IMG/VR virus record: IMGVR_UViG_3300030051_000020
Location: 1-33,563 of that record
Strand: one strand, 5' to 3'
DNA: 33,563 bases
Origin: a virus
Below the pieces are notes generated by a model that worked only from the letters and a program-made list of their open reading frames with translations, did no database searches and was not told the DNA's origin. The translations under genes and the position numbers were made by a program. Below, piece after piece: positions 1 through 33,563 of the stretch; position 1 is the stretch's first letter; every line of letters begins with the position of its first letter.

Positions 1-54
1 GAGAAGCTTGTTCCTCGTGAGAAACTCGCGCGCGAAATCCAAAGGTGTGCGCAT
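1..54 (-). CDS. Partial CDS, N-terminus only, runs off the window
   Basis: Leftward reading frame that begins with ATG at 54 and stays open to the window edge, giving 18 residues starting MRTPLDFARE. A good ribosome binding site (GGGAG, six bases before the ATG) supports the start. A promoter candidate at 84-112 and a 17-bp dyad at 131-147 lie upstream. Too short to identify; it is the next gene of the leftward early arm. Confidence 0.6.
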   Translation of the reverse strand, partial: MRTPLDFAREFLTRNKLL

Positions 55-83
55 CAATCACTCCCATTCCAATTAACTCGCGA

Positions 84-112
84 ACCTTACCGCCGAACGC
101 GCGGACCCACAA
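84..112 (-). promoter_or_regulatory. Candidate sigma70-like promoter, leftward
   Basis: On the minus strand TTGTGG (107-112) and TAAGGT (84-89) are separated by exactly 17 bases, 30 bases upstream of the ATG at 54. The hexamers are only moderate matches. The call is strengthened by the dyad at 131-147, whose centre lies 55 bases from the downstream edge of the -10 box, the same distance as at the better promoter 5539-5567. Confidence 0.4.
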
Positions 113-130
113 GGAGCTTGACGCGCGCTC

Positions 131-147
131 TGTGACTGACTGTCACA
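131..147. promoter_or_regulatory. 17-bp dyad TGTGAC-N5-GTCACA, copy 1
   Basis: Perfect six-base arms around a five-base centre (TGACT). It lies between the leftward gene ending at 163 and the partial gene starting at 54, upstream of the candidate promoter 84-112. Member of a family repeated through the left arm. It resembles a CRP half-site arrangement but is one base wider, so either a protein-binding operator or an RNA hairpin is possible. Confidence 0.6.
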
Positions 148-162
148 AGCCAGTATAGTAGA

Positions 163-435
163 TCACCGCAAGTAGACCAGCGCGACGCGCTCGCCGTCGC
201 GCGTGATCACCACGCCGTGGTTGCGGTTCCAGTCATGCGGCACCACGTCCAGGCAGTCTCGCAGCGAGACGTCCAGCGTGGGCGCGACGATCTCCCCATC
301 GCGCCACTCCGGCCGCTGCGCCTGAGTGTCGATACCTTGCGCCTCGATGTACCGAGTGAGACGCGTCTCCACCCTGCGCATCCGGTCTCGTATCTCGACC
401 ACGGGGTCGCCGTCGTATGGAACTTGCTTGCCCAT
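163..435 (-). CDS. Hypothetical protein, 90 aa
   Basis: Start ATG at 435 follows GAGG with five-base spacing. The N-terminal half is charged and probably helical (residues 10-35, rich in R and E); the C-terminal half contains VVPHDWNRNHGVVITRDGERVALVYL, which looks like a small beta-rich domain. No family recognised. It is the gene after the DUF3150-like gene, 34 bases downstream of it, so probably in the same leftward operon as the MoxR/VWA genes. No signal peptide or membrane segment is visible. Confidence 0.75.
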   Translation of the reverse strand: MGKQVPYDGDPVVEIRDRMRRVETRLTRYIEAQGIDTQAQRPEWRDGEIVAPTLDVSLRDCLDVVPHDWNRNHGVVITRDGERVALVYLR

Positions 436-469
436 CGTAGCCTCGCTGAACCGTTACAGTGGGTATAGC

Positions 470-1351
470 TCATTCGGCCGCGTCGGCCACCCCAAAGGCG
501 GTCATGAACCCCCGCATCTGTTCGATAATCTCGTCCGCCTGGGTCGCGGCCTGCTCCTTCAAGACCTTGCCGACCTTGGGGTCGCGCAGCATCTTGACGT
601 CGTAGCCTGCCAGCCGCGCCTTGATCTCCTTGCCAAGCTTGGCAAGGTTCGGGTCATTGAGGATGTTCAGCCCTGGCAGGATATCGCAGAGATCGATCAG
701 GTTGTCCCTGACACTGTCGTAGAGCCGGCCGTCCGCGCGCATGCGTTCGGCGTAGTGCTCCAGCGCCTTGGATAGCTGGCCCCACACCTTGTTCATGACC
801 TCGCCGACACGCGTGTTGAGGTTCGCCTCGATCTGCGCTTGGATGCGCTGGCTCTGCTCGGCATCGACCTTGACGCGGAAGTCCGACGCCTCGGTGACCG
901 CGTCGATCTCCATGCGCGCATAGAACTTGGCGCGCACCTCGGTCGGGTCTGGGTAGTCATTGACCCTGAAGAGCCCGGCCATGCGGAACTGCGCCTGGGC
1001 GCGATACCCAGGATAGACCGTGAAAGCGAAGTTGTCGGCCTCGGCGTTGAGCAAATGCACCAGCCCTTCATGCTCCGCGATGAACTTCATGTAGACCTTG
1101 CGGCTCAGCAGCCGGTCGCCGTTGTCCTTCCACGGCAGGGTGTGCAGGATATAGTGGTTGTAGACCGCGCCACTCGCGGCGTTGACCTTGGACATCGCCT
1201 CCTTGGGTATGATCAGTTTGTTGACGTTGACCGCATCGGGGGCCGCGCCACTGTCGGCCGCCACCTCGCGGCTCTTCTCCTTATCTAGCTTGCGCGCTTC
1301 CCACGCGCCACGATGCAAGTTCACAAGCATACAATCAGTCGCGATAGACAT
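470..1351 (-). CDS. DUF3150-like protein, putative partner of the MoxR/VWA pair
   Basis: 293 residues, start ATG at 1351 with GGAGA six bases upstream. The sequence has the pattern I associate with the DUF3150 family: an N-terminal basic segment, a central region with YNHYILHTLPW and FIAEHEGLVHLL, then a long charged helical region (about residues 140-225) and a C-terminal helix rich in Q and E. Proteins of this type are known in phages and bacteria next to MoxR-type ATPases and VWA proteins; their molecular role is unknown. Here the VWA gene lies one gene upstream and the ATPase further upstream in the same orientation. Family assignment is from memory of the pattern, not from a search; the helical content would suit a structural or adaptor role, which is inference. 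Confidence 0.65.
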   Translation of the reverse strand: MSIATDCMLVNLHRGAWEARKLDKEKSREVAADSGAAPDAVNVNKLIIPKEAMSKVNAASGAVYNHYILHTLPWKDNGDRLLSRKVYMKFIAEHEGLVHLLNAEADNFAFTVYPGYRAQAQFRMAGLFRVNDYPDPTEVRAKFYARMEIDAVTEASDFRVKVDAEQSQRIQAQIEANLNTRVGEVMNKVWGQLSKALEHYAERMRADGRLYDSVRDNLIDLCDILPGLNILNDPNLAKLGKEIKARLAGYDVKMLRDPKVGKVLKEQAATQADEIIEQMRGFMTAFGVADAAE

Positions 1352-1363
1352 ACAGGTTCTCCA

Positions 1364-1891
1364 CTAGGTAACGTCGCGTGCGGTGAAAGCACTGAACGCT
1401 TGGTTGAAGTCACGTCTAGATTGGCGTTGTCGCATCGCTCGGAACTCGGTGTACCCGATCCGCATGGACTGGTCGGCTCGCAGCAACTCCTGACGGTCAG
1501 TCGCCGATGCTCGCATCGCCATCGACATAGTCGCGTGGTCTCTGTCCGCATAGACCTTGATCGGCGTGAGATACCTGCAAAAGGGCGGACCCATCCCTGT
1601 CACAGCCACGGAAAACATGTCGAGTACGCACACCGCCCGCAGCTCGACATTCTCCAACAGATTTATCTGCCGCAACTCAACCACGGCCCAGCGGCCGACT
1701 GGAAACTTACTCCCGTAGATCATGTCCAACGAGCCCAGCAACGGCAGCTCTATGTCCACAATCTTGCTGGCCGTATCGACCCACGCGACCAGCGTGAACG
1801 ATGCTAGGTGAGCCTGATCACCCGTCCAATCGGCACCCGCTGGGAGGTATTGCACGCGACGATCAGATTGTACGGGACGTTCTTCGGCCAA
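1364..1891 (-). CDS. Hypothetical protein between VWA and DUF3150-like genes
   Basis: Open frame of up to 175 residues, ending 12 bases before the DUF3150-like start. The longest form needs a TTG start at 1891 and overlaps the VWA gene by 88 bases; there is no clear ribosome binding site there, so initiation further in (GTG at 1759 or ATG at 1723) is quite possible. The convincing protein sequence starts around ASFTLVAWVDTASKIVDIEL and continues through a beta-rich stretch (GRWAVVELRQINLLENVELR) to an arginine-rich C-terminus. No family recognised. Position inside the MoxR/VWA/DUF3150 cluster suggests a shared function. Confidence 0.6.
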   Translation of the reverse strand: MAEERPVQSDRRVQYLPAGADWTGDQAHLASFTLVAWVDTASKIVDIELPLLGSLDMIYGSKFPVGRWAVVELRQINLLENVELRAVCVLDMFSVAVTGMGPPFCRYLTPIKVYADRDHATMSMAMRASATDRQELLRADQSMRIGYTEFRAMRQRQSRRDFNQAFSAFTARDVT

Positions 1892-2910
1892 GGTGTGTAT
1901 CCATCCGTGATTAAGATGACGATCTCGGGGTCGTATTTCTCGACGTACTTGAGGGGCTTGCGCATGTCCGTGCCGCCGAGCCCTTTGGGGTGGAGCTTGA
2001 CTGGCTCGCCGGGCTCGAACTCTTCCTCGTGGGACACCTCCGTGTCATCGGCCCAGACCACGCGGGTCAGTGACGGTTTGACCTGCTCCAGCACATAGTT
2101 CACCTCGGCCTCGATCTGCGCGAAGTATCCCGACATCGAGCCCGAGCTGTCGCCGATGATCACCAACTCCCCCATGCCCTCGCTATGCCGCGTGGGTAGT
2201 ATCACGTCCTCGAAGCGCCGGTTGCGCCGCGCCCAGGTCTCATCCAGTTTCATGACCTGGGTCATATACTCCTGGAGTAGTTGCTGCCAGGGCGCGGGCG
2301 GGTTGAGCACACCGTTCACGATGGCATCGAGACCCGCAGGCATTTGGCCCATCATCTTCGCCGCCGCCGCTGCCTGGGCCACCTGTTGCTGGATGGCGCG
2401 CTCGATCTGCGCCACCGCCGCTGGGTCACCTAGGTCTTCGGGATCGCGCAGGTCGCCGCCGAAGCCGCCGTCAATCGGGATGTCGCCCTCGTTGCCCTTC
2501 TGCTTCTCGTCGTCGTCGATGATCATGTAGATTTGTTCCGCGCTCATGCCCTCGAACTTGTGGTCATGATAACAGCTCGGCCACAGTTTGAAGCCGCCCT
2601 TCTCCATGATCAGATTGATCGCGTGGTCGCAGGCGATGTTCCACATGTGTGGCTTGCGACCGCCGCGCCGCAGGCCGTGCTTGAACATCTTATGCATCAC
2701 CTCGTGGACGAGGACGAACATCACCGTGTCGGTATCCAGGCTGGCGATGAACTTCTCATTGTAGAAGATGCTCTTCATGTCAGTCGCCGCCGTGGGGAGC
2801 GTGTTGTCCACAATGAACGGCGTGTTGAGCACCAGCGTCGCGTAGAACACATGCTTGATCAGCAGTTGTCCACGCGCTTTGCTCATAGGTGTCATTACGG
2901 TACTGGTCAT
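1804..2910 (-). CDS. HExxH metallopeptidase-like plus VWA domain protein (DUF2201 type)
   Basis: 368 residues from ATG at 2910; the start overlaps the upstream stop as TGATG and follows GGGAGAAG. N-terminal half: a zincin-like segment with HEVMH at residues 69-73 and HMWNIACDHAIN at about 88-99, the layout of the DUF2201 putative metallopeptidase domain. Central acidic and alanine/glutamine-rich linker (about 132-195). C-terminal half: VWA-like domain with the MIDAS motif DSSGS at 254-258, a GGTD threonine near 314 and ITDGYT near 335-339, so metal-dependent ligand binding is likely intact. VWA proteins of this type pair with MoxR AAA+ ATPases as chaperone-like or insertion machines; this phage encodes a MoxR ATPase in the same operon region. 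Such genes are sometimes labelled CobT-like, but no cobalamin pathway is present here. Substrate unknown. Confidence 0.85.
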   Translation of the reverse strand: MTSTVMTPMSKARGQLLIKHVFYATLVLNTPFIVDNTLPTAATDMKSIFYNEKFIASLDTDTVMFVLVHEVMHKMFKHGLRRGGRKPHMWNIACDHAINLIMEKGGFKLWPSCYHDHKFEGMSAEQIYMIIDDDEKQKGNEGDIPIDGGFGGDLRDPEDLGDPAAVAQIERAIQQQVAQAAAAAKMMGQMPAGLDAIVNGVLNPPAPWQQLLQEYMTQVMKLDETWARRNRRFEDVILPTRHSEGMGELVIIGDSSGSMSGYFAQIEAEVNYVLEQVKPSLTRVVWADDTEVSHEEEFEPGEPVKLHPKGLGGTDMRKPLKYVEKYDPEIVILITDGYTPWPKNVPYNLIVACNTSQRVPIGRVIRLT

Positions 2911-3179
2911 CACTCTTCTCCCTCGTCAATCGCTCGTGAACCACGCACCAATCTGCGAGGCATCTTGTTCATGTCTCTTGCGGCCCAGCCTGGGGGATAC
3001 GCAAGCACGTTGGCGGCGAGCAGCGCCCTGATCTCGCGGTCTATACTCTGTTCCCCGCGCCGCCACCCAAGTTCTCGCATGTACCCATCCTCGCTTGGGA
3101 CAGGACCGTAGGTCAAGCCCCCCATGAGCGCCGTGACAAACGCCACGGACTCATCGTCAGTCAGTTGATATTTCGCCAT
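2910..3179 (-). CDS. Small winged-helix-like paralog 1
   Basis: 89 residues from ATG at 3179 behind AGGAGA. It begins with LTDDESVAFVTALMGGLTYG, matching the LTDxx..LMA..G.VT opening of the four genes upstream, then has a helix-rich middle (SIDREIRALLAANVLAYPP) and a basic C-terminus. The pattern (helix, turn, recognition-like helix, short basic tail) suggests a small winged-helix DNA-binding fold, but this is inference. It directly precedes and overlaps the VWA gene. Confidence 0.75.
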   Translation of the reverse strand: MAKYQLTDDESVAFVTALMGGLTYGPVPSEDGYMRELGWRRGEQSIDREIRALLAANVLAYPPGWAARDMNKMPRRLVRGSRAIDEGEE

Positions 3180-3300
3180 AGTGGTCTCCTACCACAAATA
3201 TTTCCAGGGGCACACTGCCGTCAATGATTTTGACCGTGACGTGACCCATGAGCGCGGCCATGAGCACCTTAAGTTCTTCGTCGGTCAGATGGATTTGCAT
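3157..3300 (-). CDS. Small winged-helix-like paralog 2, 47 aa
   Basis: Short frame with ATG at 3300 behind GGAGG (eight-base spacing) and stop TGA at 3157-3159. It starts MQIHLTDEELKVLMAALMGHVTV, clearly related to the neighbouring LTD proteins, but ends after about 47 residues, so it keeps only the first helices of the fold. It overlaps the upstream gene by 16 bases and the downstream gene by 23, in the same style as the rest of the array. Probably expressed; it may be a truncated paralog that can act as a competitor or partner, which is inference. Confidence 0.65.
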   Translation of the reverse strand: MQIHLTDEELKVLMAALMGHVTVKIIDGSVPLEIFVVGDHYGEISTD

Positions 3301-3518
3301 AGTTCCAGCCTCCAGCGCCCTAGCCCGTCTCGGGTTTGTCTGAGCAGCTTATGCGTCTGTAGACGTCGGACAATGCCTGTCACATTGCGATCACCCAACC
3401 ACCACTGCGAGTGGCGTAGCAGGTGTGTGGTTCTTCTATGTGTCACCTGACCGAGACCGATAGCCATGAGCACAACGGATTGTTTGTCTGTGAGTTTACT
3501 CAGGTCGCGACCTTGCAT
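3285..3518 (-). CDS. Small winged-helix-like paralog 3
   Basis: 77 residues from ATG at 3518, which overlaps the upstream stop as TGATG; an in-frame ATG at 3530 is an alternative. Contains LTDKQSVVLMAIGLGQVTHR, then WWLGDRNVTGIVRRLQTHKLL and a GRWRLE end. The order helix, turn, VTGIVRRLQTHKLL recognition-like helix and GRWRLE wing is typical of winged-helix transcription factors of the MarR/ArsR size class. It is the best-formed member of the array and is basic. No ligand or effector domain is present, so a simple DNA-binding or nucleoid-like role is the most that can be said. Confidence 0.75.
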   Translation of the reverse strand: MQGRDLSKLTDKQSVVLMAIGLGQVTHRRTTHLLRHSQWWLGDRNVTGIVRRLQTHKLLRQTRDGLGRWRLELCKSI

Positions 3519-3724
3519 CACTCTACCCATGCCTTGCGGTTTTTCTTGCGGTGCGCCAGTTCACCGATGAGTATGAGCCGCGAGACTTCGCGCCCTACAT
3601 CCTCACCGTTGAGCACCCAGGTCTCGATCCGGGTGCCGCGATAAGACACACGCGCCCTAGTGACATGGCCGAGACGCGCGGCCATGAGCACCACGAGGCA
3701 TTTGTCGCTCAGCTCCCTGCGCAT
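3518..3724 (-). CDS. Small winged-helix-like paralog 4
   Basis: 68 residues, ATG at 3724 behind GAGG with seven-base spacing. LSDKCLVVLMAARLGHVTRARVS is followed by WVLNGEDVGREVSRLILIGELAHRK, aligning with paralog 3 over its whole length. The wing end is replaced by a lysine/arginine-rich tail (KKNRKAW). The stop overlaps the start of paralog 3. Same tandem array of putative DNA-binding proteins. Confidence 0.75.
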   Translation of the reverse strand: MRRELSDKCLVVLMAARLGHVTRARVSYRGTRIETWVLNGEDVGREVSRLILIGELAHRKKNRKAWVE

Positions 3725-3949
3725 GGCGTTACCTCAATCACCCAACGGCCATTGCGGCAACGCCGTCGAAGCACGTTTTTAGTTGTGAGACGCTCAACGA
3801 AGCCCGTCACCTCACGCGCGTCGATGAGCCACCTGTGCGTGTTTCTCCAGGTGTCAGTCCCGCCCCCACTCGTGACGGAGAAGATCGAGACGGACAGCCA
3901 TCACGATCCTCGCCTGCTTATCCGTCAGCCGCTCACAGCGTTTACACAT
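3709..3949 (-). pseudogene. Winged-helix-like paralog 5, split by an apparent frameshift
   Basis: ATG at 3949 (GAGGTG eight bases upstream) opens with MCKRCERLTDKQARIVMAVRL, the family opening, but the frame stops at 3854 after 31 residues. A +1 shift near the GGGGGCGGG run (about 3859-3869) continues with WLIDAREVTGFVERLTTKNV and GRWVIE to a stop at 3709-3711, which aligns well with paralog 3 (WLGDRNVTGIVRRLQTHKLL, GRWRLE). The two pieces together give a normal-length family member. The cause may be a mutation, a sequence error in a G-run, or programmed frameshifting. It overlaps the next gene start by 16 bases, as expected of an intact array member. Confidence 0.6.
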
Positions 3950-4443
3950 TGCCGCAGCACCTCGCTGGTGGATAGCCCGTGCTCGGACGCCTTGCGCATC
4001 ACGAAGTCGGCCTGCGCCCCGGTGAGCGAGATCGTGAACTGCCGCATGCCTCCGTCGATGGTCAGGCCGCCCGCCACCTTGCCGCCGCGCTGGAAGCTGT
4101 GCTTGGACGTCTTGTCCGTGATCGTGAACTTGGGTTTTTCCTGCGGAGCCGGCGTCTCGGCCCACCGCTTGGTCACGATTGGTTTCGCCTTCTTCGGCGT
4201 GCGCACAACTGGGTTGACGTCGATCAGCGCCTCCTTGACTTGTGGTTTCCCGGTAGTGAAGTCCGCCGCTGCCTTGCGCTGCGCCTTGGTCTTCTTCGGC
4301 CCGTCCACGGCCGCCACCGTTTCCGCGTAGCGCGCTGTGCTCGACGCGGCGTCACCGGACTTTTCCTGTGCGAGCTTCGCCGCCTTCTGCGTAGCGTAGC
4401 GCGCACGCCGCACGTCGTTGTAGCCTGGACTATTCTTTCCCAT
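3925..4443 (-). CDS. Ribbon-helix-helix-like DNA-binding protein
   Basis: 172 residues from ATG at 4443 (AAGGAG seven to eight bases upstream). The first 110 residues are lysine- and alanine-rich and look disordered (RRARYATQKAAKLAQEK, KKTKAQRKAAADF). The last 45 residues read RQFTISLTGAQADFVMRKA followed by SEHGLSTSEVLRQCV, which fits a CopG/Arc-like ribbon-helix-helix: a beta strand with alternating polar residues, then two helices joined by a GLSTSE turn. Likely a dimeric DNA-binding protein and a candidate regulator of the leftward promoters. The 17-bp dyad at 4464-4480 lies just before its start. No experimental family member is recognised. Confidence 0.75.
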   Translation of the reverse strand: MGKNSPGYNDVRRARYATQKAAKLAQEKSGDAASSTARYAETVAAVDGPKKTKAQRKAAADFTTGKPQVKEALIDVNPVVRTPKKAKPIVTKRWAETPAPQEKPKFTITDKTSKHSFQRGGKVAGGLTIDGGMRQFTISLTGAQADFVMRKASEHGLSTSEVLRQCVNAVSG

Positions 4444-4463
4444 CAGTTCTCTCCTTGGTTGTT

Positions 4464-4480
4464 TGTGACAAGACGTCACA
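4464..4480. promoter_or_regulatory. 17-bp dyad TGTGAC-N5-GTCACA, copy 2
   Basis: Arms perfect, centre AAGAC. It fills the 45-base gap between the MoxR stop (4489) and the start at 4443, only 21 bases before the ATG. No promoter fits between it and the gene, so here it may act as an mRNA hairpin or an intra-operon operator. Confidence 0.55.
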
Positions 4481-4488
4481 GATGCTGC

Positions 4489-5511
4489 TCACTTGAACAC
4501 CACGCGATAACGCTTGGAGAACTCGACCATCTCCGGCCCCTCGTAGAGGCTCATGTCGCGAGCTAGCGCCAGCTGCCATGCGAGGATCACGTACTCCGGG
4601 TCCATGCGCTTCAGGAAAGTGAACAGCGGCGCGACGGTCTTGACGGTCATCGCCCCGGAGACGCTGACCGCCGTGGCGTATTTCATGCCCTCTTCCTTGG
4701 GTAGCGGGCAGCCCACGGGATCGGCCAGGATCGACTTGATCGGCGTCACCTTGTGCCAGATGTCGTGGAACCCCCAGAACTCCATCGCCGGTCCTTCGCC
4801 CACCGCGCCGAGCATCGCCGCGCGCTTCATATCGTCCGGTATAGTAGACGAGTAATATTTGATCGCCTTCATCCATGTGCGCGGCGTGGCGATGACGCGC
4901 TCCGGCTTGTCCGGGTCGTAGGTGTGCAGCAGGTTGCCGCGATAATTGAGGAACGCCATGAACATCGGCGGCACGCCCTGGGTCTGCGCCCACTCGCTCC
5001 ACGCCTTCACGTCCGGGACCATGCTGTACCACGTCAGACGATTGCAGAGCGGGATCGGCATGCGGTTGACGACGCCGCGATCCTGCTGGCGGTTGCCGGC
5101 GAAGATCATGCGCACGTTAGGCTTGAGCGTGTGCTCACCCAGCGACCAGTCGTTGGCCAGTTGGTAGCAGTTCGCGAACACGGGCGGCGTGGCGCTGGTG
5201 ATCTCGTCAAAGAAGATCACGACCGGGATGTCGTCCGGGAACTTGTCGTTGCCCACGAACGGCATCGTGCTGGGCGCGTGCCACTTGGTCAGTCCCGTGG
5301 CCTTGTCCAGCCCTGGGAAGCCACGCATGTCCACGCTGTCGTACTGCCCCAGCCGGATGTCCACCAGCATGCCGCCCGCTTCCTCCACGGCCTGGGCGAT
5401 GGCCTCGGACTTGCCGATCCCGGTCGGTCCCTCGACCATCACCTGCTCTTCGAGGCCGATGACGATCTCTTTCACAATCTTCTTAAGCTGTTTGGCGTTG
5501 ATGCTTTCCAC
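4489..5511 (-). CDS. MoxR-type AAA+ ATPase (CobS-like)
   Basis: 340 residues. The start is GTG at 5511 with AGGAAG six bases upstream. Walker A GPTGIGKS at 28-35; Walker B VVIFFDE at 97-103; sensor-1 region MIFAGNR with N140; a conserved NR-L near 157-159 that could hold the arginine finger; a helical lid domain follows. This order matches MoxR/CobS ATPases, which form hexameric rings and work with VWA proteins to remodel or load cofactors into targets. The VWA/HExxH protein and DUF3150-like protein of this window are the likely partners. Phage homologs are often labelled CobS, but nothing else of cobaltochelatase is seen. A promoter lies 28-56 bases upstream, with direct-repeat operators across it. 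Confidence 0.9.
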   Translation of the reverse strand: MESINAKQLKKIVKEIVIGLEEQVMVEGPTGIGKSEAIAQAVEEAGGMLVDIRLGQYDSVDMRGFPGLDKATGLTKWHAPSTMPFVGNDKFPDDIPVVIFFDEITSATPPVFANCYQLANDWSLGEHTLKPNVRMIFAGNRQQDRGVVNRMPIPLCNRLTWYSMVPDVKAWSEWAQTQGVPPMFMAFLNYRGNLLHTYDPDKPERVIATPRTWMKAIKYYSSTIPDDMKRAAMLGAVGEGPAMEFWGFHDIWHKVTPIKSILADPVGCPLPKEEGMKYATAVSVSGAMTVKTVAPLFTFLKRMDPEYVILAWQLALARDMSLYEGPEMVEFSKRYRVVFK

Positions 5512-5527
5512 GATAATCTTCCTTCAG

Positions 5528-5559
5528 TCAGTGAGAGAACTTTAGCTCAGTGAGAACTT
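5528..5559 (-). promoter_or_regulatory. Direct-repeat operator overlapping the MoxR promoter
   Basis: On the minus strand AAGTTCTCACTGA (5547-5559) and AAGTTCTCTCACTGA (5528-5542) are repeated with a four-base gap. One copy lies in the -35/-10 spacer and the other covers the -10 box and the transcription start. This position suits a repressor. Which protein binds is unknown; the ribbon-helix-helix and winged-helix proteins downstream are candidates. Confidence 0.45.
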
Positions 5560-5567
5560 CCAGTCAA
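5539..5567 (-). promoter_or_regulatory. Sigma70-like promoter for the MoxR operon
   Basis: Minus-strand TTGACT (5562-5567), 17-base spacer, TAAAGT (5539-5544). The expected start near 5532 leaves a leader of about 20 bases before the GTG at 5511. The -35 box overlaps the stop codon of the upstream gene. The dyad at 5583-5605 is centred 55 bases from the downstream edge of the -10 box, about -62 from the start site. Confidence 0.7.
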
Positions 5568-6214
5568 GCCGCGATAGATGTTGCTTGTGACTGAGTGTCA
5601 CAAGCCGGCCGAGCGGACGAGCCAGCAACGCAAGGGTGCGCGAGATCGTCATCGAGAGAGAGCTTCTTGGCGAGGGCCTGGGCGGCCTTCAGCCACTCCA
5701 GGGTCATCTCGTCACCCTCGTTCGGGGCCAGCTTATCCAGCACATGGCCCTGGCCCCGCCACGCGGCGATGAGCGTCTTCTCGATGTTATGCAGCGCCTC
5801 GCGCGCCAGCTCGCCGGTCATTTCAGTGACGTGGTCGTTGGGTCGGTAGCGGGAGCTGCGCTGGGGATAGTTGCACTCGATCCCCCAGCACGCCCAGGCG
5901 TACTCATCGTTGAGCTGGATGCCTTGGAAGTAAATATCCACCGCGACGCCGCAATAGAACCACTCACCGTTTTTCCAGGCGTTCATGACCCGCGTGGCCC
6001 ACGCCTTGTGGCCGATGATTGACCGTGGGTTCTTCTGCTCGCCGATGTACCCAGGGTCTTTTGGGTCTGCGCTCGGCCAGAACCCTTCATCATCCCTGTC
6101 GGGCGGACCTGCGTCGGGGTCCTCGTGGATTGTCGCCACGAACTCGAAGCCGTCGTGTGACCACTCGACGGTGTCGCCGTTGTAGGCATCGTCGTTGAAT
6201 TTAGGGATGTCCAT
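5564..6214 (-). CDS. Conserved phage hypothetical protein with YCGV and WGIECNYP motifs
   Basis: 216 residues, ATG at 6214 with GAGG seven bases upstream. The N-terminal 50 residues are acidic (HEDPDAGPPDRDDEGFWPS). The core contains NGEWFYCGVAVDIYFQGIQL and WACWGIECNYP, a pattern I know from uncharacterised phage and plasmid proteins (W-YCGV-V and WGIE-NYP motifs). A C-terminal helix follows. The last 20 residues are read through the dyad at 5583-5605 and the -35 box of the next promoter, so the natural C-terminus may be of little functional value. Function unknown. Confidence 0.8.
   Translation of the reverse strand: MDIPKFNDDAYNGDTVEWSHDGFEFVATIHEDPDAGPPDRDDEGFWPSADPKDPGYIGEQKNPRSIIGHKAWATRVMNAWKNGEWFYCGVAVDIYFQGIQLNDEYAWACWGIECNYPQRSSRYRPNDHVTEMTGELAREALHNIEKTLIAAWRGQGHVLDKLAPNEGDEMTLEWLKAAQALAKKLSLDDDLAHPCVAGSSARPACDTQSQATSIAA
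5583..5605. promoter_or_regulatory. 17-bp dyad, copy 3, with extended arms
   Basis: GCTTGTGAC and its complement flank the five-base centre TGAGT, giving nine paired bases per arm (core 5586-5602). It overlaps the 3' end of the gene 5564-6214 and sits upstream of the promoter 5539-5567 at a position equivalent to a class I activator site. Confidence 0.6.
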
Positions 6215-6413
6215 CGCGCACCTCGTAGAGTTTACCTAGGTAGTCCCCGCTGCGCATATCGAACACGGAGACACAGCCATGTCGCTTGATCTGCTGGAGC
6301 AGCGTCTTGCGCTTCGCCGGATTGACGCCGTGCTCCGCCATGAGTTGACTGAACGGCGTCGGCGGGGTCTTACCCCCCACCTTACGATCCAGTATCACAA
6401 GCTTGACGTACAT
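6201..6413 (-). CDS. Hypothetical protein, 70 aa
   Basis: ATG at 6413 is preceded by GGAGG, which is also the end of the small membrane-peptide gene upstream. Basic protein: MYVKLVILDRKVGGK, then a helical segment and IKRHGCVSVFDMRSGDYLGKLYEV, probably a small alpha/beta fold. The 3' end overlaps the next gene by 14 bases. No family recognised. Confidence 0.75.
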   Translation of the reverse strand: MYVKLVILDRKVGGKTPPTPFSQLMAEHGVNPAKRKTLLQQIKRHGCVSVFDMRSGDYLGKLYEVRDGHP

Positions 6414-6419
6414 GATTGG

Positions 6420-6500
6420 TCACCTCCAGTGTTTGTCGATGTAGACAATGAGCGGCCCGAGTATGAAGAGTATCAGGATCGCCGCGATCAAGAGGGGCAA
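6420..6500 (-). CDS. Very small hydrophobic membrane peptide, 26 aa
   Basis: TTG start at 6500 with a perfect AGGAGG five bases upstream; stop TGA at 6420-6422, immediately before the GGAGG-ATG of the next gene. The peptide starts MPLLIAAILILFILGPLIV and ends YIDKHWR: one transmembrane helix with a basic C-terminus. The strong ribosome binding site and tight packing between neighbours argue that it is translated. The role is unknown; phage micro-membrane proteins may act in superinfection exclusion or host takeover, but this is only analogy. Confidence 0.6.
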   Translation of the reverse strand: MPLLIAAILILFILGPLIVYIDKHWR

Positions 6501-6509
6501 ATAATCCTC

Positions 6510-6710
6510 CTATGTTGCGTGGCTGGTGGCTTCACCCACGTGGTGGCCATTGATGTCATAGAGCTTGACGGTTATATCAAGCGGTTGCTCTCGGTCTTCC
6601 CAGAATACGCGACGCGCGACGTCGCGTAAGATGCGCTTCACCTCCCGCTCTGGCGACGGCTGGAACACGTCGGTGTCGCAGTTGATCTCGACGGTGAGCT
6701 TGAACTTCAT
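6510..6710 (-). CDS. Hypothetical protein, 66 aa
   Basis: ATG at 6710 overlaps the upstream stop as ATGA. Starts MKFKLTVEINCDTDVFQPSP and contains a helix (EREVKRILRDVARRVF) followed by ITVKLYDINGHHVGEA, a beta-alpha-beta pattern in which both strands carry alternating hydrophobic residues. No family recognised. Cytoplasmic, no signal peptide. Confidence 0.75.
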   Translation of the reverse strand: MKFKLTVEINCDTDVFQPSPEREVKRILRDVARRVFWEDREQPLDITVKLYDINGHHVGEATSHAT

Positions 6711-6874
6711 TCGTCCCACTCCAGCTTGATGGTCTTGCCGCCGACGCCGCAATGCCGCCTCGCGATGGCGAGCCTGATCAAGTCCTGCTCAATCTCCTTG
6801 ACGCGGATGACCGTGGTCAGCAGATGCGCCGACACTTGGCTGGCGTAGGGCTTATCCGCTTCAAGGATGGGCAT
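6707..6874 (-). CDS. Hypothetical protein, 55 aa
   Basis: Start ATG at 6874 inside the end of the preceding gene (14-base overlap); stop TGA at 6707-6709 overlaps the next ATG. Begins MPILEADKPYASQVSAHLLT and is mainly one long helix (TVIRVKEIEQDLIRLAIARR) with a short GGKTIKLEW end. Codon use and junctions match its neighbours, which support it despite its size. Confidence 0.65.
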   Translation of the reverse strand: MPILEADKPYASQVSAHLLTTVIRVKEIEQDLIRLAIARRHCGVGGKTIKLEWDE

Positions 6875-7064
6875 GATCCAGCTCCTTGTAAATCTGCTCA
6901 GGTGTCATGCCAGCGAACCACTCGGGCTGTTCGAACTCCCGGACGGCGATCAGCAGATCGATGTACGTGTCAATGGCGGCGATGGCCTCAGCGCGCTTTC
7001 GCGCGATGAGATGCTTCCTGGCGTGCTCAGCGTGCTGGCTACTCAGGTTGTCTGCGTGGGACAT
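6861..7064 (-). CDS. Hypothetical helical protein, 67 aa
   Basis: ATG at 7064 after AGGAG with six-base spacing. Composition is helical throughout (HARKHLIARKRAEAIAAID, YIDLLIAVREFEQPEW) and the end GMTPEQIYKELDHAHP looks like a final short helix. No family recognised. Part of the tightly overlapping leftward gene run. Confidence 0.75.
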   Translation of the reverse strand: MSHADNLSSQHAEHARKHLIARKRAEAIAAIDTYIDLLIAVREFEQPEWFAGMTPEQIYKELDHAHP

Positions 7065-7347
7065 TGCGAACTCCTAGTTGATAGGCCGTAATAATCTTCA
7101 ACGCTTTCCCGTGCAGCGCCGAGCCTTCGTCAGCCCGACGACACACATGGTTGTAGGCTTCCTGATTGAGGTACGCGCGCGCACTCAGCGGAGCCGTGGT
7201 TCGCACGAGTGACCACACGCTGATGCCGATACACCCAACGCCATCGGTCAGCTCAAACAGCGCCCAGCTCTCATGTTTGGCGCGGTGGATGTCATGTTGG
7301 GTCCATCCGAGCTTAGCCATCGCGGTCCTGGGGCTATATCTATGCAT
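7039..7347 (-). CDS. Hypothetical protein, paralog of the next gene upstream
   Basis: 102 residues; ATG at 7347 behind GGAGG, with an in-frame ATG at 7320 (behind AGGA) as alternative. The N-terminal half (GWTQHDIHRAKHESWALFEL) and C-terminal half (ADEGSALHGKALKIITAYQLGV) both align with the product of 7340-7759 (RWTHDDARQAALEGWWLVMG and ADEGSPMHEKALRIVAASQLGV), but the 11-residue repeats in the middle are missing and replaced by a different segment. Tandem duplication followed by middle exchange is the simple reading. Function unknown. Confidence 0.75.
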   Translation of the reverse strand: MHRYSPRTAMAKLGWTQHDIHRAKHESWALFELTDGVGCIGISVWSLVRTTAPLSARAYLNQEAYNHVCRRADEGSALHGKALKIITAYQLGVRNVPRRQPE

Positions 7348-7759
7348 CCCGTGCCTCCACCAAGTGCTCGGCTGACACGCCCAGCTGTGAAGCCGCCACG
7401 ATCCTCAGCGCCTTCTCGTGCATGGGTGATCCCTCGTCCGCCAGTGCGCCGATGCGTGTGAGCGTGGCGTCCAGGAGCGCGCCTGTGACGCGCTCGTACT
7501 CAGCCCACGCCTGATCCGTGGCGCGCGTGTACTCAGCCCACGCCTGATCCGTGGCGCGCTCGTACTCAGCGTACGCCTGACCCCTGACGCGCTCGTACTC
7601 AGCTTGCGCCTGAGCATTGACGCGCTCGTACTCAGCCCACGCCTGCGTTATGGTGGCGCGTGTCAGCTCGACACGCACGCCGCCATCGCCCATCACCAGC
7701 CACCAGCCCTCCAGGGCGGCCTGACGGGCGTCATCGTGGGTCCACCTGGGGTCAGTCAT
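7340..7759 (-). CDS. 11-residue helical repeat protein, 139 aa
   Basis: ATG at 7759 (GGAG six bases upstream), overlapping the upstream stop. N-terminal domain of about 35 residues, then nearly five copies of an 11-residue unit of the type YERATDQAWAE (residues about 40-92), then the C-terminal domain shared with the gene 7039-7347. The hendecad period fits a coiled coil or long solvent-exposed helix. Similar degenerate Y-E-R repeats occur in other phage hypothetical proteins, with no known function. The repeat DNA is shared with gene 9036-9398. Confidence 0.75.
   Translation of the reverse strand: MTDPRWTHDDARQAALEGWWLVMGDGGVRVELTRATITQAWAEYERVNAQAQAEYERVRGQAYAEYERATDQAWAEYTRATDQAWAEYERVTGALLDATLTRIGALADEGSPMHEKALRIVAASQLGVSAEHLVEARDA
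7491..7646 (-). repeat. 33-bp tandem repeat coding the 11-residue unit
   Basis: About 4.7 units of 33 bases, in frame within the gene 7340-7759. A stretch of more than 50 bases is identical to the array at 9079-9240, which suggests recent exchange between the two genes. Confidence 0.8.
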
Positions 7760-8075
7760 CACTCACTCCGATCAGCCGCATGCTCTCGCACCTGGGCTGC
7801 CCATTGGGCTGGATGACCCATTGCTCGGGCCGCCTGTCATGTTCCCCAGTGATCGCGTCCGCGATCACACCCGGAAAATCGTTGGCGGTGAGCGCCAGCA
7901 TCATCTCCACCTTGGCGAGGATACCGCAATCGGCTTCAAGGCGACACTGGCCACACCACCGCAGCCGTACTTCGTCCATCTCACGGGCGTCGGCCGGGAA
8001 ATACCTGAGCCCGCTACTGCCGGCCCGGCGATTAGCGTGCTGCCCGTGAAATAGGTCAATGCGCAAGATCGGCAT
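7752..8075 (-). CDS. Hypothetical protein with CxxC and DC motifs, 107 aa
   Basis: I prefer ATG at 8075 (AGGGG close upstream, 20-base overlap) to the longer form from 8168, which would overlap the preceding gene by more than 100 bases. The protein contains YFPADAREMDEVRLRWCGQC then EADCGILAKVEMML, with three closely spaced cysteines that could bind zinc with a later PRCESMR cysteine, and FPGVIADAITG. A related pattern occurs in uncharacterised phage proteins. Function unknown. Confidence 0.7.
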   Translation of the reverse strand: MPILRIDLFHGQHANRRAGSSGLRYFPADAREMDEVRLRWCGQCRLEADCGILAKVEMMLALTANDFPGVIADAITGEHDRRPEQWVIQPNGQPRCESMRLIGVSDD

Positions 8076-8259
8076 GTACCCCTCGCGATGTTTCGTCCAG
8101 GTATCGAGCGTCGCACGCCGTGTAGCGTAGGGCAGCTTCGACCATTCCATCCCATCGGTCAAGCTCATTGAGCGCTTCCTCGATTTCCTGCTGGGTCCGC
8201 AGGGGCACGAACCCATGATAGACGCGGCTCGGATGCCCCGGATGTTTAGTTGTGCTCAT
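8056..8259 (-). CDS. Hypothetical protein, 67 aa
   Basis: ATG at 8259, 30 bases after the dyad 8289-8305. Sequence MSTTKHPGHPSRVYHGFVPL, then a helical part (TQQEIEEALNELDRWDGMVE). The 20 bases around the start are identical to those around the start at 8461, so the leader was probably duplicated. Ribosome binding site GAGAGG is rather far (12 bases) from the ATG. No family recognised. Confidence 0.7.
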   Translation of the reverse strand: MSTTKHPGHPSRVYHGFVPLRTQQEIEEALNELDRWDGMVEAALRYTACDARYLDETSRGVHADLAH

Positions 8260-8461
8260 GGCGCGCTTTTTCCTCTCTCTCATCTGTCTGTGACACTCGG
8301 TCACAAAGTAATCTCCGCACGGTGATGGACTTCTCGAAATCCTTGGCGAACCGCCTCATCCGGGAGCAGTGCCTGCATGTGCAGGGCAGGATGGACGGTC
8401 CTAGCCTGCGGCGGTAGCGTCGTTCGCGCTCTCGGTAGTGGCGGTTCAACGGGATGCTCAT
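8246..8461 (-). CDS. Small basic protein with CTCRHC motif, 71 aa
   Basis: ATG at 8461 overlaps the upstream stop as ATGA. Very arginine-rich N-terminus (RHYRERERRYRRRLG) followed by CTCRHCSRM, a possible zinc knuckle. The C-terminal 20 residues are read through the dyad at 8289-8305 and into the next gene, so they are probably not conserved. A nucleic-acid-binding role is possible from charge alone; this is inference. Confidence 0.65.
   Translation of the reverse strand: MSIPLNRHYRERERRYRRRLGPSILPCTCRHCSRMRRFAKDFEKSITVRRLLCDRVSQTDEREEKARHEHN
8289..8305. promoter_or_regulatory. 17-bp dyad, copy 4
   Basis: TGTGAC and GTCACA around ACTCG, inside the 3' end of the gene 8246-8461 and 30 bases upstream of the start at 8259. 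No promoter fits between the dyad and the start. Confidence 0.55.
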
Positions 8462-8931
8462 GGCGCGCTTTTTCCTTTCCCTCGTTTGAGAAGCCTTCCG
8501 CCGTACTCAACCAACGAGGCGACTTTCTGAACTTCTTCTTTCTCGTTGGTCGCGCTCGCACTCTCCTTCGTCTCGCGCGTCCACTCGCGCGTCTCACGTT
8601 TGTCGTCTCGCGCGTCTACTCGGCCGGCTTGCGGCGCTCCGGCTTGCGCCGGTACAGTAGTGACCGTGGGTTGCGGGCGGGTGACGAAGTTCCAGCATCG
8701 CTCGCGCTCGTCGTGGGTGCGGTAGATGAACGCCATATGCCTGAACCCATGGGCGGCGTCGAACACACTCTCGATGCGCGCGCCTAGCTGGTTGGCGTCC
8801 ATGCGCGCGATCTGCTGCCAGTGCGGCGTGCCCTTGCCATCCCACGACTTGACGCGCGCGACAGCTAGGCTCATCGCATCGATCAGGTCGTCAGGTCCGA
8901 TGAGCAACCCAAGTTGTTTGATGGTGGACAT
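8458..8931 (-). CDS. Hypothetical protein carrying an in-frame dispersed repeat, 157 aa
   Basis: ATG at 8931 behind an AGAGGG purine run. Residues 1-95 look like an ordinary folded domain (MSTIKQLGLLIGPDDLIDAM, WQQIARMDANQLGARIESVF, HMAFIYRTHDERERCW). From about residue 100 to 132 the sequence becomes repeat-coded (GRVDARDDKRETREWTRETK, ESASATNEK), the same peptide found in gene 9424-10587. A final basic helix follows. The insert is probably a disordered, highly charged linker. Function unknown. Confidence 0.7.
   Translation of the reverse strand: MSTIKQLGLLIGPDDLIDAMSLAVARVKSWDGKGTPHWQQIARMDANQLGARIESVFDAAHGFRHMAFIYRTHDERERCWNFVTRPQPTVTTVPAQAGAPQAGRVDARDDKRETREWTRETKESASATNEKEEVQKVASLVEYGGRLLKRGKGKSAP
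8538..8630 (-). repeat. Dispersed GC-rich element, copy a (in gene)
   Basis: Minus-strand element with the modules GCCGGCCGAGT, ACAAACGTGAGACGCGCGAG, GGACGCGCGAGACG and GCGAGCGCGACCAACGAGAA in order. In frame in gene 8458-8931. Its modules are shared with copies at 9916-10075, 10667-10830 and 14451-14505. Confidence 0.75.
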
Positions 8932-8956
8932 TTTTCCCTCTCTCTCTCGTCTCGCG

Positions 8957-9010
8957 CGTCTCACGTTTGTCGGCTTGTGACAGTCGGTCACAAGTGGATG
9001 GACCGACACA
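8957..9010. repeat. 54-bp leader repeat containing dyad copy 5
   Basis: Identical over 54 bases to 10709-10762. It contains the dyad core TGTGAC-AGTCG-GTCACA (8976-8992) with arms extended to CTTGTGAC, plus an outer TGTCGG/CCGACA pair, so a longer hairpin can form. It lies in the 104-base gap upstream of the gene starting at 8931; just beyond it a 15-base unit (AGAGTGTCGTCACAA) is tandemly repeated at about 9012-9041. Confidence 0.75.
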
Positions 9011-9035
9011 GAGAGTGTCGTCACAAAGAGTGTCG

Positions 9036-9398
9036 TCACAAAGTCTCAGCCAGCCGGCCGAATGCGGCGGCGCAACGACGCGCGTACTCAGCGTACGCCT
9101 GATCCGTGGCGCGCTCGTACTCAGCGTACGCCTGACCCCTGACGCGCTCGTACCCAGCACACGCCTGATCCGTGGCGCGCTTGTAATCATCCCCTACCTG
9201 AGCCAGGACGCGCGTGTACTCAGCGTACGCCTGAGCTTGCAGTACCCTACGAGCGATCCAGGTCCACTGGAATAACTGGGCCGCGGCCAGACAGCCGGCC
9301 TCGGTGACGTCTATGCCGTCAGGGAAGTGCTGGTCGAACAGCGTGAGCTGGGCCTCACAGGCTTTGTGGCGGACCAGAAGTTTACGTGTAATGCGCAT
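9036..9398 (-). CDS. 11-residue helical repeat protein with different N-terminal domain, 120 aa
   Basis: ATG at 9398 behind AGGAGA. N-terminal domain (MRITRKLLVRHKACEAQLTL, FDQHFPDGIDVTEAGCLAAA) is unlike that of gene 7340-7759 and reads like a common small phage domain of unknown function. The C-terminal half is about five 11-residue units (YERATDQAYAE type) ending in RRCAAAFGRLAETL. Same repeat, different host domain: a domain-shuffling case. The stop falls in the small tandem repeat of the leader region downstream. Confidence 0.75.
   Translation of the reverse strand: MRITRKLLVRHKACEAQLTLFDQHFPDGIDVTEAGCLAAAQLFQWTWIARRVLQAQAYAEYTRVLAQVGDDYKRATDQACAGYERVRGQAYAEYERATDQAYAEYARRCAAAFGRLAETL
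9079..9240 (-). repeat. 33-bp tandem repeat, second array
   Basis: About five units, partly degenerate (one unit changed to VLAQVGDDYKR), in frame in gene 9036-9398. Shares a block of more than 50 identical bases with the array at 7491-7646. Confidence 0.8.
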
Positions 9399-9423
9399 CA
9401 AGGTCTCCTATGTCACGAATATC

Positions 9424-10587
9424 TCAAACCCAAGGATAGCGCTCGCGCAGCTGCATGTATGCGAGCACCTCGCCACTGGTCGCGAGCCACTCGCGCCGCT
9501 GGGTGATGACGCACCCGTGCTTGCGGTAGACAGCCAGCCGCACCAAGTCCAACGCCCGGCGGACCGACGCGTTGGCATACCATGTGCGGTCATCGGTCTT
9601 GAACGGTTGGTTATAGCTCATCCACGCGCGCGGCCGGTCGTGGATCGCATGGACCGAATGATAGAACCCGTTCGTGATGAACTCACGCCAGCGCTTGCGG
9701 TCCTTGAGGATCGCATATGTGTTCTCGTCACTCATGAACGTGCCCGACTGGCCCGACCCACGTGCGTTGTCAAAGGGGTGCATCGACCACGCCATGCGCA
9801 GCCAGTGCGCAAGGTCATGCGCGTCTGTCTCACGCATCGCCGCCCGCGCCTTGTTCTCGATCACAACAGGCCAGTCGAACGGTATGACGCCGGCCGGGCC
9901 GGGATGCCACTCTCGACTTTCTCGTTGGTCGCGCTCGCACTCTCTATCGTCGCCGGCTCTCTCTCTCGTCTCGCGCGTCCACTCGCGCGTCTCTCTCTCT
10001 CTCGTCTCGCGCGTCCACTCGCGCGTCTCACGTTTGTCGTCGCCGGCTCGTCCACTCGGCCGGCTATCGTCGCGACTTGTGAACGCGCAGACGCGGCGCA
10101 TCTGGTAGAACCGTCCCGGCGTCCACCAACGCTCGCTGTGACCCGTGCTGGCGTTGCCCGCGAGCCGGACGATGAAGGTGGTCTCGCCCATGTTCGCGAA
10201 CGCCGTCATATTGAATGACACGCCACGCGGCGTCGCCGCATCCGCGAACGCCGTCGTGCTTCGAGACTCGTAGCCCGTGACCACGAACGTGTCGTCTGGA
10301 CGCCACGTGACCACGTTGGTGTCATGGTAGCGCAGGGCGACGCACCCATCGTCGTACTTAATGATGCCGTGGTAGCGCTTTGTGCTCTCACCCATGCGCC
10401 GCTCGTTGGGGTGCAGCGTGTCTCCCGTGGTCTCGGACCACACGCCGCCACCACGGCCCGGAGAGCCATGCTTGATGTTGTGCGTGTAGCTCTGTGAGCG
10501 CCATCGCTTCGCGCGTTCCCACGCGGCGACCGCCTCGGCATAGCTTTCAACGTGAGGTATCTCACGACCAATCAGTGCGTAGGGCAT
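9424..10587 (-). CDS. Large hypothetical early protein interrupted by an in-frame repeat, 387 aa
   Basis: I place the start at ATG 10587 (MPYALIGREIPHVESYAEAV); the open frame extends upstream only through repeat DNA. Preceded by a GAGAGA purine run that may serve as ribosome binding site. Domain one (1-170) is mixed alpha/beta with WRPDDTFVVTGYESRSTTAF and FIVRLAGNASTGHSERWWTP. Residues about 175-225 are repeat-coded and highly charged (REWTRETRERETREWTRETR). Domain two follows (VIPFDWPVVIENKARAAMRE, KRWREFITNGFYHSVHAIHD). The interruption separates two normal-looking domains. No family recognised; an N-terminal segment like VVTWRPDDTFVV also occurs in uncharacterised phage proteins. Confidence 0.7.
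   Translation of the reverse strand: MPYALIGREIPHVESYAEAVAAWERAKRWRSQSYTHNIKHGSPGRGGGVWSETTGDTLHPNERRMGESTKRYHGIIKYDDGCVALRYHDTNVVTWRPDDTFVVTGYESRSTTAFADAATPRGVSFNMTAFANMGETTFIVRLAGNASTGHSERWWTPGRFYQMRRVCAFTSRDDSRPSGRAGDDKRETREWTRETRERETREWTRETRERAGDDRECERDQRESREWHPGPAGVIPFDWPVVIENKARAAMRETDAHDLAHWLRMAWSMHPFDNARGSGQSGTFMSDENTYAILKDRKRWREFITNGFYHSVHAIHDRPRAWMSYNQPFKTDDRTWYANASVRRALDLVRLAVYRKHGCVITQRREWLATSGEVLAYMQLRERYPWV
9916..10075 (-). repeat. Dispersed GC-rich element, copy b (in gene, longest)
   Basis: Contains two tandem copies of the GACGCGCGAGTGGACGCGCG module separated by GAGAGAGAG, with the GCCGGCGACGA module at both sides and the GCGAGCGCGACCAACGAGAA module at its 3' end on the coding strand. 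Fully in frame in gene 9424-10587. Confidence 0.8.
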
Positions 10588-10613
10588 TGGTTTATCTCTC
10601 TCTCTCGTCTCGC

Positions 10614-10663
10614 GTTTGTGTCGTAGGGCTTTGTACCAACGTAGGTTAGGCGTGTAGTTGCGC
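10614..10663 (-). repeat. 50-bp duplicate of the 3' end of the gene at 10948-11460
   Basis: Identical to 11001-11050. The copy keeps the reading frame of the source (RNYTPNLRWYKALRHK) but lies in the leader of gene 9424-10587. Both copies are flanked by the dispersed GC-rich element, so recombination through that element is a likely origin. Confidence 0.85.
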
Positions 10664-10666
10664 GTC

Positions 10667-10830
10667 TCTCTCTCTCGTCTCGCGCGTCTCACGTTTGTCT
10701 CTCTTTGTCGTCTCACGTTTGTCGGCTTGTGACAGTCGGTCACAAGTGGATGGACCGACACAAACGTGAGACGCGCGAGTGGACGCGCGAGACGAGAGAG
10801 AGAGACGCGCGAGTGGACGCGCGAGACGAT
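10667..10830. repeat. Inverted pair of dispersed elements around dyad copy 6
   Basis: The element in minus orientation (10667-10722) and in plus orientation (10757-10830) face each other across the dyad 10726-10746 (core 10728-10744). TCTCACGTTTGT on the left pairs with ACAAACGTGAGA on the right, and the outer GACGCGCGAG modules extend the pairing. The region could form a cruciform in DNA or a long stem in the leader RNA. The plus-oriented half is the only copy antisense to the local genes, and it is not in a gene. Confidence 0.75.
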
Positions 10831-10882
10831 ACTCTTTGTCGTCACAGGGTCAACCAGCTACACATATCCCTATTGAATTTGT

Positions 10883-10911
10883 ATTATAGCATACTCAGTG
10901 ACCCATGTCAA
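10883..10911 (-). promoter_or_regulatory. Consensus sigma70 promoter, leftward
   Basis: Minus-strand TTGACA (10906-10911), 17-base spacer, TATAAT (10883-10888): a perfect match in both boxes and spacing, in locally AT-rich DNA. The -35 plus first spacer bases (TTGACATGGGTCACTGA) are identical to the promoter at 13247-13275. It should drive the leftward gene block beginning at 10587 after a leader of nearly 290 bases. Confidence 0.85.
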
Positions 10912-10947
10912 GTCGAGAGGGGTGATCTCTTTTTCGTCTCGCACTCT

Positions 10948-11460
10948 CTATCGTCGCCGGCTCGTCTCTCGTCTCTCGTCTCTCGTCTCGCGCGTCTCAT
11001 GTTTGTGTCGTAGGGCTTTGTACCAACGTAGGTTAGGCGTGTAGTTGCGCACCTCGCGATCCCAAGCGTAGCGGTAACCCACGGTATCTTGTTGGCGGAT
11101 GAAGGCTAGGGCGATCATGGCCCATCGCTCATGGTGGAACGCTCGGCCTTGGATGTAGGCGAGTATCCCGTGGGCGTCGGTGAAGCGTGACCCAACAGGG
11201 ATGACGGTGACATGGTTGTCAGGGGCGGTGCGATGGAAAAAGAAGCCTCGGTCGCACGCAGTGGCTTGGCGGTACTTGGTCCACACAATCTTCGCACCAG
11301 TCCCATGAGATTGGTCCGCGAGCCTAAGCAACATCGGGTTCGTGGTGCGCGGTAGGCGCATACGCTCGATTGTCGCATCGAATTGATAATGGTCGCCATA
11401 GACGTCGTGGTAGGCGAGCTTGCGGGGCTGATAACCGTATTTTTGGCCATGTCGCGGCAT
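10948..11460 (-). CDS. Hypothetical protein with repeat-derived tail, 170 aa
   Basis: ATG at 11460 with AAGGA ten bases upstream. Sequence starts MPRHGQKYGYQPRKLAYHDV and includes GDHYQFDATIERMRLPRTTN, GTGAKIVWTKYRQATACDRG and AFHHERWAMIALAFIRQQDT; no family recognised. The last 30 residues (HKHETRETRDERRETSRRR) come from the dispersed GC-rich element, and the segment before them was copied into the leader of the next gene. The protein is basic. Confidence 0.7.
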   Translation of the reverse strand: MPRHGQKYGYQPRKLAYHDVYGDHYQFDATIERMRLPRTTNPMLLRLADQSHGTGAKIVWTKYRQATACDRGFFFHRTAPDNHVTVIPVGSRFTDAHGILAYIQGRAFHHERWAMIALAFIRQQDTVGYRYAWDREVRNYTPNLRWYKALRHKHETRETRDERRETSRRR

Positions 11461-11507
11461 CGCGTTGATTTCCTTAAGAGTTTACCAGATGGGCGCTTCG
11501 GGACAGC

Positions 11508-11537
11508 TTCATAGCAGCCGCTGTCCGGTTTCGTCAA
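11508..11537 (-). promoter_or_regulatory. Candidate promoter for the gene starting at 11460
   Basis: Minus-strand TTGACG (11532-11537), 18-base spacer, TATGAA (11508-11513) preceded by TG one base away (an extended -10). The leader would be about 40 bases. Moderate support. Confidence 0.5.
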
Positions 11538-11848
11538 TGGGTAAATGCGCGTAAGTTATTGAAATTTCAAGGCGCACGCCGATATCCACAATGTCCTGCC
11601 TAAAAAAGGGAGAGACACACGCATATAGATTGATTTTTTGTTATTAATGTCTACGTACCAACTTACACAATGGATTGATGTAAAAATCTGGCTCCCTCAT
11701 GTATCTCTTATATTTTTAGATAGGACATATAATATAATAGTAAGTGTTTTTTTATTTCAATGGGTTACAGCCACATGCGACTGGACAGAAAAATCATACG
11801 GTCGAGACATGTTACTGTCGTTTGGCATAATGTCACTACTATAGTGAT

Positions 11849-11918
11849 ATCAATGACTTAGCCCTTGTGACACTTGGTCACAAGGGCTAGCCAGGATCGA
11901 AGTCGCTAAGTCATTGAT
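11849..11918. repeat. Nested inverted repeats containing dyad copy 7
   Basis: Inner hairpin: 13 paired bases (11859-11871 with 11877-11889) around ACTTG, containing TGTGAC/GTCACA. Outer hairpin: ATCAATGACTTAGC (11849-11862) with its exact complement at 11905-11918. The arms share a few bases, so the full inner and full outer pairings compete. The arms are longer than in any other dyad copy. A weak leftward promoter (TATCAA/GCATAA on the plus strand, 11825-11853, 17-base spacer) lies just to the left. Confidence 0.75.
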
Positions 11919-12119
11919 TTCATTGACGCCACTGGTGCCTAGACATTAGGGACAACGTGTAAAACCGGACAACGTGGGCGCGTTGCCGGTTCATATAAAT
12001 GGTTTTTATACCAAGTGCATTTTCATGACTTGGTGCCACGAACGTTTTCACCAAGTCGAAAAGTCGCGCGCCGAGAGCTTGCATGGATTACACCTTTGGA
12101 CTGTAGAATACGGACATGG

Positions 12120-12149
12120 AAAAGCCCCGCTACCTTTCGGCGCGGGGCT
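12120..12149 (-). terminator. Rho-independent terminator after the gene 12190-12855
   Basis: On the minus strand AGCCCCGC, an 11-base loop and GCGGGGCT, directly followed by TTTT. It lies about 40 bases after the stop of the leftward gene at 12190, so the 13210-to-12190 transcript probably ends here. Confidence 0.8.
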
Positions 12150-12189
12150 AGACTTGATATTTTCTAAGTTGTTACCAAGGTGAAAACTA

Positions 12190-12855
12190 TCAGGCGGCTT
12201 TCTTCCGAGGCGCTTTCTTGGCTTGCGCGGTATGGAGCGCCTCGGCTTTTTCCGCCGTCATATGCGCGGCGATGGATACGAAGCCCGCAATCGCGTCGCG
12301 ATATTCCATGCCTAGCGCGCCCTCGAATTTTGCTGCGTTGGCGCTCATAAGGTGTGTCAGGTGTGTAGCCATTAGGGACATATAGCGAGAGAGTTCGCCG
12401 ATATCCGCGACGCGCGGAACGATTAGCGCGCTATCGCCAAGCGTAAGGCTTTCGGCCTCGGGCGCGCCCGGAACTTTGGGCGCGCTCTTGGCGCTCGCAG
12501 TCTTAGGCTTGTCAGTCTTTAGACCAGCGCGCTTCAAGGCGCGCGCCCAACGCTGGCGCGCCATGCCATATGTAAGCTCAATGGCTGGCGTGCGGCGCTG
12601 ATCGTCAGCCGCTTTCGACGTCGCGCCGCTCTTGCCAAGTTCTTGGTAGGAAGCCTCTTTAGACAAGCCGTGCGCTTCGGCGATGACGCCAGCGTAGAAG
12701 GCATACTTGATATCTTCCTGATCGCCTCCAGCGTCAACGATAGCCTTGATGCATACGCTTTCGGCGCGTTCGAAGGCGCCGGCCGCAATGAAAACAGTGT
12801 CGAGGACAGCGGCGCGATTGGAACCGGCATTAGCAGTTTTAGCAGCATTGGACAT
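12190..12855 (-). CDS. Hypothetical alanine-rich helical protein, 221 aa
   Basis: ATG at 12855 with GAGGA eight bases upstream; a TTG at 12870 is in frame but less likely. N-terminal region is helical (AAVLDTVFIAAGAFERAESV, EDIKYAFYAGVIAEAHGLSK), the middle has ELTYGMARQRWARALKRAGL, then a lysine/proline-rich linker (about residues 118-135), a helical C-terminal region (YMSLMATHLTHLMSANAAKF) and a basic tail KKAPRKKAA. The basic linker and tail suggest nucleic-acid or acidic-protein binding. No family recognised. It is the second gene of a two-gene unit with its own promoter and terminator. Confidence 0.8.
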   Translation of the reverse strand: MSNAAKTANAGSNRAAVLDTVFIAAGAFERAESVCIKAIVDAGGDQEDIKYAFYAGVIAEAHGLSKEASYQELGKSGATSKAADDQRRTPAIELTYGMARQRWARALKRAGLKTDKPKTASAKSAPKVPGAPEAESLTLGDSALIVPRVADIGELSRYMSLMATHLTHLMSANAAKFEGALGMEYRDAIAGFVSIAAHMTAEKAEALHTAQAKKAPRKKAA

Positions 12856-12892
12856 GATACAATTCCTCAATCAGTCGGGTTAGGGGAAGGAA

Positions 12893-12917
12893 CCTTTGTG
12901 ACATTTGGTCACAAAGG
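12893..12917. promoter_or_regulatory. 17-bp dyad, copy 8, with extended arms
   Basis: CCTTTGTGAC and its complement around ATTTG, ten paired bases per arm. It lies in the 70-base gap between the genes starting at 13210 and 12855. The flanking bases differ from those at 11849-11918 but still pair, so complementarity beyond the core is maintained. Confidence 0.65.
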
Positions 12918-12925
12918 CTTGTTGT

Positions 12926-13210
12926 TCAGATGCGCGCCAATTTGCGACGGGCTTCTGATATCTCCGCGACACAAGCGTCGCGTTGATCGATAGGCGCCTC
13001 TGGCGCGGGCTTGCGAGCCTTGCGCTTGAAGGACCACGAAAGGTTAACGCCCGCGAGTGTTGCGAAGTGTAGACCACCACGCTTACGATAGTTGACGCTG
13101 GCGAGCGGATCGAAAGCGAACGCTCGGGCAATGCGTTCATCTATGATGCGCTTGAAGTTGTTCAGCCGGCCGATGGCCGTGAAGTCTGCGATATAGCGAG
13201 GTTCCTGCAT
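12926..13210 (-). CDS. Hypothetical basic protein, 94 aa
   Basis: I use ATG at 13210 (MQEPRYIADFTAIGRLNNFK); a start at 13246 is unlikely because the promoter's -10 box is at 13247-13252. Contains RIIDERIARAFAFDPLASVN, GGLHFATLAGVNLSWSFKRK and a basic C-terminal helix (EISEARRKLARI). No family recognised. It is the first gene after the divergent intergenic region, under a promoter nearly identical to that at 10883-10911, so it is probably an early gene. Confidence 0.75.
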   Translation of the reverse strand: MQEPRYIADFTAIGRLNNFKRIIDERIARAFAFDPLASVNYRKRGGLHFATLAGVNLSWSFKRKARKPAPEAPIDQRDACVAEISEARRKLARI

Positions 13211-13246
13211 CTGGTTTCTCGTTAGCGTTGCTCTGAATGAGTACAC

Positions 13247-13275
13247 ACTATGGCATGGTCAGTGACCCATGTCAA
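13247..13275 (-). promoter_or_regulatory. Sigma70-like promoter for the two-gene unit 13210-12190
   Basis: Minus-strand TTGACA (13270-13275), 17-base spacer, CATAGT (13247-13252). Shares TTGACATGGGTCACTGA with the promoter at 10883-10911, including most of the spacer, which suggests a common regulator. Leader about 30 bases. Dyad copy 9 lies nine bases upstream of the -35 box. Confidence 0.7.
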
Positions 13276-13284
13276 ATCGGCCCT

Positions 13285-13301
13285 TGTGACAGGCTGTCAC
13301 A
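13285..13301. promoter_or_regulatory. 17-bp dyad, copy 9
   Basis: TGTGAC and GTCACA around AGGCT. Its centre is 46 bases from the downstream edge of the -10 box of the promoter at 13247-13275, about one helical turn closer than at the promoters 84-112 and 5539-5567. Confidence 0.6.
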
Positions 13302-13430
13302 GACCTATGTCACGAGCAACCAACCATGACTGTCTGTCAGTCAGGCAGCCTAGGAAGTAATTCTTTTCGCGGTCGGCGAAGGGGGGCAAGGGGTTTTTGA
13401 TCTCGCATGGGGCGGGGCTTCACCCATCTC

Positions 13431-13704
13431 ACATACATTTTTTCCAGAATTTTCAAGATTGACTTCTTGGTTAGACCTTGACGCCAACATACATTTTTTC
13501 CAGAATTTTCAAGATCGACTTCTTGGTTAGACCTTGGCGCCAACATACATTTTTCCCAGAATTTTCAAGATCTACTTCTTGGTTAGACCTTGGCGCCAAC
13601 ATACATTTTTTCCAGAATTTTCGAGATTGACTTCTTGGTTAGACCTTGGCGCCAACATACATTTTTTCCAGAATTTTCAAGATCGACTTCTTGGTTAGAC
13701 CTTG
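13431..13704. repeat. Tandem array of a 56-bp repeat, 4.9 copies
   Basis: Units begin at 13431, 13487, 13543, 13599 and 13655; the last is cut after 50 bases. Units differ at a few positions. Each has an AT-rich part (ACATACATTTTTTCCAGAAT) and a part ending GACTTCTTGGTTAGACCTTG; most junctions form the palindrome TTGGCGCCAA. There are no spacers, so it is not a CRISPR array. It ends 34 bases before the putative small terminase start, a natural place for terminase-binding (pac or cosB-like) sites; iterons or tandem operator/promoters (TTGGTT-17-TACATT per junction) are alternatives. Confidence 0.9.
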
Positions 13705-13738
13705 TCAGCGCGTGCATCTTGTGTAATGTGTGAGCATC

Positions 13739-14215
13739 ATGGCCACGACCCCGAGCCCGCTCACCATACTCGATAGCGACCCCGCGAAGATTGGGTGGCC
13801 GCCGACGCTGCCGATTGAGATCGCCCTGCGCGAGCAGACGCCGAAGGAAATCTGCGCGGCCTACGGCATCGACCGCGCGGAGTGGCAGCGCCTATGCGCC
13901 GATCCGGTGTTTGGCGCGGCCGTCCAGAAAGCCGCCGACATGCTCCAGAAAGAGGGCATGTCCTTCCGCGTCAAGGCGCAGCTCCAGTCCGAGGAACTGC
14001 TGAGGACGTCGTGGGGCCTCATACACAGTCCCAACGACCAAGTGGCCCCCAGCGTGAAGGCCGACCTGATCAAGTTCACGGTGCGCGCCGCTGGGTTGGA
14101 CGCGAGCATTGAACAGAAGGCTAATGGAGCTTTGGGGGCTGGTGCTGGCCCTGGTCTCCAGATTAACATCCACCTCACCGCTCCAGATCGGGGCGTCACC
14201 ATCGAAGGGACATGA
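13739..14215 (+). CDS. terS: Putative terminase small subunit
   Basis: 158 residues from ATG at 13739; a GTG at 13730 is an alternative and neither has a clear ribosome binding site. Residues about 15-60 read like a helix-turn-helix (IEIALREQTPKEICAAYGID, RAEWQRLCADPVFGAAVQKA), followed by a helical oligomerisation-type region (EGMSFRVKAQLQSEELLRTS) and VKADLIKFTVRAAGLD. This layout is common for a small phage protein ahead of the large terminase and fits a DNA-recognising small terminase. The 56-bp repeat array directly upstream would be its natural binding site. Assignment rests on position and pattern. Confidence 0.65.
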   Translation: MATTPSPLTILDSDPAKIGWPPTLPIEIALREQTPKEICAAYGIDRAEWQRLCADPVFGAAVQKAADMLQKEGMSFRVKAQLQSEELLRTSWGLIHSPNDQVAPSVKADLIKFTVRAAGLDASIEQKANGALGAGAGPGLQINIHLTAPDRGVTIEGT

Positions 14216-14240
14216 TCCGCGAGTAGACGCGAGATCATGC

Positions 14241-14690
14241 ATGAAGAAGGACATCTCAGTGACCGACGAAGCCCAGCCTGCCATCACCACATCCCAAACC
14301 GTCGAGAGCGGGAACACCGTCGTCCAGTCCGTGGACCCGGTCACGGGGGTCGTGACCCAGACCAGCATCTCGAACGCGTCGCGGGAAACCCCCAGCCCGC
14401 ATGTGATCGAGGAAGAAGTCACCGAGGGCGCGCTCGCGAGCGACCCGCAAGCTGGCCGAGTAGACGAGCCGGCGACGATAGAGACGACAAACGTGAGACG
14501 CGCGACCAGCGTGGAAGAGCCCGCCCCCGTGGGTCAGTTGGACAAGGCCGTGGCGCTGACACGCGCCAGGGTTCAGTCACAGGGGCTGTTCACGATGCTC
14601 CACAACGTTGGGTCGCACGCGGACCTGGACATCAAGGAGCTGGCCAAGACCGTCGAAAGCCTGATAGCCGCTCTGCGCCATCTGGTTTGA
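14241..14690 (+). CDS. Hypothetical protein with in-frame dispersed repeat, 149 aa
   Basis: ATG at 14241 (MKKDISVTDEAQPAITTSQT). First half is threonine/serine/valine-rich and probably disordered (VESGNTVVQSVDPVTGVVTQ). Residues about 71-88 (GRVDEPATIETTNVRRATS) are coded by the dispersed GC-rich element in sense orientation, but in a different frame from the early genes. The C-terminus is helical (VGQLDKAVALTRARVQSQGL, ELAKTVESLIAALRHL). Just before the start, CATGATC and GATCATG flank a remnant of the same element (CGCGAGTAGACGCGA). Function unknown; its place between the terminase genes suggests a packaging or head role. Confidence 0.7.
   Translation: MKKDISVTDEAQPAITTSQTVESGNTVVQSVDPVTGVVTQTSISNASRETPSPHVIEEEVTEGALASDPQAGRVDEPATIETTNVRRATSVEEPAPVGQLDKAVALTRARVQSQGLFTMLHNVGSHADLDIKELAKTVESLIAALRHLV
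14451..14505 (+). repeat. Dispersed GC-rich element, copy c (right arm, in gene)
   Basis: Reads GGCCGAGTAGACGAGCCGGC, GACGATAGAGACGACAAACG, TGAGACGCGCGACC, closely matching the reverse complement of the element in gene 9424-10587. It lies in sense orientation and in frame in gene 14241-14690, although this gene points the other way on the genome. Confidence 0.75.
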
Positions 14691-14865
14691 GATGCAGCAC
14701 CACCTGCTCTAGGGTGGTCAGTTTAGTCGGCGCGGAACATGCGCGCCGGCACAGCCTGGACAGCTCCACGATGGCGGCCAGATCGACGACCGGGATGAAT
14801 GGGCTGGTTAGGAGTTGACGTTCGAGCATGTCCACGCGGATGAGTGTGGTCTCAGTGAGAGTCAT
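14632..14865 (-). CDS. Possible antisense small gene inside the late operon, 77 aa
   Basis: Leftward frame with ATG at 14865 preceded by AGGAA at eight bases; it fills the gap between the rightward genes ending at 14690 and starting at 14954, and overlaps the 3' end of the first by 59 bases. The protein (MTLTETTLIRVDMLERQLLT, PVVDLAAIVELSRLCRRACS, KLTTLEQVVLHLKPDGAERL) has ordinary composition and GC-rich third codon positions over the non-overlapping part, as real genes here do. No rightward gene explains this gap. No family recognised. Confidence 0.45.
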   Translation of the reverse strand: MTLTETTLIRVDMLERQLLTSPFIPVVDLAAIVELSRLCRRACSAPTKLTTLEQVVLHLKPDGAERLSGFRRSWPAP

Positions 14866-14953
14866 TCGGATAGTTCCTGGGTTACCCCCAGTTGCGTAGA
14901 TGGCTGGACTGCGTCAGATATGCCACCCTCGGAAACTGCTTAGGAGAACCTCC

Positions 14954-15313
14954 ATGGCCATGCCACCGTTCGCGATGAAATCCGGCAAGGGGATGATCCC
15001 CGCCAAGAAAGGAGCGCCGCGAGCCGACGCGAGCGCGACCAAGGGGAAGAGCGCGAACCCCTTCGGAAAGAAGAGCGCGAGCCCCGCCAAGGAAGGAGCG
15101 CCGCGAGCCGACGCGAGCGCGACCAAGGGGAAGAGCGCGAGCCCCCCCATGAAGGGCAAGGGACCGCCTATGAAGAAATTCGCGGGCGGTACGACGTCGG
15201 TGCCGACCCCGCCGCCCGCGCCGCTTCCCGGACCCGGAGACACGCAGACCAGCGGCAACTGGGGCTCGGGCGGCCAGAACCAGACGCTGCGGAAGACCAT
15301 TTTCGGGAAATAA
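14954..15313 (+). CDS. Lysine/alanine/proline-rich low-complexity protein, 119 aa
   Basis: ATG at 14954 behind AGGAGA. Residues 22-65 contain two copies of GAPRADASATKGKSA separated by a short basic segment; the DNA repeat (about 45 bases, from 15018 and 15103) is nearly identical. The second half holds KKFAGGTTSVPTPPPAPLPG and ends GGQNQTLRKTIFGK. The GGTTSV segment recurs in gene 23247-24194 (YMGGTTSVAAVPPKVRKFAA), so both may be related disordered virion proteins. Part of the repeat (GCGAGCGCGACCAA) resembles a module of the dispersed element. Function unknown. Confidence 0.7.
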   Translation: MAMPPFAMKSGKGMIPAKKGAPRADASATKGKSANPFGKKSASPAKEGAPRADASATKGKSASPPMKGKGPPMKKFAGGTTSVPTPPPAPLPGPGDTQTSGNWGSGGQNQTLRKTIFGK

Positions 15314-15349
15314 TCCTAAGACCCCGAAGTCCACGGAAGAGAGTTTAGG

Positions 15350-15595
15350 TTGACCGTCGTACCGATCCCAGTCGTTCACGCCACCGAGGAAACGCGGCGC
15401 AGTGTCGTCGCGCTGCTGGAGAGCTGCCTGGAGGACGCGCGCGCCGGGAAGATCGACACTGTCGTGATCGTGGCGCACTACCTGGACGGGATGCCGTGGC
15501 GAAACAGCGCGTCCAGCACGCCGAGCCTCTCCGAAGCCTTGGGGCAGATGGAAATCCTGAAGCATCGGTGGATCGCTGGGAGTGGTAGGTCGTGA
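15350..15595 (+). CDS. Conserved phage hypothetical protein upstream of the large terminase, 81 aa
   Basis: TTG start at 15350 giving MTVVPIPVVHATEETRRSVV, then ALLESCLEDARAGKIDTVVI and a C-terminal LGQMEILKHRWIAG. The helix-strand pattern with LLE..L..A..G.I..V.IV and a final LKH occurs in small uncharacterised phage proteins. The stop overlaps the GTG start of the terminase gene, so translation is probably coupled. Function unknown. Confidence 0.75.
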   Translation: MTVVPIPVVHATEETRRSVVALLESCLEDARAGKIDTVVIVAHYLDGMPWRNSASSTPSLSEALGQMEILKHRWIAGSGRS

Positions 15596-17004
15596 CGACT
15601 GTCATCGACTATATTCCGCCGCCCACCATCGGCGCATTCATCCAGGACTACACGCCCGGCGATCTGTTCATGGACTGGATCGTCGGGCCAGTAGGGTCCG
15701 GGAAGACGACGGGCATCTTCTTCAAGCTGTGCTTCATGGCAAGCCTCCAGGCCAAGAGCCCGGACGGCATCCGGCGCACGCGCGCGGTGATCGTGCGCAA
15801 CACCATGCCGCAGCTCAAGGACACCACACTGGTGTCGTGGGGCTACTGGTTCAAGCAGGGACAGGCGGGTCACTGGAACGCCACCGACAAGATTTACACG
15901 CTGCGGTTCGGTGACGTCGAGTGCGAGGTGCTGTTCCGCCCGCTCGACACCCCGGACGACGTGGCGCGCGTGCTCTCGCTCGAAGTGACCTTCGTCATCA
16001 TCGACGAGTTCGTGGAAATCCCCAAGCCGATCATCGACGCGCTCTCGGCGCGCGTTGGGCGCTATAAGATGCCCGATGGCACGCCTGTGTCGAACTGGGG
16101 CATGTGGGGGTCGTCGAACCCGAGCACCGAGGACAAGTGGTGGTTCGACTATCTGCACAAGGACAGGCCCGACAACGTCCGGTACTTCCTCCAGCCCAGC
16201 GCGCTGGGTCCAGACGCGGAGAATGTCGAGAACCTGCCGGGTAAGGCGAAGTATTACACGAACTTGATCAAGGGCAAGAGCAGCGCCTGGATCAACCAGT
16301 TCGTGAAAGCGGAGTGGGGGTTCAGCATCGCGGGCACGCCTGTGATCACGGACTTCATTGAGAGCATGCACGTCGCCAAGTCGCGGCTGGTCTTCGACCC
16401 GTACCGCACGGTCGTGGTCGGGCTCGACCCTGGGTTGGCGGGCTCGGCCATGTACCTGGGTCAGCAGGATGACGACGGGGCCATCAACATCCTGCATGAG
16501 CTGGTGCAGGCGGGCATGTCGGCGGAAGAACTGATCTCGCGGCGGCTCAAGCCGGCGCTCAGGGAGCGGTGCCCAGGCGCGCGGGTGGTGATCGCGCCCG
16601 ACCCAGCGGGATCGTTCCGCAACCAGAACGACAAGGGCACCGTCGTCAAGACATTCCAGAAGCACTTCCGGGTCGAGGCCGAGACTAACAACCGGCTGCC
16701 GCTGCGGCTGGACGCCTACCGGCACTTCCTGACCAGACTGGTCGGAGGTAAGCCGGCGCTCCAGATCGACCCGAGCTGCCGGGTGCTCATCCGGGCGCTC
16801 AAGGGCGGCTGGCGGTACACGATGGACCAGAAGAAGGACATCATCAAGGGTGCGGAGCCCGAGAAGAACCAGTGGTCGCACTCTGGCGACAGCGGCGGAT
16901 ACTTGCTACGATACTTCCACCGACAGACCGAGCGCGAGCAGCGGTATGGTCCGTCCGCATTCAAGCCGCCGACCTTCTCGGGACGCAGCTATCACGTGAG
17001 ATGA
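15592..17004 (+). CDS. terL: Terminase large subunit
   Basis: 470 residues, GTG start at 15592 overlapping the upstream stop. ATPase domain: Walker A GPVGSGKT at 32-39, Walker B FVIIDE at 134-139, coupling motif GSSNP at 173-177. Nuclease domain: VVVGLDPG with D279 and VVIAPDPAG with D337 as metal-binding candidates. Length is normal for podovirus terminases. It packages DNA into the prohead by ATP hydrolysis and cuts concatemers. It is followed four bases later by the portal gene. Confidence 0.93.
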   Translation: MTTVIDYIPPPTIGAFIQDYTPGDLFMDWIVGPVGSGKTTGIFFKLCFMASLQAKSPDGIRRTRAVIVRNTMPQLKDTTLVSWGYWFKQGQAGHWNATDKIYTLRFGDVECEVLFRPLDTPDDVARVLSLEVTFVIIDEFVEIPKPIIDALSARVGRYKMPDGTPVSNWGMWGSSNPSTEDKWWFDYLHKDRPDNVRYFLQPSALGPDAENVENLPGKAKYYTNLIKGKSSAWINQFVKAEWGFSIAGTPVITDFIESMHVAKSRLVFDPYRTVVVGLDPGLAGSAMYLGQQDDDGAINILHELVQAGMSAEELISRRLKPALRERCPGARVVIAPDPAGSFRNQNDKGTVVKTFQKHFRVEAETNNRLPLRLDAYRHFLTRLVGGKPALQIDPSCRVLIRALKGGWRYTMDQKKDIIKGAEPEKNQWSHSGDSGGYLLRYFHRQTEREQRYGPSAFKPPTFSGRSYHVR

Positions 17005-17008
17005 ACCC

Positions 17009-19204
17009 ATGGCCCAGACTTACGCGACCGCCCTAGCCGAGATCAAGCCGCCTGCGGTCGTGGTGCCCTCCGCGGAAGGCTCCCCGGTCAAGAAAATTGA
17101 CGCGGCAAACCTGCGGCAGCTGGGGCAGAACCTCAATCACCTGTTCATGCAGTACGTCAGTGACCGGCGCATCGCGGAACTGCGGTGGCTGCGCAACCAG
17201 CGGCAGTATCTGGGCATCTACGACCCCGAGATCGAGAAGGAGTTGAGCGTCAATCGGTCGAAAGCCTACCCCCGGATCACTCGTGTGAAGTGTATTTCGG
17301 TGCTTTCTCGGCTGATGAACCTCATGTTCCCCGGAAACGAGCGCAACTGGGAGCTGTCGGCCGACCCGGACGCGGATATTTCGCTCGACGAGGTGAAACA
17401 GGCTCTCCAGGAGGCCAAACAGCGGGACGAGGACGCGGGAACGCAGCCCAAACTCGACGTCGAGTACGCGCAGAACGCCATCAAGGAGTTCATGGCGGGC
17501 CGTGTGGGACAGTTGGAGCGGCTGATCGACGACCAGCTCCAGGAACTGGGCGGTCACCAGAGCAAGGACTACATCTCACTGAACCGAGACGTCATCCGGT
17601 CGGGCATTCTCTACGGCCTGGGCGTCCTCAAGGGGCCGATGGTCCGTGAGGGTCGCGCCGTGGTGTGGGACGAGGTGGACGGCGTGCCGTACCCGCGCTC
17701 GAAGAAGGTCTACAAGCCGCATTTTGAGTTTCTGCCGGTCTGGGACTTCTACCCGGACCTCTCGGCCAAGACTTTCGCGAGCATGGACGGGCACTTCACG
17801 CGTACGGTAATGTCCCGCGCGCAGGTGCGCAAGCTCATGGATCGCGTCGACTATTTCCCGGATCAGATCAGGACATTTCTTCAGCGCAACCCGCAGGGCA
17901 ACTACCGCGCTCAGCCGTTCGAGACCGAGCTGCGGGCCATGGGCGTCAAGGTCAACGTCAACGAGATGAAGTCCGAGACGATGAAGTACGAGATGATCAC
18001 TTGGCACGGCGCGGTGTCGGGTGAGTATCTGCGTCTCGCGGGCTGCGACGTCCCGGACGACAAACTGGCGGACGATCTCGACGCCGAGATCGGGATGCTG
18101 GACGGCAACGTGATCCGGGCGACGATCAACCCGTGGAGGATGCTCGACGCCGACGTCAAGACCACCCACGTATTCCTGTTCGATGAGGATGACACCTCGC
18201 CCATCGGCTTCGGGTTGCCCAACGCCATCCGTGACAGCCAGATGGCGATCAGCGCCGCGACGCGCATGCTGCTCGACAACGCGTCGGTCGGCTGCGGACC
18301 CCAGCTGGAGTTGAACACGGACCTTCTGCGGCAGGATCAAGACCTGACATCCACGTCCGCGTACAAGGTGTGGTATCGCGAGGGCAGCGACGCGACGGCC
18401 CAGTTCCCCGCCGTGCGCAATGTCGGGATCGACAGCCATCTACCGGAGCTAACCAAGATCATTGAGCTGTTCATGAAGTTCGCGGACGCGGAGACGTTCG
18501 TGGGGCCGATGACGGGCGGCGACATGGCCAACAGCCCGAGCGAGCCCATGCGCACGGCGGCCGGCGCGTCAATGTTGCGCGGCGACGCGGCGCTGCCGTT
18601 CAAGGACATCGTACGTGCGTTCGACGCATTCACGCAGTCGGTCATTGAGAGCGTCGTCCAGTTCAACAAGAAGCTGAACGTGGCCCAGACGCCCGAGGGC
18701 GACTACGACGTGATCGCGCGCGGGGCGACGTCACTGATCGCCAAGGAGATGCGCTGCATCCAGGCGGATCAGCTCACGGCCACGCTCAAGCCCGAGGAAA
18801 TGATCCATATCGACGCGCGCAAACTCATTGAGGTGCGGATCAAATCTCGCGACATGGGGGATGTCCTGGTCAGCAAGGAAGAGGCTGTTCGGCGGCAGGC
18901 CCAGCAGGATCAGCAGGCCCAGCAGCAGCAGGATCAGCGGCAGCAGGTTCAGGAGGCGACGGTGCGCAAGCTCCTGTCCGACGCCTTCAAGAACATTTCG
19001 CAGGGGCAGAAAAACACGGCCACGGCGGACGCCGCGACCGTCAAGGCGGTGCTCGACCTACTCGAAAAGGGACTGAACAATGTCAATCTCAACCCGCAAG
19101 GACAGGTCGGAGCTGATCCGGCAGCTCCAACTGCACAAGCAAACAACGGAGGTGGGATGGGTAGTCCAGCTCCTGGGGATATGCCTGGAGGACAGCAAGG
19201 CTGA
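17009..19204 (+). CDS. Portal protein
   Basis: 731 residues, directly after the terminase. Long helical N-terminal part (QYVSDRRIAELRWLRNQRQY), a central region with WDFYPDLSAKT and INPWRMLDAD beta segments, the helix FGLPNAIRDSQMAISAATRM, and a C-terminal glutamine-rich helix (RQAQQDQQAQQQQDQRQQVQ) ending in a disordered glycine/alanine tail. Length and layout fit the large portals of podovirus-like phages, including those with N4-gp56-type capsids. It forms the dodecameric ring at the packaging vertex. The glutamine-rich end resembles the barrel or internal extension of some portals. The last 125 bases are also read in another frame by the next gene. Confidence 0.88.
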   Translation: MAQTYATALAEIKPPAVVVPSAEGSPVKKIDAANLRQLGQNLNHLFMQYVSDRRIAELRWLRNQRQYLGIYDPEIEKELSVNRSKAYPRITRVKCISVLSRLMNLMFPGNERNWELSADPDADISLDEVKQALQEAKQRDEDAGTQPKLDVEYAQNAIKEFMAGRVGQLERLIDDQLQELGGHQSKDYISLNRDVIRSGILYGLGVLKGPMVREGRAVVWDEVDGVPYPRSKKVYKPHFEFLPVWDFYPDLSAKTFASMDGHFTRTVMSRAQVRKLMDRVDYFPDQIRTFLQRNPQGNYRAQPFETELRAMGVKVNVNEMKSETMKYEMITWHGAVSGEYLRLAGCDVPDDKLADDLDAEIGMLDGNVIRATINPWRMLDADVKTTHVFLFDEDDTSPIGFGLPNAIRDSQMAISAATRMLLDNASVGCGPQLELNTDLLRQDQDLTSTSAYKVWYREGSDATAQFPAVRNVGIDSHLPELTKIIELFMKFADAETFVGPMTGGDMANSPSEPMRTAAGASMLRGDAALPFKDIVRAFDAFTQSVIESVVQFNKKLNVAQTPEGDYDVIARGATSLIAKEMRCIQADQLTATLKPEEMIHIDARKLIEVRIKSRDMGDVLVSKEEAVRRQAQQDQQAQQQQDQRQQVQEATVRKLLSDAFKNISQGQKNTATADAATVKAVLDLLEKGLNNVNLNPQGQVGADPAAPTAQANNGGGMGSPAPGDMPGGQQG

Positions 19205-19316
19205 GCTGGTGACAGTGCCACAGGAAGGCTTTATGAAGAAGCAGGGGGAGGCAGCCGCGTACGCGAACCTCCTGAGACTGATCACCCGGCCCATAGCCGG
19301 AACCATGGTGGAGTAG
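19080..19316 (+). CDS. Small protein overlapping the portal 3' end, 78 aa
   Basis: ATG at 19080 with AAGGGA seven bases upstream, overlapping the portal gene by 125 bases in another frame. Sequence MSISTRKDRSELIRQLQLHK, ICLEDSKAELVTVPQEGFMK and KKQGEAAAYANLLRLITRPI: two helices with the GEA..Y..LL pattern I associate with small phage proteins found near portal genes. Likely a minor head or packaging accessory protein; the function is unknown. The scaffold start follows four bases after its stop. Confidence 0.75.
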   Translation: MSISTRKDRSELIRQLQLHKQTTEVGWVVQLLGICLEDSKAELVTVPQEGFMKKQGEAAAYANLLRLITRPIAGTMVE

Positions 19317-19320
19317 GTAA

Positions 19321-20253
19321 ATGGCGACCGCGCAAGAGACCAAGGAAAGCATGGACGACTTCGGAGCGGCCTTCGAGCAACTGGCGGCGTTGGGCGACAA
19401 GCCCATTCCGCTGGAGGGACTGACGATCCCCGTGGCTGCGGCTGCAACCAAGCCGGTTGAGAAGGTGGCCACGGCGCAGGAGGCCGCGCCGGCCGCGACG
19501 GTCCCCGAGGAAACGGGTCTCGAAGACCTGACGCCCGAGGAAAAGGCGGCGGCCGAGGCTGCGGAGACCGAGACCGAGACCGAGACCGAAGCGTCGGTCA
19601 CTGACCGTGAAGCGGATTTGCTGGCCAAGTTTGCGAAGGCCGTGCGGGGTGATGAGAAGACAGCGCCTACGCCCACGGCGCAGGAAGCCGCGACCGAGCC
19701 GGTTGCGCCTACGCCGCTATTCACCTCGGACGAAGTGACGTTCCTCACCAAGTTCCAGGAAGACTGGCCCGATGTCATGCGCGCCGCGCAGGTGATGCTG
19801 CGCGTTCAGGCGCGTCAGGTCACCGACCATGTCTTCGCGGAGATCGCCAAGTCCGTGGGGCCTCGGTTCGCGATGCTGGAGAGCATGGCCGATGATCGGC
19901 ATGAGACTGCGCTCCACACCACCATCCCTGACTACGATGATGTACGGGATAAGGTGATTGAGTGGGCTGGCAAGCAACCTGCCTATTTACAGCCAGCGTA
20001 CAACCGTGTTATTTCGGACGGAACAGTTGACGAGATCGCAGACCTTGTCAATCGGTATCGCAAGGATAGCGGCGTCGGGGCTCCTACTGCCAAGGTCGCC
20101 ACACCTGCAAAGACGGAAAGTGAGCTGTCCCCAGCTGCCAAGAAAGCGGCAGCTGCGTTGGCCCCAGTCAATTCCAAACGGACGGCGGTCGTCCAGCAAG
20201 CTTCGCCCGAGGATTTCGACGCGGCGTTTGTAGCGTTCGCCAACGCAGTTTGA
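19321..20253 (+). CDS. Putative capsid scaffolding protein
   Basis: 310 residues, ATG at 19321 with GGAG seven bases upstream. Acidic, low-complexity N-terminal half (TGLEDLTPEEKAAAEAAETE, then a short TE repeat), a helical middle (FTSDEVTFLTKFQEDWPDVM, RAAQVMLRVQARQVTDHVFA) and a C-terminal segment PEDFDAAFVAFANAV. Acidic helical proteins directly before the major capsid gene are typically scaffolds that guide prohead assembly. No protease motif was seen. Assignment rests on composition and position. Confidence 0.75.
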   Translation: MATAQETKESMDDFGAAFEQLAALGDKPIPLEGLTIPVAAAATKPVEKVATAQEAAPAATVPEETGLEDLTPEEKAAAEAAETETETETEASVTDREADLLAKFAKAVRGDEKTAPTPTAQEAATEPVAPTPLFTSDEVTFLTKFQEDWPDVMRAAQVMLRVQARQVTDHVFAEIAKSVGPRFAMLESMADDRHETALHTTIPDYDDVRDKVIEWAGKQPAYLQPAYNRVISDGTVDEIADLVNRYRKDSGVGAPTAKVATPAKTESELSPAAKKAAAALAPVNSKRTAVVQQASPEDFDAAFVAFANAV

Positions 20254-20271
20254 TCTTAACTGGAGGCCATC

Positions 20272-21339
20272 ATGGTCGCGATCACTTCTTATGGCGATAT
20301 CTCCCCCGCCGTTGCCGCCTACTCTGTCGTGCGTATGCTTAAGCGGGCCATGCCTTACCTCCACCTGGAGAAGTTCGGCCAGACCTATCCGCTGCCCACG
20401 AACAGCACGCAGACCGCCAAGTTTCGGCGCTATTTTCTGAGCGGCGCGGCCGGCGCGGCCGGTCCCGACAATGGCGCGGGCACCAACGGCAACGGCTCGG
20501 CTTTCTACATCCCGCTCGCGACCACGCCGCTGGTCGAAGGCGTGACGCCGTCCGGTTCGCTGCTGGCGAACCAGGACTACACCGTGACGCTCGCTCAGTA
20601 TGGCGACTTCGTCACGATCACCGACGTCATCGAAGACACCCACACCGACCCCATCCTCCAGCAGACCACGGATATTCTCGGCGAGCAGGCGGCGGTTACC
20701 GTCGAGACGCTGCGCTTCAACGTGCTCAAGGCCGGCACCAACGTCTGGTACGGTGGCAACGTCTCGGGGCGCACCAGCATCGTCACGGCGATCACGCTCA
20801 CCGATCAGCGCCGGGTCACCACCGGCCTCAATCGCCAGAACGCCAAGAAGATCACGCAGGTCGTTGCGTCCAACCCGGACTTCAACACCAAGTCGGTCGA
20901 GGCGGCCTACATGGCGGTGTGTCACCCCGACCTGGAAAGCGACGTCCGTGGCATGACCGGGTTCGTCCCCGTTGCGTCCTACGGCCCGCACACCAGCCCC
21001 TTCGAGGGCGAGATCGGCGCGGTCGAGCAGGTTCGGTATCTGACCAGCACGGTCATCGCGCCCTTCACGGACGCGGGCGGCGCGGTCGGTTCGACCGGCT
21101 TGCGGTCCACCTCGGGCACCAGCATCGACGTCTACCCGGTCCTGATCTTCGGCCGCGACGCATACGGCATCGTCCCGCTGAAGGGCAAGTCATCCATGAC
21201 CCCGATGGTCGTCAACCCGAAGCCCGCGCCCGGCGACCCGCTGGGCCAGCGCGGCACGGTTGGCTGGAAGTTGTGGACGTCCACCGTCATCCTCCAGGAC
21301 GCCTACATGGCTCGTCTTGAAGAGGGCTGCACCGCCTAA
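20272..21339 (+). CDS. Major capsid protein, N4-gp56 family
   Basis: 355 residues, ATG at 20272 behind GGAGG. The family signature is clear: KRAMPYLHLEKFGQTYPLPT, AKFRRYF, ATTPLVEGVTPSGS, a YTVTLAQYGDFVTITDVIED segment, DPILQQTTDILGEQAAVTVE and NVLKAGTNVWYGG, in the order seen in the N4-gp56 family of HK97-fold capsid proteins. Length is normal for the family. It builds the icosahedral head. A hairpin follows the stop, perhaps for mRNA stability or partial termination so that this gene is most abundant. Confidence 0.93.
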   Translation: MVAITSYGDISPAVAAYSVVRMLKRAMPYLHLEKFGQTYPLPTNSTQTAKFRRYFLSGAAGAAGPDNGAGTNGNGSAFYIPLATTPLVEGVTPSGSLLANQDYTVTLAQYGDFVTITDVIEDTHTDPILQQTTDILGEQAAVTVETLRFNVLKAGTNVWYGGNVSGRTSIVTAITLTDQRRVTTGLNRQNAKKITQVVASNPDFNTKSVEAAYMAVCHPDLESDVRGMTGFVPVASYGPHTSPFEGEIGAVEQVRYLTSTVIAPFTDAGGAVGSTGLRSTSGTSIDVYPVLIFGRDAYGIVPLKGKSSMTPMVVNPKPAPGDPLGQRGTVGWKLWTSTVILQDAYMARLEEGCTA

Positions 21340-21360
21340 TAGCCCGTAGGCGTCATAGTC

Positions 21361-21385
21361 ACTGAGTGGGAGGCACCCACTCAGT
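21361..21385 (+). terminator. Hairpin after the major capsid gene
   Basis: ACTGAGTGGG and CCCACTCAGT form ten perfect pairs around AGGCA, 22 bases after the capsid stop. No T-run follows, so an mRNA-stabilising or attenuating hairpin is more likely than a full terminator. Confidence 0.5.
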
Positions 21386-21406
21386 TACCTCTCCAGGAGA
21401 ACATCC

Positions 21407-21811
21407 ATGACCACCAGCATCATCGATCCATCCATTCATGGCGCGGCGTTCCCCGCGACGTACACCGGCCCCGGCACGCTCATCGGCAACTGTCGTCAGG
21501 CGGGCGGCATCGAAGAGGACGTGTCGGGCTATTTCACCTCGGCCGGCAACGCGGTCCAGGTCAATGTCGGCTTCCGGCCGCTGCATATCAAGGTGGTGAA
21601 CGTCACCGACGTCATCATCTGGGAGTGGTTCTACGGCTTCCCCGCGACGAACGCGCTGAAGGTCGTGACGGCCGGCACCATCACCGTGGACACGGGCAGC
21701 GCCATTGTCCCCAGCGAAAGTTCGCAGAACCAGAGCGGCAACTGGATCGTGACGCTCAGCGCGGCGGCGGTCGGCACCAGCAAGCTGATCACGTTCATCA
21801 TCGAAGGTTAA
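21407..21811 (+). CDS. Putative capsid decoration protein
   Basis: 134 residues, ATG at 21407 behind AGGAGA. Beta-rich and short of charged residues: TYTGPGTLIGNCRQAGGIEE, VQVNVGFRPLHIKVVNVTD, then WEWFYGFPATNALKVVTAGT and a C-terminal LSAAAVGTSKLITFIIEG. A beta-rich protein directly after the major capsid gene, between two hairpins, suggests a head decoration or stabilising protein. The family is not recognised with certainty. Confidence 0.6.
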   Translation: MTTSIIDPSIHGAAFPATYTGPGTLIGNCRQAGGIEEDVSGYFTSAGNAVQVNVGFRPLHIKVVNVTDVIIWEWFYGFPATNALKVVTAGTITVDTGSAIVPSESSQNQSGNWIVTLSAAAVGTSKLITFIIEG

Positions 21812-21840
21812 TTCCGGCTGCCCCACAGCAGATCGGCTTG

Positions 21841-21874
21841 GGGGTCGCTCTTATCAGGCGACCCCTCATTTATG
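21841..21874 (+). terminator. Probable terminator after the putative decoration gene
   Basis: GGGGTCGC and GCGACCCC pair around a nine-base loop, followed by the T-rich stretch TCATTTAT. It lies 30 bases after the stop at 21811 and just before the next gene. The T-run is interrupted, so it may be leaky, allowing downstream genes a lower level. Confidence 0.65.
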
Positions 21875-21887
21875 TAGGACTGATCGC

Positions 21888-22160
21888 ATGGGCAACTGCA
21901 TCCGCATCGAGCGCCTGGAGAATGGCTTTACGGTCGAGATGGACGACCCGAAGATCATTGAGGCCAACAACAAGCGCGACAACAGCTCAAATAAGGGGCC
22001 GTATGTCCCCTGGAAAGACCCGAGCAGGAAGTTCACGTTCGGCACCAACAAGGCGGTCGTGGCGTTCATCACCAAGAACATTGACAAGATCATCCCGAAG
22101 CCCAAGGATGATTTTGTCAGTAGCTTTGAAATTGCAGCGAAGGATAGCGACGATGGCTGA
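21888..22160 (+). CDS. Hypothetical protein, 90 aa
   Basis: ATG at 21888 (MGNCIRIERLENGFTVEMDD), then a lysine-rich linker, KFTFGTNKAVVAFITKNIDK and an acidic C-terminus. The ribosome binding site is weak (GGA). A beta hairpin start and a helical end suggest a small soluble protein. Its stop overlaps the next gene by eight bases. No family recognised; among head genes by position. Confidence 0.75.
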   Translation: MGNCIRIERLENGFTVEMDDPKIIEANNKRDNSSNKGPYVPWKDPSRKFTFGTNKAVVAFITKNIDKIIPKPKDDFVSSFEIAAKDSDDG

Positions 22161-22446
22161 GCAGATCACGGTACAGAAGGCCAAGGGCATGCCGAGGACG
22201 ATGCGGATTATCCTCGAAGAGCATGAGGACATCCCGCCCGTTGGTCAGTTCTTCGGTGTCAATGGCCGTGGGTACATGCTGCGACCCGGCGAGGAAGCGG
22301 ACGTGCCCATGGGGATTATCGAGGTGCTCAACAACGCGACCATGCTGACCCCCGTCAAGGACATGCAGACGTTGCGGGTTGTTGGCTATCGCCCCAAACT
22401 GCGCTATCCGTATCGCGTGGTGCAGGACGCCACGAAGGCGGCCTGA
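22153..22446 (+). CDS. Hypothetical protein, 97 aa
   Basis: ATG at 22153 with AAGGA eight bases upstream, inside the end of the preceding gene. Sequence MAEQITVQKAKGMPRTMRII, then EEHEDIPPVGQFFGVNGRGY, MLRPGEEADVPMGIIEVLNN and a basic C-terminal region (RPKLRYPYRVVQ). The GRGYMLRPGEEADVP segment looks like a small beta barrel of the type found in virion accessory proteins. Function unknown. Confidence 0.75.
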   Translation: MAEQITVQKAKGMPRTMRIILEEHEDIPPVGQFFGVNGRGYMLRPGEEADVPMGIIEVLNNATMLTPVKDMQTLRVVGYRPKLRYPYRVVQDATKAA

Positions 22447-22461
22447 TCCACGGAGAGCGTC

Positions 22462-23244
22462 ATGAACCTGGGAGACCTGTTGGAAGAGCTGCGGGATAAC
22501 ATCCTGCATGACAAGTCCGATCAGGTCTCCGGGGCCTCGGATTATTATTGGTCCGACGCGACCCTGATCCGCTACATCAATGAGGCGCAGCGGCGCTTCG
22601 CGCGTCGATCACTGATCCTGCGGGATCGTACGACGGCCCAGTGCTGCCAGTTCGTCACGGTCTCCAATCAGGCGTATTACCAGCTCGACCCGTCCGTGCT
22701 GGCGGTACTGTCCGTGCGCATTCAAGGGGATCAGGCGGACATCGCGCGCGCGGGGCACTCGGCGTTCGACACCTACCGCACACCCGACAATTACTATTTC
22801 GACCCATCGCAGCTCTCCAACATGCCTCCTGGAAAGCCCGTGGCCTACGACACGGACGAGGGCATCGGCGCGGACGATCTTGGGTCAATGACCGCGATCA
22901 CCATGCGGCTCTATCCCCCGCCGATTGCGCCATATGTTGGGCTCACCGTGAGCATGCGGGTGATCCGGCTGCCGCTGGTGCGGTTTGACCCGAAGAACCC
23001 CGACCTCACGGCGGTGCCGGAAATCCCCGAGGATCATCACCTCAACATGCTGGACTGGGCCGGCTATCTGGCGTTACGGTCTCCAGACCTGGACGTGGCG
23101 GGGGATAACGGCCTAGAACGTGCCGAGAAGCTGGCGGCGTCTTTCGAGCAGCACGTCCTGGACGCCAAGCACGAGGCTGAGAAGAAACAGTTCGTGCCCA
23201 TGCTCTGGGGCTTCGGACGCAACGGATTTTCCTGGGAGACCTGA
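22462..23244 (+). CDS. Putative head-tail adaptor (connector) protein
   Basis: 260 residues, ATG at 22462. N-terminal helical region LGDLLEELRDNILHD, YYWSDATLIRYINEAQRRFA and RRSLIL, followed by beta segments (FVTVSNQAYYQLDPSVLAVL, TMRLYPPP) and a C-terminal helix with ERAEKLAASFEQHVLDAKHE. The combination of a W-SD-L--YINEA opening, a beta core and a closing long helix is typical of phage head-to-tail adaptors that sit below the portal. It follows the head genes. Assignment is by pattern and position. Confidence 0.65.
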   Translation: MNLGDLLEELRDNILHDKSDQVSGASDYYWSDATLIRYINEAQRRFARRSLILRDRTTAQCCQFVTVSNQAYYQLDPSVLAVLSVRIQGDQADIARAGHSAFDTYRTPDNYYFDPSQLSNMPPGKPVAYDTDEGIGADDLGSMTAITMRLYPPPIAPYVGLTVSMRVIRLPLVRFDPKNPDLTAVPEIPEDHHLNMLDWAGYLALRSPDLDVAGDNGLERAEKLAASFEQHVLDAKHEAEKKQFVPMLWGFGRNGFSWET

Positions 23245-23246
23245 TC

Positions 23247-24194
23247 ATGGCCGGGATGAAGCCCAGGCGCTACATGGACGGCGCGGATTACGTGGCTCCA
23301 GGGTTCGCCTCGGGGCCGACGCCCGGCTATATGGGCGGGACCACCAGTGTGGCGGCGGTGCCTCCGAAGGTGCGGAAGTTCGCGGCGGGCACTGCGGCGG
23401 TGCCAGGGAACTTCGCGTCGCAGGCGGGCACGGGGCTGCTCGATCCGTACATCTCGGGCCGGATGGGGCCTCTCGCGGTCGGCGCGGCAGCGGCTCCGCA
23501 GCCACCGATGGCCCCGTTCATGCCGCAGCCCGGCGCGGGAACGCAGATGTCGTCGCCCCCGGCGACGCGACAACCCCCTGTGACGCCGCCCACGTTCGGC
23601 CAGGAACTGTCGAACCTGTTCCCCGCGCCGCCCGCGCCGCCCCCGAACCCGATGACCGGGCACCCGGTTGGTCGCAACGCGGGGTCCGCGAAGCCTGCGG
23701 CGTCGTCGCCCGGCATGGCGGCTTTCCTAGGGGGTGCTCCCACGCCCCCGTCTCCGGCTGCGGTGACACCGAACCCGAGCCCGAACGGTAAGGTCTCGGG
23801 GCAGCCGCAGACGGACGCGGCCATCGCGAGGCTGGTGGGTGGGACGCCCGAGCAGGTGAACGCGTTCACGGAACCCCACAACTACACGCCGCAGGAGCAC
23901 GCGCAGGCCGTGGCCGGCATACCGCTGGCGGTGGCCGAGCGCCTCTGGGGCATGCAGCACTATCTGACGCCGGAGCAGCAACTCATGCCACGGCTGATGA
24001 ACAGTTTGGCGGGTACTGCGGACGCCTCCACGAAGGCATACCAGGACGCGGCGGCGCAAGGTGCGAAGTTCCCCGCGAATGAGCTGGAGAAACTGCGGCT
24101 TCAGGCGAACGCCGACCGTGAGCAGGTGACCAGTTTTGGGACGCGGGCCATGTTCAACAATCCCTGGATGCAGCCGCAACAGCAAGGTCAGTGA
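23247..24194 (+). CDS. Proline/glycine/alanine-rich putative virion protein, 315 aa
   Basis: Start at 23247, three bases after the preceding stop. The first 190 residues are low-complexity (GGTTSVAAVPPKVRKFAAGT, PPAPPPNPMTGHPVGR), with several short proline-rich runs. From about residue 195 a folded region begins (ARLVGGTPEQVNAFTEPHNY, VAERLWGMQHYLTPEQQLMP, ELEKLRLQANADREQ). The GGTTSV motif links it to gene 14954-15313. It precedes the giant putative ejection protein and may be an internal head or ejection accessory protein; that is inference. Confidence 0.7.
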   Translation: MAGMKPRRYMDGADYVAPGFASGPTPGYMGGTTSVAAVPPKVRKFAAGTAAVPGNFASQAGTGLLDPYISGRMGPLAVGAAAAPQPPMAPFMPQPGAGTQMSSPPATRQPPVTPPTFGQELSNLFPAPPAPPPNPMTGHPVGRNAGSAKPAASSPGMAAFLGGAPTPPSPAAVTPNPSPNGKVSGQPQTDAAIARLVGGTPEQVNAFTEPHNYTPQEHAQAVAGIPLAVAERLWGMQHYLTPEQQLMPRLMNSLAGTADASTKAYQDAAAQGAKFPANELEKLRLQANADREQVTSFGTRAMFNNPWMQPQQQGQ

Positions 24195-24200
24195 TCCGCG

Positions 24201-27200
24201 ATGGCCGACTTTCTCTCGGGTTCGACACCGGCGCTGCCGAGCTTCTCGAACTACGCGCCCATCCCCGCGCCTGCGGCTCCCACGGACCAGAGTAACTGGC
24301 TCACGGCGGGTCTGGGCGCGGGCGCGTATGGTGCGCTCAGTGACGTGGGCAGCGCGGGTGAAGCGGCCGGCAAGTTGCTTGGCGCGCAGGGTTTCGCGGA
24401 CAAGGCCAGGGCGTTCGCGGATCAGCAGCGCGCCACGGCGGCGACGTATGCCCGGCCTGATCTGGAAGGCTCATGGTCGCCAACGGGGTGGGCTTACGGT
24501 GCGGCCAAGGCGCTGCCATCCTTGGCGGGTTTCATCGGCGCGGGCATGCTCACGGGCGGCGGCGCGGACCTGCTGGGCGCGGGTGCCGGCGCGGCGCGGC
24601 TTGCGAGCATGGCCGGCGCGGGCGCGGTGGCGCTGCCCCAGGCGGTCGGCCAGAACGTCCAGACCAACGAGGATTACACCGGAGCACCGATCACCTCGGC
24701 GGATGCCGCCAAGGCCGTGGCGTTGGGTATCCCCGAGGCGGCGCTCCAGTCCATCGTCCCCGGTAAGTTGGAGGCGCTGCTCAATAAGGGTGTCAGCGCG
24801 GGCATGCTGTCCGGCGCGCTCCACATGGGCGGCTATCAGGCTGCCGTGGGCGCGGCGACCACGGGCCTGACCCAGCTCATGGGCGACCCCGCGCGGGGCT
24901 TCGCGAGCCGGGCCAACGAGATCATGCAGTCCGCGATCTCGGGCGGCATCGGCGGCGCGCTGTTCGGCGGCGCAATCGGACATCTTGCCAAGACCCCCGT
25001 ACCAGAGCTGCTGAACAACCCGGATGCGCTGGAGGCCGCCACCTCCGCGCCGCTGGGTCTGCCCGCACCCGCAGCGCCGAAGTTGCTCACGGATCAGTCG
25101 GTCATCTCCATGGGGGATCAGTCGCAGCCGCCCGTGGACCCGATTACGCAGCTCAAGCCCCAGGACTTGATGCGCGAGTTCATGAACCTGCGCAAAGACC
25201 CGACACAAGACCCGGATCGGTTCCAGGCGCTGGGTGAAGAGATCGCGCGGCGTAATGGTGAGCAGCAGAAGGCGACGCCCGACGTGGTGTCCTCGGGCTC
25301 GACGCAGATGGTGCCCGTGGAGACGGGCCGGGAGGTTGAGCCCTTCGAGGCCCCGAATACGGCGCTCACTGACCCTCGGTCTACCCCACCCGCGCCGCCC
25401 TCGAACGCGCTTGAGGGACCGAACATCGCGGGTGCGCTGCCGCCACCGGAGGCACCCGACCTGCGACCGTTCGCGGATGCGGAGCAGTACCCGAGCCTGC
25501 ACCTGAATGCCATGCGACGGGTGCATTCCCAGGAGGGTGGAGACCCGCGTCTGGCGGCGCTGGCTAACCAAGAACTGGAGCTGCGCGCGCAGGAGCAGAA
25601 CGCGGCGACCCCGCGACTGACCGACGCGAACACGATCTATGGCCCGGACGGCACGCCCCAGCCGACGCCCGAGCCTGTGAAGGCGACGGGGCAGCCTGTC
25701 GTCACCCCGGACGTCATCAAGGCAGGGCCGCCATCGGACATCCCATCGGCCCCGTTTGACCGCGAGAGCGATGTCGGCGTCATCAAGGCTCGCAGCGCGC
25801 TGGCTGGCGATGAGCGTGAGCCGCTGGTTCAGCAGGAGATGGGCCGGCGCGTCACCGATGCGACACGGAGCCAAGCCGACACCGAGGCCCAGGTTCGCGC
25901 GGTCGCGCAGACCGGAAAAGCGCTGCCCAAATTCCTCCAGGGCCAGAAAGTTGTGGATAACCTCGACGTTCGCATGGCCGTGGCGAAGGAGATCGCGGCG
26001 CGGCAGGCGGCGAATAAGCCCATTGGTGTGCAGATCGAGCGCCTTGACGAGCACTTCGGCGCGACGGACGCGATGGGCAAGCCGCTCCCTGAGTTGCTGG
26101 GTGATAAGGGCGCGATACAGGCCGCCACGTCGGATGAACCCCCGATCAAGCGGGTCGCCCCGCAGAAGGGTGACATTCCCAAGGCATACCAGCCCAAGTT
26201 CACCGCGCTGGAGAAGCTCCGAACGGCGCTGGCCAGCCAGGACATGGATGAAACGACCCGCATGGGGCTGCTGGATCGTGTGGATCAGGCGCAGAGCCTG
26301 CTGCGGGTGCCCTCGGGTGTGAACGTGCGCGAGGCTAACCGGCTGACCGAGGCGGTCAAGACGGAGGCGGCCGCCGCGCCGGTCAAGGCTGAGCGGGAGG
26401 CCACCCAGGCACCTCCGGCGAGCAAGGTCGCGCCCGCCACGGGCGACACGCCGTCTCCCATGGCGGCTGAGCAGATCAAGAAGTTCACTGACCTAGACCG
26501 CGCGCCCCCGCAGGCGGCGAAAGTGGCCCCTCCGAAGACCCAGGCCGAGGCCAAATCGCGGGCCGACGTGGACGTAGGCAAGCTGACCCGCGCCACGGCG
26601 GGGGGCGACTTTACGCAGGCCGCGCCTGGGGCGTCTACGCCTGAACAGCGCGCTGCGCGACAGGCGAAGATCGCCGCGCAGGAGGCGGCCGTCCAGAAGT
26701 TGGCGGCGACGCCTCAGAAAGGCGAAATCGACTTCAGCAAGCCGGCGACGCCGGAGGAACGTGCGCGACAGGCTGCCCGTGATGCTAAATTGCGGGCCGG
26801 CGTGGACGTAAGCAAGCTGACCCGCGCTACGGACGGAGGGGGCTTCACGAAATCTGGCACGAAAGCGGACGCCAATGCGCCAGCGCCCCGGTTTGCGAGC
26901 AAAGCGACCACCGCAGCTGTCGGTGACGCCGAGGCGCGGGGTCGCGACCTGCAAGACGCACTCAGTGAGCGGTCGAAAACGCCAGATCGGAAGTCGCAAG
27001 AGTTCGCGGCGTATAAGGAGACGGCCACCCGGAAGGCCGTGGCGCGCAATACGGCCCCGGCGAGCGACGCAGACCTGTATGAGAGCTTCCGCACGCCACG
27101 TGACAAGACCGAAATGGTCCTCGCGAGGGGTGCTGCGATGCAGAAAGCGCGGCTGGAGGTTGTCACCAAGGCCCTGGAGGCAGCCGAAAAGGGTGACATG

Positions 27201-30200
27201 CGGCCGCTCCGGGCGGTCAAGGACGAGCACTTCGCGGACAGCCCCCTGGATGACCCCCGGTTCGAGCAGGACAAGGGCCTCTGGAGCAAGATCGCGGCTC
27301 AGCAGGAGGCGGAAGAGCGCCTTATGGATGTTGTCAGGCGCACTCGTGGCGAGACGCCGCGTGTCGGCGCGTCCGGGGTGGTCACTCAGGACGACGTGGA
27401 CCACGCCAACATCGTCAATCAGACGAACAAGCTCTCCGAGAGCCTGCGGCATATCGTCCAGAACGGCTCATCGTCCGAGCGGCGACAGTTGGCGGCCACC
27501 ATGCTGGAGCATGGTGTGGATGCGCACGTCCGGTTCTCGCCGATTGAGGGCCTGCGGATGGACAATGACCGCGCGTTGGACCCTGGCGCGGTGGTCAAGG
27601 GCTCCTACAACCCGGCGCTTGGTCGCGTGAACCTCTATGACGGTTCGGACCTGGAGACCACTATCCTCCATGAGGCCGTGCATGCAGCCACGCAGAAGGC
27701 CATCGAAGGCAACACGCCTGCGGGACGTGAGATCAAGGCGATCTATGACCGGCTCAAGGCCCGCTCGCCGGGTAACGCGGCGTACGGTCTGTCGAACCCC
27801 AAGGAGATGGTGGCCGAGGCCCTCACGAACCCCGCGTTCAGGGATTTTCTGAAGGGCGAGCGCGCGACCACGGGCAGCAAAGTGCTCGATATGTGGCAGC
27901 GGTTTAAGAACGCGGTGTTCACGGCGCTCGGTGCGGGCGGACGGGTGCGCTCGGCGTTCGATCAGATCATGGACACGGCCCATCGGGCCATGGGGGAGAA
28001 TAGCGGCAAGGGCTTCGATAGCGAGAGCCCGCGCGTTGTCAGTGAGATGCTCACCCAGGCGTCCGCGCAGGCGCGGAAGACCTATGACAACTTCCGTGGG
28101 CTGCTCGGGATAGAACGGCTGCACGGCGTCAATATCAACCTGAAGTCCGCCGCGCGACAGGTGATCCTTGGCTGGAACACCTCCGACCATATCGCGCAGG
28201 ACTATGGCGACAAGGTGCAGGGCATCCGTGATCTGCTGACCCAGCAGGGGCGTGGATCGGTGCTGGCGGATAGCATTGCCAAGCCGCTCAAGTCCGCGTC
28301 CATCGCGGTGCATGCGCTGGAGCACAAGGTCCGGGACAAAGTCAACAAGGCGATGCAGCACACGATCCTGGGGATCGACATCTTCAAGCCCTGGGAGGAG
28401 AACAGGCAGGCGCACGCTCCCGAGGGCGCGAAGGGTCGTGGGCTGGAGCAGGCCGCGCGCCTGAAGAAAGCCTGGATGGATGCGCAGCCTCTGGCCAACG
28501 CGATCCGGCGCGATCCTGCCGCGATGGGCGCGTACACCAAGATGCACGACGCCAACGACTTCAACGCGCTGGCTAAACTCGTCTACCACGCCGACGATCT
28601 CGTGAAGCGCGACTATGCCAAGTATGGCCTGAAGGGCTTCGAGAACAGCCCGTTCGACGACTATCACCTCAACCCGGCGCTGCACGATGACCCTACGGTG
28701 GCGAAGGCGTTCATGCAGCGTGAGCTGAACCAGCGCCTGAAATCCTTGGATGAGTTCTCCACCAAGCTGAAGACCCAGCTGGATGATGGCAACGCGAAGG
28801 GCGACGACAAGGTGAAGCTGGGCGAGCTGGCGCGGTTGCGCTCGCCGGTCAGTTCCCTGGTGGCCAGCTCCCAGCGCATGCTCAAGCAGATGACGGACAG
28901 CCCCTACTTCCACCTGGGTCGTGAGGGCACGCACTTTGCTGCCGGCGAGATCAAGCTGGATGAGACTAAGCTCCCGGATCAGGCGGCGGTTGGCAAGCTC
29001 CAGGCGGCGCTCGAAGCGAAGGGCTTCGGTGACGCCACGGTCATGCACAACGCGGAGAACAATCAGGTCTACGTCAAGCTCCGCGATCCAGCGGAGGCCG
29101 AGCGGGCGCGGGCAGTGTTCGAGGACATGCAGCGGCAGGGGGTCTTCACCAGCCCGGTCTCCGTGGGGCGTGGTGACGACCTCAACATCTACAAGCAGGT
29201 TAGCCCTGTGTGGATGAAGCGCGCTATCGAGGCGATCCAGTCCGCCGAGCCCGACATGCCCGAGGGCCTGGATGACGTGACTGCCAAACGGCTCCAGACT
29301 GCGTTCGACCAGCAGAAGCGTGACGCTCGGCAGGCGCTCATGGACATGATCCCTGACAACTCACTGACCAAGATTTACCAGCGCCGCGAGGGTGTGCAGG
29401 GCTTCAACGCGGACATGATCCACTCGTTCGACACCAGCTCGCTCTCGAACGCGCGCGGGCTGGCGGGCATGGTGGTCTCGCGAGATACCGGCAAGGCGGC
29501 AGCGGCGATCAAGGATCAGATCAAGGCGATCAACAGAGACCCGAGCTTGAACCAGGACCAGCGCGAGGCGTACACCCAGGCGGCCCACGAGATGATCCTG
29601 CGTGAAGCTTCGCGCATGACCAACACGCCGTCTCCGGGGATCGATACGGTGCGCAAACTGGCCCACGCGGTGCAGATTGGCATGTCGCCCGCCTACTTCG
29701 TCACCCTGATGACACAGATACCGTCCCTGTCGCTCCCGCGCCTGGGCAGCACGCACGGCTATCTCAACTCGGCCAGGGAACTGGCGCGCGCCACTCCGAT
29801 GACGATGAAGATTGTCAGCGCGATGATCCACACCAAGGAGTGGTCCAGCTTCGCGCTGCGGCAGAAGTATCTGGAGGACGCCAGCATCCCGAAGGGGACC
29901 GTGGATTTCATCATGCGTCAGGCGGCGAACGGCGACTTCAACCAGGGGGCGTTCACAAACAGCATCATGGGCCACGATGTCACTGGGCTCGGGCATATCA
30001 CCCACGCCCTGCACGCCGCCAGCACGCTCGGCCTCTACGCGGAGATGATCCCGCGCGTCATGACGGCGCTGGCGGCCAAGGCGTTGCATCGGCCCGAGCA
30101 GGACGGCGACCTGCACAGCTTCGTCAGTGACAAGGTGAAGCAGTCCCAGATGGACTGGAGCCCGTTCGGCAATCCGCGTCAGGCTGGCAAACAAGGCACA

Positions 30201-31199
30201 TTCGGCCCGGCAGGCCCGCTTGTGAACCAGTTCATGGGTTTCCAAATTCGCATGACCGAGATGCTCTACCGCGAGGCGGACAAGGCGTTCAAGGGCGACC
30301 CGGCCGCGCGCAGTTTCATGCTCGGGCATCTGGCGGCCACCACGGCGCTGGCGGGCACCCTCGGGCTACCCTTCGTGGGTGTCGCGGCGAGCGTCTATGA
30401 CCGGCTGGCGGACTGGACCACGGGCCAGGATGACCACGACATCCAGGCGTCGTTCCGCAACTATCTGGCGGACACGTTCGGCAAGGACGCCGGAGAGATC
30501 ATCGCGCGGGGTGTTCCGCGCGCGGGCGGCATCGATCTGTCGCGTGCGGGTGAGAGCACCATCATGCCGGGGTCCACGACCATCATGATGCTCACTGAGA
30601 AGCGTAAACTGGAGGACGCGGAGAAGGACTGGCTCAAGTCGATGAGTGGGTCGGCCGTGGGCGTGGGGCTCAGCTATGCACAGGCGATCCGGGACTTCAC
30701 CAACGGCGACGTCATGAACGGCATGATCCGCGTCGCCCCGGAAGGTCTGAAGAACGTCGCGGAGGCGGTGCAACTTGGCACGCGCGGATTTGTCAGCAAA
30801 GACGGGACGCCGTTGCCGATTACCGCGAGCGCCGAGGACATCGCGCTGAAGGTGCTGGGTCTCGAAGGGTCCAAGGAGCAGGAATACAACGAGGCCAAGC
30901 GTGTCGAGAGTGGCGAGCGGAACCTCTCGGAAATCCGTTCGCAGAACATCACGCAGCATCTGCTGGTGGCAGAGCAGCGTGGAGATCAGGGCATGTTCCA
31001 GCGCTGGGAGCGCGCGAGCCAGGACTTCCAGCGAGATCATCCAGGGCAGCTGCCGCCCATCGCGGGGTTCGGACAGGCCATGCAGGAGCAGATGATGAAC
31101 GCCGCGATGGCGCGCGCTCTGAACACACCCCTCGGAGTTGCCCCGCGTAATCTCGCGGCTCGGGGCATGACGACGTTTGGAAACTTCCGTGACCAGTGA
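24201..31199 (+). CDS. Giant virion/ejection protein with metallopeptidase-like motif, 2332 aa
   Basis: ATG at 24201. Residues 1-290 have glycine/alanine-rich segments (AGFIGAGMLTGGGADLLGAG, LFGGAIGHLA) that could insert into membrane. About 300-960 are proline/alanine-rich and charged, with an internal duplication VDVxKLTRATxGGxFT near residues 787 and 864. Near residue 1157 lies HEAVH, followed by NPKEMVAEALTNPAFRDFL with a possible third zinc-ligand glutamate, the pattern of the zincin-like domain in large phage polyvalent proteins. The remaining 1100 residues are mostly helical with conserved-looking segments (MSPAYFVTLMTQIPSLSLPR). Such giant proteins of podovirus-like phages are carried in the head and injected with DNA. 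No RNA polymerase motifs or lysozyme motif were recognised. Confidence 0.8.
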   Translation: MADFLSGSTPALPSFSNYAPIPAPAAPTDQSNWLTAGLGAGAYGALSDVGSAGEAAGKLLGAQGFADKARAFADQQRATAATYARPDLEGSWSPTGWAYGAAKALPSLAGFIGAGMLTGGGADLLGAGAGAARLASMAGAGAVALPQAVGQNVQTNEDYTGAPITSADAAKAVALGIPEAALQSIVPGKLEALLNKGVSAGMLSGALHMGGYQAAVGAATTGLTQLMGDPARGFASRANEIMQSAISGGIGGALFGGAIGHLAKTPVPELLNNPDALEAATSAPLGLPAPAAPKLLTDQSVISMGDQSQPPVDPITQLKPQDLMREFMNLRKDPTQDPDRFQALGEEIARRNGEQQKATPDVVSSGSTQMVPVETGREVEPFEAPNTALTDPRSTPPAPPSNALEGPNIAGALPPPEAPDLRPFADAEQYPSLHLNAMRRVHSQEGGDPRLAALANQELELRAQEQNAATPRLTDANTIYGPDGTPQPTPEPVKATGQPVVTPDVIKAGPPSDIPSAPFDRESDVGVIKARSALAGDEREPLVQQEMGRRVTDATRSQADTEAQVRAVAQTGKALPKFLQGQKVVDNLDVRMAVAKEIAARQAANKPIGVQIERLDEHFGATDAMGKPLPELLGDKGAIQAATSDEPPIKRVAPQKGDIPKAYQPKFTALEKLRTALASQDMDETTRMGLLDRVDQAQSLLRVPSGVNVREANRLTEAVKTEAAAAPVKAEREATQAPPASKVAPATGDTPSPMAAEQIKKFTDLDRAPPQAAKVAPPKTQAEAKSRADVDVGKLTRATAGGDFTQAAPGASTPEQRAARQAKIAAQEAAVQKLAATPQKGEIDFSKPATPEERARQAARDAKLRAGVDVSKLTRATDGGGFTKSGTKADANAPAPRFASKATTAAVGDAEARGRDLQDALSERSKTPDRKSQEFAAYKETATRKAVARNTAPASDADLYESFRTPRDKTEMVLARGAAMQKARLEVVTKALEAAEKGDMRPLRAVKDEHFADSPLDDPRFEQDKGLWSKIAAQQEAEERLMDVVRRTRGETPRVGASGVVTQDDVDHANIVNQTNKLSESLRHIVQNGSSSERRQLAATMLEHGVDAHVRFSPIEGLRMDNDRALDPGAVVKGSYNPALGRVNLYDGSDLETTILHEAVHAATQKAIEGNTPAGREIKAIYDRLKARSPGNAAYGLSNPKEMVAEALTNPAFRDFLKGERATTGSKVLDMWQRFKNAVFTALGAGGRVRSAFDQIMDTAHRAMGENSGKGFDSESPRVVSEMLTQASAQARKTYDNFRGLLGIERLHGVNINLKSAARQVILGWNTSDHIAQDYGDKVQGIRDLLTQQGRGSVLADSIAKPLKSASIAVHALEHKVRDKVNKAMQHTILGIDIFKPWEENRQAHAPEGAKGRGLEQAARLKKAWMDAQPLANAIRRDPAAMGAYTKMHDANDFNALAKLVYHADDLVKRDYAKYGLKGFENSPFDDYHLNPALHDDPTVAKAFMQRELNQRLKSLDEFSTKLKTQLDDGNAKGDDKVKLGELARLRSPVSSLVASSQRMLKQMTDSPYFHLGREGTHFAAGEIKLDETKLPDQAAVGKLQAALEAKGFGDATVMHNAENNQVYVKLRDPAEAERARAVFEDMQRQGVFTSPVSVGRGDDLNIYKQVSPVWMKRAIEAIQSAEPDMPEGLDDVTAKRLQTAFDQQKRDARQALMDMIPDNSLTKIYQRREGVQGFNADMIHSFDTSSLSNARGLAGMVVSRDTGKAAAAIKDQIKAINRDPSLNQDQREAYTQAAHEMILREASRMTNTPSPGIDTVRKLAHAVQIGMSPAYFVTLMTQIPSLSLPRLGSTHGYLNSARELARATPMTMKIVSAMIHTKEWSSFALRQKYLEDASIPKGTVDFIMRQAANGDFNQGAFTNSIMGHDVTGLGHITHALHAASTLGLYAEMIPRVMTALAAKALHRPEQDGDLHSFVSDKVKQSQMDWSPFGNPRQAGKQGTFGPAGPLVNQFMGFQIRMTEMLYREADKAFKGDPAARSFMLGHLAATTALAGTLGLPFVGVAASVYDRLADWTTGQDDHDIQASFRNYLADTFGKDAGEIIARGVPRAGGIDLSRAGESTIMPGSTTIMMLTEKRKLEDAEKDWLKSMSGSAVGVGLSYAQAIRDFTNGDVMNGMIRVAPEGLKNVAEAVQLGTRGFVSKDGTPLPITASAEDIALKVLGLEGSKEQEYNEAKRVESGERNLSEIRSQNITQHLLVAEQRGDQGMFQRWERASQDFQRDHPGQLPPIAGFGQAMQEQMMNAAMARALNTPLGVAPRNLAARGMTTFGNFRDQ

Positions 31200-31230
31200 T
31201 ACGCTGGCGTAGGAGCACAGGAGCAGGGAT

Positions 31231-31659
31231 ATGGGCAAGGGCGCGACGTTCGACAACGATCTACTCAAACTGATCTTCAACGCGGTCAACATCGCCAACA
31301 TCGCGGATAATACCGCGACGTCGCCGCTGACGAACCTCTATCTGTCTCTGCACACAGCGGACCCGACTGCGGCGGGTAACCAGTCGTCCAGCGAGGCGTC
31401 GTACACGAGCTATGCGCGTGTCGCGGTCGCCAGGACGACTGGTGGATTTACCGTCACGGCCAACAGTGTCTCTCCAGCAGGGACGGTCTCGTTCCCCGCC
31501 TGCACGGGCGGCACCAACACGATCACGAACTTCGCGATTGGTACGGCGTCGAGCGGCACGGGCAAGATACTCTATACCGGCACCGTGACCCCGAACATCT
31601 CGGTGGCTAGCGGCGTGACGCCACAACTGACAACCGCGAGCACAGTGACCGAGAGTTGA
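31231..31659 (+). CDS. Conserved virion protein, probable tail-associated, 142 aa
   Basis: ATG at 31231, after GCAGG. Contains LYLSLHTADPTAAGNQSSSE, ASYTSYARVAVARTTGGFTV, a beta-rich threonine/glycine core and an ITNFAIGTASSGTGKILYTG end. The LY-SLHTADP and Y--YARVAVAR pattern is well known among uncharacterised phage tail or fibre-associated proteins. Beta-rich, with few charged residues in the C-terminal half. It lies between the giant protein and the lysis genes. Confidence 0.75.
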   Translation: MGKGATFDNDLLKLIFNAVNIANIADNTATSPLTNLYLSLHTADPTAAGNQSSSEASYTSYARVAVARTTGGFTVTANSVSPAGTVSFPACTGGTNTITNFAIGTASSGTGKILYTGTVTPNISVASGVTPQLTTASTVTES

Positions 31660-31674
31660 GTAGGGAGTACACTG

Positions 31675-32589
31675 ATGGACACGAATTTCCAACGCGCCCT
31701 TGCCCGCGTCCTCGTCTATGAGGGAGGCAAAGTCAACAACCCGAACGATCCGGGCGGCAAGACGAACCAGGGCGTCACGCAGCGCACCTACAACGCGTGG
31801 CTGCGCGCCCAGGGCAAGATGCCGCTCGACGTCTACAACATTCCCGACGTGGACCGCGACACTATTTACCGCACGCAGTACTGGGACACGATCCAGGGTG
31901 ACAAGCTGCCCAGCGGCGTCGATCTGGCGGTGTTCGACGCGGCGGTCAACTCAGGGCCGTCGCAGGCGGTCAAGTGGCTCCAGGCCGCGCTCAACGACCC
32001 AGGTGTCACCGCCGATGGCGTGCTGGGCGTCAAGACCATGGACGTTATCGCGGCGGTTGGCACCGAGCATGATCTCGACACGCTGATCGAGAATATCTGC
32101 TCGCATCGGCTTGCGACGCTTCAGCGGCTCTCGACGTGGAAATATTTCGGCCCTGGCTGGCACGCACGCGTCGCCAATGTCCAGAAGACGGCGCTATCCT
32201 GGGAGGACGCCGCGCCCGTGCCCATGGCCCCTGACCTGTCGGGACTTAACGGCTCGGCTAAGGCGAACGTCGCCAACATCAAGCCGCCCGTGGTCAGCCA
32301 GATCGCGGCGCATATGACCACGGCGGCTACGGGCGCAGGCACGGTGGCCTCACAGGCTGCGTCACAGGTGCAGGGTCTCCAGGACACCTTCTCATGGGTC
32401 AAGTACGTGTTCGGCGGCCTGACCTTGCTCGGCGTCGCGGCGGGCGTCATCGCGATGGTCGCCACCAAGGCGCAGGCGGCGGCGCTCGCGGGCACGTCCA
32501 CGGCGACGGTTGATCTTCAGGCGGACGCGGCGCTCCCGGCGCTCCCGGACGTCAAAGTGGCCGCGCCGGCTTCAGTGAAGGGGACGTGA
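31675..32589 (+). CDS. Endolysin, GH108 N-acetylmuramidase with C-terminal membrane segment
   Basis: 304 residues, ATG at 31675. The N-terminal GH108 motif is clear: VYEGGKVNNPNDPGGKTNQG with E16 as catalytic candidate, then TYNAW and AVFDAAVNSGPSQAVKWLQA, GVLGVKTMDVIAA of the second (peptidoglycan-binding-like) domain. It cleaves the glycan backbone. After residue 180 comes an alanine-rich linker and one strong transmembrane segment (about 244-264, YVFGGLTLLGVAAGVIAMVA), then an alanine-rich tail. A C-terminal membrane segment is unusual for a plain endolysin; it may tether the enzyme or act as a holin-like element. The spanin pair follows directly. Confidence 0.88.
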   Translation: MDTNFQRALARVLVYEGGKVNNPNDPGGKTNQGVTQRTYNAWLRAQGKMPLDVYNIPDVDRDTIYRTQYWDTIQGDKLPSGVDLAVFDAAVNSGPSQAVKWLQAALNDPGVTADGVLGVKTMDVIAAVGTEHDLDTLIENICSHRLATLQRLSTWKYFGPGWHARVANVQKTALSWEDAAPVPMAPDLSGLNGSAKANVANIKPPVVSQIAAHMTTAATGAGTVASQAASQVQGLQDTFSWVKYVFGGLTLLGVAAGVIAMVATKAQAAALAGTSTATVDLQADAALPALPDVKVAAPASVKGT

Positions 32590-32590
32590 C

Positions 32591-32860
32591 ATGCCGTTCG
32601 CGCTTCTAGGATTGGTCCCCTGGCGGGTGTGGCTCTACGCCGGGGTGATCGCAGCGGTCGGGGCTGTCGGCCTGTACGAGTGGCACAGGGTGTACCAGGA
32701 GGGTGTCAATGCTGAAATCCAGAAAATTAACGATGCGAACGCCATTGAGCAGGGTCGGGCAGACGCTGCGCAAACGACCGTGGATGGTTGTTTCAACAGT
32801 GGCGGCGCTTGGGATCGCGCTTCAGGGAAGTGCCTGCGAGATCAACCAGCCGGTCAGTAA
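32591..32860 (+). CDS. Putative inner-membrane spanin (Rz-like)
   Basis: 89 residues, ATG at 32591, one base after the endolysin stop. One N-terminal transmembrane segment (about 10-30, WRVWLYAGVIAAVGAVGLYE) followed by a short charged helix (VNAEIQKINDANAIEQGRAD) and a small C-terminal region with two cysteines. This matches an i-spanin: N-in, C-out, periplasmic coiled coil linking to an outer-membrane lipoprotein. The coil is short for the class. A second ORF is nested in another frame, as usual for spanin pairs. Confidence 0.7.
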   Translation: MPFALLGLVPWRVWLYAGVIAAVGAVGLYEWHRVYQEGVNAEIQKINDANAIEQGRADAAQTTVDGCFNSGGAWDRASGKCLRDQPAGQ

Positions 32861-32987
32861 ACCCTGCGGCGTGATCATCGACAGTCTCAAGACGGTCAAT
32901 GCGACAACTCGCGACGGTCAGCGTCGGCTCGCGGATCATTTCCAGCGCGGCCTCGCGGCAGGATGCTGGACGATTACCGCGAATTAA
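32709..32987 (+). CDS. Putative outer-membrane spanin (Rz1-like), overlapping
   Basis: 92 residues, ATG at 32709 behind an excellent AGGAGG with six-base spacing. It starts inside the i-spanin gene in another frame and extends 127 bases past it. The N-terminus is basic (MLKSRKLTMRTPLSRVGQTL, RKRPW), then a hydrophobic segment (MVVSTVAALGIALQ) ends in GSAC at C43, a lipobox-like site but without the usual L or V at position -3. A prolipoprotein that spans the periplasm to the i-spanin is the likely product. Cysteine C53 may form a disulfide. Confidence 0.65.
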   Translation: MLKSRKLTMRTPLSRVGQTLRKRPWMVVSTVAALGIALQGSACEINQPVSKPCGVIIDSLKTVNATTRDGQRRLADHFQRGLAAGCWTITAN

Positions 32988-32999
32988 GAGGTTGGTCGG

Positions 33000-33563
33000 A
33001 TGTCGTTCAAACTTCTTGACCGTGCGGTCATGTCGGTCTCGGGCACGCCTGGGACCGGCACGATCACGTTAGGGTCCGCCGCGACAGGGTTCCAGTCGTT
33101 CGCATCCGCTGGGCTGGGCAACGCCGACACGACGGCATACGTGCTCACTGACGGGTCGGCCTGGGAGATTGGTGTCGGCACCTACAACACCACGGGTCCG
33201 ACCTTCGCGCGCACCACGATCACGGCCAGCTCGAACTCCGGGTCGGCGATCACGGCAAGTTCGGCGGCGGTTGTCACCGCGACGATGCGCGCCGAGGACG
33301 TGAACTTGGTTGACCTGCTGTCCATGAGCAAGCCTGCGGGGACGTCGGATTACGCGAAGGGGGAATACATCCCGATTGCGAATGGCGCGACCGTGACGCT
33401 CTTCGATTACATGGGCGTGGGCTATATGTCGGCGTTCTCCATAGCGGTCGCTGGGGGCTCTGGTACGGTGGCCGACACGGCGACGATCAATTTCTATTTT
33501 GACGGCGCGTCCACACCGAATATCTCGATGCCGCTGAGCACGTTCTTCAACGCGAAGTACATG
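33000..33563 (+). CDS. Tail-fibre-like protein, partial (runs off the window)
   Basis: ATG at 33000 behind AGAGG; the frame stays open for 188 codons to the window end. It begins MSFKLLDRAVMSVSGTPGTG and continues with TITLGSAATGFQSFASAGLG, TTAYVLTDGSAWEIGVGTYN and a threonine/serine-rich FARTTITASSNSGSAI. This is the N-terminal pattern of many phage tail-fibre or virion-attachment proteins (a DR-----GTGT-TL----GY-TF opening and a W-IG-GTY segment). Receptor-binding parts would lie beyond the window. Directly follows the lysis genes. Confidence 0.8.
   Translation, partial: MSFKLLDRAVMSVSGTPGTGTITLGSAATGFQSFASAGLGNADTTAYVLTDGSAWEIGVGTYNTTGPTFARTTITASSNSGSAITASSAAVVTATMRAEDVNLVDLLSMSKPAGTSDYAKGEYIPIANGATVTLFDYMGVGYMSAFSIAVAGGSGTVADTATINFYFDGASTPNISMPLSTFFNAKYM

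Follow-up and report, generated by a model that had tools for sequence, protein, structure and literature searches.

Short repeats termed SAS and ESAS have been described at the translation starts of some non-structural genes of Cluster K mycobacteriophages; in the part of that report available to us they lie mostly in one orientation, about half have inverted repeats directly upstream, and their function is given as unknown (PMC3203893). In Saccharomyces mitochondria, GC clusters are mobile, small GC-rich palindromes that occur singly or in tandem, vary between strains and are linked to recombination, and their insertion in var1 results in variable protein size (PMC4464245). Rickettsia palindromic elements (RPEs) are inserted in frame in unrelated genes as units of about 100–150 bp with a conserved peptide (PMC10969869).

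The locus analysed here lies in a virus record of 33.6 kb, taken at its full length and referred to as the window, which encodes terminase, portal, major capsid and endolysin. Contigs L013, L009, G010 and G008 derive from the viral species of the window (species A), with 99.7–99.96% identity. A sister phage species that carries the same hairpin is represented by contigs L143, L158, L160 and L161. Relatives whose capsid protein is 80–87% identical span 50–66 kb where most complete. As a separate observation, a conserved gene at 1804–2913 matches phrog_1314, annotated as an HNH endonuclease; judged by eye its product appears rather to be of VWA/metallopeptidase type, beside the ATPase, and the HNH annotation may be wrong.

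Modules and their hairpin

Dispersed 14-mer pairs were counted at positions 8500–14600 of the window, giving 412 direct and 225 inverted pairs as against a maximum of 6 direct and 6 inverted in 100 order-2 or order-4 Markov simulations. The original prediction had listed recurring GC-rich modules, and recurrence was found at every place it listed, to which an overlooked half-copy at 10592–10625 is added. The module GACAAACGTGAGACGCGCGA is exact at 8585, 8952, 10019 and 10680 on the minus strand and at 14486 on the plus strand and near-exact at 10759 (plus) and 10988 (minus); its reversed control gave no match. When tokenised, the blocks resolved into mosaics of few words, mainly ACAAACGTGAGACGCGCGAG, TGGACGCGCGAG, ACGAGAGAGAGAG, GAGCCGGCGACGA and TGCGAGCGCGACCAACGAGAA, the order or ends of which are never shared between any two blocks.

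The modules are mosaics around one small hairpin, CGCG(CG)-AGTRGA-(CG)CGCG. The repeat unit as originally drawn is thereby corrected to a hairpin with the loop AGTGGA or AGTAGA, of which the copy at 14216–14235 is the short form; what had been missed is that the element is a small hairpin normally found in gene leaders and common to the sister phage. GAGACGCGCGAGTGGACGCGCGAGA folds as CGCGCG-AGTGGA-CGCGCG with -10.8 kcal/mol as RNA. Hairpins in L143 are mostly CGCG-AGTAGA-CGCG, with two variants, CGCGCA-AGTAGA-TGCGCG and CGCA-AGTAGA-TGCG. The inner four pairs form in all 16 distinct hairpin copies, and in two copies the loop-closing pair is altered on both sides (G-C to A-U). As this two-sided change breaks the direct repeat and keeps the hairpin, it was counted in favour of the latter; such covariation, being that of one pair in two copies, is suggestive and not strong, and because CGCG alternates, a 3' partner slid by two columns scores equally on some measures. 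The long hairpin stands at coding sites in 5/7 cases and the short one in 0/7 (Fisher 0.02, the copies being few and non-independent). In blocks B, D and F of the window, which are half-modules, the hairpin is incomplete.

Modules are confined to 8.5–14.5 kb of the window, and the single two-mismatch match outside that region, in G010, looks like chance. In scans of the sequence collections, the element was found in six viral contigs, every one from the window species or its sister, and 85,000 bacterial and archaeal genomes gave two chance-level singleton contigs and no other match. The search of related phages that had been proposed for the module set thus recovered it in the sister species, and in some 17 other relatives a covariance model of the hairpin gave no hit below E 0.1. 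Rfam gave no match, nor did BLASTN of gene k against isolated phages or BLASTN of the sister-phage region. Contigs L010–L012 were rejected as carriers, having one 20-mer in common by chance.

Repeats of other kinds were noted in the window. An AT-rich 56-bp unit stands five times in tandem at 13431–13704, in the divergent region beside the 13730–14215 gene, and six copies of a different 25-bp repeat lie at a similar place in the relative G012; an origin or packaging site is possible there. The genes at 7340–7762 and 9036–9401 encode paralogous proteins with 33-nt (11-aa) tandem repeats of AYAEYERATDQ type, and a similar gene with many near-identical repeats is present in the relative G024. A small lysine/alanine/proline-rich gene between gene p and the terminase contains a 67-bp direct duplication (96%) at 14995–15145.

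Copies in leaders and within genes

Hairpins of the sister phage lie mostly in 5' leaders, with an operator-like palindrome on one side and the start codon on the other; those of L143 precede the starts at 3743, 9478 and 10088, and another lies upstream of the gene k operator. Operator palindrome, module, Shine-Dalgarno and ATG usually follow one another in this order. In the window, the GAGAGAGAG part of the unit takes the Shine-Dalgarno position in both gene i (ATG 8931) and gene k (ATG 10587). For gene i this position is held by block B (8938–9010, minus strand), a half-module with a GA-rich stretch, which together with the operator palindrome makes up a 54-bp segment (8957–9010) that recurs at 10709–10762. 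Block D (10592–10625, minus strand) combines a half-module with a GA-rich Shine-Dalgarno-like stretch directly before the gene k ATG. A short hairpin, CATGATC-CGCG-AGTAGA-CGCG-a-GATCATG (14210–14239, plus strand), separates the 13730–14215 gene from gene p and stands directly before the latter. The region upstream of gene k further includes a 50-bp exact copy of the gene l 3' end (10614–10663, minus strand), a leader cassette (10665–10762, minus strand) made of modules and a copy of a 54-bp operator-bearing segment, and block D' (10766–10829, plus strand), which lies between promoter and gene k and holds long hairpins at 10772–10789 and 10806–10823. The promoter, found by consensus scan between blocks E and D' (10883–10911, minus strand), is of sigma-70 type with the perfect consensus TTGACA-17-TATAAT and an extended -10.

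A constant sense orientation had been predicted for copies inside genes, and this holds for i, k, the tail of l and p. Over all loci the orientation is sense at 12/14 by our count and is not general, since the two full copies in block D' run antisense to gene k in its leader. The exception, a promoter-proximal leader, occurs in both species: the sister phage likewise has an antisense hairpin (L143 6439–6452) about where block D' lies.

Operator-like palindromes TTGTGAC-N5-GTCACAA are themselves dispersed in leaders of the window (5584–5607, 8971–8994, 10723–10744, 11861–11882, 12892–12913 and 13280–13301); in L143 about 11 operator-like palindromes read TTGTGACAGGTGTCACAA, and those of other relatives differ from these in sequence. 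The promoter-like sites at 10883–10911 and 13247–13275 lie within similar 31-bp segments.

Candidate functions of other kinds were discarded. A promoter for a phage-specific RNA polymerase was considered because one sister-phage leader follows a terminator-like hairpin, and was rejected as no RNA polymerase was found among the proteins scanned; the one match of a 2332-aa protein is to a PHROG of unknown function. Sites of CsrA type and of lambda boxB type were also considered, and were dropped since the AGTAGA loop is without GGA and the promoter-proximal copies are antisense.

Leader position, sense orientation and the order of operator, hairpin and start would all be expected of a purely regulatory start-associated hairpin acting in RNA binding or translation control, with copy number tuned by selection and intragenic copies overlapping signals of neighbouring genes, not spreading as repeats. 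The hairpin near the start of gene p fits this account, and the Cluster K repeats, as far as described in the part of the source at hand, provide a precedent (PMC3203893). We nevertheless regard it as rather unlikely, as block C lies deep within gene k, distant from any start, and is missing in homologues, half-modules and module-bounded duplications are unexpected, and arrays differ in strains separated by only 2 SNPs.

Block C (9912–10075, minus strand) is an in-frame insertion of about 55 codons in gene k (387 aa, 9424–10587, minus strand). It contains tandem long hairpins (9972–9989 and 10008–10025) that form a 36-bp tandem repeat, 100% identical by TRF. Homologues of k from six related phages (L143/G014, G012, G018, G019, G020 and G016) can be aligned to it on either side of block C, and none of them has the block, so that the proposed comparison of gene versions bears out the in-frame insertion. 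Homologues carrying the same segment at the same place with conserved protein sequence, which would have marked it as an old domain, were looked for among these relatives and not found. Gene p (149 aa, 14241–14690, plus strand) contains block F, a half-module at 14451–14513 (plus strand), and its L143 homologue (10944–11474) is without the block, in a variable region where the alignment is weaker than for k. Gene i (157 aa, 8458–8931, minus strand) ends in a C-terminal tail, RDDKRETREWTRETKESASATNEKE, encoded by block A (8538–8640, minus strand), that is by the hairpin at 8574–8591 and its flanking modules. Single-protein searches with gene i and with the C-terminal part of protein k returned matches from the same species only, and a structure model of k had a mean pLDDT of 48, too low for placing the insert.

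The use of two reading frames, also part of the original prediction, was verified: KRETREW is encoded in i, k and l, and TNVRRA in p, where block F is read in the other frame (GRVDEPATIETTNVRRATS). GAGAGTGCGAGCGCGACCAACGAGAA is read as ESASATNEK in i and as RECERDQRE in k, and other identical DNA as GRAGDD in k and DEPATI in p. As the frame in which this DNA is read changes from one protein to another, it is not an old protein domain. Selection for a charged, disordered linker, with the DNA repeats arising from codon choice, might be suggested by the charged KRETREW-type peptides and by 12-nt units that preserve the frame; it is very improbable given identical DNA in two frames, many non-coding copies and homologues that do without it.

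Rearrangement between near-identical strains

Strains of species A were compared over three contigs. Over 18 kb, about 20 SNPs separate the window from L013. The sole rearrangement between them is replacement of the module block at 10931–10987 by another assortment that includes a run of six 12-bp units. The replaced segment is part of the hypervariable block E (10925–11010, minus strand) at the 3' end of gene l (10948–11460, minus strand), the C-terminus of which is changed accordingly, from HETRETRDERRETSRRR in the window to HETREPAE in L013 and in L009, which comes from a different sample and has the L013 allele. Blocks A–D are identical in the window and L013 apart from SNPs.

In the sister phage, 13 kb of L143 and L158 show 2 SNPs, yet two module events separate these strains, namely an indel at the gene l end and a copy number of two versus four in the leader at 10018. 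The gene l end carries a 52-bp presence/absence polymorphism in this species, and this gene-end hotspot is the same in both species. Among the four strains, the array in the leader that precedes L143 10088 numbers 2 or 4 copies or is rearranged, and alternative sister-species alleles occur at L143 6554–6609 and 10018. L160 has a third arrangement; L161 is arranged as L158, is 24 SNPs from L143 and has changed at two places outside modules, one a proline/threonine-rich coding repeat and the other a 10-bp insertion. The insertions of L161 (L143 coordinates 9757–9910) mark proline/threonine-rich (ACTCCC)n coding repeats as a second kind of repeat that varies among sister-phage strains. Of 6 structural events that measure at least 10 bp, at least 4 fall in modules by our count, giving a binomial value of 4e-5 against an assumed 4% of sequence. 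Module rearrangement is far faster than point change.

Short reads assemble repeats poorly, and an assembly artefact, or chance low complexity, has to be weighed for such a locus. It is barely credible here, as the simulations yield almost no such repeats, L013 and L009 give the same allele in two samples and the element is common to two species. Moreover, the window allele contains strings unique in the window (such as four consecutive ACGAGAG units) and so does not stem from mis-joining of other copies.

Two duplications are bounded by modules, one of 54 bp that includes an operator (8957–9010 and 10709–10762) and one of 50 bp (10614–10663 and 11001–11050). Mobility or spread by recombination had been proposed for the element; spread by recombination gains support from block rearrangement in near-identical strains and from these module-flanked segments. 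Several insertion sites, insert-free homologues and the polymorphism at the sister-phage gene l end could also reflect a MITE-like or RPE-like mobile element served in trans by a transposase or nuclease. This is improbable. As far as insertion ends can be placed, matches at block ends are of 5–6 bp, which is chance length, and the blocks show no common ends, clear target duplication or terminal inverted repeats beyond 5 bp. No transposase was found among the proteins scanned, a set covering part of the small ORFs, and the bacterial and archaeal genomes supplied only the two chance-level singletons.

Proposed origin and comparison with known systems

The explanation we favour, and consider probable, is that a lineage-specific hairpin associated with gene starts is multiplied and moved about by slippage or by recombination at short homologies, and has spread into gene ends and gene k. 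The element would measure about 25–35 bp, GTGAGA-CGCG(CG)-AGTRGA-(CG)CGCG-AGAC plus a GA-rich stretch, and the blocks would be its copies and fragments. Its home site would be the 5' leader between operator-like palindrome and start codon, in sense direction, a position that suggests it probably acts when early and packaging-side genes are transcribed or translated. Being GC-rich, self-complementary and repeated, the element would be a hotspot, where slipped-strand synthesis may expand 12- or 34-bp units and annealing at short homologies may copy modules to other sites. In the window phage the long form would have spread into gene ends and, in frame, into gene k; insertions would persist only where the frame stays open and the site is a linker or tail, harmful ones being purged. 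The ancestral form, probably a functional one, appears to be the leader hairpin, whose long form would have expanded in the window species. Slippage and short-homology recombination would account for the mosaics and duplicated flanks as well as for the changes in arrays. Among its proteins scanned, the species has an SNF2 helicase and homologues of exonucleases of RecB-like (PD-(D/E)XK) and DnaQ-like type, and no annealing protein was identified.

A more general reading can be put forward tentatively, namely that a non-autonomous regulatory hairpin of phages might need nothing but recombination to spread in a single genome, passing back and forth among leaders, the ends of genes and their interiors and so generating new regulatory regions and in-frame protein segments. 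If true, this would provide a simple route from phage regulatory sequence to new protein sequence. As module number already differs at a distance of two SNPs, the process could be followed within a population.

The resemblance to RPEs that had been suggested is upheld for in-frame insertion, with insert-free homologues for gene k and, by the weaker alignment, for gene p, and fails for membership. Unlike RPEs, the blocks measure 34–164 bp, are different mosaics with no shared ends in place of a fixed unit, and are read in two frames across genes in place of a single conserved peptide. Like SAS, as far as the available part of the source describes them, the element lies directly upstream of starts and mostly in one orientation, as seen in leaders of L143 and the window (PMC3203893). 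The 13-bp SAS consensus GGGATAGGAGCCC has no match in the window at up to 2 mismatches, ESAS are imperfect 17-bp inverted repeats whereas the arms here are 4–6 bp around a 6-nt loop, and that part of the source makes no mention of in-gene copies or strain-level rearrangement (PMC3203893). With yeast GC clusters the element shares a GC-rich palindromic nature, strain variability, tandem arrays and optional in-frame copies in genes. The likeness is one of behaviour, not descent: the yeast clusters reside in an AT-rich mitochondrial genome as 30–80 bp classes with about 120 copies per genome (PMC4464245), whereas the element here stays within a few kb in a phage and is tied to gene starts. It behaves as a mixture of Cluster K SAS and yeast GC clusters, is a member of neither nor of the RPEs, and joins phage start-associated repeats with small GC-rich hairpins that move in frame into genes, two phenomena usually seen apart.
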